NCBI RefSeq assembly: GCF_036250675.1 | Contig: NZ_CP109592.1 | Span: 2,480,001 to 2,544,000, forward strand | Direction: 5' to 3' | DNA from: Streptomyces sp. NBC_01689 | GTDB lineage: Bacteria; Actinomycetota; Actinomycetes; Streptomycetales; Streptomycetaceae | Length of the DNA stretch: 64,000 nt | The notes under the pieces: model-generated | What the model saw: the letters and a program-made list of their open reading frames with translations, nothing else | Told to the model about the DNA's origin: nothing | Databases searched by the model: none | Shown: piece after piece, positions 1 to 64,000 of the stretch | Layout: every line of letters starts with the position of its first letter | Numbering within the stretch: position 1 is the stretch's first letter | Made by a program: the position numbers and the translations under genes

Positions 1-47
1 ATTCCGGCTCCGACCACCACGACATCGCAGGTCAGTCGCTTACTCAC
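1..47 (-). CDS. Flavoprotein/NAD(P)-binding oxidoreductase, N-terminal 15 codons only
   Basis: Read on the minus strand from a GTG at 47, the first 15 codons are VSKRLTCDVVVVGAG. The stretch DVVVVGAG is the first beta strand and the start of the GxGxxG dinucleotide-binding loop of FAD- or NAD-dependent oxidoreductases. The rest of the gene lies outside the window, so substrate and family cannot be assigned. It is divergent from the aminopeptidase gene, with about 80 bases between the two chosen starts. The call rests on one short motif, but reading frame, start codon and position at the protein N-terminus all fit. Confidence 0.55.
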   Translation of the reverse strand, partial: MSKRLTCDVVVVGAG

Positions 48-128
48 ATCAGTACTATGTCACATGCTTCTATGGCTGGGAACAGTGCCGGGAGCTGCCC
101 GGACCGATCGACGGAAGAGGTGTCCACC

Positions 129-1538
129 GTGACCAAGGCACGGAAGAACGGCCTGTACCGAGAGATGTCCGGGGAGCTGTCCGCCGTGATGCGAACCGGC
201 TGGGCGGACACCGAACTGCGGGACCTGCGGCCGGTCGAACAGGCGCCCTACGCGGCCCGCCGCCGCGCGGCGCTGAGTGCGCTCTTCCCCGGCGAGCGAC
301 TCGTCGTCCCCTCCGGAGGCCTCAGGGTCCGCTCGAACGACAGCCACTACCCCTTCCGCCCGTACACCGGCTACGCCCATCTGACGGGTGACCGGTCCCG
401 GGACTGCGCCTTGGTCCTCGAACCCCGGCCCGGGGGCGGTCACGACGCGTACTGCTACCGGCTTCCCCGTGACGGCCGGGACACCGACGAGTTCTGGACG
501 GGCGCGACCGCCGAGCTGTGGACGGGGCGGCGACGCTCGCTCGCCGAGTCGGAACGTGAACTCGGCCTCCCCTGCCGGGACATCCGCACCCTCCCCGAGC
601 ACCTGCGGGACACCCGCACACCGACCCGGGTCGTACGCGGCCACGATCCCGTGCTGGACGCGGCGCCCGGGGCGGACGCCGAGCGGGACGCCGGACTGGA
701 GGAGGCCCTGTCCGGTCTGCGACTGGTCAAGGACGCCTGGGAGATCGGCGAGATGCGCCGGGCCGTGGACGCCACGGTGCGCGGATTCACCGATGTCGTG
801 CGGGAGTTGTCGCGGGCGGTGGCCACCTCGGAGCGATGGATCGAGGGCACGTTCTTCCGCCGCGCCCGGGTCGAGGGCAACGACGTCGGCTACGGGTCCA
901 TCTGCGCCGCCGGCGAGCATGCCACGATCATGCACTGGACGGACAACGACGGCCCGGTCCGGCCGGGTGAACTGCTGCTGCTCGACGCGGGCGTGGAGAC
1001 CCACACCCTCTACACCGCCGACGTCACGCGCACCCTGCCGATCAGCGGCACGTTCAGCACACTCCAGCGGAGGGTCTACGACGCGGTGTACGAGGCCCAG
1101 GAGGCCGGGATGGCCGCGGTGAAGCCGGGCGCCCGGTACCGCGACTTCCATGAGGCGGCGCAGCGCTCCCTGACCGAACGGCTGGTGACCTGGGGCCTGG
1201 TCGAGGGCCCGGCCGAGCGCGCCTGCGCACTCGGCCTGCAGCGCCGCTTCACCATGGCGGGCACCGGCCACATGCTCGGCCTCGACGTGCACGACTGTGC
1301 CCGGGCCCGCACCGATGACTACGTCGACGGAGTGCTGGAGCCGGGCATGGTGCTGACCGTCGAGCCGGGGCTCTACTTCCAGTCCGACGACCTGACCGTG
1401 CCCGAGGAGTGGCGCGGGATCGGCGTCCGGATCGAGGACGACCTGCTGGTCACCGCCGACGGCTACGAGAACCTGTCGGCCGGGCTGCCCCGGTCGTCCG
1501 CCGAAGTGGAGGCCTGGATGCGGGAGTTCGCCGGCTGA
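129..1538 (+). CDS. Xaa-Pro aminopeptidase (M24 family, PepP type)
   Basis: A cytosolic dinuclear metallopeptidase that removes an N-terminal residue ahead of proline. From the GTG at 129 the protein has 469 residues. The C-terminal pita-bread domain carries all five metal ligands: Asp286 and Asp298 (DAGVETHTLYTADVTRT), His381 (GTGHMLGLDVHD), Glu412 (TVEPGLYF) and Glu436 (GVRIEDD). The N-terminal third fits an AMP_N domain (PYAARRRAALSALFPGERLVV). The start at 129 is preferred to the in-frame ATG at 57 because GAAGAGG lies eight bases upstream of it and the extra 24 residues look non-conserved. Convergent with the next gene. Confidence 0.9.
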   Translation: MTKARKNGLYREMSGELSAVMRTGWADTELRDLRPVEQAPYAARRRAALSALFPGERLVVPSGGLRVRSNDSHYPFRPYTGYAHLTGDRSRDCALVLEPRPGGGHDAYCYRLPRDGRDTDEFWTGATAELWTGRRRSLAESERELGLPCRDIRTLPEHLRDTRTPTRVVRGHDPVLDAAPGADAERDAGLEEALSGLRLVKDAWEIGEMRRAVDATVRGFTDVVRELSRAVATSERWIEGTFFRRARVEGNDVGYGSICAAGEHATIMHWTDNDGPVRPGELLLLDAGVETHTLYTADVTRTLPISGTFSTLQRRVYDAVYEAQEAGMAAVKPGARYRDFHEAAQRSLTERLVTWGLVEGPAERACALGLQRRFTMAGTGHMLGLDVHDCARARTDDYVDGVLEPGMVLTVEPGLYFQSDDLTVPEEWRGIGVRIEDDLLVTADGYENLSAGLPRSSAEVEAWMREFAG

Positions 1539-1587
1539 CCGGGCCGTCCGCGGGCCGGGGCCCTCGACCGGGCTCCGGCACGCGGGC

Positions 1588-2241
1588 TCAGACGACCCTG
1601 AGGTGGGTGGCGCCGAGGCGGGTCCGGGCGGTCACGCGGGGCCGCGCGTCGCGGCGCGTCTCACGCGGCACCAGGGTCATCCGGGTGTAGCCCAGCTCCT
1701 GGAGGTTCCTGGGGGTCTCGTCGACGATCCGGCACTCCGTCCGTCCCCAGCGGGGGTCGGGATGGATCAACGGCCGCACCGCGCCGTCGTGCTGGAGGGC
1801 GTCCTGCCCCACCGAGCGGATCCAGTGCGGCAGTCCGTGCCGGTAGGCCGCCTCCATGATCGGGTCCTGGGCGATGTCCCGGCGGATCGACTGCAGCACG
1901 CGGTCCTGCCCGTCCCGCTCCAGGGCGGCGGCGAAGTGGGCCAGCATCGGCAGGCACCAGCTCGCCTCGTGCTCGCCGAGGACGGTGGCCGCGTCCGGGT
2001 GGAAGAGGACGAACCGGAGGAAATTGTCGCCCGGCATCGCCGTGGGATGAGGACCGACACCGCCGAAAAGTGTCTCGAACGCGGCGTTGGACAGCACGAC
2101 GTCCCAGCGGTGGTCGAAGACGACGGAGGGGAACGGCACGGCTTCGAGGAGGGCGGCGTAGTCCTGGAGATACGCCTGAGCCTCGGGGCTCTCGGGGACA
2201 GGTCGCGGCTGGGACCGCTGCCTTCCTGCCTGGTACGCCAT
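1588..2241 (-). CDS. MmyB-like ligand-binding domain protein without HTH
   Basis: A 217-residue protein resembling the C-terminal ligand-binding (PAS-like) half of MmyB-type actinobacterial regulators. The typical opening is visible at about residues 35-60 (PFPSVVFDHRWDVVLSNAAFETLF), followed by NFLRFVLFHPDAATVL. MmyB proteins normally have an N-terminal helix-turn-helix, and none is present here: only about 25 polar residues (PRPVPESPEAQ) precede the domain. It is either a stand-alone sensor or a regulator derivative acting through a partner. It is divergent from the XRE regulator at 2461, which could supply the DNA-binding function. Family call is fairly secure; role is unknown. Confidence 0.7.
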   Translation of the reverse strand: MAYQAGRQRSQPRPVPESPEAQAYLQDYAALLEAVPFPSVVFDHRWDVVLSNAAFETLFGGVGPHPTAMPGDNFLRFVLFHPDAATVLGEHEASWCLPMLAHFAAALERDGQDRVLQSIRRDIAQDPIMEAAYRHGLPHWIRSVGQDALQHDGAVRPLIHPDPRWGRTECRIVDETPRNLQELGYTRMTLVPRETRRDARPRVTARTRLGATHLRVV

Positions 2242-2294
2242 CGGGAGGTCACCCCTCTTGCCTATGCGGCCTTCACGCGGCGCCCCGATCCTGA

Positions 2295-2370
2295 TACCCG
2301 AAGCTCAGTCGTGTCAACTATCGTGGCATTTGGCGCTTGTTGACGGCTGATTCGCGCCACAGTTGTGGCG
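2295..2370. promoter_or_regulatory. Divergent promoter region with inverted repeats (MmyB-like / XRE genes)
   Basis: The intergenic stretch holds a -35-like TTGACA on the minus strand (2317-2312), with TATCAG 15 bases downstream, and a plus-strand TTGACG at 2340-2345. GTCAAC at 2313-2318 and GTTGAC at 2339-2344 are inverted copies of each other. A second inverted repeat, CGCCACAGTTGTGGCG (2355-2370, 7-bp arms), sits downstream of the plus-strand -35. This is a plausible shared operator, perhaps for the XRE protein. It is inferred from sequence pattern only. Confidence 0.4.
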
Positions 2371-2460
2371 AGACCTGGATGTGGGTTCGAACGAGCGACT
2401 AGTCTCCGGGGGTCCTGAGCATCATGTGAGAGACCTGAGAGAGACGTAGGAGATCTGTCG

Positions 2461-3117
2461 GTGACGGATGGCTTCGAAGTTCCGGGCGCCACGGCGACGG
2501 TTCTGCTGCCGGCCGTCGTGGCCCGGGTCACCGCGCTCGCCGACCGCCTCGGTGTGCAGCACACCGAGGTCTTCGACGTACGGCGCCTCTCGGCGGAGTC
2601 CGGCGTCCCCGAGCCCGTGGTGCGGGCCCTGCTCGGCGGCCGCCCGGCCGGCGAGCCCGATCTGCAGGCCCGTTTCCTGCAGCGTCTCGACCTGTTGCGC
2701 CGCACCCGGCTCAAGCCCAACGGGCGCAGGTACACCCAGCAGGAGATCGCCGACGGCGCCGGTATGTCGCGCCAGCAGGCGGGCGCCCTCATCAACGGCG
2801 ACCGGCGCCCCACGATGGAGCACTGCGACGCCATCCAGCGCTTCTTCCGGGTGCACGCGGGATTCCTGACGGCCGAGGACTCCGAAGCGCTCGTGGGCGC
2901 GCTGCAGCGTTCCGAACAGGAGTTGCTGCAACGGCTCGCCGACCGTGAGCGGGAGGCCGCCGCGGCGGCGGAGGACCCGCTGGAGAGACTGTTGCAGGAC
3001 CACGGCGTCCGCGGCATCGCCTGGCGGGCCGCGCAGTTGCCCACCGACCAGCACCGCGACAAGGTCGCCGAATGGCTGGACATGCTCTTGGAAAGCGTCA
3101 AGCGGCCCGAGTCATGA
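2461..3117 (+). CDS. XRE-family helix-turn-helix regulator
   Basis: A 218-residue predicted cytosolic DNA-binding protein. The helix-turn-helix lies at about residues 95-125: YTQQEIADGAGMSRQQAGAL followed by INGDRRPTMEHCDAIQRFF. An acidic helical tail rich in Glu and Gln follows. GTG start with TAGGAG eight bases upstream. It is the first gene of a compact cassette: its stop overlaps the ATG at 3114, and HEXXH, 7-TM and FAD genes follow. In XRE-ImmA/IrrE pairs the metalloprotein typically inactivates the repressor. That relationship is inferred here from gene order. Confidence 0.8.
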   Translation: MTDGFEVPGATATVLLPAVVARVTALADRLGVQHTEVFDVRRLSAESGVPEPVVRALLGGRPAGEPDLQARFLQRLDLLRRTRLKPNGRRYTQQEIADGAGMSRQQAGALINGDRRPTMEHCDAIQRFFRVHAGFLTAEDSEALVGALQRSEQELLQRLADREREAAAAAEDPLERLLQDHGVRGIAWRAAQLPTDQHRDKVAEWLDMLLESVKRPES

Positions 3118-3131
3118 TCCGGGGGAGATCC

Positions 3132-3680
3132 GTGGGTATCGGAAAGGACATGCGCCGGCTGTGCGGCGAGCTGGTGGCGGAGCTCTCGTTCCCGGCACCG
3201 GCGGAGCCCGCCACGCTGTACGCCGCCCTGTGCGACGCCATGAGCCGGCGGCGCGGTCGTCCCGTCCGGTTCCGCACCGCCGCGTTCCCGCCCGGCACCG
3301 CCAGCGGGCTGTGGCTCGACATGGCCGAGCAGGACCTGGTGGTCATCGAGGAACGCACCGCCCCCGACCACCAGTTGGTGATCCTCGGCCACGAGCTGTG
3401 GCACATGACGGCCGGGCACTGCGGCCATCATGTCGAGGGTGCTGCCGTGGCCGCCCGGCTGCTCAGTGACGACGCGGACCTGCGGGCGACCGTCCTGAAG
3501 GTCGCCGCACGCACCCGGTTCGATCTCGCCGACGAGAAGGAGGCCGAGAGCTTCGGCCTGCTGCTCGCCAGCAAGTGCCGTACGTGGCTGGCCGGTTCGC
3601 CGTTGCGCGGACCGGTGAGCCGGGACGGTCTGGCCGGCCGGATCGAGGCGTCCCTCGGCTGTCGCGGGCCGAAGGCCTGA
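3132..3680 (+). CDS. ImmA/IrrE-type HEXXH protein (toxin/antirepressor component)
   Basis: A 182-residue protein with a zinc-protease motif HELWH (His87, Glu88, His91), followed by GHCGHH. This is typical of ImmA/IrrE (DUF955-like) partners of XRE regulators and of what databases call a toxin component. Two starts are possible. The ATG at 3114 overlaps the preceding stop (ATGA). The GTG at 3132 has GGGGGAG just upstream and is preferred. The protein may cleave or sense the XRE repressor from 2461. Substrate is not visible in the sequence. Confidence 0.75.
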   Translation: MGIGKDMRRLCGELVAELSFPAPAEPATLYAALCDAMSRRRGRPVRFRTAAFPPGTASGLWLDMAEQDLVVIEERTAPDHQLVILGHELWHMTAGHCGHHVEGAAVAARLLSDDADLRATVLKVAARTRFDLADEKEAESFGLLLASKCRTWLAGSPLRGPVSRDGLAGRIEASLGCRGPKA

Positions 3681-3695
3681 GGACACTCCCCGGGA

Positions 3696-4922
3696 ATGGA
3701 CGGATCCAGCTACTACGTCCCGGCGGTCGCGATGGGCGTCGCCCTCGCCGTGAAAGCGCCGTCCCTCGTCCGCGGCAGGCGCGACCCGCTGCTGAGGTCC
3801 GTGGGCGCCCTGCTGGCGCTGACCTGTCTGGTCTTCCTGTTCGCGGCGCCCCCGACCATCCGCGAGGTCAACGACCTCACGGGGATCCCCAACGTCTCGG
3901 CGCCCCTGGTCTACTGTCTGCTGACCGCCTTCAGCGCCTCCTGTCTGGTGCTCATCATCTACTGGCGCGGCGGCCCCGCCGAGGTGACCCGGCGCCTCTC
4001 CCGCCGCTGGATCGCCGGATACGGCGTGGTGAGCGCGGTACTGGTGGTGCTCTACCTGATCGGGGACTGCCGCGAGGAGCGGCTGCGGGACTTCGACACC
4101 TACTACGCCAACACTCCGTTCGTCCGCGAGATGATCGTGCTCTACCTCGCGGCGCTGACCGTCGCGGGCGTCGCGATGAACATCATGTGCTGGCGCTGGG
4201 CGCTGCAGGTGAGCGGCTGGCTGCGGGCCGGACTCCTGACCATCGCGTGCGGCTTCCTCTTCAACGTCCCCTATTCGGCACTGAAGTTCATCGCCGTGGG
4301 CGCCCGCTGGAACGGCACCGACCTGGACGGTCTCAGCACGGACGTGGCACCCGTGCTTGCCTCGGCCGGGGCTCAGGTCAGCGCGGTCGGCTTCCTGCTC
4401 CCGCTGGCCTGCCAGCGTGCCGGGGACAGCTGGTGCACCTGGTCGACGTACCGCCGGCTCGGTCCGCTGTGGCGCGAGCTGCGGCCGGTCTCGGCCCACG
4501 AGGACCGCGCCGTGCGGATCTCCTGGTGGTCCCCCGGCGAACTGCGGGTCACCCAGCGGGAGTCCGACATCCACGACGGCATGCTCAGCCTCTACCCCTA
4601 CTTCGACTCCGAGGCGCGCGCCCTCGCCTACGACGCGGCGCTGGCGGCGGGCTCCGAGCCCGTGCAGGCGCAGGCCGAGGCGGACGCGGCGATGGTCACG
4701 GTGGCGGTACGGGCCAGGGCGGCCGACCCGGAGGGCCGGGTCATCAGCGCGGCGGAGGCGGCCACCGCCCCCGCCGGACCCGGGTCCGCGTACGCCTACA
4801 CCGACGGTCCGCGCGACCTGGTGCGGATGTCGATGGCCCTGCGTCAGTCCCCCGTCGTCGCGGCCGCCCGAGGGCGCGCCGCGGCCAGGTCAGAGAGCGA
4901 CTTCCATGAGCAATCCCGCTAG
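3696..4922 (+). CDS. Seven-TM membrane protein, MAB_1171c-like family
   Basis: A 408-residue integral membrane protein. About seven hydrophobic segments occupy residues 5-250 (examples: YYVPAVAMGVALAV, LVYCLLTAFSASCLVLIIYW, LLTIACGFLFNVPYSALKFI), followed by a cytosolic domain of about 150 residues. This layout and the conserved context match the actinobacterial MAB_1171c-like putative transporter family (DUF6545-type C-terminus), which has no established substrate. The gene follows the HEXXH gene by 15 bases and its last 17 bases overlap the flavoprotein gene, so the four genes are probably co-transcribed. A sensor or receptor role is as likely as transport. Confidence 0.65.
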   Translation: MDGSSYYVPAVAMGVALAVKAPSLVRGRRDPLLRSVGALLALTCLVFLFAAPPTIREVNDLTGIPNVSAPLVYCLLTAFSASCLVLIIYWRGGPAEVTRRLSRRWIAGYGVVSAVLVVLYLIGDCREERLRDFDTYYANTPFVREMIVLYLAALTVAGVAMNIMCWRWALQVSGWLRAGLLTIACGFLFNVPYSALKFIAVGARWNGTDLDGLSTDVAPVLASAGAQVSAVGFLLPLACQRAGDSWCTWSTYRRLGPLWRELRPVSAHEDRAVRISWWSPGELRVTQRESDIHDGMLSLYPYFDSEARALAYDAALAAGSEPVQAQAEADAAMVTVAVRARAADPEGRVISAAEAATAPAGPGSAYAYTDGPRDLVRMSMALRQSPVVAAARGRAAARSESDFHEQSR

Positions 4923-6366
4923 CGCCCCCCGGGGCGTGGCAGCAGACGGCCGTGCCCCGGTTCCCGGCCGGGCCGTCGTCATCGGTGCCGGGCCGGCCGG
5001 CCTGCTGGCCGCCGCGGCCCTGCAGGCGTACGCCGACGTCACCGTCGTCGAGCGCGACGTCCTGCCCGCGGGGCCCGGGCCGCGCAAGGGGATACCACAG
5101 GCCCGGCACGCGCATCCCCTGTGGTCGGGCGGAGCCCGCGCCATGGAGGAACTCGTCCCCGGTGTGACCGCCGCCTGGCTGGCCGCGGGTGCCCGCCGGA
5201 TCGCGCTGCCGACCGGACTGGTGACCCTCTCGTCGCGGGGCTGGCTGCGGCGCTGGCCCGAGACGGAGTTCATGATCTCGTGCAGCCGTGATCTGCTCGA
5301 CGCGGTGCTGCGCGAACAGGTCGCGCGTTCCGGGCGGGTGACGGTCCTGGACTCCACGGAACTGCTCGGTCTCGAGGGAGACGCCTCGCGGGTGAAGGGC
5401 GTGCGGGTACGGACGTCCGACGGCGCGGAGCGGGTCCTCGACGTCGATCTGGTGGTGGACGCCGCGGGACGCGGTTCGCGCTCCAGCGCGTGGCTCGACG
5501 TGCTCGGTGTACCGCCGGCGCCGATGGACGAGATCGACTCCGGACTCGCCTTCGCCAGCCGGGTGTTCCGGGCACCGGCCGGCGCCGGGGACTTCCCGGT
5601 GGTCATGGTGCGGCCCGACCCGGCGCAGCCCGTGCCGGGACGGTCCGCGACCGTGGTCCCCCTGGAGGGCGAACGCTGGCTGGTGACGCTCTCGGGCACC
5701 CGTGGCGGACAACCGACCGCGGCCGCCGAGGAGTTCGAGCTGTTCGCGCGCAGCCTGAGGCATCCCCTGGTCGGGGAGCTGGTCGCGCACACCGAGCCGT
5801 TGACGGACGTCGTGCTCACCCGCAGCACGATCAACCGCCGGCGTCTCTTCGAGAAGGTACGGGACTGGCCCGAGGGGTTCGTCGCTCTCGGCGACTCCGT
5901 CGCCACGTTCAACCCGGTCCACGGACACGGGATGTCGGTGGCCGCCCAGGGTGCGCTGGCGCTGCGCGGACAGGTGGCCGAGTACGGGGTCACGGCACCG
6001 GGGCTCGCGCGGCGGGCACAGCGCGCGGTGGCCCTGCCGGTGGCGGCGGCCTGGGAACTGGCCAGGGCCACGGACCTCCGCCACCCCGAGGCGATCGGCG
6101 AACAGGCGGGCGTCGCGCGGACGTTGTTCGGCCGCTACGTGGAGCGGGTGACGCGGACCGCGGCCGGACATCCGCTCGCCGCCAAGGCCCTCCTCTCCGT
6201 GACCACCCTCTCGGCGCCGCTGACCGCCCTCGTGGGACCCGAGGTGCTCCTCGCGGTGCTGCGAGGTCCACGGCATCCCGCGCTGACCGAGCCTCCGCTC
6301 ACGCCCGACGAGCGCTCCGCGGTGTTCGACGCGCCGGAGCCGTCGGTGACCCCGGCCACGGGCTGA
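4906..6366 (+). CDS. FAD-dependent monooxygenase/oxidoreductase
   Basis: A 486-residue flavoprotein of the aromatic hydroxylase/halogenase-like superfamily. The FAD-binding GxGxxG is at about residue 27 (VVIGAGPAGLLAAAAL). The second FAD motif is GFVALGDSVATFNPVHGHGM in the C-terminal third. KGIPQARHAHPL near the N-terminus is typical of this cassette-associated subfamily. ATG 4906 is chosen because upstream sequence belongs to the membrane-protein gene, with which it overlaps by 17 bases; its ribosome site is weak, so translational coupling is likely. Substrate unknown. Two GC hairpins follow 37 and 103 bases after the stop. Confidence 0.8.
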   Translation: MSNPASAPRGVAADGRAPVPGRAVVIGAGPAGLLAAAALQAYADVTVVERDVLPAGPGPRKGIPQARHAHPLWSGGARAMEELVPGVTAAWLAAGARRIALPTGLVTLSSRGWLRRWPETEFMISCSRDLLDAVLREQVARSGRVTVLDSTELLGLEGDASRVKGVRVRTSDGAERVLDVDLVVDAAGRGSRSSAWLDVLGVPPAPMDEIDSGLAFASRVFRAPAGAGDFPVVMVRPDPAQPVPGRSATVVPLEGERWLVTLSGTRGGQPTAAAEEFELFARSLRHPLVGELVAHTEPLTDVVLTRSTINRRRLFEKVRDWPEGFVALGDSVATFNPVHGHGMSVAAQGALALRGQVAEYGVTAPGLARRAQRAVALPVAAAWELARATDLRHPEAIGEQAGVARTLFGRYVERVTRTAAGHPLAAKALLSVTTLSAPLTALVGPEVLLAVLRGPRHPALTEPPLTPDERSAVFDAPEPSVTPATG

Positions 6367-6402
6367 GGGACGGGGCAGGACGCGCCGGCCCCGGAGGCGG
6401 CT

Positions 6403-6431
6403 CCGCCCCCGGGCGGCCGTCCCGGGGGCGG
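6403..6431 (+). terminator. GC hairpin after the XRE-FAD cassette
   Basis: An 11-bp perfect stem (CCGCCCCCGGG / CCCGGGGGCGG) closes a 7-base loop 36 bases after the flavoprotein stop. There is no U-run, as is common for Streptomyces terminators. Confidence 0.55.
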
Positions 6432-6468
6432 GGTCCGGCCCGGGGGGCGCCGGGCGCGGCTGGACCGG

Positions 6469-6487
6469 GCCCGTGGGCCCCACGGGC
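6469..6487 (+). terminator. Second GC hairpin
   Basis: An 8-bp stem (GCCCGTGG / CCACGGGC) with a 3-base loop lies downstream of the first hairpin and may act as a backup terminator. Confidence 0.4.
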
Positions 6488-7046
6488 GAAACCGCTCCCC
6501 CGAGGGCCCGATCCGGCCGTCCGGGACGGGCCACGGATGGATACGAACGGGCTCGGCCCACCGGAGCGGAGCGGGGCCGCCCGTGAAGGACCGGGCCCCG
6601 ACCCCGCCCGGACGAGGGACAGGGGCCGGACCGAGCCGACTCCGGGCGGGACGGGCCGACGGCGCGGCTCAGGCGGTGCGGCCCCGCACGGTCGGTCCCC
6701 CACGTCCCCCGTCGCACGTCGCACGTCCCCCGTCCCCCGTCGCACGTCATACGGAGGTCGGTCGCGGGGCAGGGGGTCACATGCCGACCGGTCGGGCCGG
6801 GCGGTTCGACGTCCGAGCGCAGAGTGGCCGGTCCCAGCCCGCCCGACGCCGGGCGCCGAGCGGTCCGACGTCAGCCGGACGGGACCGGCCGGCCGATGCC
6901 GATCCCACGGCCCGACTCGGCCGGACGGGTGAGGGCGTCGCCCGCCGGGCTCGGGAACCGATCCGTCCCGGCGCCCGCTCCGGCGTACACCGCGGCCGAG
7001 CGGTCCGGCCGCGGTGGGCGCCCGGAGCGGGCGCAGCGGCGGCCCG
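6488..7046. other. Intergenic stretch without a supported gene
   Basis: About 560 bases of very GC-rich sequence. Open frames here have no ribosome site and read as Arg/Pro/Gly-rich low complexity. The only structure noted is a short-repeat block at 6701-6750. Confidence 0.6.
6701..6750. repeat. Short direct repeats (CACGTC / CCCCGTC units)
   Basis: Fifty bases are built from alternating CGCACGTC and CCCCGTC units, for example CACGTCCCCCGTC at 6701 and again at 6722, and CGCACGTC at 6713 and 6741. No coding role is seen. Slippage-generated repetition is the simplest explanation. Confidence 0.6.
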
Positions 7047-8090
7047 TCACGTCGCGCTGCGTTCGCTCGCCTCCCGCAGGTCCCGTTCCACCCGCCGGTT
7101 GTGCGCCGTGTCCGGCTGCCCCACCGTCGTGCCGGGACGGCCGACCCGCAGCAGTTCCCGCCAGTGTTCGCGGCTCCAGTCCGCCGGTCTGGTGGTGCTG
7201 GTGAACTCCTCGACGAGGCCGAGGAAGCGCGCGGGGTCGCTGTGGAACGGAAAGTGGCCCGCGCCCTCGAAGATCTCCAGCCTGCTGCCGGGCATCGCCC
7301 GGTGCGCCCCGTACGCGTGCCGCACGGGCACCACGCTGTCCCGGTCTCCCCACAGCAGCATCGTCGGCATGCCCTCGGTGAGGTAGCAGCGGTCGAGCAT
7401 GGTCACCGACTGGCCGCGCCAGTCGACCACGGCGCGCAGGGTGCGGATGAACGCGCTGCGGGAGGTCGCGTCGGGCAGGGCGTCCACGAGGTTCAGCAGT
7501 TCCGGCGCGTCCTGGCCGATGTCGGTGTCCAGAAGCCTCATCAGGCGGAGGAACAGGCCCACTTGGAACCTCATGCCGGGCAGCCGCAGGGCGGCCAGCA
7601 GGAGATCGGCGCCCGGCAGCGAGACGGCCCGCAGCACCGGGTTGACCTCGTTGCCGACACCCCCGGCGCTGACCAGGATCAGCCGTTCCGTACGGTCGGG
7701 GAACTGGTACGCGAACTGCATCGCGACGCCTCCGCCGAGCGAGTGACCGACCAGGGTCGCCGACTCGATGTCGAGCGTGGTCAGCAGGTCGCGGACCCCG
7801 TTGGCGTACGCGGCCACCGAGTAGTCGGCGCGCGGCTTGTCGGACTCCCCGTGGCCCAGCAGGTCGGGCGCGATCACGGTGTGGGTGCGGGCGAGGTCGG
7901 GGATCAGGTCGGCCCAGGTCGCCGACGAGTCGCCGATGCCGTGGATCAGGACCAGCGCGGGCCCCTCGCCCGCGACGCGGTAGGCACGCCGGTAGCCGTG
8001 CACGACGTCGTGCCGCAGGCACAGTTCAGCGTCGCCCACCGAGCGCAGTCGCGGGTTTCGTCCCGGACGCCGAGGCGGTACGTCGACCAC
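7047..8090 (-). CDS. Alpha/beta hydrolase
   Basis: A 347-residue alpha/beta-hydrolase-fold enzyme, presumably cytosolic. It shows the oxyanion strand LVLIHGIGDSSATW, the strand-loop APDLLGHGESDKP, the nucleophile elbow GHSLGGG, the acid region LLWGDRDSVVP and the catalytic His in GAGHFPFHS. It resembles hydrolases such as haloalkane dehalogenase- or MhpC-like proteins; substrate cannot be told. The start is GTG at 8090, with AGGAGG seven bases upstream. The longer frame back to 8216 adds 42 residues without a ribosome site. It stands alone on the minus strand. Confidence 0.85.
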   Translation of the reverse strand: MVDVPPRRPGRNPRLRSVGDAELCLRHDVVHGYRRAYRVAGEGPALVLIHGIGDSSATWADLIPDLARTHTVIAPDLLGHGESDKPRADYSVAAYANGVRDLLTTLDIESATLVGHSLGGGVAMQFAYQFPDRTERLILVSAGGVGNEVNPVLRAVSLPGADLLLAALRLPGMRFQVGLFLRLMRLLDTDIGQDAPELLNLVDALPDATSRSAFIRTLRAVVDWRGQSVTMLDRCYLTEGMPTMLLWGDRDSVVPVRHAYGAHRAMPGSRLEIFEGAGHFPFHSDPARFLGLVEEFTSTTRPADWSREHWRELLRVGRPGTTVGQPDTAHNRRVERDLREASERSAT

Positions 8091-8308
8091 GGGCTCACCT
8101 CCTGTTCCCGGGCCGCCGAGCGGGCGGCCTGCGGACTCCGTTGCCAGCCTAGGGCTCCTGTCCCACGAGGGATTTCCGTGAGGTTTCGCCTCCGCTAAGC
8201 GGGCGAACCGCCGCACATCGAAACGGCATTGTCAGTGGTGGACGGCAAGCTGGGGTCACGTAGTGCCACGCACCGCTCACGACCAGCCGACCCGGGGAGA
8301 GCCGTCCG

Positions 8309-8551
8309 ATGCAGACCGCCGTACTGACCGACCACGAACGCGCCGCCGTGCAGGCCTATCTGCGTCTCCTCCAGACCGTACGGGCCGCTTTCGACGGTAC
8401 GCCGGACGCGCACCGGCCGCCTGTGGTGGCGCCGTCCGTGCTCGCGGAGGCGGAGCGGGCGCTGGCGGCGGCCGGACTCGCGGGCAACGAGGAGGAGTTC
8501 TTCCGGCTGCTGCACCGCTGGTGTCCGGAGCCCGGCGGACGGCTGCCCTGA
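8309..8551 (+). CDS. Small conserved-looking hypothetical protein
   Basis: An 80-residue protein with two predicted helical stretches (DHERAAVQAYLRLLQTVRAAF and VLAEAERALAAAGLAGNEEEFFRLLHRW). It has a good ribosome site (GGGGAGAG) before ATG 8309, an acidic composition and normal Streptomyces codon bias, so it is probably a real gene. No family is recognised. It is monocistronic and ends before a strong hairpin. Confidence 0.6.
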   Translation: MQTAVLTDHERAAVQAYLRLLQTVRAAFDGTPDAHRPPVVAPSVLAEAERALAAAGLAGNEEEFFRLLHRWCPEPGGRLP

Positions 8552-8638
8552 ACCCCCGTACTCCGGGGGTCCGGCCCACCGGACCCGGTCCCGGCCGGGT
8601 GGCCGGCGGCCCCGGCCGCGGTGAGGGTTCTCCCGCTC

Positions 8639-8680
8639 ACCCGGACGGTCCGACCCGGCGCCGGGTTGGGCCGTCCGGGT
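8639..8680. terminator. Strong bidirectional hairpin between convergent genes
   Basis: A 10-bp outer stem (ACCCGGACGG / CCGTCCGGGT) and an 8-bp inner stem (CGACCCGG / CCGGGTTG, one G-T pair) form a nearly continuous hairpin. It lies between the convergent small gene and the phosphopantetheinyl transferase gene. The rest of 8552-8885 shows no gene. Confidence 0.65.
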
Positions 8681-8885
8681 GGCGGCGCCCCCCTCGATCC
8701 GGGAGCGGTGGCCACCCCTGAGGACGCCTCGCCCCCCCGGAGCGCGCCTCACGGCCCCTCAGAACGCCCTCGGTGGAACCGGCCCGCCCGGCCCCGACCC
8801 CGGCGACCGCGACAGCAGCAGCGGCAGAGGCACCGACCAAGGCACGACCGTGAGGTCGCCCGTCCCCTCACAGGCCGCGCCCGGC

Positions 8886-9728
8886 CTAGGCCACGCCCGG
8901 CCCGGCGTGCGGCACGGTGACGGCCGTCGCCAGCAGGCCCCGGCGAAGGGTCCAGCGCCCGTCGAAGGACTGGATCCGGTGCCCGCCGACCACCGGTCCC
9001 GGTACCAGGAGCGCCGCCCGGAATCCGCCGGACCGTTCGGGACCGCCCGAGACGGGACCGGCCAGGGGGTTGCCCCGCACGGACTTCCCGCCCACCGGTC
9101 CGCGGGACACGGAGCCCCGGGAGACCCAGCCCCCGACAGGGGTCTCCCCCGGTGCGAAGGCCCCCGCGCCGGCGCCGTGCGGCGCCGGACCGCCGTCCTC
9201 GAAGAGGTCGATGTCCGCCTCCAGGAAGTCCAGCCACTGCCCCATCAGGGGGAACCAGGCCTTGTAGACGGACTCCTTGGCGCTGAAGAGCAGCCGGTCC
9301 CAGTGCACGGAGGGGTCCCGCTCCGCCAGCCGCCGCAGACGGACGTGCTCGGTGGAAAGCGCCACAGAGACGATGACGTCCTCGGGCAGTTCCTGGTGCG
9401 GTTCGGCGTCGATGCCCAGCGAGGCCAGGTCACCGGCGCGGGCGAGGGACGCGGCGCAGTAGCCCTCGCAGTGCGTCATGCTGCCGATCAGCCCGGCCGG
9501 CCAGACCGGCGCGCCGCTGTCCCCGCGCGGAATGGCGCGCGGGGCCACCCCGAGCTTCTCCATGGCCTGCCGTGCGCAGCCCCGCACGGCGGCGAACTCA
9601 TTGCGCCGTTTGGGTACGAACGACACCGCGAGCGCCTCTTCCTCAGGATACAGCCGCGCGCCCCGGGCGGCGTCGTCACCCAGCGCCTCCACGCTCACGA
9701 CCGAGTCCGGGAGCAGCTCCTCGATCAC
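8886..9728 (-). CDS. 4'-phosphopantetheinyl transferase, Sfp/EntD type
   Basis: Transfers phosphopantetheine from CoA to carrier-protein serines of NRPS, PKS or siderophore systems. The 280-residue protein shows the three hallmark motifs: GSMTHCEGY at about 95, the Mg-binding GIDAEPH at about 120, and FSAKESVYKAW at about 165. Start is GTG 9728 with GGAGG nine bases upstream, inside the metallophosphoesterase gene (53-bp overlap), so the two genes are probably coupled. Oddity: about 45 Gly/Ser/Pro/Arg-rich residues (roughly 190-235) interrupt the usual link between the acidic strand DIDLFED and FRAALLVPGP. No carrier-protein gene lies in this window. Confidence 0.9.
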   Translation of the reverse strand: MIEELLPDSVVSVEALGDDAARGARLYPEEEALAVSFVPKRRNEFAAVRGCARQAMEKLGVAPRAIPRGDSGAPVWPAGLIGSMTHCEGYCAASLARAGDLASLGIDAEPHQELPEDVIVSVALSTEHVRLRRLAERDPSVHWDRLLFSAKESVYKAWFPLMGQWLDFLEADIDLFEDGGPAPHGAGAGAFAPGETPVGGWVSRGSVSRGPVGGKSVRGNPLAGPVSGGPERSGGFRAALLVPGPVVGGHRIQSFDGRWTLRRGLLATAVTVPHAGPGVA

Positions 9729-10584
9729 CGGTTCCGACCTCCATCGGCAGTATGCGGCGCAGTGTTCCCGGCGGCCCCGGGCGGGGACGCCACTCCCGGG
9801 GGTAGCCCACCGAGACCTCCTCGAAGCGGACCCCTTCGAGGTGGGTGGTCCGCGGGATGTGGAGATGTCCGTAGACCATGACCTCGACGCGGAACCGGCG
9901 GTGCCAGTCGGCGGTCAGTCCGGTGCCGCACCACATCGCGAACTCGGGGTAGCGCAGGACGTCGGTCGGGTGGCGGTCGAGCGGGTAGTGGTTGACCAGC
10001 ACGGTGGGCAGGTCCTCGGGGAGCTCGGCGAGCCTGCGCTCCGTCTCGGCGACCCGCGCCCGGCACCAGGCCTCGCGGCTCGGGTAGGGGTCGGGGTGCA
10101 GGGTGTACTCGTCGGTGCAGATCACCCCGGTCTTCTCCGCGTACGCCAGGCCCTCGTCCTTGGTCGCGCAGCCCGGCGGCAGGAACGAGTAGTCGTAGAG
10201 CAGGAAGAGCGGCGCGACGACGACGGGGCCGCCCGGTCCGTCCCAGACGGGGTAGGGGTCCTCGGGGGTCGTGACGCCGAGCTCGCGGCAGAGGGCGACG
10301 AGATGCTCGTAGCGCTCCACCCCGCGCAGCGTCACCGTGTCCTTGGGATGGGTCCACAGCTCGTGGTTGCCGGGCACCCAGACGACCCTGCGGAAGCGTC
10401 CGGCGAGCGTTTCGAGGGCCCAGCGGATGTCGGCCACGGTCTCCGAGACGTCACCGGCGACCAGGAGCCAGTCGTCGTCCGTCGAGGGGCGCATCGCCTC
10501 GACCAGGGCGCGGTTCTCCGGATACCCGATGTGCAGGTCGCTGATGGCCAGCAGGTTCCCGTGTCCGCCGGCCGTCGACCGCAC
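9676..10584 (-). CDS. Metallophosphoesterase (calcineurin-like)
   Basis: A 302-residue dinuclear metal phosphoesterase. Motifs run in family order: SDLHIGY (D-x-H), VAGDVSE (GDxx), VPGNHELW (GNHE), VNHYPL and VYGHLHI (GHxH). The start is GTG 10584 with GGAGG eight bases upstream; an upstream in-frame extension to 10644 lacks a ribosome site. Its 3' end overlaps the start of the phosphopantetheinyl transferase gene. This gene pair is commonly seen together in Streptomyces, but the substrate is not known from sequence. Confidence 0.85.
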   Translation of the reverse strand: MRSTAGGHGNLLAISDLHIGYPENRALVEAMRPSTDDDWLLVAGDVSETVADIRWALETLAGRFRRVVWVPGNHELWTHPKDTVTLRGVERYEHLVALCRELGVTTPEDPYPVWDGPGGPVVVAPLFLLYDYSFLPPGCATKDEGLAYAEKTGVICTDEYTLHPDPYPSREAWCRARVAETERRLAELPEDLPTVLVNHYPLDRHPTDVLRYPEFAMWCGTGLTADWHRRFRVEVMVYGHLHIPRTTHLEGVRFEEVSVGYPREWRPRPGPPGTLRRILPMEVGTGDRGAAPGLGRERGGAG

Positions 10585-10749
10585 CCTCGCCACCTCCGAG
10601 AAAAGGACTGGAAACACAAGAACACATTCGTCCTCGCGGGACAAGGACGGACTGTGCGCGCCGGGGTCCCGGCCCGGCCCGGGACGCCCGGTGCCGCGGG
10701 TGGGGAAATCCGTAACAGGCCCGTAGCACCACTGCGGTCCCGCTCCCCT

Positions 10750-10755
10750 TATGAT
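10750..10755 (+). promoter_or_regulatory. Possible -10 box (TATGAT) before the ATP-grasp gene
   Basis: TATGAT matches the -10 consensus in five of six bases in an otherwise GC-rich region about 120 bases before the ATP-grasp start. No convincing -35 is seen. Confidence 0.3.
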
Positions 10756-10873
10756 CGCCCCAACACGGCCGCCATGAACCTACCTTGGCGTACGGCGGCT
10801 CGGTGTCCCTCCCTCCCCCCTGGCCGGGCACGGCCCGCTCCGCCGTGCCCGGGAACCGTGAAAGGCGGCCTGC

Positions 10874-12073
10874 ATGGTCTCTCGCGTACGCGTCTGGCTC
10901 AACCGCACGTACGCGGAGAACGTGTTCTTCATGGACCAGCTGCGAAGTAATCCGCAGCGCCGCGCGGTCGAGATCCATGCCACCCACGGTGACCCGGACT
11001 CCCCCGTACTGGCCGCCGCCGACACGGCCGCCATGGAGCCGGACGGTCTCTCCCCCGCCGCCTACGTCGAGTACGCGCTCGACCAGTGCGCGCGGCACTC
11101 CGTCGACGTGTTCGTGCCGGTCCTGCACCAGCCGGCGATCGTGGCGCACCGCGCGGAGTTCGCCGCGCTCGGTACGGCCCTGCTGGCGCCCTCCGCCGAG
11201 GCCGTGGCCGTCTTCCAGGACAAGGCGACCGCCTACCAGGCGGTGCAGGCCGTGGGCGTGCCCGTGCCCCCGTGGTGGCGGGTGCGCACCCCGGAGGAGC
11301 TGACCGAGGCGGTCGAGCTGCTGGAGGCCGACGGCCACCGGGCCTGCTTCAAGCCCGCGGCGGGCGCGGGCGGGGTGGGCTTCCGGGTCCTGACGCGCAC
11401 CCCCTTCTCGATGATGCACCTCAGCGGCTTTCCCAGCCCGTACGTGCCCCTCGACCTGGTGGTGGAGGCGATGCGGGAGACCGACGAGCCCGTCGACTGG
11501 CTGGTCATGCCGCGGCTGGCGGAGCCGGAGGTGTCCGTGGACTGCCTGACCGGTCCGGACGGCGTGGTGCGCATGGCGGTCGGGCGCACCAAGAACGGCC
11601 GCCGCCGGGGCTTCACGCTCCATCCTTCGTGGATCGAGCCCGCGCGGCTGCTCGCGGAGGCGTTCGGGCTGCACTATCTGACGAACATTCAGTTCCGGAT
11701 GCTCGGTGACGAGCCGGTCCTGATGGACGTCAACACCCGCCCGGCGGGCGGTCTGCACCAGCTCGCCCAGTGTGGCGTCAACGCCCCTTGGGCCGCTGTG
11801 CAGTTGGCCCTGGGTGAGGAGACGGGCGACCTCGTCCCGCCGATCCTCGCGCCGGACTACACCGTGGTGGCGGGCCCGCGTCCGGTGCGTCCCGTGTCGC
11901 TGCCGCAACAGCGGACCGACACGGCCGTCCCGGTCACCCCCGTCACTGCCGTTCCCGCCGCTCCCCCGCTGCCGGCCGTCCCGGCCCCCGCGGCGCAGGT
12001 GACGGCGGCCCCGGCGTCCGCCTCCGCCGGTGCGCCGACCGGTGCGAGCAGCGCCGCCACCGCTCCCGCCTGA
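10874..12073 (+). CDS. ATP-grasp domain protein (carboxylate-amine ligase type)
   Basis: A 399-residue predicted ligase. ATP-grasp features: a lid/Lys region FKPAAGAGGVGFRVL at about 160-175, WLVMPRLAEPEVSVDC (acidic ATP-contact strand) and the Mg-binding VLMDVNTRPAGGLHQL at about 280. The last 60 residues are a Pro/Ala/Val-rich, probably disordered tail. Start ATG 10874 follows AAAGGCGG. ATP-grasp enzymes join a carboxylate to an amine or thiol; the substrates here are unknown, and no peptide precursor gene is visible beside it. Confidence 0.75.
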   Translation: MVSRVRVWLNRTYAENVFFMDQLRSNPQRRAVEIHATHGDPDSPVLAAADTAAMEPDGLSPAAYVEYALDQCARHSVDVFVPVLHQPAIVAHRAEFAALGTALLAPSAEAVAVFQDKATAYQAVQAVGVPVPPWWRVRTPEELTEAVELLEADGHRACFKPAAGAGGVGFRVLTRTPFSMMHLSGFPSPYVPLDLVVEAMRETDEPVDWLVMPRLAEPEVSVDCLTGPDGVVRMAVGRTKNGRRRGFTLHPSWIEPARLLAEAFGLHYLTNIQFRMLGDEPVLMDVNTRPAGGLHQLAQCGVNAPWAAVQLALGEETGDLVPPILAPDYTVVAGPRPVRPVSLPQQRTDTAVPVTPVTAVPAAPPLPAVPAPAAQVTAAPASASAGAPTGASSAATAPA

Positions 12074-12200
12074 GCGAGACGGGCCGGCCACTCCGCTCCT
12101 CCTGCCACTCCCCCGTGCCACCTCTGTCACCCCCGCCACCCGGCCCTCTCGACCCGTCCCTCCGTCCCATGCCCCGCCCCCTCGCATCTCCGGTCGGCAC

Positions 12201-12216
12201 ACCGGTCCGGACCAGT
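12201..12216. promoter_or_regulatory. DasR-like operator (dre), upstream copy
   Basis: ACCGGTCCGGACCAGT matches the DasR site consensus ACTGGTCTAGACCACT in 12 of 16 positions by my count. It lies 112 bases before the chitinase start and upstream of a TTGACA -35 box. Confidence 0.55.
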
Positions 12217-12230
12217 TGACGCACAGCGTC

Positions 12231-12259
12231 TTGACAGCTCGATTGGTCCATACCAACTT
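12231..12259 (+). promoter_or_regulatory. Chitinase promoter (-35 TTGACA)
   Basis: TTGACA at 12231-12236 with a weak -10 candidate CAACTT 17 bases downstream (12254-12259). The promoter is bracketed by two DasR-like sites, one overlapping the -10. Confidence 0.45.
12242..12257. promoter_or_regulatory. DasR-like operator (dre), promoter-overlapping copy
   Basis: ATTGGTCCATACCAAC contains the near-palindrome TTGGTCCATACCAA and resembles both the dre consensus and the 12-bp direct repeat (TGGTCCAGACCT) of classical Streptomyces chitinase promoters. It overlaps the expected -10, a good position for repression by DasR. Confidence 0.6.
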
Positions 12260-12312
12260 GGTTGCGCACCTCTCAGCACTCCCGAACACCCCCATTTCTT
12301 CAGGGAGATCGC

Positions 12313-14001
12313 GTGCGCATCACCGACCTCGGACGTTCCAGACGTCGCTTCTTCGCTCTGCTCGGCACCGCCGCCCTGGCCCTGGCCGGGGCGGTCGCCC
12401 TGCCCACCACGGCCCAGGCGGCCAACATCCTCTCCAACCCCGGCCTGGAGTCGGGCAGTCTCTCCCCCTGGTCCTGCACGGGGAATCTCGGCTCGGTCGT
12501 CTCCAGCCCCGTGCACGGAGGCTCCAAGGCCCTCGCGGGCGCGGTCAGTTCGAGTGACAACGCCCAGTGCAGCCAGACCGTCGCGGTGCAGCCGAACACC
12601 ACGTACAGCCTCTCCGGCTGGGTGCGTGGCAACTACGTCTACCTCGGCGTGGACGGCGGTGCCTCGACCTGGACCACCTCCCCGTCGGCCTACAGTCAGC
12701 TCTCGGTGTCCTTCACCACCGGGGCCTCGCAGACCAGCGCCAAGATCTACGTCCACGGCTGGTACGCGCAGGGCACCTACTACGCGGACGACATCAGCCT
12801 CGACGGTCCGGGCGGCGGGGGCGGCTCCGACACCCAGGCGCCGACCGCTCCGACGAACCTGACCTCCACCGGCAAGACCTCGTCGACCGTGTCGCTGTCG
12901 TGGGGCGCGTCGAGCGACAACGTCGGCGTCAGCGGGTACGACGTCTACAGCGGCTCGAACCAGGTGCTCAGCGTCTCCGGCACCAGCGCTACGGTCGGCG
13001 GGCTGTCGCCGAGCACGGCGTACACCTTCACGGTGAAGGCGCGGGACGCGGCCGGGAACACCTCCGCGGCCTCGAACTCCGTGAGCGTGACGACGAGCGC
13101 GGGCGGTGGCGGCACCACCGGCTTCAAGCAGGCCGCGCCCTACCTCTACCTCGGCTGGGGCGACCCGCCGAGCGCGACCTCGGTGATGAGCGCGACCGGG
13201 ATCAAGTGGTACACGATGGCGTTCATGCTCGACTCGGGCGGCTGCAACCCCGCCTGGGACAGCAGCCGGCCGCTGACCGGCGGCACCGACCAGACCGTCA
13301 TCAACCAGATCCGCTCCGCGGGCGGTGACATCGTCCCGTCGTTCGGCGGCTGGCAGGGCAGCAAGCTCGGCGCCAACTGCTCCTCCGCGAGCGCCCTGGC
13401 GGGTGCGCTGCAGAAGGTGATCGACGCCTACAGCCTCAAGGCGATCGACATGGACATCGAGAACACCGACGAGTTCGAGAACGAGGCCGTCCAGGCGAAG
13501 ATCCTGACCGCGCTGAAGACCGTGAAGGCCAACAATCCCGGCCTGCGCACGATCGTCACCTTCGGCACCTCGACGACCGGTCCGTCGTACTACGGCAACC
13601 GGCTCATCGAGCAGGCCCAGTCGCTCAACGCCGGGATCGACGTCTTCACGATCATGCCCTTCGACTTCGGCGGCGGCTCCGACATGTACGGCAACACCGT
13701 CAACGCCACCGAGGCGCTGAAGACCAAGCTGAAGTCGACCTTCGGCTGGGACGACGCCACCGCGTACTCCCACATCGGCATCTCGGGCATGAACGGCCTG
13801 TCCGACCAGCAGGAGAACACGACCCCGGCCATCTGGACGTCGATCCGTGACTGGGCGAACAGCCACCACATCGCCCGGCTCGCCTACTGGGCGGTCAACC
13901 GCGACCGGTCCTGCCCCGGGGGCGGCGTGGTGAGCAACTGCTCCGGCATCAGCCAGAGCACCTGGCAGTTCACCTCCATCACCGCCGGGTTCACCGGCTG
14001 A
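12313..14001 (+). CDS. Secreted GH18 chitinase with carbohydrate-binding and FnIII domains
   Basis: An exported chitin-degrading enzyme of 562 residues. The N-terminus is a Tat-like signal (SRRRFFALLG, then hydrophobic run, then TAQA cleavage site near residue 37). A carbohydrate-binding module follows (about 38-165, NPGLESGSLSPWSC onward), then a GGGGG linker, an FnIII domain (about 172-258, PTAPTNLTSTGKTSSTVSLSW) and a GH18 domain from about 268. The catalytic DxDxE is seen in AIDMDIENT. GTG 12313 has AGGGAG five bases upstream. Two DasR-like sites precede it, so induction by chitin-derived (amino)sugars is expected. Confidence 0.92.
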   Translation: MRITDLGRSRRRFFALLGTAALALAGAVALPTTAQAANILSNPGLESGSLSPWSCTGNLGSVVSSPVHGGSKALAGAVSSSDNAQCSQTVAVQPNTTYSLSGWVRGNYVYLGVDGGASTWTTSPSAYSQLSVSFTTGASQTSAKIYVHGWYAQGTYYADDISLDGPGGGGGSDTQAPTAPTNLTSTGKTSSTVSLSWGASSDNVGVSGYDVYSGSNQVLSVSGTSATVGGLSPSTAYTFTVKARDAAGNTSAASNSVSVTTSAGGGGTTGFKQAAPYLYLGWGDPPSATSVMSATGIKWYTMAFMLDSGGCNPAWDSSRPLTGGTDQTVINQIRSAGGDIVPSFGGWQGSKLGANCSSASALAGALQKVIDAYSLKAIDMDIENTDEFENEAVQAKILTALKTVKANNPGLRTIVTFGTSTTGPSYYGNRLIEQAQSLNAGIDVFTIMPFDFGGGSDMYGNTVNATEALKTKLKSTFGWDDATAYSHIGISGMNGLSDQQENTTPAIWTSIRDWANSHHIARLAYWAVNRDRSCPGGGVVSNCSGISQSTWQFTSITAGFTG

Positions 14002-14010
14002 CACCGCCCC

Positions 14011-14050
14011 GTGGGGGTGTCCGGCCCTCGTCCGGCCCGGCCACCCCCAC
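14011..14050. terminator. Bidirectional terminator between chitinase and GH38 genes
   Basis: GTGGGGGTG (14011-14019) pairs perfectly with CACCCCCAC (14042-14050), with further GGCC/GGCC pairing in the 22-base interval. It lies between two convergent genes. Confidence 0.6.
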
Positions 14051-14081
14051 CCGTGCGTCCCTTCGCCGGGACCCGGGACGC

Positions 14082-17000
14082 TCAGTCCTTCCGCACGGTC
14101 AGCCGCAGCGTCCGCACCTCGAAGGGCCGCAGCGACACCGCGACGGTGTCCCCGTCCGTCTCCGCCGCGCCCAGCGGGCGTTCCAGCAGGTCGGTGACCT
14201 CAGCCCCGGCGAGGGGGAAGCCCGTGCGCAGGGTGCCGGCGGCCCGGCCGCCGCGTGACTCGTAGAGACGTACGACGACATCACCCGAGGCGTCGTCGGC
14301 GAGCTTGACCGCCTCCACCGTCACCCCCTCGCCGTCGACGGAGACGACGGGCGCCCCGCTGTCGGCCGCGTCGGCCACCCGCAGCGGCAGGTTGAGCGCG
14401 TAGCCCTCCGCGATCGCGTCCTCGACGCTCGCCCCCGGCAGCAGCGCGTAGGTGAAGCGGTGCCTGCCCTGGTCGGCGCCGGGGTCGGGCACCCGCGGGG
14501 CACGCACCAGGGAGAGGCGGACCGTCGTCGTCGTACCGCCGTCCTCGCGGACCGTGCGGGAGACGTCGTGGCCGTACGTCGAGTCGTTGATGACGGCGAC
14601 GCCGTAACCGGGCTCGGCGACGTGCACCCAGCGGTGCCCGTAGACCTCGAAGCGCGCCGACTCCCAGCTGGTGTTGGTGTGGGTGGGGCGCTGGACGTGA
14701 CCGAACTGGATCTCCGCGGAGGAGTGCGGAGCCCTGATGTCCACCGGGAAGGCCGCCTTGAGGATCTTCTCCGCCTCGTGCCAGTCGATCTCGGTCTCGA
14801 CGTCGATCCGGCGGCTGCCCGCCCGCACGGTGACCGTCTGCACGATCCGCGAGCCCTTGCCGAAGGCCCGTTCCACCCGTACGGCACCCAGCAGCGGTCC
14901 GTCCTCGACCACGGTCACGGACTCCGCGACGAGCAGGTCCGTGTAGCGGTTGCGGTAGTGCTTGTCGATGTCCCAGGCGTCCCAGTGGTTCGGGAGGTCG
15001 CTGTGCAGACGCAGGAGGTTGCCGCGGTCGGCGAGGACCTCGCGGCCGGCCACCAGGTCGCGCACGGAGGCCAGCGTGCCGTCCGCGGCCAGTTCGACCC
15101 GGACCAGGCCGTTGTCGAGGACGTGGCCGTCGACGACGGTCACCGGCCGTGCGGGGCTGTCCGTGCCCAGCGGCGCGCTGCCGTTCGCCGGGACCTCGGT
15201 GTACACCGGGACACCCTCGGCGGTGCGCACCACCTCGGCGCGCGCGACGGGGCTGGTGTTGAACACCCGGGTCCCGCCGCCGCCCAGCGCGGCCACGGCC
15301 TGCCGCGTGATCTCCTCCAGCTCGCGCGCCACCCGCGCGTACTCCGCCTCCGCCTCCCGGTGCACCCAGGCGATGGAGGAGCCGGGCAGGATGTCGTGGA
15401 ACTGGTGGAGCAGGACCGTCTTCCAGAGCCGGTCGAGCTCCCCGTACGGGTACGCGTACCCGGGTGCCCGCAGTGCGGCGGTGGTCGCCCACAACTCGGC
15501 CTCACGCAGCAGGTGTTCGCTGCGCCGGTTGCCCTGCTTGGTGCGGGCCTGCGAGGTGTAGGTGGCGCGGTGCAGTTCGAGATAGAGCTCGCCCGACCAG
15601 ACCTGGTCCTTCGGGATCTCCTCGCGGGCGGTGGCGAAGAAGGCGTCCGGGTGCTCGACGCGTACCTTCGCCGAGCCCTCCAGGTTCGCCAGCCGGCGGG
15701 CCCGTTCCATCATCTCGCGGGTGGGGCCGCCACCGCCGTCGCCGTGGCCGAAGGGCGCGAGAGAGGTCGAACCGCGGCCCTTGTCCTGGTAGTTGCGGAC
15801 GGCGTGGGCCATCTCCTGCCCGGAGAACTCCACGTTGTAGGTGTCGACGGGCGGGAAGTGCGTGAAGATGCGGGTGCCGTCCAGTCCCTCCCACCAGAAG
15901 CTGTGGTGGGGCAGCTTGTTGGTCTGGTTCCAGGAGAGCTTCTGGGTCAGGAACCAGTCGTTGCCCGCGAGCTTGGCCAGCTGCGGGTAGGCCGCGTTGT
16001 AGCCGAAGGAGTCCGGCAGCCACACGCCCTTGGTCTCGACGCCGAAGTGCTCGATGAAGAACCGCTTGCCGTGGACGAGCTGGCGGGCCAGCGCCTCGCC
16101 GCCGGGGAGGTTGCCGTCGGCCTCCACCCACATGCCGCCGACCGGCGCCCAGTTCCCGTCCGCCACGGCCTTCTTGATGCGTTCCCACACATGCGGGTGG
16201 TGGTCGCGCACCCACGCGTACTGCTGGGCCTGCGAGCAGGCGAAGACCAGTTCCTCGTACTCCTCGGCGAGCGCGGTCACGTTCGAGAAGGTCCGCGCGG
16301 TCTTGCGCTTGGTCTCGCGGATCGGCCAGAGCCAGGCGGAGTCGATGTGCGCGTGGCCCACGGCCGAGAGGGTGTGGGCGCTGGCGTGCGCGGGCCTGGC
16401 GAGCGTGGGTGCCAGGACGGCGCGCGCCGCGGCGGCGGTCCCGGAGACGTCGTCCAGGTCCAGGGCGTCCAGCGACCGGTCGAGCGCGATCATGATCTCG
16501 TGGCGGCGCGGGTCGCTCTCGCCGAGCTCCAGCATCAGCTCGCGCAGCACCTGGAGGTCGAGATCGAGGTGCCAGACGTCCTCGTCGAGAACGGCGATGT
16601 CCGCGCGCCGGAAGGTGTAGAGCGGCGCGGATCCCGCCGTGAGCCGGTCGCCGAGCGGGGTCGGGCGCGCGAAGTCGTCCGCCAGGATGTCGGGGTTCGA
16701 GGCCGCCTCGACGAGGTAGTCGACCCGTTCCCCGCCCGCCGCCGGACGGGCGATGGGCACGTACTGGTTCTGCGGGTTGACCGCCTTCAGCGGCACCCCG
16801 TCGGGGAGGTGGACCAGCGCCTCCGCCTGGTTGCCGGGCCAGTCCCCCACGAACCCGAGGTCGAAGACGGCCTCGACCCGCCTGCCCGCCCAGTCCTCCG
16901 GGACGGTTCCGCGCATCCGGAACCAGGTGGTGCCCCACGGCGGTCCCCAGGGGGTGCCCATCGCGAAGGGTTCGTACGGCGCGGCGGCGGCCTCCTCGAA

Positions 17001-17132
17001 GGGGACCGGTTCACCGGGCGCCTGCCAGACCTCGACCTCGAAGGGGACGGAGGCGGCGTGGACGGCGGGCTTGATGCGCTGGTCGTGGACGCGCTGGACG
17101 CGCTCCTCGATCCGGCGGCGTTCGTCGTGCAT
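14082..17132 (-). CDS. Alpha-mannosidase (GH38)
   Basis: A 1016-residue glycosidase of GH38, the usual length. The zinc-binding signature GHAHIDSAWLWP is at about residue 262, and the nucleophile region is GVWLPDSFGYNAAYPQ at about 355. GH38 mid-domain and C-terminal beta-sandwich sequences follow (VKAAFPVD-like KILKAAFPVDI; NDSTYGHDV). No signal peptide is seen, so it should act inside the cell on imported manno-oligosaccharides. ATG 17132 has GGAG seven bases upstream. It is the last gene of a DeoR-GH4-GH38 minus-strand operon, 27 bases after the GH4 gene. Confidence 0.92.
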   Translation of the reverse strand: MHDERRRIEERVQRVHDQRIKPAVHAASVPFEVEVWQAPGEPVPFEEAAAAPYEPFAMGTPWGPPWGTTWFRMRGTVPEDWAGRRVEAVFDLGFVGDWPGNQAEALVHLPDGVPLKAVNPQNQYVPIARPAAGGERVDYLVEAASNPDILADDFARPTPLGDRLTAGSAPLYTFRRADIAVLDEDVWHLDLDLQVLRELMLELGESDPRRHEIMIALDRSLDALDLDDVSGTAAAARAVLAPTLARPAHASAHTLSAVGHAHIDSAWLWPIRETKRKTARTFSNVTALAEEYEELVFACSQAQQYAWVRDHHPHVWERIKKAVADGNWAPVGGMWVEADGNLPGGEALARQLVHGKRFFIEHFGVETKGVWLPDSFGYNAAYPQLAKLAGNDWFLTQKLSWNQTNKLPHHSFWWEGLDGTRIFTHFPPVDTYNVEFSGQEMAHAVRNYQDKGRGSTSLAPFGHGDGGGGPTREMMERARRLANLEGSAKVRVEHPDAFFATAREEIPKDQVWSGELYLELHRATYTSQARTKQGNRRSEHLLREAELWATTAALRAPGYAYPYGELDRLWKTVLLHQFHDILPGSSIAWVHREAEAEYARVARELEEITRQAVAALGGGGTRVFNTSPVARAEVVRTAEGVPVYTEVPANGSAPLGTDSPARPVTVVDGHVLDNGLVRVELAADGTLASVRDLVAGREVLADRGNLLRLHSDLPNHWDAWDIDKHYRNRYTDLLVAESVTVVEDGPLLGAVRVERAFGKGSRIVQTVTVRAGSRRIDVETEIDWHEAEKILKAAFPVDIRAPHSSAEIQFGHVQRPTHTNTSWESARFEVYGHRWVHVAEPGYGVAVINDSTYGHDVSRTVREDGGTTTTVRLSLVRAPRVPDPGADQGRHRFTYALLPGASVEDAIAEGYALNLPLRVADAADSGAPVVSVDGEGVTVEAVKLADDASGDVVVRLYESRGGRAAGTLRTGFPLAGAEVTDLLERPLGAAETDGDTVAVSLRPFEVRTLRLTVRKD

Positions 17133-17159
17133 ATGAGGTCTCCAAGCGGACGGGGAGCG

Positions 17160-18497
17160 CTACTTGAGGTACGCCAGACCGGGGTGGGCGGAGGTGTATC
17201 CGTCGATCAGCCGCCGGGCCACGTTCACCGAGTCCACCAGCGGGTGCAGGGCGAAGGCCTTGACGGCGGTCGTGCGTGAGCCGGACTCGGCCGCGGACAG
17301 CACCTCGCGCTCCACCGCCTTGACCGCGCACACCAGTCCGGTGGCGTGGCCGGGCAGCGGGTCGACGGAGACGGGGTGCGCGCCGTTGGCGTCGACGAGG
17401 CAGGGCACCTCGATGACGGCGTCCGCGTCCAGCACCGCGAGGGTGCCGCGGTTGCGGACGTTGAGGATCAGGGTGGTCCGCTCGTCGCGGGCGATGGCCC
17501 GCATCAGCGCGAGCGCCACCTTCTCGTACCCGCCGGAGAGGTCGTCGGCGGCGCGCTCGCCCGCGCCGGCCGCGTCCCGGTTCTCGGCCATGTAGGTGGC
17601 CTCGCGCTCGGCCCGGGTGCGTTCCCACGCGGTGAGCGCGGCGGTGTCCGGGCGCTTCATCTCCTCGTAGAACCGGCCCTGCTGGTCGCGCAGGAACGCG
17701 CCGCGGGTCTTCTCCGCGCGCTGGTAGGCGCTGACGGCCTCCCGGTTGAAGTAGTAGTAGTGCAGGTACTCGTTGGGAACCGCGCCCAGGGACCGCAGCC
17801 AGTCGGCGCCGAAGAGCTTGCCCTCCTCGAAGGAGCCGAGCAGAGCGGGGTCGGCGAGCAGTCGCGGCAGCTCGTCCCTGCCCTCGACGCGCAGCCCCCG
17901 AACCCAGCCGAGGTGGTTGAGGCCGACGTAGTCGATGAAGGCCTCGCGGGGGTTCGCGCCGAGGACGGTGGCGATCCGGCGGCCGAGGCCGACGGGTGAG
18001 TCGCAGATGCCGATGACCCGGTCGCCGAGGTGGCGCGACATGGCCTCGGTGACCAGACCGGCGGGGTTCGTGAAGTTGATGACCCAGGCGTCGGGGGCGA
18101 GCCGGGCCACCCGCCGGGCGATGTCGACGGCGACCGGCACCGTGCGCAGGCCGTAGGCGATGCCGCCGGCGCCGACCGTCTCCTGGCCGAGGACCCCCTC
18201 GTCGAGGGCGACCCGCTCGTCCGCCGCCCGGCCTTCCAGACCGCCGACCCGGATCGCCGAGAAGACGAAGTCGGCGCCGCGCAGGGCCTCGTCGAGATCG
18301 GTGGTGAAGGACACCTCGGGGGCGTCGGGGTCCCCCGCGGCCTGCTCGCCCAGCACGCGGGCGACGGCCGCGAGCCGGCCCGCGTCCACGTCGTGCAGGA
18401 CGACACGGGTGACGCGGCCCTCGGCGCGGTCCCCGAGGAGCGCCCCGTACACGAGCGGCACCCGGAACCCGCCGCCGCCCAGAATCGTCAGCTTCAC
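17160..18497 (-). CDS. GH4 family NAD-dependent glycosidase (6-phospho-beta-glucosidase-like)
   Basis: A 445-residue GH4 enzyme, which hydrolyses glycosides by an NAD- and metal-dependent redox mechanism. The Rossmann start is LTILGGGGFRVP, then WVINFTNPAGLVTEA at about 130 and the metal-site loop GICDSPVGLG at about 160, followed by YVGLNHLGW. The four-residue signature CDSP differs from CNVP of classical 6-phospho-beta-glucosidases and is nearer CDMP of 6-phospho-alpha-glucosidases, so the true substrate is open. GTG start overlaps the DeoR stop (GTGA), showing translational coupling. Lies beside GH38, kinase and ABC importer genes. Confidence 0.85.
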   Translation of the reverse strand: MKLTILGGGGFRVPLVYGALLGDRAEGRVTRVVLHDVDAGRLAAVARVLGEQAAGDPDAPEVSFTTDLDEALRGADFVFSAIRVGGLEGRAADERVALDEGVLGQETVGAGGIAYGLRTVPVAVDIARRVARLAPDAWVINFTNPAGLVTEAMSRHLGDRVIGICDSPVGLGRRIATVLGANPREAFIDYVGLNHLGWVRGLRVEGRDELPRLLADPALLGSFEEGKLFGADWLRSLGAVPNEYLHYYYFNREAVSAYQRAEKTRGAFLRDQQGRFYEEMKRPDTAALTAWERTRAEREATYMAENRDAAGAGERAADDLSGGYEKVALALMRAIARDERTTLILNVRNRGTLAVLDADAVIEVPCLVDANGAHPVSVDPLPGHATGLVCAVKAVEREVLSAAESGSRTTAVKAFALHPLVDSVNVARRLIDGYTSAHPGLAYLK

Positions 18498-19282
18498 GCC
18501 GTCTCCGCCTTTCCTGTCACGACCACCTGCACGCCCGCCTCTTCCAGCGAGGACCGCGTCGCCGGGTCCGGCGGGCCGTCCGTCACCACCACGTTCAGCT
18601 CCTCGGGCCCGCAGACCCGCGCCATCCCCGTCCCCGGGAACTTCGCGCGGTCGGCGAGCAGCACGACCTTGTCACCGGCCCGGATCATGGCGCGTTTGAC
18701 CGGCACCTCGACCACGGTGGTGTCCATGACCTGCCCGCCGGGGCGTATCCCGCTGGTGCCGAGGAAGAGCCAGTCGGCGTGCAGTTGACGCAGGTTGTCC
18801 TCGGTGAGGAAGCCGACCAGGGAGCGGTACTCGCGGCGGACCATGCCTCCGAGCAGCACCAGCTCGATGTCCTCGTCGTCCACGAGCTCCTCGTAGACCA
18901 CCAGGTTGCTGGTGATCACGGTGATCCGGCGGCCGTGGAGCTGCCGGGCCAGCCGGTAGGCGGTCGTGCCGATGTCGAGCAGGACGGACTGGCCGTCCTG
19001 GACCATCGACGCGGCGCAGGCCGCGATGGCGTCCTTCTCGGCCACCCGGACCTCGGCGACCTCGGCGAAGGGCTGGTCGCCCTCGTCGACGACCGCGCCG
19101 CCGTGCACCCGGGTGAGCAGCCCTTCCTCCTCGAGTCTCAGCAGGTCACGGCGGACCGTGGCCGGGCTGACGCCCAGTTGTTCGGAGAGATCGGTCACGG
19201 CCGCGGGCCCGCCGGAGCGCAGGGCCCGCAGGATGAGTTGATGTCGTCGCTCTGCCAGCACCCTGCGAACAGTACTCGTCAT
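18494..19282 (-). CDS. DeoR-family transcriptional regulator
   Basis: A 262-residue sugar-responsive repressor. The N-terminal winged HTH is plain (LRSGGPAAVTDLSEQLGVSPATVRRDLLRLEEEGLLTRVHGGAV). The effector domain has the DeoR sugar-phosphate isomerase-like signature (VLLDIGTTAYRLARQL, VITSNLVVYEEL, LLGGMVR). The start is ATG 19282; a TTG at 19288 would add two residues, and neither has a strong ribosome site. It leads the operon with GH4 and GH38 and is divergent from the PfkB kinase-ABC-GH2 operon, so it probably controls both, most likely responding to a phosphorylated sugar. Confidence 0.88.
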   Translation of the reverse strand: MTSTVRRVLAERRHQLILRALRSGGPAAVTDLSEQLGVSPATVRRDLLRLEEEGLLTRVHGGAVVDEGDQPFAEVAEVRVAEKDAIAACAASMVQDGQSVLLDIGTTAYRLARQLHGRRITVITSNLVVYEELVDDEDIELVLLGGMVRREYRSLVGFLTEDNLRQLHADWLFLGTSGIRPGGQVMDTTVVEVPVKRAMIRAGDKVVLLADRAKFPGTGMARVCGPEELNVVVTDGPPDPATRSSLEEAGVQVVVTGKAETA

Positions 19283-19387
19283 CTTCAATCATTTCTATGC
19301 TCAGTTCTGCTCGACTCTTGCCAAATTGACGCGATGCGCGCACGATCCTGGTCACCGCTTGCAGACTTTTGACGAGAGGATGTGCTC

Positions 19388-20425
19388 GTGGGTGACGAAC
19401 GGCCCGATGTCCTGCTGACCGGGCTGCTCTTCTACGACCTCGTCCTGACCGGACTGGGGAAGCCGCCGACCCCCGGCGAGGAGATCTGGACCGAGGGCAT
19501 GGGCGTGAGCCCGGGCGGCATCGCCAACCTGGCCGTGGCGGCGGCCCGTTACGGTCTGCGCACGTCCCTGGCCACCGTCCTCGGCGACGACCACTACGGG
19601 GCGTACTGCCGCGAGGTCCTCGCCGGCCAGGAGGGCATCGACCTCTCCCTCTCCCGCACCGCGGACGGCTGGCACACCCCCGTCACCGTCTCGCTGGCCC
19701 ACGGCGACGACCGGGCCCTGGTCACCCACGGGCAGAAACCGCCGTACTCGCAGGACGAGCTCATGCGCGACGCGCCCGCGGCGCGCACCGCCCTCGTCCA
19801 CCTGGAGGCCGAACCGCGTGCCTGGCTCGCCGAGGCGGCCGCGCACGGCACCCTGATCCACGCGGACGTCGGCTGGGACCCCACCCAGCGGTGGTCCCAG
19901 GACCTGCTGGACCAGCTCTCCCTGTGCCACGCCTTCCTCCCCAACGAGGCGGAGGCGATGGCCTACACCCGTACCGGGAGCGCGGGAGCGGCCCTCGGCA
20001 GACTGAGCGAGCTGGTACCGGTCGCCGTGGTCACCCGCGGCGGCGACGGCGCGATGGCGGTCGACCAGACCACGGGCGAGTACGCGGAGGTCCCGGCCCT
20101 CGACATCGATGTCCTGGACGCGACGGGGGCCGGAGACGTCTTCGGCGCGAGTTTCGTCGCCGCCTCGCTCGGCGGCTGGCCACTGGAGGAACGGCTGCGC
20201 TTCGCGGTACTGGCCGCCGGACTCTCCGTTCGACGGCACGGCGGCGCCCTCGCCGCGCCCGGCTGGTACGGCATCCACCGCTGGTGGCGGTCGCTGCGCG
20301 ATCCCGCGCTGCGCCGTACCTACGGATTCCTGGCCGAACGCATCCCGGCCGATCCCGGCCCGCCCGTCCACCACGCCCCGGTGACGCCCCCCGACACCAC
20401 GCGTCGTCCGTACGTCCCCCGATGA
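19388..20425 (+). CDS. PfkB-family carbohydrate kinase
   Basis: A 345-residue ribokinase/PfkB-type kinase, cytosolic, phosphorylating a sugar or nucleoside. Motifs: GMGVSPGGIANLAVAAARYG (substrate-binding GG motif) near residue 35, and the ATP/anion-hole motif LDATGAGDVFGASFVAASL near 240. GTG 19388 is preferred to GTG 19382 because AGAGGA ends seven bases upstream of it. Its product could feed the GH4 enzyme or serve as the DeoR effector. It precedes the ABC importer genes by about 185 bases, a stretch that carries a 15-bp tandem repeat. Confidence 0.85.
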   Translation: MGDERPDVLLTGLLFYDLVLTGLGKPPTPGEEIWTEGMGVSPGGIANLAVAAARYGLRTSLATVLGDDHYGAYCREVLAGQEGIDLSLSRTADGWHTPVTVSLAHGDDRALVTHGQKPPYSQDELMRDAPAARTALVHLEAEPRAWLAEAAAHGTLIHADVGWDPTQRWSQDLLDQLSLCHAFLPNEAEAMAYTRTGSAGAALGRLSELVPVAVVTRGGDGAMAVDQTTGEYAEVPALDIDVLDATGAGDVFGASFVAASLGGWPLEERLRFAVLAAGLSVRRHGGALAAPGWYGIHRWWRSLRDPALRRTYGFLAERIPADPGPPVHHAPVTPPDTTRRPYVPR

Positions 20426-20518
20426 CCCCCGTCACGACACCCCGTACGGTCCTTCGCCCCGCGTCTCCTCCCCCGCGTCCGCCCCCCATGGTCCGCCCCC
20501 CACACCGTCCAGCGCCCC

Positions 20519-20578
20519 ATGGTCCGCCCCCACATGGTCCGCCCCCACATGGTTCGACCCCCCATCGTTCGATCCCTC
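20519..20578. repeat. 15-bp tandem repeat (ATGGTCCGCCCCCAC), about four copies
   Basis: Two perfect copies (20519-20533, 20534-20548) and two degenerate ones (20549-20563, 20564-20578) stand in the gap between the kinase and the binding-protein gene. A related copy occurs at 20488. The period is a multiple of three, but the frame is unlikely to be a gene start. Confidence 0.7.
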
Positions 20579-20609
20579 GTACACGAAGACCGAAAAGATC
20601 CGAAAGGCG

Positions 20610-21905
20610 GTGGGAGCAGTGCTGCTCTCACGAAGGGGCCTGCTCCGCGCCGGCCTGGCCGGAGCGGCCGCCACGACGCTCGGCGGCCTGACGGCCGGCT
20701 GCGGTGTCCCGACCGGCTCGACCGGACGGAACATGGTGCTCTGGTACTGGAGCGGCGGGCTGAGCCCGAAGGTCGTCCAGGACGCCCGGGCCCGCTACGA
20801 CAGCGCCGTGAACCTCCAGGCCATCCAGATCGGCGGCTACTACCGCTCGAAGCTGCTGACGACCCTGACCGGACGGGCCCACATCCCGGACATCGCCGGG
20901 CTCAAGGGCGAGGACATGGCCTCGTACCTGCCCGACGCCGACCAGTTCGTGGACCTGCGGACGCTCGGCGCGGACCGGTTCAAGGACCGGTACCTCGGGT
21001 GGAAATGGGACCAGGCGATCGCCGAGGACGGCTCGATGGTGGGCTTCCCCATCGACTGCGGACCGGTCGCCCACTACTACCAGCCGGCCGTCTTCGAGAA
21101 GGCGGGGCTGCCGCACGAACCGGCCGACGTCTCCAGGGAACTCGCCACCTGGGAACAGTTCTTCGCGGCCGGCGAGCAGCTCAAGAAGCGTGTCCCGGGC
21201 TCCTTCATCCTCACCGACGCGCTGAGCGTCCTCAGCATCTCGGTCAACCAGTCGACCAAGCGGTTCGTCGACAAGGACCGGCACTTCATCGGCGACCAGG
21301 AGCATGTGCGCACCGCCTGGGACCGCGCCGTCGAGGCCACCCACCGCGGTCTGGTCTCGAAGATCGTCAACGGTACGCCGGACAACACCTCCGCCACCGA
21401 GCGCGGGCTGCTGCCCAGCCAGCTGAACGCCTCCTGGGCGGCCGGCGACATCAAACTCAACGTGCCCAGGACCAAGGGGAGATGGCGGGTCGCGAACTGC
21501 CCCGGCGGACCGTCCAACATCGGCGGCTCGTTCCTGGCGATCACGAAGGCGTGCCGGCAGCCGGAGAAGGCCTTCGAGATGATCACCTGGATGCTCGACG
21601 CCGACAACCAGGCGCAGGGGTTCGTCGACTCCGTGCTCTTCCCCTCGACCCCCGAGTCGTACGCCATGGAGAAGCTGCGCGAGCCCGACCCGTTCTTCGG
21701 CGGACAGATCACCATGGACGTCTTCGGTCCGGCCGCGCGCGAGATCCCGGTCGCCTACAACAGCCCGTACGACATCGCGCTCAGCACCCCGATCAACGAC
21801 GAGATGCGGAACTTCTACGTCCTCGGCAAGGACCCGGAGAAGGCCTGGAGGGACGCCATGAGCAAGTGCCGGCGCATCGCGGACCACCTGGGGGTGAGCT
21901 ACTGA
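20610..21905 (+). CDS. Sugar ABC transporter substrate-binding lipoprotein
   Basis: A 431-residue extracellular solute-binding protein of the family 1 (sugar) type. It carries a twin-arginine-like start (SRRGLLRAGLAGAAA) and a lipobox LTAGC at about residue 30, so it is exported, perhaps by Tat, and lipid-anchored. Body features such as FPIDCGPVAHYYQPAVFEKAG and GGSFLAITKACRQPEKAFE are typical of carbohydrate binders. Start is GTG 20610, with a possible alternative GTG 20619; AAAGG lies close upstream. Two permease genes follow with a TGATG overlap. Confidence 0.88.
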   Translation: MGAVLLSRRGLLRAGLAGAAATTLGGLTAGCGVPTGSTGRNMVLWYWSGGLSPKVVQDARARYDSAVNLQAIQIGGYYRSKLLTTLTGRAHIPDIAGLKGEDMASYLPDADQFVDLRTLGADRFKDRYLGWKWDQAIAEDGSMVGFPIDCGPVAHYYQPAVFEKAGLPHEPADVSRELATWEQFFAAGEQLKKRVPGSFILTDALSVLSISVNQSTKRFVDKDRHFIGDQEHVRTAWDRAVEATHRGLVSKIVNGTPDNTSATERGLLPSQLNASWAAGDIKLNVPRTKGRWRVANCPGGPSNIGGSFLAITKACRQPEKAFEMITWMLDADNQAQGFVDSVLFPSTPESYAMEKLREPDPFFGGQITMDVFGPAAREIPVAYNSPYDIALSTPINDEMRNFYVLGKDPEKAWRDAMSKCRRIADHLGVSY

Positions 21906-22870
21906 TGGCCATCGCGCAGACGCTGGAGACGACACCTCCGCCTCCGGCCTCCCCGCCGCCCACCGTCCACCCCGGGAAGGGCGTCCTCAGCCACTGGCGG
22001 CTGTACGCCGCGATCTCCCCCTTCTATCTGCTCTTCCTCGTCTTCGGACTGGTCCCCGTCGGCTTCTCCCTCTATCTCTCGTTCCACCGCTGGGACGGGC
22101 TCGGGCCGATGGAGTTCGCCGGACTGTCGCAGTACCGCTACTTGCTGACGGACAGCCAGTTCTGGAGTTCGATCGGGAACACGCTCGTGATCTGGGCGCT
22201 GGCAACCTTCCCGATGATCTTCCTGTCGATGGTCACGGCCGTACTGCTCAACTCCGCGGTGCGCTTCAAGAACGTCTACCGCTTCGCCTACTTCCTGCCG
22301 AACGTCACCTCGATCGTGGCGGTCGCGATCATCTTCGGTTCGGTCTTCTCCACCAACTTCGGTCTGGTCAACGCCCTGTTGCAGGCGGTCGGACTGGACC
22401 AGGTGGCGTGGCTGAACACCCCCTGGGGCATCAAGGTCGCCGTCGCGACGCTGATGACCTGGCAGTGGACCGGGTACAACGCGATCATCTTCCTCGCCGG
22501 GCTCCAGACGATCCCCGGCGAGCTGTACGAGGCGGCGCGGATGGACGGCGCCGGTCCCGTGCAGACGTTCTTCCGGATCACCCTCCCGCTGATGCGGCCG
22601 GTGCTGCTCTTCGTGCTCGTCATCTCCACGGTGACCGGTCTGCAGACGTTCTCCGAGCCCCAGGTGCTGCTGCAGTCCACGGACAACAACTCGTCGTTCG
22701 CGGGAGGACCGGGCCACTCGGGCCAGACCATGGTCCTCTACTTCTTCCAGCAGACCTTCGACAACAACGACTTCGGCTACGGCGCCGCCGTGGCCTGGGG
22801 CATCTTCCTCGTCGTCATCATCTTCTCGATCATCAACTGGCGGCTGGTGCAGCGCCGGGGCGAAGACTAG
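21905..22870 (+). CDS. Sugar ABC transporter permease (MalF type)
   Basis: A 321-residue inner membrane permease with six membrane segments after a Pro-rich cytosolic N-terminus. The EAA loop is ELYEAARMDGAGPVQTFFRITLP near residue 210. ATG 21905 overlaps the stop of the binding-protein gene. It pairs with the next gene to make a MalFG-type heterodimer. Confidence 0.88.
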   Translation: MAIAQTLETTPPPPASPPPTVHPGKGVLSHWRLYAAISPFYLLFLVFGLVPVGFSLYLSFHRWDGLGPMEFAGLSQYRYLLTDSQFWSSIGNTLVIWALATFPMIFLSMVTAVLLNSAVRFKNVYRFAYFLPNVTSIVAVAIIFGSVFSTNFGLVNALLQAVGLDQVAWLNTPWGIKVAVATLMTWQWTGYNAIIFLAGLQTIPGELYEAARMDGAGPVQTFFRITLPLMRPVLLFVLVISTVTGLQTFSEPQVLLQSTDNNSSFAGGPGHSGQTMVLYFFQQTFDNNDFGYGAAVAWGIFLVVIIFSIINWRLVQRRGED

Positions 22871-22881
22871 GAGGCCCCACC

Positions 22882-23717
22882 ATGGCATCCCTCAAGGGTT
22901 CACGGCGCCGGGGCGCGGGTCTCCACCTCGTCCTGATCGCCGGTCTGCTGCTCTCGGTCCTGCCGTTCTACTGGGCCGTCATCATGTCGACGCACTCGTC
23001 GACCGAGATCTTCTCCTACCCGCCGAAGCTGCTGCCCGGCTCGCACTTCCTGGAGAACGCCCGCCATCTCTTCGACAACGTCGACTTCTTCGGGTCGATG
23101 GCCAACTCGCTGCTGGTGGCGGGCTCGGTGACCGTCCTGGTCCTGTTCTTCGACTCGCTCGCCGCGTTCGTCTTCGCCAAGTTCCGCTTCCCCGGCCGGC
23201 GCGTGCTGTTCGCGCTGATGATGGCCATCTTCATGGTCCCGGCCCAGCTCCAGGCCATCCCGCAGTTCGTCATCATGGCGAAGCTGGGCTGGATCGGCTC
23301 GATGACCGCGCTGATCGTGCCCGCGGCGGCCAACGCGTTCGGCATCTTCTGGATGCGCCAGTACATGAAGAGCGCCATCCACGACGAGCTGCTGGACGCC
23401 TCGAAGCTCGACGGGGCCGGCTTCCTGCGCCAGTACTGGCATGTGGCGCTCCCGGTCGTCAGGCCGGGTCTCGCCTTCCTCGGCATCTTCACCTTCATGG
23501 GCCAGTGGAACGACTACGCCTGGCCCCTGATCGCCCTCACCAATCCGGACAACGTGACGCTGCAGGTCGCGCTCTCCCAGCTCAACGGCGTCCACGGCAC
23601 CACCGACTACGGAATGGTCATGACCGGCGCACTGCTCGCCCTCGTCCCCCTGCTGATCGTCTTCGCGATCGGCGCCCGGCAGATCATCGCGGACCTCGGC
23701 AAGGGGGCCATCCGCTG

Positions 23718-23718
<1 letters not shown>
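22882..23718 (+). CDS. Sugar ABC transporter permease (MalG type)
   Basis: A 278-residue permease with six membrane segments and the EAA-loop sequence ELLDASKLDGAGFLRQYWHV near residue 175. ATG 22882 follows GGAGG at 22870-22874. No ATPase gene is in the operon; in Streptomyces, sugar importers of this type are usually energised by the shared ATPase MsiK encoded elsewhere. Its stop overlaps the GH2 start (TGATG). Confidence 0.88.
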
Positions 23719-26636
<2,918 letters not shown>

Positions 26637-27060
26637 CGCCGATCCCGCTCTCACCCCCTCGTCCCGATGGAGCAGACGTGACAGACAGGCGCACCTCGCA
26701 CACCGGGACGCGGGCCGGGGTCTCCCCCCCGCGGGCGCGACGGGTGCGCCGACCGGGCGGCGCGACGCGGACCCCCGGCCCCGCGGCCCGCCTCACCCGC
26801 GCCCCGGTTCCACCGCCGCGGTCGCCGGGCGCCAGGAGATCCGTGCTCCCGGTCGTGAAGGGCGACGATCACGTGAACGACGACGATCAATGGGGGGCGG
26901 CCGTCGACCAGGGGCGGCGGAGGTGACGACCGGGGGCGGCGGAGGTGATCGCCACGGCTGAGGCGACGCGGCGGGCAGGGGCGGGTTCGGCTACGGGCTT
27001 CCCTCGGCCGACGGCCCCGCGGTCACCGCCGATGGCCCGCGACCGGGGTCCGCGCCGGTG
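26637..27060. other. Intergenic stretch without a supported gene
   Basis: About 420 GC-rich bases after the GH2 gene with no ribosome site plus plausible frame. A 16-base direct repeat (GGGGCGGCGGAGGTGA at 26911-26926 and 26933-26948) and the start of a tandem array are the only structures noted. Confidence 0.55.
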
Positions 27061-27140
27061 ACCGCGGGCGTACCCAGGTGATCGCGGGTGTACCCCGGTG
27101 ATCGCGGGTGTACCCCGGTGATCGCTGGTGTTCGCGGGTG
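27061..27140. repeat. 20-bp tandem repeat, about four copies
   Basis: Unit ATCGCGGGTGTACCCCGGTG. Two perfect copies at 27081-27100 and 27101-27120, with degenerate copies at 27061-27080 and 27121-27140. It lies where the IclR reading frame begins. There are no spacers, so it is not a CRISPR array. Confidence 0.8.
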
Positions 27141-28230
27141 TTCGCCGGCGTGCCGGTGGCCTCCGGCCCGGACCACGGGATCAGGACGAAGGTCTGCCGC
27201 CGTCCGCCCCGACGGTTGTTGCGGACCCGTCCGCGCGGCATGCTGTGCGGGATACGGACGATCCGCCCCGCCCGGGGCCCGGCCCAGGGAGTCCGCCATC
27301 GCAGGCCGGCAGCGTGCCACCGACGAGGCGGGTCCCCGGGCGACCGGCGATCCGCTCCGGCCCTCCGGCCCCCGCCGGACGGATCTCCCGCCGCGCTCCC
27401 CGGCGACGGACCGCGGCGGCCGGACCGCGCGTGCCCCGCGGTCGGCGCCCGACCGGCTGCTCTCGGTGCTCGCCGCCTTCGACCACGAGCACCCGGCCCT
27501 GTGTCTCACCGACATCAGCCGCCGGGCCGGGCTCTCCCTCACCACCACGCACCGGCTGGTGGGCGCGCTCACCGGGTGGGGCGCCCTGGAACGCGACGAG
27601 GACGGCGCGTACCACGTGGGGCTGCGCCTGTGGGAGCTCGCGGCGCTCGCTCCGCGCGGCCTCGCGCTGCGGCAGGCCGCGCTGCCCTACCTGGAGGACC
27701 TGTACGAGGCCACGCACGAGAACGTGCAGATGGCGGTGCGCGACGGCGCCGAGGTCGTCTACATCGAGTGGCTGTCCGGACGCTCCGCGGTGGGCGTCCG
27801 CATCCAGGTCGGCGCGCGCTGGCCGCTGCACGCGACGGGCGTCGGGCTGGCCCTGCTCGCCCACGGCGATCCCGCGCTGCAGGAGTCCTACTGCCGTGGT
27901 CCGTTCGTCGCGTTCACCCCGTACACGATCACCGACGGGGAACGGCTGCGCCGCGAGCTGGCCGAGGTGCGCCGTACCGGTGTGGCGGTGAGCAGCCGCC
28001 AGGTCACCGACGACGCCGTGTCGGTGGCGGCCCCGGTGCGGCGGGCGGGCGGGGCCGTGGTCGCGGCGGTCTCGGTCGTGGTCCCCTGGCACGACGGCGG
28101 GGTCCCCGCGCTGGTCCCGGCGGTCCGGCTCGCGGCGCGCGGGATCTCACGGGCCCTGGGCTGGCAGCCGGGGCCTCCGGCCGGCGGAACGGGGGTGGCC
28201 GTTCCCCCGCCGGCCGCCCCGGAACCGTAG
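27088..28230 (+). CDS. IclR-family transcriptional regulator (start unresolved)
   Basis: An IclR regulator. The winged HTH begins at about 27445 (APDRLLSVLAAFDHEHPALC, then LTDISRRAGLSLTTTHRLVGAL) and is followed by the effector domain (ALPYLEDLYEATHENVQMAV, RWPLHATGVGLALLAH). The frame upstream is open back to GTG codons at 27088 and 27118 inside the 20-bp repeat array, but the implied first 115 residues are low-complexity Arg/Pro/Ala and no ribosome site is evident. There is no standard in-frame start between 27118 and the HTH, so the true N-terminus is uncertain. It may regulate the GH2 operon upstream or the GH16 gene downstream. Confidence 0.75.
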   Translation: MYPGDRGCTPVIAGVRGCSPACRWPPARTTGSGRRSAAVRPDGCCGPVRAACCAGYGRSAPPGARPRESAIAGRQRATDEAGPRATGDPLRPSGPRRTDLPPRSPATDRGGRTARAPRSAPDRLLSVLAAFDHEHPALCLTDISRRAGLSLTTTHRLVGALTGWGALERDEDGAYHVGLRLWELAALAPRGLALRQAALPYLEDLYEATHENVQMAVRDGAEVVYIEWLSGRSAVGVRIQVGARWPLHATGVGLALLAHGDPALQESYCRGPFVAFTPYTITDGERLRRELAEVRRTGVAVSSRQVTDDAVSVAAPVRRAGGAVVAAVSVVVPWHDGGVPALVPAVRLAARGISRALGWQPGPPAGGTGVAVPPPAAPEP

Positions 28231-28416
28231 GACGACGGCCCGCCCGCCGCGGAACCCCGGACCCACCGCGGAAGCCGTACGCACCGGCACCCGGAACCCG
28301 GCCTGGTCCGGCCGGCAGGCCGGCAGCGCCCTCCGAGGGCCGTCTCCGTGTCTGGGCATTTCCCCCTTCATGCCGTGAACTCCCTTGTGGCGTAAGGAGT
28401 TTCTCGGTTCTACCTC

Positions 28417-28445
28417 TTGACGGTACGAGTGCCGGAGAGCACATT
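28417..28445 (+). promoter_or_regulatory. Candidate promoter of the GH16 gene
   Basis: TTGACG (28417-28422), 17-base spacer, then CACATT (28440-28445). The palindromic operator begins two bases downstream, a position where a bound repressor would block initiation or elongation. Confidence 0.45.
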
Positions 28446-28446
28446 G

Positions 28447-28484
28447 GCCGACGCACTCTGAGAGCGCTCTCAGAGTGCGTCGGC
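28447..28484. promoter_or_regulatory. 38-bp perfect palindrome with LacI-type core operator
   Basis: Nineteen bases on each side pair perfectly with no spacer, centred between 28465 and 28466. The core TGAGAGCGCTCTCA (28459-28472) resembles the CebR-type operator TGGGAGCGCTCCCA of Streptomyces LacI-family repressors. It stands 40 bases before the GH16 start. A LacI-type repressor gene is not present in the window. Confidence 0.7.
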
Positions 28485-28523
28485 AGCACCCGCGCACCCC
28501 CACCCCGTACCTGAGAGGCACCC

Positions 28524-29921
28524 ATGCGTGAACCCTCCGGCACCCTCGTAAGACGCGGTCCCCTGCGGCGCACCGTCGTGGCCGTCCTCGGCACCCTGAG
28601 CCTGGTGGCGGCCGCCGCCGCGGCCGCCACCCTCCCCGCGAACGCGTCCGCGCCCACTCCCCCCTCCGGCTGGTCCCAGGTCTTCCTCGACGACTTCGAC
28701 GGAGCGGCCGGAACCGGCGTCAACACCTCCAACTGGCAGTACGACACCGGGACCAGCTATCCGGGTGGCGCCGCCAACTGGGGGACCGGCGAGGTCGAGA
28801 CGATGACCTCCAGCACCAACAACGTCGCCCTGGACGGCAACGGCAACCTGCTGATCACCCCGCGTCGGGACGCCTCGGGCAACTGGACCTCGGGCCGTAT
28901 CGAGACCACCCGCACCGACTTCCGGCCACCGGCCGGCGGCAAACTGCGCGTCGAGTCACGGCTCCAGATGCCGAACGTGACCGGCGCCGCCGCCAAGGGC
29001 TACTGGCCCGCCTTCTGGGCGCTCGGCGCGCCCTACCGCGGCAACTACCAGAACTGGCCGGGCGTCGGCGAGCTCGACATCATGGAGAACGTCCAGGGCC
29101 TCAACACCGAGTGGGCCACGATGCACTGCGGCACCAACCCGGGCGGCCCCTGCAACGAGACGAGCGGCATCGGCGGCAACACCCCCTGCGCCGGCACCAC
29201 GTGCCAGGCCGGCTTCCACACGTACGCGATGGAGTGGGACAGGTCCACGAGCCCCGAGGAGATCCGCTTCTACCTCGACGGCGTCAACTTCCACACGGTG
29301 CGGGCGAACCAGGTGGACGCGACGACCTGGGCGAACGCCACGAACCACGGCTACTTCATCATCCTGAACGTGGCGATGGGCGGCGGCTTCCCGGGCGCGT
29401 TCGGCGGCGGCCCCGACGCGGGTACGGTGCCGGGCCACCCGCTGGTGGTGGACTACGTCCAGGTGCTGCAGGCCAATGGGAGCGGTACCACACCGCCGCC
29501 GACCGGCAACCGGGACGCGTACAGCGCCATCCAGGCCGAGTCGTACGACAGCCAGTCCGGCACCGTCGCGGAAACCACCACCGACACCGGCGGCGGCCAG
29601 GACATCGGCTCGGTGGCGAACGGCGACTGGGCGCTCTACAAGGGCGTCAACTTCGGCTCCTCGGCGGCCGGGCAGTTCTACGCCCGGGTCGCGAGCGGCG
29701 CGGCGAGCGGCGTCAGCGGTCTGGTCGAGGTCCGCCTCGACAGCCGTACCAGCACGCCCGTCGGCAGCTTCGCGGTGGGCAACACCGGGGGCTGGCAGAG
29801 CTGGCGGACGGTCCCGGCCAACATCACCGGCGTCACCGGCACCCACGACGTCTACCTGACCTTCACCAGCGGCCAGGGCGCCGACTTCGTCAACGTCAAC
29901 TGGTTCGACTTCGGCCACTGA
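28524..29921 (+). CDS. Secreted GH16 beta-glucanase with CBM6
   Basis: An exported endo-beta-1,3(-1,4)-glucanase of 465 residues. A signal peptide occupies about residues 1-43 (RRTVVAVLGTLSLVAAAAAAA, ending near NASA). The GH16 domain follows, with the catalytic signature GELDIMENV (the two Glu residues act as nucleophile and acid/base) at about residue 190. A Thr/Pro linker (GSGTTPPPTGN) leads to a C-terminal CBM6 domain (IQAESYDSQSG to VNVNWFDFGH). ATG 28524 has GAGAGG upstream. Control by a LacI-type repressor is suggested by the palindrome; a hairpin follows the stop. Confidence 0.92.
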   Translation: MREPSGTLVRRGPLRRTVVAVLGTLSLVAAAAAAATLPANASAPTPPSGWSQVFLDDFDGAAGTGVNTSNWQYDTGTSYPGGAANWGTGEVETMTSSTNNVALDGNGNLLITPRRDASGNWTSGRIETTRTDFRPPAGGKLRVESRLQMPNVTGAAAKGYWPAFWALGAPYRGNYQNWPGVGELDIMENVQGLNTEWATMHCGTNPGGPCNETSGIGGNTPCAGTTCQAGFHTYAMEWDRSTSPEEIRFYLDGVNFHTVRANQVDATTWANATNHGYFIILNVAMGGGFPGAFGGGPDAGTVPGHPLVVDYVQVLQANGSGTTPPPTGNRDAYSAIQAESYDSQSGTVAETTTDTGGGQDIGSVANGDWALYKGVNFGSSAAGQFYARVASGAASGVSGLVEVRLDSRTSTPVGSFAVGNTGGWQSWRTVPANITGVTGTHDVYLTFTSGQGADFVNVNWFDFGH

Positions 29922-29955
29922 CGGGTGACACGGGCACCGCACGGTGCACGGACGA

Positions 29956-29987
29956 CGAGGGGGCGGGCCGCGCGGTCCGCCCCCTCG
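29956..29987. terminator. Bidirectional terminator between GH16 and AraC genes
   Basis: An 11-bp perfect stem (CGAGGGGGCGG / CCGCCCCCTCG) with a 10-base loop lies between the two convergent stop codons. Confidence 0.7.
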
Positions 29988-29988
29988 G

Positions 29989-30897
29989 TCAGCTCAGCTC
30001 CGCCCGGAACGCCACCGGAGTCGTCCCCGTGTGCTGGTGGAAGAACTTCGAGAAGTTCGCCGAGTCCGGGAAGCCCACGGCGACCCCGATACGCCCGATG
30101 GGCATCTCGGTGTGCGCCAGCAGCCGCTTGGCCTCCAGGACCACCCGGTTGTCGATGAAGCCCTTCGGGGTGTGCCCGGTGGCGGCACGCACCGCGCGCA
30201 CCAGGGTGCGCCGGGAGTAGCCCAGGGTGTCGGCGTACGCGCTGACGCTGTGGTTGGTGGCGAAGTCCTTCTCCACCGCGTCCCGGAAGCGGGTGAAGGT
30301 GGTGTCGGCCCGCTCCCGGTCGGCCTCCGCGGAGCTGGCCGCGAGGTGCGACAGGCGCAGCAGGAACGCGGTGAGGGAGTGCCGCAGGACGGCGGTGTGC
30401 AGGCTCAGCGGCAGGGTGGCCGTGTCGACGTACTCGCGCTCCAGCTGCGCCAGCGCGTGTTCCAGGGCGGCGAGCTGCTCGGGGTCGGGATGCAGCGACG
30501 GGGGCAGGTCGTAGCGGTAGAGGCCGGTCGCCTCGACGGTCGCCCGCGGCAGGAAGCCGGGCTGCATGCTCAGGACGGTGCCGCGGTAGCGGTCGGTGCG
30601 GGAGAAGCGGTGCACCTGGCCGGGGCGGATCCACAGGATGTCGCCCGCGCCCACCTCGTACTCGGCGAAGTCGATCATGTGCCGGACCGGTCCCTCGTGG
30701 AACAGCATCACGACGTGGAAGTCGATGCGGTGGACGCGCTCCAGCGGCGCGTCCACGTGCCAGGTGCGCCCCTCCCCCATCGCGCCGATCTGCATGCCGA
30801 CGCCGGAGAGGCTCAGGTCGGCGGGGAAGGGGAAGGTCTTGATCCCGTCCTGGGGCTCCTCGCCCCCGGCACCGCCTTGGGTGGTTCTGTCTGCCAT
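29989..30897 (-). CDS. AraC-family transcriptional regulator
   Basis: A 302-residue regulator with an N-terminal cupin-like effector domain (WHVDAPLERVHRIDFHVVML, then YEVGAGDILWIRPGQVHRFS) and a C-terminal double HTH (SVSAYADTLGYSRRTLVRAV; MPIGRIGVAVGFPDSANFSKFFHQHTGTTP). ATG 30897 is chosen because AGAAGGA lies directly upstream; the frame continues further but reads as intergenic sequence. It is divergent from transketolase and could regulate the pentose-phosphate operon or nearby glycan genes. Confidence 0.88.
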   Translation of the reverse strand: MADRTTQGGAGGEEPQDGIKTFPFPADLSLSGVGMQIGAMGEGRTWHVDAPLERVHRIDFHVVMLFHEGPVRHMIDFAEYEVGAGDILWIRPGQVHRFSRTDRYRGTVLSMQPGFLPRATVEATGLYRYDLPPSLHPDPEQLAALEHALAQLEREYVDTATLPLSLHTAVLRHSLTAFLLRLSHLAASSAEADRERADTTFTRFRDAVEKDFATNHSVSAYADTLGYSRRTLVRAVRAATGHTPKGFIDNRVVLEAKRLLAHTEMPIGRIGVAVGFPDSANFSKFFHQHTGTTPVAFRAELS

Positions 30898-30975
30898 GTC
30901 CTTCTCGCGTCGGCTCGGTGCGGCACTGCGTGTCCCACTTTCACCGAAGGCTGACACAGGGGCACCTTTCCCGGC

Positions 30976-30990
30976 AAAAGTCAGACTTTT
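30976..30990. promoter_or_regulatory. Palindrome AAAAGTCAGACTTTT in the AraC/tkt gap
   Basis: Six-base arms (AAAAGT / ACTTTT) around CAG form an AT-rich palindrome, unusual in this GC-rich DNA. It lies between the divergent AraC and transketolase genes, 54 bases before the latter. Candidate operator. Confidence 0.4.
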
Positions 30991-31043
30991 AAGTTTGAAC
31001 GCGTCCGAGCAGTTGAGACGCTTCCCATGAGGACTTCTTGAAG

Positions 31044-33143
31044 ATGAGCACGCAGCAGAGCCCCCAGACACCGGACCGCTCCCCCGACGGACTCGAGTGG
31101 ACCGAACTCGACCGGCGTGCCGTCGACACCGCCCGTCTCCTGGCGGCGGACGCCGTGCAGCAGGTCGGGAACGGCCACCCGGGCACGGCGATGAGCCTCG
31201 CTCCGGCCGCGTACACGATCTTTCAGAAGGTGATGCGGCACGACCCCGCCGACCCGGAGTGGACCGGCCGCGACCGCTTCGTCCTCTCCCCCGGTCACAC
31301 CTCGCTGACCCTTTACACCCAGCTCTTCCTGTCCGGCTACGAGCTGAGCCTCGACGACCTGAAGGCGTTCCGCACGCACGGCTCGAAGACGCCGGGCCAC
31401 CCCGAGTACGGGCACACCGCGGGCGTCGAGACGACCACCGGCCCGCTCGGCCAGGGTGTCGCGAACGCGGTGGGCATGGCCATGGCCGCCCGCTACGAGC
31501 GCGGCCTGTTCGACCCGGAGACCCCCCGGGGCGAGTCCCCCTTCGACCACACGATCTGGGCGATCGTCTCGGACGGCGACCTGGAGGAGGGCATCTCCGC
31601 CGAGGCCTCCTCGCTCGCGGGCCACCAGAAGCTCGGCAACCTCGTCTTCCTCTACGACGACAACCACATCTCCATCGAGGGCGACACCGCGACCGCCTTC
31701 TCCGAGGACGTCCTCGGGCGCTACGAGGCGTACGGCTGGCACGTGCAGCGGATCGAGCCCACCGCGGACGGGGACGTCGACGTGCGCGCCCTGCACACGG
31801 CCCTGCGGGCCGCGCAGGCCGAGACCGGGCGCCCCTCGATCATCGCGATGCGCACGATCATCGCCTGGCCGGCCCCGAACGCGCAGAACACCGAGGCCTC
31901 CCACGGCTCCGCGCTCGGCGCCGACGAGATCGCCGCCACCAAGCGGGTGCTGGGCTTCGACCCCGAGCAGACCTTCCAGGTCGACGCCGACGTGCTCGCG
32001 CACGCGCGGACCGCCCTCGACCGGGGTGCCGAGGAGCACGCCGCCTGGGACAAGCGGATCGCCGAGTGGCGCGCCGCACAGCCCGAGCGCGCGAAGCTCT
32101 TCGACCGCGTCGTCGCCGGCCAGCTGCCCGAGGGCTGGGAGACCGCGCTGCCGGTGTTCGAGCCCGGTACCTCCGTCGCGACCCGTGCCGCCTCGGGCAA
32201 GGTCCTGCAGGCGCTCGGCGGTGTGCTCCCCGAGCTGTGGGGCGGCTCGGCCGACCTCGCGGGCTCGAACAACACCACCATCGACAAGACCTCCTCCTTC
32301 CTGCCGGAGGGCAACCCGCTGCCGGAGGCCGACCCGTACGGCCGCACCGTCCACTTCGGCATCCGTGAGCACTCGATGGCCGCGGAGATGAACGGCATCG
32401 CGCTGCACGGCAACACCCGCATCTACGGCGGCACCTTCCTCGTCTTCTCCGACTACATGCGCAACGCCGTCCGGCTGTCCGCGCTGATGCAGCTGCCCGT
32501 CACCTACGTCTGGACCCACGACTCCATCGGGCTGGGCGAGGACGGTCCCACCCACCAGCCGGTCGAGCACCTCGCCTCGCTGCGCGCCATCCCCGGCCTG
32601 AACGTCGTGCGCCCGGCCGACGCCAACGAGACGACGGTCGCCTGGGCGGAGATCCTCCGCCGGCACGCCACGAACCCGGCACCGCACGGCCTCGCCCTCA
32701 CCCGTCAGGGCGTACCCGTCTACGAGGTCAACGCCGAGGCCGCGAAGGGTGGTTACGTGCTGCGTGAGGCGTCCACCGGGACGCCGGACGTGGTGCTGGT
32801 GGCCACCGGCTCCGAGGTGCACCTCGCGGTGGAGGCGCGCGAGCTGCTGGAGGCCGAGGGGGTCGGCACCCGGGTGGTGTCGATGCCGTCCGTCGAGTGG
32901 TTCGAGGAGCAGCCCGCCGAGTACCGGCAGAGCGTGCTTCCGCCGTCCGTGAAGGCCCGCGTGGCGGTCGAGGCGGGCATCGGCCTGACCTGGTACCGGT
33001 ACGTCGGTGACCACGGACGCATTGTCTCCCTGGAGCACTTCGGTGCCTCCGCCGACGCCAAGACCCTGTTCGCCGAGTTCGGCTTCACCGCCGAGAACGT
33101 CGCCGCCGCCGCGCGGGAATCCCTCGCCGCCGCCCGCGGTTGA
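31044..33143 (+). CDS. tkt: Transketolase
   Basis: A 699-residue thiamine-diphosphate enzyme that moves two-carbon units between sugar phosphates in the non-oxidative pentose phosphate pathway. The substrate and ThDP regions are clear: [15 protein letters not shown] at about 35, the ThDP motif [15 protein letters not shown] with [14 protein letters not shown] near 175-205, and the pyrimidine-domain [18 protein letters not shown] near 440. ATG 31044 is preferred; a TTG at 31038 would add two residues. First gene of the tkt-tal-zwf-opcA-pgi-gnd operon, 28 bases before tal. Confidence 0.95.
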
Positions 33144-33171
33144 TCCGATCGCACCAAGGAAGATGATCACT

Positions 33172-34308
33172 GTGACCGAAGCAGCCGCGACCGCGGTTAC
33201 CCTCAAGCGCCTCTCCGACGAAGGCGTGTCCATCTGGCTGGACGACCTCTCCCGCAAACGCATCGCGTCCGGCAACCTCGCCGAACTCGTCGCGACCAGG
33301 CACGTGGTCGGTGTCACCACCAACCCGTCCATCTTCCAGGCCGCCATCGGCTCCGGAGCGGGCTACGAGGAGCAGCTGGCCGAGCTCGCCGTGCGCGGGG
33401 TGACGGTCGACGAGGCCGTCCGGATGATGACCACGGCCGACGTCCGCGCCGCCGCCGACATCCTGCGCCCGGTGTACGACGCGACCGGCGGCCGCGACGG
33501 CCGGGTCTCGATCGAGGTCGACCCGCGCCTGGCCCACCACACCGTGGCGACGGTCGCCGAGGCCAAGCAGCTGGCCTGGCTGGTGGACCGCCCGAACGTG
33601 ATGATCAAGATCCCGGCGACCGAGGCGGGCCTCCCCGCGATCACCGAGGTCATCGGCCTCGGCATCAGCGTCAACGTCACGCTGATCTTCTCGCTGGAGC
33701 GCTACCGCGCGGTGATGGACGCCTACCTGGCCGGACTGGAGAAGGCCCGGGCCGCCGGCGTCGACCTCGCCGGCGTCCACTCCGTCGCCTCCTTCTTCGT
33801 CTCCCGCGTCGACAGCGAGATCGACAAGCGGCTGGCGAAGGTCGGCACCGACGAGGCGCTGGCCCTCAAGGGCCGGGCCGCGCTGGCCAACGCGCGGCTC
33901 GCCTACGAGGCCTACGAGGACGTCTTCGGCGCGGACCGCTGGACGGCCCTCGCCACGGCGGGCGCCAACAGGCAGCGGCCCCTGTGGGCCTCGACCGGCG
34001 TCAAGGACCCGGCCTACAAGGACACGCTCTACGTCGACGAGCTGGTCGCGCCGGGCACGGTCAACACCATGCCGGAGGCGACGCTCGACGCCACCGCCGA
34101 CCACGGCGACATCCACGGCGACGCGGTGACCGGCGGCTACGCCCAGGCGCGCGCCGACCTCGCCGCCGTGGAGCGGCTCGGGATCTCGTACGACGAGGTC
34201 GTCAAGCAGCTGGAGGACGAGGGCGTCTCCAAGTTCGAGGCCGCGTGGGGCGATCTGCTCGACGCGGTGCAGGTCTCGCTGAGCGGGAAGGGAGTACAGG
34301 GGGAATGA
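33172..34308 (+). CDS. tal: Transaldolase
   Basis: A 378-residue actinobacterial-type transaldolase, converting sedoheptulose-7-phosphate and glyceraldehyde-3-phosphate to erythrose-4-phosphate and fructose-6-phosphate. The Schiff-base Lys is in [27 protein letters not shown] near residue 35 and [13 protein letters not shown] near 270 are family hallmarks. GTG 33172 has AAGGAAG nine bases upstream; an in-frame ATG at 33163 lies directly against that site. Its stop overlaps the zwf start (ATGA). Confidence 0.95.
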
Positions 34309-35966
34309 CCAGGAATGAAGCGCTTCCCGACGGTGCCCCGCAGGATGCGTCCGCCACGCCGGAGGGATCCGGTGACCAGGCCGTGGAACCGGGTGCTGTG
34401 AAGGCCGCGCCCGGGCCCGGCCCGGCGGCCCCGGCGGACCCCGACGACTGGGACAACCCGCTGCGCGACCCGCGCGACCGCCGGCTGCCGCGGATCGCGG
34501 GCCCGTCCGGTCTCGTCATCTTCGGTGTCACCGGCGACCTGTCCCGCAAGAAGCTGATGCCGGCCGTGTACGACCTCGCCAACCGGGGTCTGCTGCCGCC
34601 GGGTTTCTCGCTCCTCGGGTTCGCCCGGCGCGAGTGGGAGGACCAGGACTTCGCCCAGGTCGTCCACGACTCGGTGCGTGAGCACGCGCGGACGGAGTTC
34701 CGTGAGGAGGTCTGGCAGCAGCTCGCCGAGGGCATGCGGTTCATCCCGGGCGACTTCGACGACGACACCGCGTTCAAGCAGCTGCGCGAGGCCGTGCAGG
34801 AGCTGGACGCCTCCCGGGGCACCAGCGGCAACTACGCCTTCTATCTGTCGGTCCCGCCGAAGTTCTTCCCCAAGGTGGTCCAGCAGCTGAAGAAGCACGG
34901 GCTGGCGGACGCCCCGGAGGGCTCCTGGCGGCGCGCGATCATCGAGAAGCCGTTCGGCCACGACCTGGCCAGCGCGCGGGAGCTGAACGCGATCGTGCAC
35001 GAGGTGTTCGACCCGGAGCAGGTGTTCCGGATCGACCACTACCTCGGCAAGGAGACCGTCCAGAACATCCTGGCGCTGCGCTTCGCCAATCAGATGTACG
35101 AGCCGATCTGGAACCGGTCGTACGTCGACCACGTACAGATCACCATGGCCGAGGACATCGGCATCGGCGGCCGGGCCGGCTACTACGACGGCATCGGCTC
35201 GGCCCGTGACGTCATCCAGAACCACCTCCTCCAGCTGATGGCGCTCACCGCGATGGAGGAGCCCATCGCCTTCGACGTCGAGTCGCTGCTGACGGAGAAG
35301 CTGAAGGTCCTGAAGTCGGTCAGGCTCCCGGAGAACCTGGGCGAGCACACGGTGCGCGGGCAGTACGCGGCGGCCTGGCAGGGCGGCGAGCGGGTACGCG
35401 GCTATCTGCAGGAGGACGGCATCGACCCCGCGTCGAAGACCGACACCTACGCGGCCGTCAAGGTGGAGATCGACAACCGCCGCTGGGCGGGCGTCCCCTT
35501 CTACCTCCGGACCGGCAAGCGTCTGGGCCGGCGGGTCACCGAGATCGCGGTGGTCTTCCAGCGCGCCCCGCACTCCCCCTTCGACTCGACGGCCACCGAG
35601 GAGCTGGGCCAGAACGCGATCGTCATCCGTGTCCAGCCCGACGAGGGCATGACGGTCCGCTTCGGTTCGAAGGTGCCGGGTACCTCCATGGAGATCCGGG
35701 ACGTCTCGATGGACTTCGCCTACGGCGAGTCGTTCACCGAGTCCAGCCCGGAGGCGTACGAACGGCTGATCCTGGATGTCCTGCTCGGCGACGCCAATCT
35801 CTTCCCCCGTCATCAGGAGGTGGAAGAGTCCTGGAAGATCCTCGACCCCATCGAGGAGCACTGGGAGACGCACGGCAAGCCCGCGCAGTACCCCTCGGGC
35901 AGCTGGGGTCCGAAGGAAGCCGACGAGATGCTCGCACGAGACGGACGGAGCTGGCGCAGGCCATGA
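34305..35966 (+). CDS. zwf: Glucose-6-phosphate dehydrogenase
   Basis: A 553-residue NADP-dependent dehydrogenase for the first oxidative pentose-phosphate step. The cofactor-binding start is [20 protein letters not shown] at about residue 67, and the active-site signature is [13 protein letters not shown] at about 240. Residues 1-60 are an acidic Pro/Ala-rich extension ([20 protein letters not shown]), longer than in most homologues and probably disordered. The gene is coupled to tal (ATGA) and to opcA (4-bp overlap). Confidence 0.95.
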
Positions 35967-36898
35967 AGATCGACCTGACCGACACCACGGCAAGCAAGAT
36001 CAACAAGGCGCTCGTACAGGGACGCCGGGCCATCGGCACTCCCGCGGTGGGCATGGTCCTGACCATGGTCATCGTCACCGACGAGGAGAACGCCTACGAC
36101 TCGATCAAGGCCGCCGAGGAGGCATCGCGCGAACACCCCTCGCGCACCCTGGTCGTCATCAAGCGGCACGCCCGCTCCCCGCGCGACCGCACCAACTCGC
36201 ACCTCGACGCCGAGATCCGGGTGGGCGCCGACGCCGGCACCGGTGAGACGGTGGTCCTGCGGACCTACGGCGAGGTGTCCGACCACGCCGACTCCGTCGT
36301 GCTGCCCCTGCTGCTGCCCGACGCGCCCGTCGTCGTCTGGTGGCCGGTGGACGCGCCCGACGTGCCCGCCAAGGACCCGCTGGGTGCTCTCGCGCAGCGC
36401 CGCATCACCGACATGTACGCCGTCGAGGCCCCGCTCGTGGCCCTGGAGTCCCGGGCTTCCTCGTACGCGCCGGGCGACACCGACCTGGCCTGGACACGGC
36501 TGACCCCGTGGCGCTCGATGCTGGCCGCCGCGCTCGACCAGGCCCGTACGAAGGTGACCTCGGCCGCCGTCGAGAGCGAGGCCGACAACCCGAGCGCCGA
36601 ACTGCTGGCCCGCTGGCTGGGCGCCCGGCTCGGCGTCCCGGTCGAACGCGTCGTCACCGCCGGTCCGGTGGTCACCGCCGTACGGCTCGGCACGGCGGGC
36701 GGCGAGATCGTCATCGACCGCCCCGAGGGACCGCTGGCCACCCTGACCCTGCCCGGACAGCCCCCGCGCACCCTCGCCCTGAAGGTGCGCAGCACGTCCG
36801 AACTGATCGCCGAGGAACTGCGCCGGCTCGACGCCGACGAGATGTACGCCGTCGCCCTGCGGGGCGAGGGCACCAAGGAGACCTCCCGTCATGCCTGA
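35963..36898 (+). CDS. opcA: Glucose-6-phosphate dehydrogenase assembly protein OpcA
   Basis: A 311-residue OpcA, which assists assembly or redox activation of glucose-6-phosphate dehydrogenase in cyanobacteria and actinobacteria. The protein has the usual actinobacterial length and the conserved stretch [19 protein letters not shown] near residue 120. ATGA overlap with zwf and an 8-base overlap with pgi show tight coupling. It has no catalytic motifs of its own. Confidence 0.9.
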
Positions 36899-38540
36899 CA
36901 CCCCCAAGCTCACACGACGTCCGGAGTGGGTGGCCCTTGAGGACCACCGCGCGGACGGCATGCTCCACACGGGGCTGCGGGACCTGTTCGCCGCCGACCC
37001 CGACCGCGCCGAACGGTATGTCGTGCGGGTCGGTGACCTGCTCATCGACTACTCCAAGCACCTGATCACGGACGAGACCCTCGCCCTGCTCCAGGAACTC
37101 GCGGTCGCGACGGACGTGTTCGGGTTGCGGGACGCGATGTTCCGTGGTGAGAAGATCAATTCGACCGAGGGGCGTGCGGTGTTGCACACCGCGTTGCGTG
37201 CGGCGCGGGGTGCGGTGGTGGAGGTCGACGGGGAGGATGTGGTCCCCGGGGTGCATGCGGTGCTGGAGCGGATGGCGGGGTTCGCCGAGCGGGTGCGTTC
37301 GGGTGAGTGGACGGGTCATACCGGGCGGCGGATCAGGAATGTGGTGAACGTCGGGATCGGCGGGTCCGATCTGGGGCCGGCGATGGCGTACGACGCGTTG
37401 CGGGCGTTCACCGACCGTGGTCTGGTGGTGCGGTTCGTGTCGAACGTGGACGGGGCGGATCTGCACGAGGCGGTGCGGGATCTGGATCCGGCGGAGACGC
37501 TGTTCATCGTGGCGTCGAAGACGTTCACGACGATCGAGACGATCACGAACGCGACGTCGGCGCGGGCGTGGCTGCTGTCGGGGCTGAAGGCGGGTCCGGA
37601 GGCGGTGGCGCGGCATTTCGTGGCGTTGTCGACGAACGCGGGGAAGGTGTCGGACTTCGGGATCGACACGGACAACATGTTCGAGTTCTGGGACTGGGTG
37701 GGGGGCCGGTACTCGTTCGATTCGGCGATCGGTCTGTCGTTGATGATCGCGATCGGTCCGGAGCGTTTCGGGGAGATGCTGGAGGGGTTCCGGCTGGTCG
37801 ACGAGCATTTCCGTTCGGCTCCGGCGGAGGCGAACGCGCCGTTGCTGATGGGGCTGCTGGGGATCTGGTACGGGAACTTCCATGACGCGCAGTCGCACGC
37901 GGTGCTGCCGTACTCGCATTATCTGAGCCGGTTCACGGCGTATCTGCAGCAGTTGGACATGGAGTCGAACGGGAAGTCGGTGGACCGGCGGGGTGAGCCG
38001 GTGGGCTGGCAGACGGGTCCGGTGGTGTGGGGCACGCCGGGGACGAACGGGCAGCACGCGTACTACCAGTTGATCCATCAGGGCACGAAGCTGATCCCGG
38101 CGGACTTCATCGGGTTCGCGAACCCGGTCGGGGAGCTGGAGGAGGGGCTGGCCGCGCAGCACGACCTGCTGATGGCGAACTTCTTCGCGCAGACCCAGGC
38201 GCTGGCGTTCGGCAAGACGCCGGAGGAGGTCCGTGCGGAGGGGGTGCCCGAGGAACTCGTCGCGCACAAGACGTTCCGGGGCGACCACCCCACGACCACG
38301 ATCCTGGCCCGGGAGCTGACTCCCTCGGTCCTGGGCCAGCTCATCGCGCTGTACGAGCACAAGGTGTTCGTCCAGGGCGCGGTCTGGGACATCGACTCCT
38401 TCGACCAGTGGGGCGTCGAACTCGGCAAGGTCCTCGCCAAACGCATCGAACCCGCCCTCACCGACGGCACCCCCGTCCCCGGCCTCGACCCCTCCACCGC
38501 CGCCCTCGTGGCCGCGTACCGCACTCTCCGGAAGAAGTGA
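36891..38540 (+). CDS. pgi: Glucose-6-phosphate isomerase
   Basis: A 549-residue glycolytic isomerase of normal length. Motifs: [19 protein letters not shown] near 150, [19 protein letters not shown] near 265, and [23 protein letters not shown] near 325, the last carrying catalytic-region residues. Overlaps opcA by 8 bases and precedes gnd by 5. Codon use is odd: from about 37115 to 38250 synonymous sites favour G (TTG, GTG, CGG, GGG, TCG), whereas the start of the gene, its end and gnd favour C. The sense protein stays intact throughout. Confidence 0.95.
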
Positions 38541-38545
38541 ACGAC

Positions 38546-39433
38546 ATGACCGCGATGCAACTGGGTCTCATCGGCCTCGGCAAGATGGGCGGCAACATGC
38601 GCGAGCGGATCCGCCGCGCAGGCCACACCGTCATCGGATACGACCGCAACCCGGAACTCGCCGATGTCCACAGCCTCGAAGAACTCGTGGGCGCGCTCGA
38701 AGCCCCCCGCGTGGTGTGGGTGATGGTCCCGGCCGGCGCCGCCACCCAGTCCACCATCGACCAACTCGGCGACCTCCTCGAACCCGGCGACACCGTCGTC
38801 GACGGCGGCAACTCCCGCTGGACCGACGACGAGAAGCACGCCGACGAACTCGCCGCCAAGGGCATCGGCTTCGTCGACGCCGGCGTCTCCGGCGGCGTCT
38901 GGGGCCTGCAGAACGGCTACGCCCTCATGGTCGGCGGCGACGCCGAGAACGTCGCCCGCGTCCAGCCCGTCTTCGACGCCCTCAAGCCCGAAGGCGACTC
39001 CGGCTTCGTCCACGCCGGCAAGGTCGGCGCCGGCCACTTCTCCAAGATGGTCCACAACGGCATCGAGTACGCCATGATGCAGGCCTACGCCGAGGGCTGG
39101 GAACTCCTGGAGAAGGTCCACTCCGTCACCGACGTCCGCGAGGTCTTCCGCTCCTGGCAGGAAGGCACCGTCATCCGCTCCTGGCTCCTCGACCTCGCCG
39201 TCAACGCCCTCGACGACGACGAACACCTCGACAAACTCCGCGGCTACGCCGACGACTCCGGCGAAGGCCGCTGGACCGTCGAGGCCGCCATCGACAACGC
39301 CGTACCCCTCCCCGCGATCACCGCCTCCCTCTTCGCCCGATTCGCCTCCCGCCAGGACGACTCCCCGCAGATGAAGATGATCGCCGCACTCCGCAACCAG
39401 TTCGGCGGCCACGCCGTCGAGTCCGCGGAGTAG
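38546..39433 (+). CDS. gnd: 6-phosphogluconate dehydrogenase, decarboxylating (short form)
   Basis: A 295-residue enzyme making ribulose-5-phosphate, of the short GntZ-like class (about 300 rather than 470 residues). The NAD(P)-binding start is LGLIGLGKMGGNM, then VVDGGNSRWTDDEK, the substrate signature GVSGGVWGLQNGYALMVGG, and KMVHNGIEYAMMQAYAEG with catalytic Lys and Asn. Synonymous codons are almost uniformly C-ended, in sharp contrast to the middle of pgi. ATG 38546 is chosen by spacing; an ATG at 38555 is possible. Last metabolic gene of the operon. Confidence 0.93.
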   Translation: MTAMQLGLIGLGKMGGNMRERIRRAGHTVIGYDRNPELADVHSLEELVGALEAPRVVWVMVPAGAATQSTIDQLGDLLEPGDTVVDGGNSRWTDDEKHADELAAKGIGFVDAGVSGGVWGLQNGYALMVGGDAENVARVQPVFDALKPEGDSGFVHAGKVGAGHFSKMVHNGIEYAMMQAYAEGWELLEKVHSVTDVREVFRSWQEGTVIRSWLLDLAVNALDDDEHLDKLRGYADDSGEGRWTVEAAIDNAVPLPAITASLFARFASRQDDSPQMKMIAALRNQFGGHAVESAE

Positions 39434-39442
39434 GGCCGGGCC

Positions 39443-40054
39443 ATGGGCGACCTCATACTCGTCCGCCACGGCGAGACCGAGTGGACCCTGTCGGGCCGGC
39501 ACACCAGCTGGACCGATCTGCCGCTCACCGGCCACGGCGAGGAACAGGCCAAGTCCCTCGCGCCGTTCCTCGCCGGGCGGTCCTTCGCGCAGGTGTTCAC
39601 CAGTCCCCTCGACCGGGCGGTCCGTACCGCGGAACTCGCGGGCCTGACAGGGCTGGTGACCGACGACGAGCTGCACGAGTGGGACTACGGGGGCTACGAG
39701 GGGATCACCACCCGCGCCATCCACCGGACCCGGCCCGACTGGGTCCTGTGGGAGGACGGGGTGCCGCCCGGCCCGGACGGTCACCCCGGCGAATCTCCGC
39801 GGGAGGTGGGCGAGCGCGCCGACCGGGTCCTGTCCCGCGTGGACGCGGCGCTCCAGGACCACCCCGGTGACGTGGTCCTGGTGGCCCACGCGCATTTCCT
39901 CCGGGTGCTGACGGCCCGTCGGCTCGGCCTCGCGCCGGACGCCGGACGCCTCTTCCAGCTCTCGACGGGAACCGTCAGCCGGCTGTCCACCGAACACGGG
40001 CACCCGGTGATCGCCGAGTGGAACGCCACCGGAACTTCTGCGCCGGTCCGCTAG
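39443..40054 (+). CDS. Histidine phosphatase family protein (phosphoglycerate mutase-like)
   Basis: A 203-residue branch-1 histidine phosphatase. The phosphohistidine motif LVRHGETEW is at residues 5-13, then TSPLDRAVRTAELAG, the acidic HEWDYGGYEG, and the second catalytic His in LVAHAHFLRVL. Such proteins range from phosphoglycerate mutase to sugar- or nucleotide-phosphate phosphatases; the position 9 bases after gnd suggests a sugar-phosphate substrate. Two inverted repeats follow the stop. Confidence 0.88.
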   Translation: MGDLILVRHGETEWTLSGRHTSWTDLPLTGHGEEQAKSLAPFLAGRSFAQVFTSPLDRAVRTAELAGLTGLVTDDELHEWDYGGYEGITTRAIHRTRPDWVLWEDGVPPGPDGHPGESPREVGERADRVLSRVDAALQDHPGDVVLVAHAHFLRVLTARRLGLAPDAGRLFQLSTGTVSRLSTEHGHPVIAEWNATGTSAPVR

Positions 40055-40074
40055 TTTCTACGGTGCTGTAGAAA
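40055..40074. promoter_or_regulatory. Inverted repeat TTTCTAC-N6-GTAGAAA
   Basis: Perfect 7-base arms around GGTGCT, starting at the base after the phosphatase stop codon and 60 bases before terB. It may be an operator for terB, or part of a composite terminator with the next palindrome. Confidence 0.4.
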
Positions 40075-40079
40075 ACGAG

Positions 40080-40113
40080 GAGGTCCGGTCCGCCCGCGGG
40101 CGGACCGGACCTC
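40080..40113. terminator. 34-bp perfect palindrome between phosphatase and terB genes
   Basis: Seventeen bases on each side pair perfectly, centred between 40096 and 40097 (core CCCGCGGG). In RNA this gives a very stable hairpin, so termination of the pentose-phosphate operon is likely. An attenuator or operator for terB, 20 bases on, is the alternative. Confidence 0.6.
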
Positions 40114-40133
40114 TCCCAACGTATGGAGTTCTC

Positions 40134-40589
40134 ATGGCTCTGTGGGACCGCGTCAAGGAATCCGCGTCGACGATGCAGACCCAGCTCGTGGCGAAGAAGA
40201 ACGATCTCAAGAGCGGGGCCTTCCGCGACGCGAGCATGGCGATGTGCGCGCTCGTCGCCGCGGCCGACGGGTCGGTCGATCCGTCCGAGCGGCAGCGCGT
40301 CGCCCAGCTCATCGCCACGAACGAGGTGTTGCAGAACTTCGACGCCGACGACCTGCGCCGCCGCTTCGACGACAACCTGAACAAGCTGACCGCCGACTTC
40401 GCCTTCGGCAAGGTCAGCGTCCTCCAGGAGGTCGCCAAGGCCAAGAAGAAGCCCGCCGAGGCGCGTGCCGTCATCCAGATCGGCATCGTGATCGGCGGCG
40501 CCGACGGCGACTTCGACAAGACCGAGCAGGCCGTGGTCAGGGAGGCGTGCTTCACGCTCGACCTGCCGCCGCACGAGTTCGACCTGTAG
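40134..40589 (+). CDS. TerB-family tellurite-resistance/stress protein
   Basis: A 151-residue TerB protein. It has the paired acidic helical motifs ALVAAADGSVDPSERQRV and IGIVIGGADGDFDKTEQAVV typical of the TerB metal-binding fold. TerB proteins act at the membrane face in ter phage/tellurite stress systems. No other ter gene is beside it, as is common for stray Streptomyces copies. ATG 40134 has GGAG five bases upstream. Confidence 0.85.
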   Translation: MALWDRVKESASTMQTQLVAKKNDLKSGAFRDASMAMCALVAAADGSVDPSERQRVAQLIATNEVLQNFDADDLRRRFDDNLNKLTADFAFGKVSVLQEVAKAKKKPAEARAVIQIGIVIGGADGDFDKTEQAVVREACFTLDLPPHEFDL

Positions 40590-40742
40590 GAGCCAGCCGC
40601 CGGGTTCTGGTCGCGTCGCCCGACGTGGGCCGGGACCGGCGTCCTGGCCGGGACCCGCCGTCCTGGCCGGGGCGCGGCGGCGCCCGCACTCCCGCCACCC
40701 GTCACCCGGTCCGGGCGGCGGCCCCGGCGGCGCGTGAACGGC

Positions 40743-41705
40743 TCAGGTGCCGCGCGACGACCGCTTGCGCCACCTCACGAACTCCTTCTCCGGATCGCCG
40801 GTGCAGGACCAGGGCGAACGGCTGGCGCGCGGCCCCACCATCCGGAAGAGCGGGCCCGCCAGTTCCGGCAGACCGGCGTAACAGGCGGCGTGCGCCAGGT
40901 AGTTGAAGTGCCGCACCTCGTCGGGCGCGGGCGGCCCCTCGGCGCGTGCGGTGAGCCAGCGCTGCCAGCTCCGCCGTACGTCACCGACGGCCTCGTCGTG
41001 GTTCCAGTGCCGGTCGAACCCGTCGGGTGTGTCCCGCCGTCCGCTCGCCTCCTCCCGTACGGCGCGGTACTCCGCCACGCGCGCGACCTGCAGCAGCACC
41101 GGCAGCGCGGAGCCCGCCGGGGCGACGGCCGCCGCGTCCCGCGCGAAGTCGTACATGAGGTCGTGCGACCCGTGCCAGCGCGCCGAGTAGTACCGCAGCA
41201 CCTGCAGGTGCCCGTCCACGCTGTACGGATCACGGGCGTGCAACTCGTCCCACCAGCGCCCGAGTTCCTGGCGGCGCACTCCCGTGGGATAGAGCCGGGC
41301 GACGGAGATGAGACAGATCCAGGGCGTGGGGTCGTCCGGGTAGGCCTCGGCGCCCTGGAGGCAGGCCATCACGGCCTGGTCGACGCGACGCCGTTCGACC
41401 GGGGCGCCCCCGCCCGCCGGGCCGGCGAGGTGGAAGGCCCGGGCCACCTCGGTCGCCGCCCGCAGCACCAGGGCGTCGCCGCCCCGGGGTTCGGCGGCCA
41501 GCCAGGACTCCACCGAGGAGTTGTCCACACAGGCCGCCGCCAGTACCCGCATACGGTGGCCGCGCACGGGCCACGCGGGGCCGGTGGCCCGCAACAGGTC
41601 GCGCAGGCTCTGCCAGCGGCCGACGGCGATGTCCTGGCGCGCGGAGCTGAGGAGCGTGTCTCCGCCGTCGGGGTCGAAATCGGGAGTGAAGCGGTCTCTC
41701 GCCAT
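40743..41705 (-). CDS. Hypothetical protein, TPR-like helical
   Basis: A 320-residue, predicted soluble, largely helical protein rich in Trp, Arg and Ala with repeated helix pairs (DIAVGRWQSLRDLLRATGP; VMACLQGAEAYPDDPTPWICLISVARLYP). This suggests a TPR-like solenoid. I do not recognise a named family. ATG 41705 has GAGAG upstream. Monocistronic, convergent with terB, with a long leader if the promoter at about 41930 is used. Confidence 0.65.
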   Translation of the reverse strand: MARDRFTPDFDPDGGDTLLSSARQDIAVGRWQSLRDLLRATGPAWPVRGHRMRVLAAACVDNSSVESWLAAEPRGGDALVLRAATEVARAFHLAGPAGGGAPVERRRVDQAVMACLQGAEAYPDDPTPWICLISVARLYPTGVRRQELGRWWDELHARDPYSVDGHLQVLRYYSARWHGSHDLMYDFARDAAAVAPAGSALPVLLQVARVAEYRAVREEASGRRDTPDGFDRHWNHDEAVGDVRRSWQRWLTARAEGPPAPDEVRHFNYLAHAACYAGLPELAGPLFRMVGPRASRSPWSCTGDPEKEFVRWRKRSSRGT

Positions 41706-42354
41706 GCGGGCTCTCTCAGAAGTCGGTGGGGAGACCTTTGTGGAGAAAGGACCGCTCGACCGCCGTCACCACCGTGTCGGACGAACCCAGGGCTCCGGTT
41801 GGAAGAGCCCTCTGCCCCTGTCGTCGTTCATGGATGCGCTGCTTCGGTTGTCCGACGGCCGCTGTTGTCGGCCGTCGATGGCTCCGCAGGAGGTGTTCCG
41901 CAGGTGGTGTGATGATAGCGGTGGTGTTTGGCGTTTCAATGTCAACTCGTCGGTAACATCCGCTGGGCAGGAGACCGAGGGGCCGTGACCTGCCCCGCGA
42001 ACCGGGCCGGCGCGGCGGCGGGGCCGAGAACACCTCCCCGCCGCCCCCCGTCGCCCGGGTCCCCGACTCGCCGTCGCCACCGTGGACTTGGGTGTTCCTT
42101 GGTGAACACCGCCCCTGGCCCCGGTTGACAGCCGGTGTCGGACGGCAAGAACATCGGGCCGGGACCGAGCGCGGGACCACGGCCGTCATCACGGCGGAGG
42201 CGGCGCGCGACGGCGCGGCCGCACGGAGCCGCTCCGCGCACCCCGGCCGGATTCAGGGGCGGCCGGGATGCGCGGAGCTCCCGCCGATCCTCGTGCGGCG
42301 GACACCGGCAGACACAGGCGGGCCCCGCAGCCCGCCACCGGTCGGACGGCGCGG
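41706..42354. other. Long intergenic stretch
   Basis: About 650 bases without a convincing gene; frames on both strands are compositionally poor and lack ribosome sites. It holds a possible minus-strand promoter (41912-41939) and an inverted repeat GGTGTTC-N6-GAACACC at 42091-42110. Confidence 0.5.
41912..41939 (-). promoter_or_regulatory. Candidate minus-strand promoter
   Basis: On the minus strand TTGAAA, 16-base spacer, TATCAT, in a locally AT-richer patch. It would drive the 320-residue protein gene about 205 bases downstream. Confidence 0.35.
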
Positions 42355-42795
42355 TCAGTGTGCGCGGGGCACGCCGTAGGCGCGCTCCACGTGCAGGCGC
42401 AGCACGAGCCGCCGGTCGCGGACCATCGCGGCGCGGTAGTCGTCCCAGTCGGGGTGCTCGCCCATCAGGTCCCGGTAGAGCCGGACAAGCTCCTCGACGG
42501 TCTCGTCGTGCGGGTCCGCGGCCACCGGCGTGAGCTCGGCGGCGCCTTCGGCGACCGTGTAGGCCCAGCGGTCGTCGCTGGTCACATGGTACGACGCGCG
42601 TGGGTCCCGGCGCAGGTTCCGGGTCTTGGCGCGGTCGTCCGTGAGGGAGACCCGGACCACCCTCTCGTCGGGACTGTAGGCATGGACCACGTTCGAGAGC
42701 TGGGGGCGGCCGTCCCTCTTGAGGGTGGTGAGCACCCCGCCCTTGTACTCGGAGAGCAGCTTGAGCAGTGCGTCCTGTGTCGCGTCCTCAGTCAT
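42355..42795 (-). CDS. PPOX-class (F420-dependent) putative oxidoreductase
   Basis: A 146-residue split-barrel protein of the pyridoxamine-phosphate-oxidase/F420 reductase superfamily. GVLTTLKRDGRPQLSNVVHAY near residue 20 and VRVSLTDDRAKTRNLRRDPRASYHVTSDD near 50 are typical of the TIGR03618-like F420 subgroup. The start at ATG 42795 gives the usual length; an in-frame extension to 42852 runs into the TetR operator. Divergent from the TetR gene. Confidence 0.85.
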   Translation of the reverse strand: MTEDATQDALLKLLSEYKGGVLTTLKRDGRPQLSNVVHAYSPDERVVRVSLTDDRAKTRNLRRDPRASYHVTSDDRWAYTVAEGAAELTPVAADPHDETVEELVRLYRDLMGEHPDWDDYRAAMVRDRRLVLRLHVERAYGVPRAH

Positions 42796-42844
42796 ACCGG
42801 GATCAACCCTCCGGAGCGGATCGTCATTCCCCGGCCGCCGAGTG

Positions 42845-42859
42845 GTAGACACTGTCTAC
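42845..42859. promoter_or_regulatory. TetR-type operator GTAGACA-C-TGTCTAC
   Basis: A perfect 7+1+7 palindrome 16 bases before the TetR start, partly repeated at 42869-42883 (GTAGACCATGTCCAT). Position and form fit autoregulation by the TetR protein and control of the divergent PPOX gene. Confidence 0.6.
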
Positions 42860-42875
42860 GCCCGGCTGGTAGACC

Positions 42876-43460
42876 ATGTCCATGGACGAACGGGAGACCG
42901 GACTCAAGGCCCGACTGGTCGATGCCGGCGTCGCTCTGGTGGGCGAGGAGGGGGCACAGGCGCTGACCCTGCGGGAGATCGCCCGGAGGGCGGGGGTCTC
43001 GCACGGGGCGCCGCGCCGCTACTTCCCGACCCATCTGGAACTGCTGTCGGCCATCGCACGGAGGGGCTTCGCCGACCTCGGGGCCCGGGTGACCGAGGCG
43101 GTCGGCGACGGCGGCGCGAGCCCCCGCGCGCAGCTCACCGCTCTCGGACGGGTCTACCTGGACTTCGCCATGTCCCGCCGCGGCATGTACGAACTGATGT
43201 TCCGTCACGACCTGCTGGAGAGCGGGCGGCTGGGGCTGCGGGAGACGAGCCTGCCGCTGTTCGGGCTGCTGGTCGATCTCGTCGGCCGGGCGAGGCCCGG
43301 GACCGAGGCGCGGTTCACCGCGGGGGCCCTGTGGGCGAACCTGCACGGCATCGCCCAGCTGTGGAGCTGGGGCAGCCTCCAACTCGGCACCGGCACGGCG
43401 GACTTCGTACCCCTGCTGCGGGCCGCGCTGGAGGCGCACCTCGGACCGGAGGAGGCGTGA
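42876..43460 (+). CDS. TetR-family transcriptional regulator
   Basis: A 194-residue TetR regulator. The N-terminal HTH is clear (LVDAGVALVGEEGAQALTLREIARRAGVSHGAPRRYFPTHLELL by position 12-55), and the C-terminal ligand domain resembles TetR_C (MSRRGMYELMFRHDLLESG). ATG 42876 or 42882 could start it. The stop overlaps GTG 43457 of the MFS gene, a classic TetR-exporter pair, though that exporter is now broken. Confidence 0.88.
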   Translation: MSMDERETGLKARLVDAGVALVGEEGAQALTLREIARRAGVSHGAPRRYFPTHLELLSAIARRGFADLGARVTEAVGDGGASPRAQLTALGRVYLDFAMSRRGMYELMFRHDLLESGRLGLRETSLPLFGLLVDLVGRARPGTEARFTAGALWANLHGIAQLWSWGSLQLGTGTADFVPLLRAALEAHLGPEEA

Positions 43461-44773
43461 GACGGCCCGGCCCGGCGGTCGGCCGCCGCCTCACGCTCAC
43501 GAGCAGCGTGGTCGCGGCCGTGATCGTCGCCCTGGACGGCACCGTTCTGACGGTCGCGCAGCCCACCCTGCGACGGGACTTCGGCGCCCGAGCCGCCCGG
43601 CGAACACCAACAGACCCGCCACCGCGATGAGATAGCCGGTGCTGGTCCACTGGACCCGTACGAGGGACCCCCGGCATCGACTGGGTCATCGGACTACGGG
43701 TCGCCCAGGGAGTATTCGGCGCGCTGCTGCAACCCGCCACGCTCGGCATGCTGCGCGCCGTCTACCCACCCGACCGGATCGGCCGGCCCATCGCCCTGCG
43801 GACCAGTGCCATCGGACTCGCGGCCGCCGCCGGTCCGGTCCTCGGCGGGGCGCTGGTCGGCCCGTTCGGCCGGCGGGCCGTCTTCTTCCTCGACGTCGTG
43901 CCCGCGCCGGCCCTCGGCGGGTCGGCATTCGCCGTCCGGGAACCGGCGCGCTCCCCCGCTCCCGCGGCCCGCCTCGACCTGCCCGGGGCCTGCCTGCTCG
44001 CGGTGGCCCTGGCCTGTCTGGTCCGCACACCGGTCGGGGTCCCGGGGACCGGCTGGACGGCCGGGAGCACAGCGGGGCTGGTGGTGGCGGTGTTCGCGGC
44101 GGCCGTGTTCGTGCGCGACGAACGCCGTACCGCGAACCCGCTGCTGCCGCCCGGGGTGCTGGGTTCCGCGACCGTCGGCGCGGCCCTGGGCATTCTGGTG
44201 GCGGCCTCCGCGGCGATGTCCGGCGCGGTGTTCGCGCGCAGTTGCCTCCTCCAGGAGGTGCTGGGCCTCGATCCGCTGGAGACCGGCCTGCGGGCCCTGC
44301 CCGCGGCCGTCGCGATGGTGCTCGGCGCGCCCGCGGCGGCCCTCCTCATGCGCCGCTTCGGGGCTCGCCGGACGACTCCGGCCGCGCTCTGCGTCCTCGC
44401 GACGGGGGTCCTGCTGCTGTCGCGGACCGGCCGGGAGTCCACGGCGGTGTCCCTCGGGACCGGTTTCCTCCTGCTGAGCGCCGGTTTCGCCGCGGCGACG
44501 GTCGTGGTGCGGCACGTGCGCGCGGAGTCGGCGGGGGTCGCGGGCGGTCTCCAGCAGACGGCCATGAATGTGAGGCCCACACTGGGAGTTGCCGCGGCGG
44601 CCGTACTGATGCCCCTCTCGGGCGATGTCAGGACGGGTCCCGCTCTCACGTTCCTGGCAACCGTGGCCGTCGCCGCGATGCCCCTCACCCTGTGGCTGCC
44701 GGGACGTGAGGGCCGCCGACCCGCGGGCCGGCCTGCCCCGCGGCGGTCGCGGGAACTCCGTACGGGACGATGA
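43457..44773 (+). pseudogene. DHA2-type MFS exporter, disrupted by internal inversion and deletion
   Basis: The N-terminal part reads LTLTSSVVAAVIVALDGTVL and TVAQPTLRRDFGA, as in 14-TM drug exporters, then meets a stop at 43628. From 43673 the same frame reads GIDWVIGLRVAQGVFGALLQ and continues to the C-terminus at 44773. In between, the minus strand of about 43589-43668 encodes VQWTSTGYLIAVAGLLVFAG followed by RLG, which is exactly the exporter segment expected on the plus strand. So about 80 bases are inverted and roughly 25 codons (the rest of motif A and the next segment) are missing. A truncated product could start inside (for example ATG 43748). Assembly error must be excluded. Confidence 0.85.
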
Positions 44774-44815
44774 ACACGAGACGGCGGTCCATGAGCCGCA
44801 GTGCGGAGGAGAGCG

Positions 44816-46042
44816 ATGGGACACCTGCGACATGAGGTCGATCCGGCCGAGGTCGGCCTCGACCCGAAGGCGCTGGCCCGGCTGGACCAGCACTTCGCCC
44901 ACCTGGTCGACGACCACCGGCTGCCCGGTTGCCTGGTGGCCGTGTCCCGGCACGGCCGGGTCGCACACCTCGCGACGCACGGATGGCGCGACCGCGCGGC
45001 GGGGCTCCCGGTCGAGACCGACACGCTGTGGCGGATCTACTCGATGACCAAGCCGGTCACCTCGGTGGCCGCGCTGATGCTCCTCGAAGAGGGCCACTTC
45101 GGGCTGGACGACCCGGTGGCCCGATTCCTGCCGGCCTTCGCCGCACCGCGGGTGTACCTCGACGGCTCGGGCGCCGGCACCCGGACCCGTCCGGCCGAGC
45201 ACGAGATGACGATCCGTCAGCTGCTGACCCACACCTCCGGCCTGACGTTCGGCTTCTACCACTCCCACCCGGTCGACGCCCTCTACCGCGACGCCGGTCT
45301 GGAGTCGTCGGTGGCGCCGGGCACGGATCTCGCCGGAACCTGCGAGGTGTACGCCGGTCTGCCGCTCCAGTTCGAGCCCGGCACCGAGTGGAACTACTCG
45401 GTGTCCACCAACGTCCTGGGCCGGCTCGTGGAGGTGGTGTCCGGCCAGGACCTCGACGTCCACCTCGCCGAGCGGATCTTCCGTCCGCTCGGCATGACGG
45501 ACGCCGGGTTCTGTGTCACGGACGAGCAGGCCGGGCGGCTCGCCGAGCTCTACGGGGAGGACTCCGAGGGGCGGCTCGCCCCGATCACCGGGCTCCCGCT
45601 GCGCGGCAGGCCGCGCTTCCTGTCCGGGAGCGGCGGCATGGTGGCCACCGCGCACGACTACCACCGCTTCATGGAGATGCTCCGGCGTCGCGGGGAACTC
45701 GACGGTGTCCGGCTGCTGAAGCCGGAGACGGTGGACACGATGACCGCCAACCACCTGCCGGGAGGCGCCGACCGGCGCACCTTCGGCAGCCCGCTGCACC
45801 GCGAGCCCGGCAACGCGGGCCTGGGCTTCGGCCTGGGCGTCTCCGTCGTCGTGGACCCGGGGATCACCCGCTCCCCCTCCGCCGAGGGCGCGTTCGGGTG
45901 GAGCGGGGTGGCCGGTACGACCTTCTGGGTCGACCCGCGCCGGGACCTGACCGTGCAGTTCTTCACCCAGGTCCGCCCGGCGGGGTCCCACTCCCACTAC
46001 CCCGAACTGAAGCGGCTCGTGCACGAGGCCGTGCAGGACTGA
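44816..46042 (+). CDS. Serine hydrolase, class C beta-lactamase/esterase family
   Basis: A 408-residue penicillin-binding-protein-like hydrolase. The catalytic SxxK is in IYSMTKPVTSVAALML near residue 75, the YxN-like Tyr in EWNYSVSTNVLGRLVEVV near 198, and a C-terminal GFGWSG-like box appears as AFGWSGVAGTTFWVDP. No signal peptide, so it is more likely a cytosolic esterase or peptidase (LovD/EstB type) than a secreted beta-lactamase. ATG 44816 has GGAGGA five bases upstream. Confidence 0.85.
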   Translation: MGHLRHEVDPAEVGLDPKALARLDQHFAHLVDDHRLPGCLVAVSRHGRVAHLATHGWRDRAAGLPVETDTLWRIYSMTKPVTSVAALMLLEEGHFGLDDPVARFLPAFAAPRVYLDGSGAGTRTRPAEHEMTIRQLLTHTSGLTFGFYHSHPVDALYRDAGLESSVAPGTDLAGTCEVYAGLPLQFEPGTEWNYSVSTNVLGRLVEVVSGQDLDVHLAERIFRPLGMTDAGFCVTDEQAGRLAELYGEDSEGRLAPITGLPLRGRPRFLSGSGGMVATAHDYHRFMEMLRRRGELDGVRLLKPETVDTMTANHLPGGADRRTFGSPLHREPGNAGLGFGLGVSVVVDPGITRSPSAEGAFGWSGVAGTTFWVDPRRDLTVQFFTQVRPAGSHSHYPELKRLVHEAVQD

Positions 46043-46048
46043 CCCGGC

Positions 46049-47203
46049 TCACTCGGTCCTCAGGGTGAACTCCACCCCGTCCCGGGCGAGTTCGTCGAGC
46101 CACTGTGCGGAGCGGGCCGCCGTCCCGGCGGCCCGGCACAGACCCGGGGGCAACGAGCCGTCGAGGATGTGCCGGACACCGAGGGCGAGGGTGCGGGAGA
46201 CGCAGCGCGCCATGGCGCTCTCGTCCGCGGTGCCTTCGAGGTCGAGGAGGTAGCGGCCGGACCACTCGGTGCCCGGCTCGCCCCGCACGTCCAGCGAGAC
46301 CACGAGGACGACGCGGTCGCGGTCCGTGTCCGTCGTCGGGTGGGCCGCCGCGAGTTCCCGGGCGAGGTCCGCGATCCGCCGGTCGTCGCCCGTCCTCAGC
46401 TCGGCGAAGACGGCGTCCCAGGCCCGCAGCCAGCCGTCCAGGCGGAGCGTGCCCCGGACGAACGTCTCCGGTGTCCAGGCGTCGGGGAGGCCGTACTGCC
46501 GGACGAAGGGCACGCTGTCCCGGTTGGGATAGACCTCGAAGGTCTCGCCGTCGACGAGCTGGGGCCGGGTCGCCTCCCAGGGACGCTCCACCGTGACGGG
46601 CACACCGTCCTCGATGTGGCGGGCCGGTGCGCGCAGGGCGCCCAGGACGCCGGCCGGCGCCCAGCTGAAGCGGTACCTGAAGTCGTCGGGCACCGCCGGG
46701 ACACCGCCGCAGAAGGACGTGAGGCGGTACGAGGCGGCCGTACCGTCCCCGATCGCCCGGCGGGCCCGGTCGACCAGACTCTGCGCGAAGAGGTGGTCGA
46801 CACCCGGGTCAAGCCCGCACTCCGTCAGCACCACCGTGCCGGCCGCCGTCGCCGCGGGCACCTGGGCTAGCACCGCGTCCGACACATAGCTGGAGCAGGC
46901 GAAGTGGGCGCCGCTCCGCACGCAGGCGGCGAGCAACTCGGCGTGTTCGGAAGCGGGCAGCATGGAGACCACGACGTCCCCGGGGGCGAGCGCGGCCGTG
47001 AGCGCGGGCCGTGTGTGGGCACGGGGATCGGCACGCCCGGTCAGGCCCAGCGCCTCGAGCCTCCGCGCCGCGCGCTCCTCGGTGCGGTGCCACAGGCGCA
47101 CCCGGTCGGCGACATCGCACACCGCGGCCAGACCGCTGCCGGTGGACAGACCCGCGCCGATCCAGTGCACGGTGCCGCTCGGCGCCCTGCCCCCGGTCGT
47201 CAT
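46049..47203 (-). CDS. Saccharopine dehydrogenase-like reductase (LYS9-type fold)
   Basis: A 384-residue NAD(P)-dependent enzyme of the saccharopine dehydrogenase (NADP, glutamate-forming) superfamily. The Rossmann start VHWIGAGLSTGSGLAAV, then LWHRTEERAARRL and the characteristic GTVVLTECGLDPGVDHL with LTSFCGGVPA are visible. It is the last gene of a five-gene minus-strand operon and overlaps the preceding gene by 4 bases (ATGA). With the LYS1-type partner it could work on saccharopine or another opine-like dicarboxylate; the direction of the reaction is not decided by sequence. Confidence 0.82.
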   Translation of the reverse strand: MTTGGRAPSGTVHWIGAGLSTGSGLAAVCDVADRVRLWHRTEERAARRLEALGLTGRADPRAHTRPALTAALAPGDVVVSMLPASEHAELLAACVRSGAHFACSSYVSDAVLAQVPAATAAGTVVLTECGLDPGVDHLFAQSLVDRARRAIGDGTAASYRLTSFCGGVPAVPDDFRYRFSWAPAGVLGALRAPARHIEDGVPVTVERPWEATRPQLVDGETFEVYPNRDSVPFVRQYGLPDAWTPETFVRGTLRLDGWLRAWDAVFAELRTGDDRRIADLARELAAAHPTTDTDRDRVVLVVSLDVRGEPGTEWSGRYLLDLEGTADESAMARCVSRTLALGVRHILDGSLPPGLCRAAGTAARSAQWLDELARDGVEFTLRTE

Positions 47204-48261
47204 CGCGCTCCTCCCGCTTCCGGCTCCTTCTCCAGGCCGATTTCACGGCACTCCCGCCGGAACCGGTCGAGACAGCGCTCCCAGGGGCGGCCGGCACCGA
47301 AGTCCAGGAGCTGCGGCAGCAGCGCCGCCGAGAAGTCGGTGCTCGCCTCCAGCGGCAGCAGGGACGGCAGGTTGTCGATGGCGATCAGGTCCAGGACGGG
47401 CCGCTCCCGCAGGCGGCGCACCGGACGCGTCCAGTCCGTGGTGGTGTCGTAGACCGGCAGCACGTTGAGCGGCGATCCGACGTCACAGGTCACGTCGCAC
47501 AGCGTGCGCAGCCGGCGGCCTGGCCTGTCGAGGTCCTCGACCGTGAGGAAGGGCGGGATCGGCCGGGTCGTGAGCACGGTGTTCACCATCACCTCGTGGT
47601 CCAGCAGGGCCGCCCGGTCCAGATCACGGGTCTCGGCGAGGTCCCAGCGGGTCGGCTCCGTCCCGGCGACACCGAACGCGGCGCGTGCGCCCCGGCCGCT
47701 GCGGCCGAGAGCGCCGATCACGAGGGCCGGCAACGGCCCGGCGCCCGCGGCGAGTTCCGCGTCCAGTTCCTCCCTCGACAGGGGGCCGAGCGGCGCCTTC
47801 AAGGCACCCCGGTGGTGCAGCACCGCCAGCGCCGCGCCCAGGTATCCGGCCCAGTAGCCGAAGGCGGCGAGCCGGCGCCCCTCGTCGTCGACCAGGTACT
47901 CCAGGTCGAGCAGGGCGCCACCGCCGGCGACGAACCTGCGCAGCAGCGCCTCGGCCCCCGGCTGCCGCTTGTAGGCGTGCCCGAAGAGGATGTGCCGGTG
48001 TGTCAGTTCGGCCGGTCCCTTGGGGAGTTCCTTGAGGCCGACGACCACGGCGTCCGGTGGTGCCGAGACCCAGGAGCCCGCCCCGGCGGTACGGCAGCCC
48101 GCCCTCTCGTACGCCTCGACCGGGAAGACCCGCTGCGGCGAGTCCTCCACGGTGATCGTCACGCCGGCGTCGACGAGCCGTGCGGCGTCCGAGGGCACGA
48201 CGGGCGTGCGCCGTTCGGTCGTACGGGTCTCGTGGCGCAGCCACAAGTGGAGTCCGGTCAT
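47200..48261 (-). CDS. Saccharopine dehydrogenase (NAD+, L-lysine-forming, LYS1-type)
   Basis: A 353-residue member of the alanine dehydrogenase/LYS1 family, which couples lysine and 2-oxoglutarate to saccharopine or the reverse. Visible features: LWLRHETRTTERRTPVVPSD at the N-terminus, VGLKELPKGPAELTHRHILFGHAYK, LDLEYLVDDEGRRLAAFGYWAGY, and the C-terminal IDNLPSLLPLEASTDFSAALLP. All are typical of fungal-type LYS1 homologues. ATG 48261 overlaps the upstream stop (ATGA). Operon context: amine oxidase and cyclodeaminase-family genes upstream. Confidence 0.85.
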   Translation of the reverse strand: MTGLHLWLRHETRTTERRTPVVPSDAARLVDAGVTITVEDSPQRVFPVEAYERAGCRTAGAGSWVSAPPDAVVVGLKELPKGPAELTHRHILFGHAYKRQPGAEALLRRFVAGGGALLDLEYLVDDEGRRLAAFGYWAGYLGAALAVLHHRGALKAPLGPLSREELDAELAAGAGPLPALVIGALGRSGRGARAAFGVAGTEPTRWDLAETRDLDRAALLDHEVMVNTVLTTRPIPPFLTVEDLDRPGRRLRTLCDVTCDVGSPLNVLPVYDTTTDWTRPVRRLRERPVLDLIAIDNLPSLLPLEASTDFSAALLPQLLDFGAGRPWERCLDRFRRECREIGLEKEPEAGGAR

Positions 48262-49403
48262 ACGAGGTTGACCTCCGGGCGCGGGGCGTCGGCGGCGAAG
48301 CGATCGACGCTCAGGGGGCTGATGTCGAGGAAGGGTACGCGGCCGAGGTACAGATCCCGGACCACCTCGCCGACCGCCGGTCCCTGCAGGAACCCGTGAC
48401 CGGAGAACCCGGTCGCGTACAGGAAGCGCGAGCACGAACGCGCCTCGCCGATCAGCGCGTTGTGGTCCGGCGTGATCTCGTAGAGCCCCGCCCAGCCGCC
48501 GGTGCGGGGCAGGTCGAGCAGGGCGGGCGCCCGGTGCCGCATGGCCCCGGCCAGCCGCGGGATCCACCGCTCGTGCGTCCCGGTGGCGAACCCGGGTGTC
48601 TCGTCGGGGTCGGACATGCCGACGAGGAGCCCCGGGCCCTCGGCGTGGAAGTAGAGGCTGGTGGTGAAGTCGATGGTCATCGGCAGACCGGGCGGCAGTC
48701 CGGGGACGGGTCCGGTGACGGCGATCTGACGGCGCAGCGGCTGCACGGGCAGATCCACTCCGGCCATCGCGCCGACGCGCCGCGACCAGGCACCGGCCGC
48801 GCAGACGACGGTGCCGGTGGCGATCCGGCCGCCGGTGGTGACCACCCCGGTGACGGTGTCCCCGCGGGTCTCGATGCCGGTGACCTCGCAGTGCCGCAGC
48901 AGGGTCGCCCCGTGCCGGCGGGCTCCGGCCGCGTAGCCCTGGACCACCGACTCGGGAGTGCAGTGGCCGTCGTCCGGGGAGAACGCGGCGGCCAGCAGGC
49001 CCTCGGTGGTGATGAGCGGGGACAGCCGGCGTGCCTCGGCGGGGTCGATCAGCCGGCTGGGCACTCCGAGCGTGTTCTGCAGCCTGACGCCGTCCTCGAA
49101 GGCCGCGACCTCCTCGGGCGTGGAGAGCAGGAACAGGTAGCCGACCCGGTGCAGACCGATGTCCTGGCCGGGTTCCTCTCCGAAGCGGGCGAACGCCTCC
49201 AGGCTGCGGGCGCCCAGCCGGATGTTGAGTTCGTCGGAGAACTGCGCGCGGACGCCGCCCGCGGCCCGCGCGGTGGAGCCGGAGGCGAGTTCGCCGCGCT
49301 CGACCAGCACGACGTCCCGGACACCCGCGCGGGCCAGGTGGTAGGCGATGCTCGTCCCGATCACACCGCCGCCGATGACGACGACCTGAGCGGTCCCCTT
49401 CAC
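48258..49403 (-). CDS. FAD-dependent amine/amino-acid oxidase (DadA/DAO family)
   Basis: A 381-residue flavoprotein of the glycine/D-amino-acid oxidase family. FAD motif VVVIGGGVIGTSIAYHLARAG at the N-terminus, ASGSTARAAGGVRAQFSDE at about 45, and a C-terminal ITPDHNALIGEA with GFSGHGFLQGPAVGEVV closing the FAD site. GTG 49403 overlaps the previous stop (GTGA). Between a cyclodeaminase-family gene and LYS1, a saccharopine- or lysine-oxidising role is the natural hypothesis; sarcosine-oxidase-like activity on another secondary amine is the alternative. Confidence 0.87.
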   Translation of the reverse strand: MKGTAQVVVIGGGVIGTSIAYHLARAGVRDVVLVERGELASGSTARAAGGVRAQFSDELNIRLGARSLEAFARFGEEPGQDIGLHRVGYLFLLSTPEEVAAFEDGVRLQNTLGVPSRLIDPAEARRLSPLITTEGLLAAAFSPDDGHCTPESVVQGYAAGARRHGATLLRHCEVTGIETRGDTVTGVVTTGGRIATGTVVCAAGAWSRRVGAMAGVDLPVQPLRRQIAVTGPVPGLPPGLPMTIDFTTSLYFHAEGPGLLVGMSDPDETPGFATGTHERWIPRLAGAMRHRAPALLDLPRTGGWAGLYEITPDHNALIGEARSCSRFLYATGFSGHGFLQGPAVGEVVRDLYLGRVPFLDISPLSVDRFAADAPRPEVNLV

Positions 49404-50386
49404 CGCCGTGCCCGCCGGGCGCGGGCCGCGTCGATCACGGCCCAGGCCGCAGCGGCGTCCTGGATGCCGAGTCCGACACTGTTGTAGAGGACGATGTCGT
49501 CCGGGCCGGTGCGTGCCGTGTGGCCGCCGGTCAGGACGCCGCCGAGCGGGATCAGGTCGTCCGGCGTGAGGACGCCCCGGGCCAGCGCCTCGACCACCGG
49601 TCCGGCGTGTTCGGCGGCCGTCACCGGATCGTCGACCACCACCGCCGCGGCACGCCGCACCACCTCGGCGTCCACCTCGCTGCGGGTGGGTTCGAACGAT
49701 CCCACGCTGACGACCGTGCACCCCGGCGCCAGCCACTCCCCCCGCACGACGGGCGTACGGCTGAGGGTGCAGGCCGCGACCATCGACGCTCCGGCGACCG
49801 CGTCCCGCGCGGTGCCGGCCGCCTCGACGGCGATGCCCAGTTCGGCGGCGAGCTGCCGGGCCGCCTCCGCCCGCCGACCGGGGTGCGGGCTCCACACCCG
49901 TACGGACCGCAGTTCCCGTACCCGGGCGACGGCCCGCGCGTGGGCGAGCGCCTGGGTGCCGGAGCCCAGCAGGCCGAGCTCCGCGCTGTCCGCGGTGGCC
50001 AGCGCGTCGAGGGCGACGGCGCTGGCGGCGGCGGTGCGCAGGGTCGTGACCGCCGTGCCGTCCATGACCGCGGCGAGCCGCCCGGTCACCGGGTCGAGCG
50101 CGTTGATCACCGCGTGGACGGTCGGCAGACCGGCTCCGGCGTTCCCCGGGTTGACGCTGCCGAACTTGGCGACGGCACCGGTGTCCGCGGACAGCCGGGC
50201 CAGATAGGCGAAGACCACGCTGTCGTCGAACCGGCTGGGGTGCATGATCTTGCCGGGCAGCTCCGCGGTGCCGTCGCCGAGCGCGGTGAACGCCGCGCGC
50301 TGTGAGGCGATCGCCGCGTCGGTGTCCAGCAGTTCCACGACCTGCTCACGGGACAGGTACAGCGGTCCGGCGTCGTCTTCTGTCAT
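49400..50386 (-). CDS. Ornithine cyclodeaminase / mu-crystallin family protein
   Basis: A 328-residue NAD(P)-dependent enzyme. The family block AKFGSVNPGNAGAGLPTVHA followed by MDGTAVTTLRTAAASAVALD is clear at about 75-130, then the Rossmann GLLGSGTQALAHARAV and the C-terminal VLYNSVGLGIQDAAAAW. Members include ornithine and lysine cyclodeaminases, ketimine (piperideine-carboxylate) reductases and opine-type dehydrogenases. Next to saccharopine enzymes, a ketimine-reductase role leading to pipecolate is plausible. Overlaps the cyclohydrolase gene (ATGA). Confidence 0.85.
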   Translation of the reverse strand: MTEDDAGPLYLSREQVVELLDTDAAIASQRAAFTALGDGTAELPGKIMHPSRFDDSVVFAYLARLSADTGAVAKFGSVNPGNAGAGLPTVHAVINALDPVTGRLAAVMDGTAVTTLRTAAASAVALDALATADSAELGLLGSGTQALAHARAVARVRELRSVRVWSPHPGRRAEAARQLAAELGIAVEAAGTARDAVAGASMVAACTLSRTPVVRGEWLAPGCTVVSVGSFEPTRSEVDAEVVRRAAAVVVDDPVTAAEHAGPVVEALARGVLTPDDLIPLGGVLTGGHTARTGPDDIVLYNSVGLGIQDAAAAWAVIDAARARRARR

Positions 50387-51111
50387 TCCTCAGTGATAGC
50401 CGCCTTCGCCGTTCCGCAAAAGATCGCCTTCGTCCAGTCGCCGCCGTCCAGGTGGGGAAGGAAGTGGTCGAGGCGCTCCCGCTTGGTCAGCAGGTAGGCG
50501 AGGTTCTCCTCGCACGGCGGTATCAGCAGCGGCACCTGCTCGGCGACCCTGATGCCGTTGCGCTGCAGCGACTCACGCTTGCGCGGGTTGTTCGAGAGCA
50601 GGCGCACCGACCGTACGCCGAGGTCGTGCAGCATGTTCGCGGCCACCCGGTAGTCGCGGGCGTCGACCGGCAGGCCGAGGGCGACGTTCGCCTCCACCGT
50701 GTCGAGGCCCTCCGACTGGAGCTTCATCGCCTGCAGCTTGGCGAGCAGACCGATGCCGCGGCCCTCGTGGCCCCGGAGGTAGACGAGGACGCCGCGTCCC
50801 TCCGCGACGATGGCGCGCAGTGCCGCGCCGAGCTGGTCGCCGCACTCGCAGTGCGTGGATCCGAAGGCGTCGCCGGTGAGGCACTCGGAATGGAGCCGGG
50901 TGAGGACGCCTTCCTTCGTCGCGTCCCCTCCGCCCCCGGCGAGATCGCCGACCTCCCCGTGGACCAGGATCACCTGCTCCTCACCGCGGTCGTGGTCCAG
51001 GTACCCGACCGCCTGGAAATTGCCGTACACGGTGGGCAGAGGGGCGATCACGACTCGTTCGACACCAGAGCGGCGCGCGGTCCCGGCAAGTACTGCGAAG
51101 TCATCTGTCAT
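50383..51111 (-). CDS. GTP cyclohydrolase II paralogue with Tyr-to-Met active-site change
   Basis: A 242-residue GTP cyclohydrolase II-type enzyme. The zinc ligands are intact (HSECLTGDAFGSTHCECGDQL, Cys77, Cys88, Cys90), as are YLRGHEGRGIGLLAKL and LLSNNPRK. In the stretch KLQAMKLQ, residue 129 is Met where E. coli RibA has the important Tyr105 (KIRAYALQ). A Streptomyces coelicolor paralogue (SCO6655) with this Met is reported to release the formylated intermediate FAPy instead of the deformylated riboflavin precursor. ATG 51111 has AGGA eight bases upstream. It leads the minus-strand operon into the saccharopine genes and is divergent from the creatininase gene. Confidence 0.92.
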   Translation of the reverse strand: MTDDFAVLAGTARRSGVERVVIAPLPTVYGNFQAVGYLDHDRGEEQVILVHGEVGDLAGGGGDATKEGVLTRLHSECLTGDAFGSTHCECGDQLGAALRAIVAEGRGVLVYLRGHEGRGIGLLAKLQAMKLQSEGLDTVEANVALGLPVDARDYRVAANMLHDLGVRSVRLLSNNPRKRESLQRNGIRVAEQVPLLIPPCEENLAYLLTKRERLDHFLPHLDGGDWTKAIFCGTAKAAITEE

Positions 51112-51127
51112 GATCTGGTTCCTAAGC

Positions 51128-51151
51128 AGAGTCGAAAGAAGAGTCGAAAGG
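51128..51151. repeat. 12-bp tandem repeat in the divergent promoter
   Basis: AGAGTCGAAAGA (51128-51139) is followed directly by AGAGTCGAAAG in the 49-base gap between the divergent cyclohydrolase and creatininase genes. It may be a direct-repeat regulator site. The second copy also touches the ribosome-site region of the creatininase gene. Confidence 0.5.
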
Positions 51152-51160
51152 CCGTGAAAC

Positions 51161-51964
51161 ATGAGTGGTTCGGGAACGCACTCGACGGTGTCCGGCCTGT
51201 TGCCGGCGGACACCACGGAGGATGTGCGCGAGCGGGGGGCCGGTGTCGCCCGTCAGATCGCGGTGCTTCCCGTGGGGAGTTTCGAACAGCACGGGGCGTT
51301 CCTGCCGTTGGCGACGGACACGCTGGTCGCGTGTGCCGTCGCGCGTGAGATCGCCGCCGCCCATCCGGTACACCTCCTTCCTCCGTTGACGATCTCCTGC
51401 TCGCACGAACACGCCGCGTGGCCGGGGACCGTCAGCATTTCCGCCGTCACGCTGCACGCGGTGGTGCGTGACATAGCCGAATCGCTGCGCCACTCCGGTG
51501 TGGACACCCTGGTGCTCGTCAACGGGCACGGCGGCAATTACGTGTTGGGCAATGTCGTCCAGGAATCCGCGGGCACCGGTACGCGCATGGCGCTTTTCCC
51601 GGCCGCGGAGGACTGGGAAGCCGCGCTCGAACGGGCCGGTGTGGAAACCTCGTTGCTCACGGATATGCACGCGGGAGAAATCGAGACCTCCATTCTGCTG
51701 CACACTCACCCGGAATTGATCCGGCCCGGTTACGAGACGTCCGACTTCGTCGTGGACGACCGGCGTCATCTGCTCACCCTCGGTATGGCCGGCTATACCG
51801 AGTCCGGTGTCATCGGCCGTCCCTCGAAGGCGTCCGCGGAGAAGGGCGAGGAGCTCCTCGCGGGGCTCACCGACGCCTTCGGGGCGTACTTCTCGCTGCT
51901 GACGGAGAAGACACTTCCGTCGGCGGGGACGGGCACTTCGGCGGTCGCTGAATCCCGGCACTGA
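51161..51964 (+). CDS. Creatininase-family amidohydrolase (ArfB-like FAPy deformylase candidate)
   Basis: A 267-residue metal-dependent amidohydrolase. All creatininase-family metal motifs are present: GSFEQHGAFLPLATDT near residue 40, LVNGHGGNYVLGNVV near 125 and DMHAGEIETS near 170. The archaeal member ArfB deformylates FAPy phosphate in flavin/F420 biosynthesis. Divergence from a probable FAPy-forming cyclohydrolase makes that reaction the leading hypothesis here. MftE and creatininase itself are other family functions. The last 172 bases overlap the convergent membrane-protein gene. Confidence 0.85.
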   Translation: MSGSGTHSTVSGLLPADTTEDVRERGAGVARQIAVLPVGSFEQHGAFLPLATDTLVACAVAREIAAAHPVHLLPPLTISCSHEHAAWPGTVSISAVTLHAVVRDIAESLRHSGVDTLVLVNGHGGNYVLGNVVQESAGTGTRMALFPAAEDWEAALERAGVETSLLTDMHAGEIETSILLHTHPELIRPGYETSDFVVDDRRHLLTLGMAGYTESGVIGRPSKASAEKGEELLAGLTDAFGAYFSLLTEKTLPSAGTGTSAVAESRH

Positions 51965-53145
51965 TCCTGCCCTCCTGCGTTCTCCTGCCGCGGACGCCGC
52001 AGCGCCGCGAACCAGCGGACGAACAGGACCGCGAGGCCGGGCAGGGCGGCGGCGAAGCTGAGCACCCCGTAGATCACGGCGACGCTCAGGCCCATGCCGG
52101 CACCCAGCCCCGCGGCCCCGAACGCCCAGGCCATGACGCCTTCCCGGGGACCCCAGCCACCGACGTTGAGCGGCAGGCCCATGGCGAGCAGGGCCAGCAG
52201 CGCCAGCGGCAGCAGCTCGGCCACGGACGCGGCCGATCCGGCGACCCGGGCGGCGATCAGGAACATGGCCAGGTGCCCGGCGAGCACGACGACCGACGAG
52301 AGAAGCACACCCGGCCAGCTGCCGCGGGCCAGCAGCACGCCGCGGGCCTCGGTGAGCAGGGCGCGGACGGCGCCGAACCGGCCGGAGGAGGCGGTCGGCC
52401 GGGCCCTGCGGACCACGCCCACCGTGACCGCCGCGCCCGCCGCGACGATCGCCAGGACGAGAGCCAGCCGCCGGGCGTCGTCGAGGACCGGCGACGGCTG
52501 GGTGAGCAGGACGACGGCCCCGACGGCGACCAGAACGGCCTGTCCGGCGGTCCGTTCGAGGACCACCGCGCGCACTCCGCGCCCGATGTCCCCCGCGCTC
52601 TGGCCGTGCCGCACCGCGCGGTGCACGTCGCCGAGGACACCGCCGGGGAGCGCCGCGTTCAGGAACAGCGCCCGGTAGTAGTCGGCGACGGCGCCCGCCA
52701 GCGGCAGCCGGATGCGCAGCCCGCGGGCGACCAGGCACCAGCGCCACGCGCTGAACACCGTGGTGAGCAGCCCGAGGCCGACCCCGGCCAGCAGGGTCGG
52801 GACGTCGATCCTGCGCAGCCCGTCCAGGAAGACCCCGGTGCCGAGCCGCCAGAGCAGGACGCCGAGGATGGCCGCGCCGGCGACGGTGCCGAAGTGGGTG
52901 CGCAGACGGCGGGAGTCGAACAGCGCCCGCAGCGCTCCGCCCCGGGGCCGGGCCTCGGCCGCCGGGGCCGGGGTACTCGGCCCGGCCGCGCGGCCGGCAC
53001 GGGGGCCCGGCGCCGTCCGGCCGGCCGTCGCGGACGGGAGCGCGACGACGCGGGCGGCACCGCCACGGATCCGCAGGACGACGCGCCGGCCGAGGGCGGG
53101 GGCCGTGCCGGTGTCCGGACCGACGGCCTGCACGCCCGTGCTCAC
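51793..53145 (-). CDS. Lysylphosphatidylglycerol synthase-type TM protein (UPF0104/AglD-like)
   Basis: A 450-residue membrane protein. After about 85 variable residues come eight or so hydrophobic segments (GAAILGVLLWRLGTGVFLDG, LLAGVGLGLLTTVFSAWRWC, YYRALFLNAALPGGVLGDVH and, near the end, LPLALLALLAMGLPLNVGGW). GGWGPREG and the LFLNAALPGG loop are typical of the LPG_synthase_TM (PF03706) family, which includes lipid flippases and AglD-like proteins. GTG 53145 overlaps the methyltransferase stop. The final 60 residues run antisense through the end of the creatininase gene, so the tail is probably non-conserved. Confidence 0.82.
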   Translation of the reverse strand: MSTGVQAVGPDTGTAPALGRRVVLRIRGGAARVVALPSATAGRTAPGPRAGRAAGPSTPAPAAEARPRGGALRALFDSRRLRTHFGTVAGAAILGVLLWRLGTGVFLDGLRRIDVPTLLAGVGLGLLTTVFSAWRWCLVARGLRIRLPLAGAVADYYRALFLNAALPGGVLGDVHRAVRHGQSAGDIGRGVRAVVLERTAGQAVLVAVGAVVLLTQPSPVLDDARRLALVLAIVAAGAAVTVGVVRRARPTASSGRFGAVRALLTEARGVLLARGSWPGVLLSSVVVLAGHLAMFLIAARVAGSAASVAELLPLALLALLAMGLPLNVGGWGPREGVMAWAFGAAGLGAGMGLSVAVIYGVLSFAAALPGLAVLFVRWFAALRRPRQENAGGQDQCRDSATAEVPVPADGSVFSVSSEKYAPKASVSPARSSSPFSADAFEGRPMTPDSV

Positions 53146-54197
53146 TTCGCACCGCCCTTCGGCCGCGGCAGCGCCAGGACGTCGCTGTGGTGCACGACCA
53201 CACGCAACTCGCCCGCCGCGCAGGCCTCCAGACGGGAGCGCAGGTACGATTCCGCACGCTCCGCCAGCTCGGGCCGCTGCTCGACGGCCGCTCCGACCCA
53301 GCCACGCAGCCACTCCTCGGTGAGCGCGGCCTCCTGGGGTCCGAGCCGCCAGGGACTCGGATGCACCCGGACGGTCGCGTCGTGCCGGTCGAACGCCTCG
53401 CAGGCCGCCGTGATCGCGTCCGGACCGAGCAGTTCCCCGCGCCGCTGGTGGGCGTTGAACGCCTCGGCGAACTCGGCGTCCAGCGGGTCGCCCGGCGCGA
53501 ACTCGACGCGGCCCGCGACGGAGAGCGTCAGCAGGGCCGGGACCCCGGCCTCCGCGCAGGCCACCGCGAGCCGGTCGATCTCCTCACGGGTGAGGACGTC
53601 CAGCAGGGCGGACGCGGTCACCAGCGAGGCGCCGGTCAGCGCGTCCGCGGTCAGCCGGCTGATGTCGCCGCGCTGGGTGGTGACCGTGACCCGGCTGCCG
53701 TCGGCGGCCGCCGCGGGCGAGCCCACCGTCGCGAAGTGCAGCAGGTACGGGTCCCGGTCGTGCAGGACCCAGTGCTGGGCGCCGTCCAGGCGCGGGGCGA
53801 GCCAGCGCCCCATCGAGCCGGTGCCGCAGCCCAGGTCGTGGATGACCAGATCGCCGCCGCGCCGGGGCAGGTTGGCCAGCCGGATGCGCAGCGGGTCGAG
53901 CAGGTCGGCCGCCCGGGCCGCGGCGTCGGCCGGTTCCCGCAGCTGGAGCCACTGCGGGGCGTAGCGGGGCGCGTCGTCGTCGGGGGTGTCCGCGCGCCGC
54001 CCGGGAGCACCCGGAGGGTTCGTGGTCGGTCCCGCCCCGGGAACCACCCGCTTCACGTCCTGACGCGCGGCGCCGGTCTGCTTCGTGTGCCGGCCGGCGG
54101 CGCCGGCCTGCGGCGCGCTCTGGTCCGCGCCACCGCTACCGGGTGTGCGGGGCGCGCCCTGCCGGGGGGAGTCCGCGCCGGTCGCCTGCGTCCTCAT
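53142..54197 (-). CDS. Class I SAM-dependent methyltransferase
   Basis: A 351-residue protein. The first 80 or so residues are disordered (Gly/Gln/Pro-rich). The Rossmann methyltransferase core begins with motif I VIHDLGCGTGSMGRWLAP near residue 120, then WVLHDRDPYLL and SLVTASALLDVLTREEIDRLA. The substrate cannot be told. It is coupled by 4-bp overlaps to both the glycosyltransferase and the membrane-protein genes, so these three plus the PTPS homologue form one transcription unit. Confidence 0.85.
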   Translation of the reverse strand: MRTQATGADSPRQGAPRTPGSGGADQSAPQAGAAGRHTKQTGAARQDVKRVVPGAGPTTNPPGAPGRRADTPDDDAPRYAPQWLQLREPADAAARAADLLDPLRIRLANLPRRGGDLVIHDLGCGTGSMGRWLAPRLDGAQHWVLHDRDPYLLHFATVGSPAAAADGSRVTVTTQRGDISRLTADALTGASLVTASALLDVLTREEIDRLAVACAEAGVPALLTLSVAGRVEFAPGDPLDAEFAEAFNAHQRRGELLGPDAITAACEAFDRHDATVRVHPSPWRLGPQEAALTEEWLRGWVGAAVEQRPELAERAESYLRSRLEACAAGELRVVVHHSDVLALPRPKGGAK

Positions 54198-55396
54198 GCC
54201 GCCCTCCGGGGTTCCTGCGGAAGCCGTGCCAGTACGCCCGCCAGGCTGCGGGCCGTGGCGGCCCAGCCGTCCAGCGAGGCGCGCCTGCCGCGGGCGGCCG
54301 CCTTGAGCCGGCGGCGGACGTCGGCCTCGCCGAACCAGCCGCGCAGTTCCACGGCCAGCGCGGCCGGGTTCTCCGGGGGGACGAGGATGCCGGGCACCCC
54401 GCCGTCGGGCGCGCGCCCGACCGCTTCGGGCAGTCCGCCGACATCCGTCGCGAGCACCGGAATGCCCCGGGCGAGCGCCTCGGTGACGGCCATGCCGTAC
54501 GTCTCGGCGTACGAGGTGAGGACCATGAGGTCGGCCGCGGCGTAGCTGGCGTCGAGCTCCGCGCCCGCCTGCGGGCCGGCCAGGTGCAGCCGGTCGCCGA
54601 GGCCGTACTTCTCGATGAGGCCGCGCAGTTGGGCCACGTACGCCGGGTCCTGGGTGAGTCCGCCGACGCAGACGCAGCTCCAGGGCAGGTCGGTGACGGT
54701 GGCGAGGGCCTCGATCAGCCGGTGCTGGCCCTTGCGCGGGCTGACCGTCGCGACGCACAGGAGCCGCGAGACGCCGTCGGTGCCGGAGGCGAGCGGGGCG
54801 ATGTCGGCGCCGGGAGCGGCGACATGCACCCGCTCGGGGGCGAGTCCGTGGTGGGCTACGAGCCGGCGGACCGCCCACTCGCTGGTGGCGACGACGGCCG
54901 ACACGGCCCGCAGGGTGGTGCGTTCCTTCGCGTCCAGCTCGGCGGCGACGGCCGGCGCGAGGCCGGTCTCGTCGCCGAGCGGCAGGTGCACCAGCACGAC
55001 GAGGCGCAGCCGTTCGGCCTCGGGGACGATGATCTCGGGGACGCCGCAGGCGACGATGCCGTCGAGGAGGACGACCGTGTCGTCCGCCAGCTCGGCCAGG
55101 GTGCGGGCGAGTTCGGTGCGGGCGGCAGCCGCGGGCCGCGGCCAGTCGCCCGGGACCGCGTGCCGGTGGACCTGCCAGCCGAAGCCTGGGAGGTCCAGAC
55201 AGACCCGCCGGTCGTAGGCGTTGCCGCCACTGGGCGCGGACGCGTCGTCGACGCCGCCCGGCATCACGAAGTGTACGGAGCGCAGGGACATGGGGATGAT
55301 CGCCGCATTCTTGAGAGCGGTGTGCTGCACCGGCATGTAGTTCAGGGACGACCGGTCGCTGTCCGCGGCCGGCCTGCCGAGGGTGGTGTCGGTCAC
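54194..55396 (-). CDS. GT4-family glycosyltransferase
   Basis: A 400-residue retaining GT-B glycosyltransferase. The N-terminal acceptor region has the [20 protein letters not shown] loop, and the C-terminal nucleotide-sugar site has the EX7E motif in [41 protein letters not shown] starts the donor domain. No signal or TM segment, so it acts at the cytosolic face. GTG 55396 overlaps the PTPS-homologue stop (GTGA). Confidence 0.88.
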
Positions 55397-55791
55397 AGGT
55401 CACGCTCGTAACTCGCCCACGCGATGTGCGACTCGTGCAGGGTGACCGTGATGCCCGAGAGTCCGTGCGCGCCCTCGCCCAGCGCTCCCGCGTGCACGCG
55501 CTCGGCGAGGCGGTCGGCGACGACCTTGGCCAGGAACTCCGTCGAGGTGTTCGTGTTCTTGAAGTCCGGCTCGTTGTCGAGGTTGCGGTAGTTCAACGCG
55601 CTCACGACGGCGCCGAGTTCCTGGGTGGCCAGACCGATGTCGACGACGATGTTGTCGTCGTCCAGTTCGGCACGGCGAAACGTGGCGTCCACCAGGAACG
55701 TCGCTCCGTGCAGGCGCTGCGCGGGGCCGAAGACCTCGCCACGGAAGCTGTGGGCGATCATCAGGTGATCGCGGACGGTGATGCTGAACAA
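55393..55791 (-). CDS. 6-pyruvoyltetrahydropterin synthase/QueD homologue, degenerate active site
   Basis: A 132-residue T-fold protein. The alignment to QueD is readable by eye ([30 protein letters not shown]). His14 and His28 of the zinc site are kept, but the HGH motif is HGA (Ala30), the catalytic Cys position is Ala24, and the DHH motif reads LNYRNLDN without the His pair. Ordinary PTPS or CPH4 synthase chemistry is therefore unlikely. TTG 55791 has GGAGG eight bases upstream. It leads the operon with the glycosyltransferase and methyltransferase. A similar S. coelicolor protein (SCO6650, as I recall) is known. Confidence 0.85.
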
Positions 55792-55928
55792 CGGACGACC
55801 CTCCAGGTGCGGTACGTCTGATCCCCTGCCGGGACCACGCCGTGTAGTACGGCTGCCCCGTTCTCCTTGTTCAGCTGCCTGTTCCCCTTTCTTCGCAGTC
55901 TTCGGAGGTCAGGCCGGTTGCCCGGCGC

Positions 55929-56909
55929 TCAAACCCGGTCGTAGACGACTCGGTGGCACAGCCCCGGTATCGATCCGGAGGCGAGTTTCGCCATCACGCC
56001 GGGCAGTTCCGCGAAGTCGCACTCTCCGGTGACGAGTGCGTCGAAGGCGGGCTCGGCGAGCAGTTCGAGGGCGAGCGCGAGCCGGTCGGCGTAGGTCCGG
56101 CCGGGCCGGGCCGCCGGTGAAACGGAACCCACCTGGCTGCTGCGCACGACCAGGCGGCGGGAGTGGAACGCCTCCCCCAGCGGCAGGCTGACCCGCCGGT
56201 CCCCGTACCAGCTCATCTCCAGGACCGTCCCCTCGCGGGCGAGGAGTTCCAGCGCCCGGGTGAGTCCGGCCTCCGTGGCGCTGGCGTGCACGACGAGGTC
56301 GCATTCGCCGGCGGCCTCGCCGGGCAGCGCGAAGTCGACGCCGAGGGCGCGGGCGATGCCGGCCCGGGTGGGATCGGCGTCGACGAGCTGGACCCGGACG
56401 CCCGGGAAGCGGGCCAGAAGAGCGGCGACGGAGCAGCCGACCATGCCGCCGCCGATCACCGCGATCCGGTCGCCGACCAGCGGGGCGGCGTCCCACAGGG
56501 CGTTCACCGCGGTCTCCACCGTCCCGGCGAGGACGGCGCGGGCGGCGGGCACCGAGTCCGGCACGACCGTCACGGCGCTCACCGGGACGACGTACCGCGT
56601 CTGGTGCGGATACAGGCAGAACACCGTCCTGCCCATCAGCCCCGCCGGGCCTTCCTCCACCTGGCCGACGCTCAGATAGCCGTATTTCACCGGTCCGGGG
56701 AAATCCCCGTCCTGGAACGGTGCACGCATCGAAGCATGCTGACTTTCCGGCACGCCGCCACGGAAGACGAGGGACTCGGTGCCCCGGCTGACTCCGGAGT
56801 AGAGCGTGCGCACGAGCACCTCGCCCTCCTCGGGGGCCGACAGGGCCACCTCGCGTATCTCGCCGCGGCCGGGCGAGCCCAGCCAGAACGCGCGAGCTGT
56901 GAGTTCCAT
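55929..56909 (-). CDS. MDR (zinc-type alcohol dehydrogenase) family oxidoreductase
   Basis: A 326-residue medium-chain dehydrogenase/reductase. The GroES-like N-terminus reads VRTLYSGVSRGTESLVFRGG, and the Rossmann fold starts at RIAVIGGGMVGCSVAALLA near 165. The catalytic-zinc Cys and structural-zinc Cys cluster of classic alcohol dehydrogenases are absent, as in zinc-free MDR members. ATG 56909 has AGGGGGA upstream. It stands 137 bases before the PTPS-homologue gene on the same strand and probably serves the same pathway. Confidence 0.82.
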   Translation of the reverse strand: MELTARAFWLGSPGRGEIREVALSAPEEGEVLVRTLYSGVSRGTESLVFRGGVPESQHASMRAPFQDGDFPGPVKYGYLSVGQVEEGPAGLMGRTVFCLYPHQTRYVVPVSAVTVVPDSVPAARAVLAGTVETAVNALWDAAPLVGDRIAVIGGGMVGCSVAALLARFPGVRVQLVDADPTRAGIARALGVDFALPGEAAGECDLVVHASATEAGLTRALELLAREGTVLEMSWYGDRRVSLPLGEAFHSRRLVVRSSQVGSVSPAARPGRTYADRLALALELLAEPAFDALVTGECDFAELPGVMAKLASGSIPGLCHRVVYDRV

Positions 56910-57015
56910 GAGCGTCCCCCTGAACGATCGAGCAGATCTTCACGTACGGAGCGGTGACAAGCCGCGCACGGTACGCGGCGTTGATCGACTCTGTCATATG
57001 GCCGGAGGATGTGCG

Positions 57016-57780
57016 GTGGCCCTGAACAACACGTACGACGCGAGGCTCCTGGCTCAGGAGACCACGGTGGGAGCGGGTGTGCAGCTCCTGGTCCTGGCTC
57101 TGCTGGGCACGGCGATCGGGATGGGGCCCGCGGGCTGGCTGACCGGCCTGGCCTTCGCGATCGCCACCTGGGCGGTCCTGACCCGCGCCCTGCGCCGCTC
57201 CCGGCCCCGCTCCTTCGGACCGGCCAATCGGGTGACCCTCGGCCGCGCGATCCTGGTCGGCGGGGTCACCGCGCTGGTCGCGGACTCCTTCCAGAGCTCG
57301 CCCCCGGTCACCCTGCTCGTCGGTCTCACGGCGGTCGCCCTGATCCTCGACGGGGTCGACGGGAAGGTCGCGCGCCGCACCGGCACCTCGACCGCCCTCG
57401 GCGCGCGTTTCGACATGGAGGTCGACGCGTTCCTGATCCTCGTGCTCAGCGTGTACGTGTCGATGTCGCTCGGTCCCTGGGTGCTGCTGATCGGCACCAT
57501 GAGGTACGTGTTCGTGGCCGCGGCCCGGGTCCTCCCGTGGCTGAACGCGGCGCTGCCGCACAGCATGGCCCGCAAGACCGTGGCGGCCCTCCAGGGGATC
57601 GTGCTGCTCGTCGCCGGCGCCGGGATCATGCCGCGGGAGGCGGACGCCGCCACGGTGCTGCTGGCGCTCGCGCTGCTGGTCTGGTCGTTCGGCCGCGACA
57701 TCGTGTGGCTGTGCCGCCACCGCCACCAGCACCCGCGGGAGCAGCGGCAGACCGTGCGCGAGCTCGCCGAGGTGGGCTGA
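57016..57780 (+). CDS. CDP-alcohol phosphatidyltransferase family protein
   Basis: A 254-residue membrane enzyme that transfers a CDP-linked phospho-alcohol or phosphatidyl group. The full family signature D-x2-DG-x2-AR-x8-G-x3-D-x3-D is visible from DGVDGKVARR to FDMEVD at about residues 115-140. Around it are six or so TM segments. GTG 57016 has GGAGGA six bases upstream, which decides against the in-frame ATG 56998. It is divergent from the MDR gene. Suggests that the local pathway has a lipid or polyol-phosphate step. Confidence 0.88.
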   Translation: MALNNTYDARLLAQETTVGAGVQLLVLALLGTAIGMGPAGWLTGLAFAIATWAVLTRALRRSRPRSFGPANRVTLGRAILVGGVTALVADSFQSSPPVTLLVGLTAVALILDGVDGKVARRTGTSTALGARFDMEVDAFLILVLSVYVSMSLGPWVLLIGTMRYVFVAAARVLPWLNAALPHSMARKTVAALQGIVLLVAGAGIMPREADAATVLLALALLVWSFGRDIVWLCRHRHQHPREQRQTVRELAEVG

Positions 57781-58286
57781 CGCGAGCGGACCGGGGTCCC
57801 TCCCCGCGCCACCGGTACGACGGTGACCCGGCCCGGCGCGTCCGGCGGACCGCCCGCGAGGGCGGACGCACCACAGGCCGCACCCGCTCGTGGACCCGCG
57901 GCCCCGACGAGCCACACCGGCCGGCCCCCGCTCCCGGGCCACGGCGCGGACGGACAGGACCGGCGGGACGCCGGAGGCCGTCGCCGCCATCCCGTCGCAT
58001 CGCACTACGCTCACGCCACGCGTTCCCCGTGTCTCCCGTGTACGTCCCGTCCGCCCCGGCCGACACCCCGCGGAGCGGACCGAGGCGCCACGGGCCGTCT
58101 TCTCACCTCGCCGGACCCGTCACGTCCCGTTCGGCGCCACAGCCGCCGCTCGGTCCGCCGGGCGCACGGCCGCACCCGGTCCGCGCGGCCGTCCGCGACG
58201 GCAGTGCCCGGCAACTCGTCGGCGCCGGTGGCCTCCTGGAGCGGTGCCCGGTGACCGCCGCCGTCTCCGGGTCCCGGCGGGGACCC
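57781..58286. other. Intergenic stretch without a supported gene
   Basis: About 500 GC-rich bases between convergent genes. Frames are Arg/Pro-rich and lack ribosome sites. A short hairpin (CCGCCC-GCGA-GGGCGG, 57850-57865) is a weak terminator candidate for the phosphatidyltransferase gene. Confidence 0.5.
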
Positions 58287-59675
58287 TCAGGACGCCACCC
58301 GGTCGGCCGCCGAACCGGCGTCGGGGTGGGCGAGGCCCAGGTGGTCGCGGAGGGTGGTGCCCTCGTACTCCGTACGGAAGACGCCGCGCTCCTGGAGCAG
58401 CGGGACCACGGTGTCGGCGAAGGTGTCGAGGCCGCCGGGGGTGAGGTGCGGGACGAGGATGAAGCCGTCGGAGGCGTCGGCCTGCACGAAGCGGTCGATC
58501 GTCTCGGCCACGGTGGCCGGTGAGCCGACGAACGCCTGCCGGTTGCCGGTCTCGATGACCAGGTCCCGGATGGACCACTTGTTGGCGGCGGCCCGCTCGC
58601 GCCACTCCCGGGCGGTGGCCAGCGGGTCCCGGTACATCCGCACCTGGGCGCGGCCCCGGGCGATGGTGTGCTCGCCGAGGTCGGGGTCGATGTCGGGGAG
58701 GGGGCCGTCCGGGTCGTACCCGGACAGGTCACGGTTCCAGACGAACTCCAGGTGCCTGATCGCCGTGGCGCCGCTGACCTGTTGGCGGCGCACCTCGCGG
58801 GAGAGCTCCTCCGCCTCGGCGTCGGTGTCCCCGAGCACGAAGGTGGCGGCGGGCAGGATCAGCAGCTGGTCGGGGGTCCGCCCGTAGCGGGCGAGCCGGC
58901 GCTTGACGTCCGTGTAGAACGCCTGGCCCTCCTCGAGGGTGGCGTACCGGCTGAAGATCGCGTCGGCGTCCGCGGCGGCGAACTCGCGGCCCTCCTCGGA
59001 GTCCCCGGCCTGGAAGACGACGGGGCGGCCCTGCGGACTGCGCGGCACGTTGAACCGCCCCTGGATGTCGAAGTGCCGGCCCTGGTGCGCGAAGGCTCCG
59101 GCCTTCGCGTCGCGCAGGAAGACTCCGCTCTCCTGGTCGGCGACGATCTCGTCCCCGTGCCAGGCGTCGAAGAGCTCGTTCGCGGTGGACAGGAACTCCT
59201 TCGCCCGGGAGTAGCGGTCCTCCTGCGCCAGGAACCCTCCGCGGCGGAAGTTCTCCCCGGTGAAGGCGTCCCAGGAGGTGACGACGTTCCAGGCGGCGCG
59301 TCCGCCGGAGAGGTGGTCGAGGCTGGCGAACTGACGGGCCACCTCGTAGGGCTCGTTGAAGGTGGAGTTGATGGTGCCGGTCAGGCCGAGGTGTTCGGTG
59401 ACGGCGGCGAGCGCGGTGAGTACGGTGAAGGTGTCGGGGCGTCCCACGACGTCCAAGTCGTAGATGAGGCCGCCCTGTTCGCGCAGCCGCAGTCCCTCGG
59501 CGAGGAAGAGGAAGTCGAATTTCGCGCGTTCGGCGGTCCGCGCGAAGTGCGCGAACGAGCTGAACTCGATGTGGCTGCCGGCCTCCGGGTCGCTCCAGAC
59601 GGTGGTGTTGTTGACGCCGGGGAAGTGTGCCGCGAGGTGGATCCGCTTGCGGGGCTTGTCCTGTGACGTGCTCAT
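58287..59675 (-). CDS. NtaA/SnaA/DszA-family FMN-dependent monooxygenase
   Basis: A 462-residue bacterial-luciferase-type flavin monooxygenase of the NtaA/SnaA/DszA branch. KRIHLAAHFPGVNNTTVWSD at the N-terminus, TERAKFDFLFLAEGLRLR, and GGRAAWNVVTSWDAFTGENF near 140 are diagnostic. Such enzymes use reduced FMN from a separate reductase to oxidise organosulfur or chelator substrates. ATG 59675 overlaps the stop of the partner monooxygenase gene. A sulfur-responsive leader lies at the head of the operon. Confidence 0.88.
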   Translation of the reverse strand: MSTSQDKPRKRIHLAAHFPGVNNTTVWSDPEAGSHIEFSSFAHFARTAERAKFDFLFLAEGLRLREQGGLIYDLDVVGRPDTFTVLTALAAVTEHLGLTGTINSTFNEPYEVARQFASLDHLSGGRAAWNVVTSWDAFTGENFRRGGFLAQEDRYSRAKEFLSTANELFDAWHGDEIVADQESGVFLRDAKAGAFAHQGRHFDIQGRFNVPRSPQGRPVVFQAGDSEEGREFAAADADAIFSRYATLEEGQAFYTDVKRRLARYGRTPDQLLILPAATFVLGDTDAEAEELSREVRRQQVSGATAIRHLEFVWNRDLSGYDPDGPLPDIDPDLGEHTIARGRAQVRMYRDPLATAREWRERAAANKWSIRDLVIETGNRQAFVGSPATVAETIDRFVQADASDGFILVPHLTPGGLDTFADTVVPLLQERGVFRTEYEGTTLRDHLGLAHPDAGSAADRVAS

Positions 59676-60955
59676 GAGTGGGTCCCTCCGGAACGGGCGG
59701 TGGCGGCGTAGCGGTTGGCGGGGCGGGAGAGCCCGAGCAGCCCGCGCAGGGTGCCGGCCTCGTACGACCGCCGGAAGGCGCCGCGGCGTTGGAGTTCCGG
59801 GACCAGGCCCCGGGTGATCGCCGGCAGGTCGTGGCCGGCGACCGCCGGGCGCAGCCGGAAGCCGGACAGTCCGGCTGTCTGCAACTCCTGCAGCAGATCC
59901 GCGAGTTGGGCCGGGGTTCCGGTGAAGATCCGGGCGTCGCTGGTGTACGGCCGGCCGGCGAGGGTGTCGAGGCGTTCGCGGCGGGCCGCCGCCGCGGCGG
60001 GATCGTCGTCCAGGAACACCACCAGGTCGCCGAAGAGGTGCAGGGGTTCGCCGGAGCGTCCCGCGGCGTCCTGTTCGGCCCGGACCGCGGTGACGATCGC
60101 GCGGGCCTGCCCGGTGTCGTGAGGGGTGACGTAGCCGATGTCGGTGGAGCGGCCGAGCAGACGGAAGGGCGCGCCGGCCGCCGACGCGTGGGCGAGGGCG
60201 CTGACCGGGGGCTGGCCCTGCGGCGGGCGTGGGGTGATCGAGGGGCCCTTGACGCTGAAGTGCCTGCCCTCGAAGTCCACGTAGTGCAGTCTGTCGCGGT
60301 CGACGAAGCGGCCGGTGGCGACGTCCCGGATCTCCGCGTCGTCCTCCCAGCTGTCCCAGAGCCTGCGGACCGCCTCGACGTGGTCGGCCGCCTCGTCGAA
60401 GAGCTCGGCGGTCAGTTCCCGCACGGCGGGGGTGTCCAGGTCCTCCGGACGGAACGGGGGGAACGTACGGCGGCCGAAGTGCGCGGCCTCGTTCTGGCGC
60501 GGCGAGACCTGCACCCGTACACCGGCCCGCCCGGTGCTCACATAGTCGAGGGTGGCGATCGCCTTGGACACATGGAACGGCTCTGTGTGGGTGGCCACTA
60601 CGGTCGGCACCAGTCCTATGTGGCTGGTGAGCGGTGCGACGCGGGCCGCGATCAGGACGGCGTCCAGACGGCCGCGTACCTGGTCGGTGCGGTCGTCGGG
60701 GCCGTCGGCCCGCGAGGACTGGAGGCCGAAGGCGTCCTCGATGGTCACGAGGTCGAGCAGGCCGCGCTCCGCCTCGGTGATCAGGTCCGTCCAGTAGGCG
60801 GCGGTGAGCAGATCGTGGGGGCGGGCCACCGGTTCGCGCCACGCGGCCGGATGCCAGCCGGCGCCGTCGAGCGCGACCGCGAGGTGCAGCAGGCCGGAGG
60901 AAGCGGAGACAGGGGAGGAAGAAGGGGTCTGTGGGGAGGGGGATGACGAGGACAC
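59672..60955 (-). CDS. LLM-class flavin-dependent monooxygenase
   Basis: A 427-residue TIM-barrel flavin monooxygenase related to its neighbour. LLHLAVALDGAGWHPAAWRE, LVTIEDAFGLQSSRADG and LDYVSTGRAGVRVQVSPRQNE are recognised parts of the fold. The start is taken as GTG 60955, with AGGAAGG about a dozen bases upstream; other GTG codons lie further 5'. The first 18 or so residues are Ser/Pro-rich. Sits 76 bases after the leader peptide stop on the same strand. Likely works with the neighbour on organosulfur compounds. Confidence 0.85.
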   Translation of the reverse strand: MSSSSPSPQTPSSSPVSASSGLLHLAVALDGAGWHPAAWREPVARPHDLLTAAYWTDLITEAERGLLDLVTIEDAFGLQSSRADGPDDRTDQVRGRLDAVLIAARVAPLTSHIGLVPTVVATHTEPFHVSKAIATLDYVSTGRAGVRVQVSPRQNEAAHFGRRTFPPFRPEDLDTPAVRELTAELFDEAADHVEAVRRLWDSWEDDAEIRDVATGRFVDRDRLHYVDFEGRHFSVKGPSITPRPPQGQPPVSALAHASAAGAPFRLLGRSTDIGYVTPHDTGQARAIVTAVRAEQDAAGRSGEPLHLFGDLVVFLDDDPAAAAARRERLDTLAGRPYTSDARIFTGTPAQLADLLQELQTAGLSGFRLRPAVAGHDLPAITRGLVPELQRRGAFRRSYEAGTLRGLLGLSRPANRYAATARSGGTHS

Positions 60956-61031
60956 GAAAGGAGTGCCTTCCTGATCGACCGTACGAGGGCTCACACCCTC
61001 CGTGCGAGGGCGGCGGCAGCGGGGTGACAGG

Positions 61032-61121
61032 TCAGGGACGACAGAGCGCGCCGGCCACGCGCTGCAGATCGATGTGCGGCCGGGAGTGGAGACGAACACG
61101 ACGGCGCGGGGTGAGCACCAT
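61032..61121 (-). CDS. 29-residue leader peptide of the actinobacterial sulfur/cysteine type
   Basis: Minus-strand ATG 61121 to TGA at 61034-61032. The peptide ends RPHIDLQRVAGALCRP. This closely matches the short putative leader peptides (HIDLxRV..xLCR) found upstream of sulfur-assimilation genes in Streptomyces, where translation across the Cys-Arg end is thought to control the downstream genes. Its distance of 76 bases to the first monooxygenase gene fits that role. The start context has no strong ribosome site. It is too short for ordinary gene finders. Confidence 0.75.
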   Translation of the reverse strand: MVLTPRRRVRLHSRPHIDLQRVAGALCRP

Positions 61122-61280
61122 GACGCGGAGTCCGGATACGGCCGGCACGCCCGTCACCTCCGCTCTTCCGTGCGCGGCGGCCGGGGGCGCGCCGCCTTCG
61201 TGGTGTCCTCTTCAGCACAACGGGCCGTCCGTGCCGTCTGTTCCTGCTCCGCGACCGGAGTTCGGACCAGGAGGTGATCC

Positions 61281-61427
61281 GTGCGCCGGCGCCGGCCGAA
61301 GCCGGTCGGCTCGTGGAGCCGGACCGCTCCGGTGCGGGTGCCGCTGCCGGTGCCGCTGCCGCTGCCGGTGGCGGTGGCGGTGGCGGTGTGCGGGAAGGGG
61401 GGTGTCCCCGCGTGGAGGGTGTCATGA
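61281..61427 (+). CDS. Possible 48-residue small ORF with perfect Shine-Dalgarno
   Basis: GTG 61281 follows AGGAGGTGATC, an 11-base match to the 3' end of 16S rRNA, with normal spacing. The frame gives a very basic N-terminus (VRRRRPKPVGSWSR) and a Val/Pro/Leu/Ala dipeptide-repeat core (VPLPVPLPLPVAVAVAV), then CGKGG. It runs opposite to both flanking genes. It may be a real small hydrophobic peptide or a chance site; the repeat composition argues for caution. Confidence 0.3.
   Translation: MRRRRPKPVGSWSRTAPVRVPLPVPLPLPVAVAVAVCGKGGVPAWRVS
61337..61390. repeat. Hexamer repeat (GCCGCT / GCCGGT / GGCGGT)
   Basis: About nine consecutive 6-base units, first GCCGCT/GCCGGT and then GGCGGT, between the binding-protein gene and the leader peptide. 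Slippage-prone sequence. Confidence 0.7.
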
Positions 61428-61464
61428 GGGTGGCGTGTCTCCGGGGCGGCACGGGAGCGGTGGG

Positions 61465-62538
61465 TCAGGAGTTGTCGAGGGGCAGCCCCGGCGGGTCGAC
61501 CCGGGCGGTGTCGACCGCCTCGTTGGAGAGGTGCCACGCGGCGAGCCACTGCGCGTACCGACCGCTCTTGATCAGGTGGTCGATGGCGTCGGCGACCGGC
61601 TTGGCGAGCCCGCTGCCCTTCTTCGCGGTGGCCGCGATCAGGCCCTGGAGCGTCGCGCCCGCGCCGGAGAACGTGCCAGCGTTGCGCGTCGGTTCGGGCG
61701 TCCTCGCGGTCTGGGTGATGTGGTACGCGATACCGGGGTTGGGCCCGAAGGAGGCGTCGATCCTCCCGCTGGTCAGGGCGAGGGCCGTGGCGTTGTTGTC
61801 CTGGTAGTACTTGACGGTGAGCTTCTTGCCCTCCGCCGCCAGCTTCGCCTTCCACTCCAGCAGGATCTTCTCCTGATTGGTACCGGCGCTCACCGCGACG
61901 GTCAGGCCGGCCAGTTTCCGGTAGTCGTCGCCGAAGTTCCAGGTGCTCTTCTTCCGCACCTCGAAGGCGAGGTTGTCCTGCCGGTAGGAGGCGAACTCGT
62001 ACTTCTTCTTGCGCTCCTCGGTGTCGGTGACGTTCGAGAAGGCGACGTCGACCTTGCCGCTGTCGATGCCGACGAAGAGGTTCTCCCAGGTCGAGTTCTT
62101 CACCTCCGGCTTCAGGCCGAGGACCGCGGCGACCAGCCGGCCGAGGTCGGGTTCGGCACCGGTGAGGGTCTTCTGGTCCTGGCCCACGTAGGCCAGTGGC
62201 GGGAACCCGGCGGGCAGCGCGCCCACCCCGATGACCAGCCTGCCCTTCCTCGCCACCTCCTTGGGCAGCTCGGCGCTGATGGCCTTGACCTCGGTCACCT
62301 CGAGGTCGGTCCGGCGGGCGGCGCCGTTGGAGAGCGCGCCCACGGTGACGGTGCCGGGGGCCGCGCCTCCCGTGGTGGCGGCGTCGCTCTCGCCGCCGCA
62401 CGCGGTGAGCCCGGTGGCGAGGGCGGCGGCCACGGTGGACACGGTCAGGCCGCGGAGGAGTCCGGTACGGAGCCCGCGGGGGCGGTCGGGGAGGAGGCTG
62501 CGGCTGCTGCGGTCAGGGGTGCGGGTCGGGGTGCGCAT
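61465..62538 (-). CDS. ABC transporter substrate-binding lipoprotein (family 3, polar amino-acid type)
   Basis: A 357-residue exported binding protein. Signal peptide with lipobox LATGLTACGG at about residues 41-50. The SBP_bac_3 fold follows: GRLVIGVGALPAGFPPLAYV near 100, GAEPDLGRLVAAVLGLKPE, and VDVAFSNVTDTEERKKKYEF near 155. ATG 62538 has AAGGA upstream. Downstream partner genes are FMN monooxygenases of organosulfur type, so cystine, a sulfonate or another sulfur source is a reasonable ligand. Confidence 0.88.
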   Translation of the reverse strand: MRTPTRTPDRSSRSLLPDRPRGLRTGLLRGLTVSTVAAALATGLTACGGESDAATTGGAAPGTVTVGALSNGAARRTDLEVTEVKAISAELPKEVARKGRLVIGVGALPAGFPPLAYVGQDQKTLTGAEPDLGRLVAAVLGLKPEVKNSTWENLFVGIDSGKVDVAFSNVTDTEERKKKYEFASYRQDNLAFEVRKKSTWNFGDDYRKLAGLTVAVSAGTNQEKILLEWKAKLAAEGKKLTVKYYQDNNATALALTSGRIDASFGPNPGIAYHITQTARTPEPTRNAGTFSGAGATLQGLIAATAKKGSGLAKPVADAIDHLIKSGRYAQWLAAWHLSNEAVDTARVDPPGLPLDNS

Positions 62539-62630
62539 GGTCGTCCTTGTCAGGTGTGTGGGCGTGAGGGCGTGGCGGGGTGCGCGTCCGCGTGGGAGGT
62601 GAGGTGCGGTGAGGAACGCGGGTGCGCCGT

Positions 62631-62705
62631 CTGCGGTGGCGGGTGGGTGGGGCGTCCTCGGCGGTGGATGGGTGGGGCGTCTGTGGTGGCGGGTGGGTGG
62701 GTCGT
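62631..62705. repeat. 25-bp G-rich tandem repeat, three copies
   Basis: TGGGTGGGGCGTC recurs at 62644 and 62669, and as TGGGTGGGTCG at 62694, in register with a 25-base period. It fills most of the gap between the ATPase and binding-protein genes. The plus strand has many GGG runs and could form a G-quadruplex; the transcript of the minus-strand operon carries the C-rich complement. Confidence 0.7.
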
Positions 62706-62720
62706 TCGGGGGTCCGGGAT

Positions 62721-63515
62721 TCAGAGGACCTTGCTCAGGAAGTCCCTGGTCCGCTCGTGTGCCGGACGGTCGAGGACCTGGGCGGGCGGCCCCTGTTCGA
62801 CGATCCGGCCGGCGTCCATGAAGACCACCCGGTCGGCGACCTCACGGGCGAAGCCGATCTCGTGGGTGACGATGACGAGGGTGGTGCCGCTGGTCGCCAG
62901 GTCCTTGATGACGGCGAGGACCTCGCCGACGAGTTCGGGGTCGAGCGCGGAGGTGGGTTCGTCGAAGAGGATGACTCCGGGACGCAGCGCGAGGGCACGC
63001 GCGATGGCCACCCTCTGCTGCTGCCCGCCGGACAACTGCAGGGGAAAGGCGGCGGTCTTGTCGGCGAGCCCGACCCGGCCCAAGAGGGTGCGCGCCAGCT
63101 TCCGGGCTTCGGGCCTGCCCAGCCGGCCGGTGGCGACGGGCGCGGCGGCCACGTTGTCCAGCACCGTCAGGTGCGGGAACAGGTTGAAGTTCTGGAAGAC
63201 GAACCCGATCCGGCCGCGCTGGGCGAGGATGGACCGCTCGCTCAGTTCCCTCAGCCGGCCGCCGTGCTCCCGTACACCGATCGGTTCGCCGTTCACACGG
63301 ACGTGTCCGATCTCGGGCTTCTCCAGATGGTTGATCACCCTGAGGAGCGTGGACTTGCCGGAGCCGGAGGGCCCGAGGACCACGGTGACCTCGCCGGGCC
63401 GGACGGTCAACCGCACCCCGTTCAGCACCCGTTGGTTCCCGTACCACTTGTGCACGTCGTGCACCTCGACCGCCGCGGGCCGGCCGTCCAGGTGCTCCGC
63501 GGTCTCGGCGCTCAC
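62721..63515 (-). CDS. ABC transporter ATP-binding protein (polar amino-acid type)
   Basis: A 264-residue ATPase of the HisP/GlnQ family. Walker [10 protein letters not shown] near residue 49, Q-loop [17 protein letters not shown], signature [15 protein letters not shown], Walker [15 protein letters not shown] and the switch His in [13 protein letters not shown] 63515 overlaps the permease stop (GTGA). It energises the importer formed with the genes on each side. Confidence 0.93.
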
Positions 63516-64000
63516 CGTGCCGCCTCCTTCCGGATCCGGGCCCGCAGGTCGCGCAGACCGGTGCGGAGTCTCCGCAGTGGGGTGGGCGGGAGCGTGCGCA
63601 GCGCACCCCGCGAGTAGTACCGCTCGACGTGGAACTGGACGACCGACACGACGCTGGTGAGGATCAGGTACCAGACGGTGGCGACCAGCAGCAGCGGCAC
63701 GATGTCGCCGGGGTAGGTGCTGCCCATGCTCTGCACCGAGCCGAAGAGATCGAGCAGGGAGACGTAGAACACCAGGGAGGTGCCCTTGATCAGGCCGATC
63801 AACTGGTTCACGTAGTTGGGAACGATGGAGCGCAGGGCCTGGGGGAGCACGATCCTCGTGAACTGGTAGCCCTTCGGCAGACCGAGCGCGGCCGCCGCCT
63901 CGTGCTGGCCCTGGTCGACGGAGAGGATGCCGCCCCGTACCACCTCGGCCGCGTACGCCGCCTCGTTGAGGCTCAGCCCGACGACCGCGACGGCCATGTC
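63512..64000 (-). CDS. ABC transporter permease, polar amino-acid type (5' end outside window)
   Basis: The visible C-terminal 162 codons show the EAA loop ([20 protein letters not shown], then [15 protein letters not shown]) and the membrane segments around [20 protein letters not shown] and [19 protein letters not shown]. These are typical of HisM/GlnP permeases. The start lies beyond base 64000, so the codon at 63997 is internal. It ends in a basic tail overlapping the ATPase start. Confidence 0.9.

Follow-up and report, generated by a model that had tools for sequence, protein, structure and literature searches.

A gene cluster common to many actinobacteria that probably converts GTP into a sugar-bearing small molecule

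The window, a 64,000-nt stretch of Streptomyces sp. NBC_01689 (contig NZ_CP109592.1, positions 2,480,001 to 2,544,000), contains a block of eight genes, which are listed with the abbreviations used here in Table 1. The gene families had all been named in an earlier, sequence-only reading of this DNA and were borne out, the methyltransferase with a weak profile match. That reading also placed the GCH2 gene back to back with a complete CRE gene, and coordinates and profiles agree. Neighbouring genes share 4 bp in the pairs QueD/GT4, GT4/MT and MT/LPG, and the 3' ends of the LPG and CRE genes overlap by 172 bp. A leftward OCD-DAO-LKR-SDH run, which went unmentioned in the sequence-only reading, overlaps GCH2 and is carried by a minority of relatives. 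It was rejected as a part of the pathway, as the loci searched gave 16 matches for SDH, 14 for LKR, 9 for DAO and 4 for OCD, compared to 88 for QueD. Labels of SDH at the GCH2 position in relatives' loci were spurious antisense matches and were ignored.

Table 1. Features of the locus, in window coordinates.
Feature	Position	Strand	Basis and remarks
OCD-DAO-LKR-SDH run, outside the conserved core	46049-50386	-	4-bp overlap with GCH2
GCH2, GTP cyclohydrolase II paralogue, 242 aa	50383-51111	-	PF00925, 211 bits (cut-off 23.3); predicted to stop at FAPy
Met129 codon of GCH2, at the E. coli RibA Tyr105 position	50725-50727	-	alignment to 2bz0
GCH2/CRE divergent intergenic region, 49 bp between start codons	51112-51160	.	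sequence
CRE, creatininase-family amidohydrolase, 267 aa	51161-51964	+	PF02633, 206 bits; predicted FAPy formamidase
LPG, LPG_synthase_TM (PF03706) membrane protein	51793-53145	-	103 bits
MT, SAM-dependent methyltransferase	53142-54197	-	PF13649, 27.4 bits (cut-off 27), weak
GT4 glycosyltransferase, MshA-like fold	54194-55396	-	PF00534, 105 bits; AF2 model, PDB matches
QueD/PTPS-like T-fold protein, TTG start, without HGH motif	55393-55791	-	PF01242, 80 bits (cut-off 22.4); 3d7j, E 1.6e-75
MDR dehydrogenase, BchC-like	55929-56909	-	BchC-type NCBIfam match and predicted fold
CDP-alcohol phosphotransferase	57016-57780	+	PF01066, 54 bits; alternative start as early as 56806

The genome-neighbourhood comparison proposed with the sequence-only reading came out in its favour, as the genes co-occur across Streptomyces and across genera. 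All eight stand together in each of the 38 main loci fetched from Streptomyces, representing 38 of the 61 genomes which carry the QueD-like gene. The GCH2 paralogue and the QueD-like gene occur in an identical set of 61 of the 119 genomes of the order (the sets were matched by hand), and this, together with the 38 intact blocks, makes the arrangement more than chance. CRE is present in all 61 of these genomes and in 65 of the 119 overall, the four additional genomes carrying outside relatives that score below 300 bits. The cluster gene is absent from the other 58 genomes, and the cluster is therefore dispensable. In a phylum-wide search matches were obtained in 49 of 396 genomes, those outside the class being mostly weak. 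MT and CRE vary between lineages. GT4, the QueD-like protein and MDR form a near-invariant core, and the CDP-alcohol phosphotransferase and the LPG-type membrane protein are present in most lineages.

Tyr at position 105 of E. coli RibA is needed for formation of the deformylated product, and the S. coelicolor paralogue SCO6655 reportedly releases FAPy. The window GCH2 lacks this Tyr. The residue was compared with the presence of CRE in two sets of loci, which have one locus in common. The G-set (78 loci) gave 52 with a Tyr-less GCH2 and CRE, 13 with a Tyr GCH2 and no CRE, one with a Tyr-less GCH2 and CRE about 13 kb away, and 12 with neither gene; the corresponding figures for the named set (80 loci) were 28 Tyr-less with CRE, 34 Tyr without CRE and 18 with neither. 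A Tyr GCH2 was found together with CRE in no locus of either set. Among the 128 cluster loci with GCH2 (one a duplicate), the Tyr is replaced by M, L, H, Q or C in 81, every one with CRE (about 13 kb off in one case), and is kept in 47, every one without CRE. A RibD_C reductase accompanies all 47 Tyr enzymes, in two loci (L123 and L124) as a GCH2-RibD_C fusion. The zinc cysteines of GCH2 are intact in 128 of 128 proteins by a relaxed pattern and in 111 by a strict one, and GCH2 and CRE are retained together despite a separation of more than 2 kb in 16 of 75 loci. This pairing supports two routes from GTP to 2,5-diamino-6-ribosylamino-4(3H)-pyrimidinone 5'-phosphate (DARoPP), one using a single enzyme and the other a putative FAPy-releasing cyclohydrolase with a putative formamidase of the creatininase family. 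The earlier proposal of a split from GTP through FAPy to a deformylated pyrimidine is thus backed by the distribution of residue, CRE and RibD_C across loci.

The sequence-only reading had emphasised a Tyr-to-Met change. Met129 was confirmed, but with five different replacements seen the decisive point is taken to be that Tyr is lost, and the idea that Met as such matters was rejected. Locus L102 was dropped as a counter-example when its genome proved to have CRE about 13 kb from QueD, beyond the stretch first fetched. Locus L183, taken at one point for a cluster CRE without a cluster GCH2, was also rejected; its CRE (58% identity) neighbours an NsdA-type gene and does not belong to the cluster type. 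Locus L125 (genome G111), where a Met GCH2 with a short N-terminus stands alone and both QueD and CRE are missing, counts against the coupling. On a 62-row tree the two traits were identical in every row and six changes were needed. As one of these depends on a contig that is cut short, the link comes down to a single gain and about four losses of both traits together; a sign test gave p 0.25. In the independent-origin test CRE presence was a single change on the cluster tree, so that the association is statistically one event and no significance is claimed for it. In addition, most Tyr loci have a cluster GCH2 from another subfamily than the Tyr-less enzymes, and Tyr is therefore not the sole difference between the two types.

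The S. coelicolor orthologue of the QueD-like protein is SCO6650, whose structure is PDB 3d7j. The window protein passes the general Pfam PTPS model and scores 34.8 bits against TIGR03367, below the cut-off of 89.25. HGH is the zinc motif of QueD/PTPS proteins; a pattern search found HGA in its place in 157 of 160 loci and HGV in one, and of the other two proteins one has HGA by eye and one is missing that stretch. The description of a degenerate QueD/PTPS homologue is in keeping with this. The 3d7j structure is reportedly without zinc. MDR falls below the Pfam ADH domain cut-off and carries SGVSRGTE where the usual MDR zinc-site motif stands (a motif pattern missed 21 of 153 proteins). AF2 models of GT4 and MDR had mean pLDDT values of 90.7 and 85.2, respectively. 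Their PDB fold searches were generic, giving MshA-like proteins for GT4 and polyol and threonine dehydrogenases for MDR, and pointed to no particular substrate. For MT and the CDP-alcohol phosphotransferase, sequence searches of the PDB were uninformative. The catalytic motif of the latter is kept in 132 of 134 loci.

We interpret the eight-gene block as a biosynthetic cluster of Actinomycetota which leads from GTP to a tailored metabolite via DARoPP, with the first step split in the window's branch, and put the probability of this reading at roughly 0.7. In this branch GCH2 would open the ring of GTP and stop at FAPy, we propose because the Tyr is missing, and CRE would then take off the formyl group to give DARoPP. 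In other branches the Tyr-bearing GCH2 would carry out both steps, with the RibD_C (ArfC-like) reductase acting next. The T-fold protein, of pterin-binding type with the zinc motif lost, MDR and GT4 would then work on the product. Methyl transfer would be added in many lineages, and steps by the CDP-alcohol phosphotransferase and LPG-type protein in most.

In an alternative reading FAPy itself could be the pathway intermediate, with CRE hydrolysing a different, later amide or acting as a peptidase like MftE. The best-scoring profile for CRE is indeed MftE (TIGR03964, 128.5 bits against a cut-off of 172), and it scores well against creatininase too, compared to 36.3 bits against the ArfB profile NF033501 (cut-off 180). 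Furthermore, the outside relatives nearest to the cluster type have a regulator-linked context, an NsdA-family gene lying beside CRE in L074, L075, L076 and L077, in L074 also with a GntR-type regulator; at the fifth locus, L078, the one gene tested gave no NsdA match. (A mycofactocin-like origin of these relatives, guessed from gene sizes, was rejected on finding NsdA-family neighbours in four of the five fetched loci.) Against this, the GCH2 of clusters without CRE has the Tyr, no replacement amidase was seen among the annotated gene families shared by the loci, and CRE was never found in a locus without a Tyr-less GCH2. The metal-ligand motifs are kept in all 80 cluster CREs, the ligand residues being assigned, on our assumption, from creatininase. 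BrbF of Sinorhizobium/Brucella, described in 2022 and annotated as a creatininase, deformylates FAPy (AFRPP) to DARoPP (PMC9478397), so the family is able to catalyse the step. A later amide or a peptide as substrate is thus improbable, and we predict from sequence that CRE is a FAPy formamidase.

The predicted product of GCH2 and CRE, a deformylated pyrimidine, is the ordinary riboflavin intermediate, and in Sinorhizobium it is riboflavin synthesis in which BrbF acts (PMC9478397). The pair might then be an extra riboflavin supply line parked in a glycolipid-type cluster, but this we regard as quite improbable, since the window's genome encodes two more GCH II proteins, a profile search gave no match to RibB, RibH or RibE among the eight window genes, and the reductases scanned in relatives belong to the stand-alone RibD_C class. 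TIGR01508 (ArfC-type reductase) is the best profile for those of L091 and L096, although at 133.8 and 124 bits its cut-off of 186.45 is not reached; ribD_Cterm scores higher for L053 and L044. No RibD_C was found in the window's own cluster, nor a close copy of the Streptomyces type elsewhere in its genome, which counts against the preferred scheme; the L091 type is absent from the window. A chance or merely co-regulated neighbourhood of unrelated sugar/lipid and nucleotide modules is very improbable. GT4, LPG and the CDP-alcohol phosphotransferase alone would fit a glycolipid, and a second locus of the window's genome has the QueD and MDR pair without the other cluster genes, but the genes remain linked across genera through rearrangements and the short overlaps in the window join QueD to GT4, MT and LPG.

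The preferred reading, a GTP-derived pathway through DARoPP, can be set beside several known systems. The locus resembles SCO6650-SCO6655 of S. coelicolor, the last of these named GTP cyclohydrolase II (PMC2853524). Its QueD-like gene corresponds to SCO6650, and by gene numbering SCO6651-SCO6654 would match the four genes that separate QueD from GCH2. To our knowledge only single proteins of that region have been studied, through the 3d7j structure and the biochemistry of SCO6655, and the literature searched gave no account of the cluster, of where it occurs or of the coupling to CRE. The widespread cluster marked out here gives a reason for FAPy release by a Streptomyces cyclohydrolase and puts the orphan structure SCO6650 into a context. 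The proposed scheme shares with archaeal ArfA/ArfB/ArfC the steps from GTP via FAPy to DARoPP (PMC9478397). In the archaeal riboflavin route reduction then precedes any deamination, an order that the scheme would keep. It differs in that it starts with a GCH II enzyme, whereas ArfA is a GCH III, in that the window CRE lies outside the ArfB profile, and in that the genes around CRE point to a glycosylated product and not to riboflavin. The bacterial parallel of ArfA/ArfB put forward earlier therefore stands in part: the comparison of loci supports the split of the steps, but CRE fails the ArfB profile and, because BrbF is already known, such a parallel is not itself new. BrbF and CRE share the creatininase fold with intact metal ligands, formamidase activity being established for BrbF and predicted for CRE. 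BrbF is alphaproteobacterial and serves riboflavin, and its FAPy-making partner is still missing there (PMC9478397), whereas the partner of CRE would be the nearby Tyr-less GCH II, a candidate for the type of enzyme sought.

The product would be a pterin or pyrimidine that bears a sugar and is perhaps attached to a lipid. Pterin glycosides are known from cyanobacteria, and the PDB sequence matches of GT4 include a tetrahydrobiopterin glucosyltransferase (9v0l, E 7e-6), which transfers a sugar to a pterin; MshA-type enzymes match better, and this hit therefore does not tell what the acceptor is. A bolder and rather doubtful extension is a new class of GTP-derived metabolite, a pterin or ribityl-diaminopyrimidine, glycosylated and in many cases methylated, that would serve as a membrane-lipid headgroup, possibly of the sporulating mycelium, with ring closure by the zinc-motif-less T-fold protein with MDR and the split cyclohydrolase step in one branch. 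The lipid-headgroup part of this draws on the CDP-alcohol phosphotransferase and the LPG-type membrane protein.

All eight genes of the proposed cluster were found where the sequence-only reading had placed them. The start codons of the GTP cyclohydrolase II paralogue (GCH2) and the creatininase-family protein (CRE) are separated by 49 bp, and successive 4-bp overlaps run along the genes for the QueD-like T-fold protein, the GT4 glycosyltransferase, the methyltransferase (MT) and the LPG_synthase_TM protein (LPG). A gap of 137 bp separates QueD from the MDR dehydrogenase gene upstream, from which the CDP-alcohol phosphotransferase gene (CDP) is divergent. The genome of 9.96 Mb encodes three GCH II proteins. 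The Tyr-to-Met change ascribed to GCH2 was seen on alignment, where Met129 corresponds to Tyr105 of E. coli RibA, a residue which we take to be needed for the deformylated product. The QueD-like protein is the orthologue of SCO6650. The run of ornithine cyclodeaminase-, DAO-, LKR- and saccharopine dehydrogenase-like genes to the left of GCH2 resembles an amino acid operon of the lysine type and is variable, only some relatives having it.

Locations of the features discussed; positions without a locus or genome prefix are those of the window
Feature	Location	Strand	Remark
GCH2	50383-51111	minus	divergent from CRE
CRE	51161-51964	plus	divergent from GCH2
Amino acid gene run	46049-50386		4-bp overlap with GCH2
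GCH II-RibD_C fusion	L123:11314-12672		
GCH II-RibD_C fusion	L124:12996-14930		
Second MDR and QueD-like pair	G000:C1:9323884-9327424		window's genome; L034, ~6.6-10.1 kb
Lone GCH2	G111:C10:93675-94184		L125

Among 119 genomes of the order, the QueD-like gene was present in 61, all in the window's genus. These 61 genomes also have paralogue-type GCH2 (threshold at least 290 bits) and CRE. Beyond them, the searches gave, for GCH2, a short lone copy of 258 bits in genome G111 and, for CRE, four outside relatives below 300 bits; the three genome sets were matched by hand from search rows. The eight genes, which had been proposed to belong together, were looked for in 40 neighbourhoods: all 38 main loci among them hold the genes as one block, and in the remaining two, which are paralogue loci, QueD is either alone or accompanied by MDR. 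GCH2 is at the opposite end of the block in L050 and L126. In the window's genome the second copies of MDR and of the QueD-like gene (79% and 75-76% identical, respectively) are about 3 kb apart; genes for a GDSL lipase, MarR, an ECF sigma factor and an AfsR-like SARP lie nearby. A lone QueD copy (L035) is found near ECF sigma and SARP genes.

Within the class, the QueD-like gene was found in 57 of 394 genomes and 25 of 137 genera. All 38 matches from 37 genomes of other genera were extracted as L087-L124, several being cut by contig ends. A scan of named genomes confirmed at least 582 relatives; the best 80 of these were analysed, and came from Streptomyces, Micromonospora, Salinispora, Actinomadura, Pseudonocardia, Amycolatopsis, Saccharopolyspora, Nocardioides, Terrabacter, Modestobacter and others, with some Thermoleophilia MAGs. 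Gene content was counted where QueD had 6 kb or more on both sides, in 130 loci after removal of one duplicate: MDR 127, GT4 125, LPG 120, CDP 119, GCH2 114, MT 111, CRE 75 and a RibD_C-family reductase 61. GT4-QueD-MDR is the near-invariant core, and the cluster is real, conserved and functionally coherent. QueD-MDR-GT4 also occurs on a 3-kb contig (L201) labelled Inquilinus limosus, an alphaproteobacterium, by contamination or transfer. Seven clusters from other genera, L089, L095, L097 and L103 among them, share an MFS transporter and one more gene, which in L089 is a Methyltransf_19 gene.

For each locus, the residue at the Tyr105 position was set against whether CRE is also there, with profile score thresholds chosen in this analysis. 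In the G-set of 78 loci, 52 had a residue other than Tyr together with CRE (Met 40, Leu 7, His 4, Gln 1), 13 had Tyr without CRE and 12 had neither gene. L102 was the sole non-Tyr locus (Leu) without CRE in the fetched stretch, and there is a CRE in the same genome approximately 13 kb from QueD. The corresponding numbers for the named set of 80 loci were 28 (Met 22, His 4, Gln 1, Cys 1), 34 and 18, some of the last on short contigs; L041 and L191 are a single locus counted in both sets. Tyr GCH2 together with CRE was observed in none of these 78 and 80 loci. The coupling is more than adjacency, because GCH2 and CRE are over 2 kb apart in 16 of 75 loci. Tyr was present in all of 20 other GCH II copies compared, and the lone G111 copy, with its short N-terminus, has Met. 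No other cluster genes were found near that copy, and no CRE in the G111 genome; it is perhaps a remnant.

On a first tree (MDR, QueD and GT4, 68 loci picked from those with GCH2) CRE state changed once, with full support. On a second, of 62 chosen loci with GCH2-less ones added, non-Tyr GCH2 and CRE states agreed in every row and six changes were needed; three independent pairs on well-supported branches gave a sign test p of 0.25. Of these six, the change at L173 reflects a truncated contig, and the remainder are one gain and four joint losses of GCH2 and CRE (G446/G347, G293, L159/L164 and L183/L224). Whole-genome searches of G446, G347 and G293 found in each a single GCH II, which is of Tyr type, and no cluster-type CRE; for L159, L164, L224 and L206 the genome-wide search covered CRE and found none above 44% identity. 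The CRE of the L183 genome was rejected as a cluster CRE, being NsdA-linked. Outside CRE relatives (56-61% identical) directly adjoin NsdA-family regulators in L074, L075, L076, L077 and L229, which suggests a creatininase-regulator pair. In a GCH2 tree built from 62 of 87 rows, with the genus thinned, the Tyr-less GCH2 of the window's genus formed one clade and that of family f19 another; the two may have had a single origin. In the same tree, 11 of the 13 Tyr clusters have a GCH2 of another subfamily, which suggests that one module took the place of the other.

Zinc cysteines are kept in 128 of 128 cluster GCH2 under a relaxed pattern, and ring opening should be retained. The Tyr-less enzyme should release FAPy, the formylated product, as SCO6655 reportedly did in the biochemistry of Spoonamore in 2006, a study that PMC3509567 cites. 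Creatininase metal ligands are kept in 80 of 80 cluster CRE, a predicted FAPy formamidase by analogy with alphaproteobacterial BrbF. BrbF, itself a creatininase-family protein, is shown to deformylate FAPy, and its partner cyclohydrolase in its own system is unknown (PMC9478397). The front half of the proposed pathway, GTP to FAPy to a deformylated pyrimidine, is well supported by comparison; for its split cyclohydrolase step, Archaea and BrbF offer precedents. Loss of GCH2 and CRE in some clusters fits DARoPP, the ordinary riboflavin intermediate, as the product, since housekeeping enzymes also supply it. All steps after DARoPP we infer. The T-fold protein, in which HGA replaces HGH, plausibly binds a 2-amino-4-oxopyrimidine. 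MDR resembles BchC and has SRGTE in 132 of 153 loci, and GT4 is MshA-like. A lipid link is possible, since 132 of 134 loci keep an intact CDP-alcohol motif.

A RibD_C reductase is present in 47 of 47 Tyr loci; in the two scanned (L091 and L096) the best profile was the archaeal ArfC type, below cut-off. Early-branching clusters of the window's genus have a different RibD_C, approximately 30% identical, placed between CRE and LPG, and RibD_C is present also in Saccharopolyspora (L180). In two distant relatives GCH2 and RibD_C are fused, and a search of each genome found no GCH II besides the fusion; an HAD-family gene overlaps that of L123. No deaminase domain was found within either fusion protein, which suggests the 2,5-diamino series. 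For the Streptomyces-type RibD_C the best match in the window's genome has 34% identity and is no close copy, so that the step is absent in this branch or performed by another enzyme.

A literature search covering few subscription papers gave no recognised description of the cluster or of an actinomycete GCH2/CRE pair. SCO6655 appears in a gene table where most entries are upregulated in stationary phase (PMC2853524). Expression of S. coelicolor SCO6652, which we infer from gene order to be the cluster methyltransferase, rises in the second mycelium when cultures sporulate, by 4.3 log2 units at 48 h and 4.1 at 72 h (PMC3610822, Table 3).
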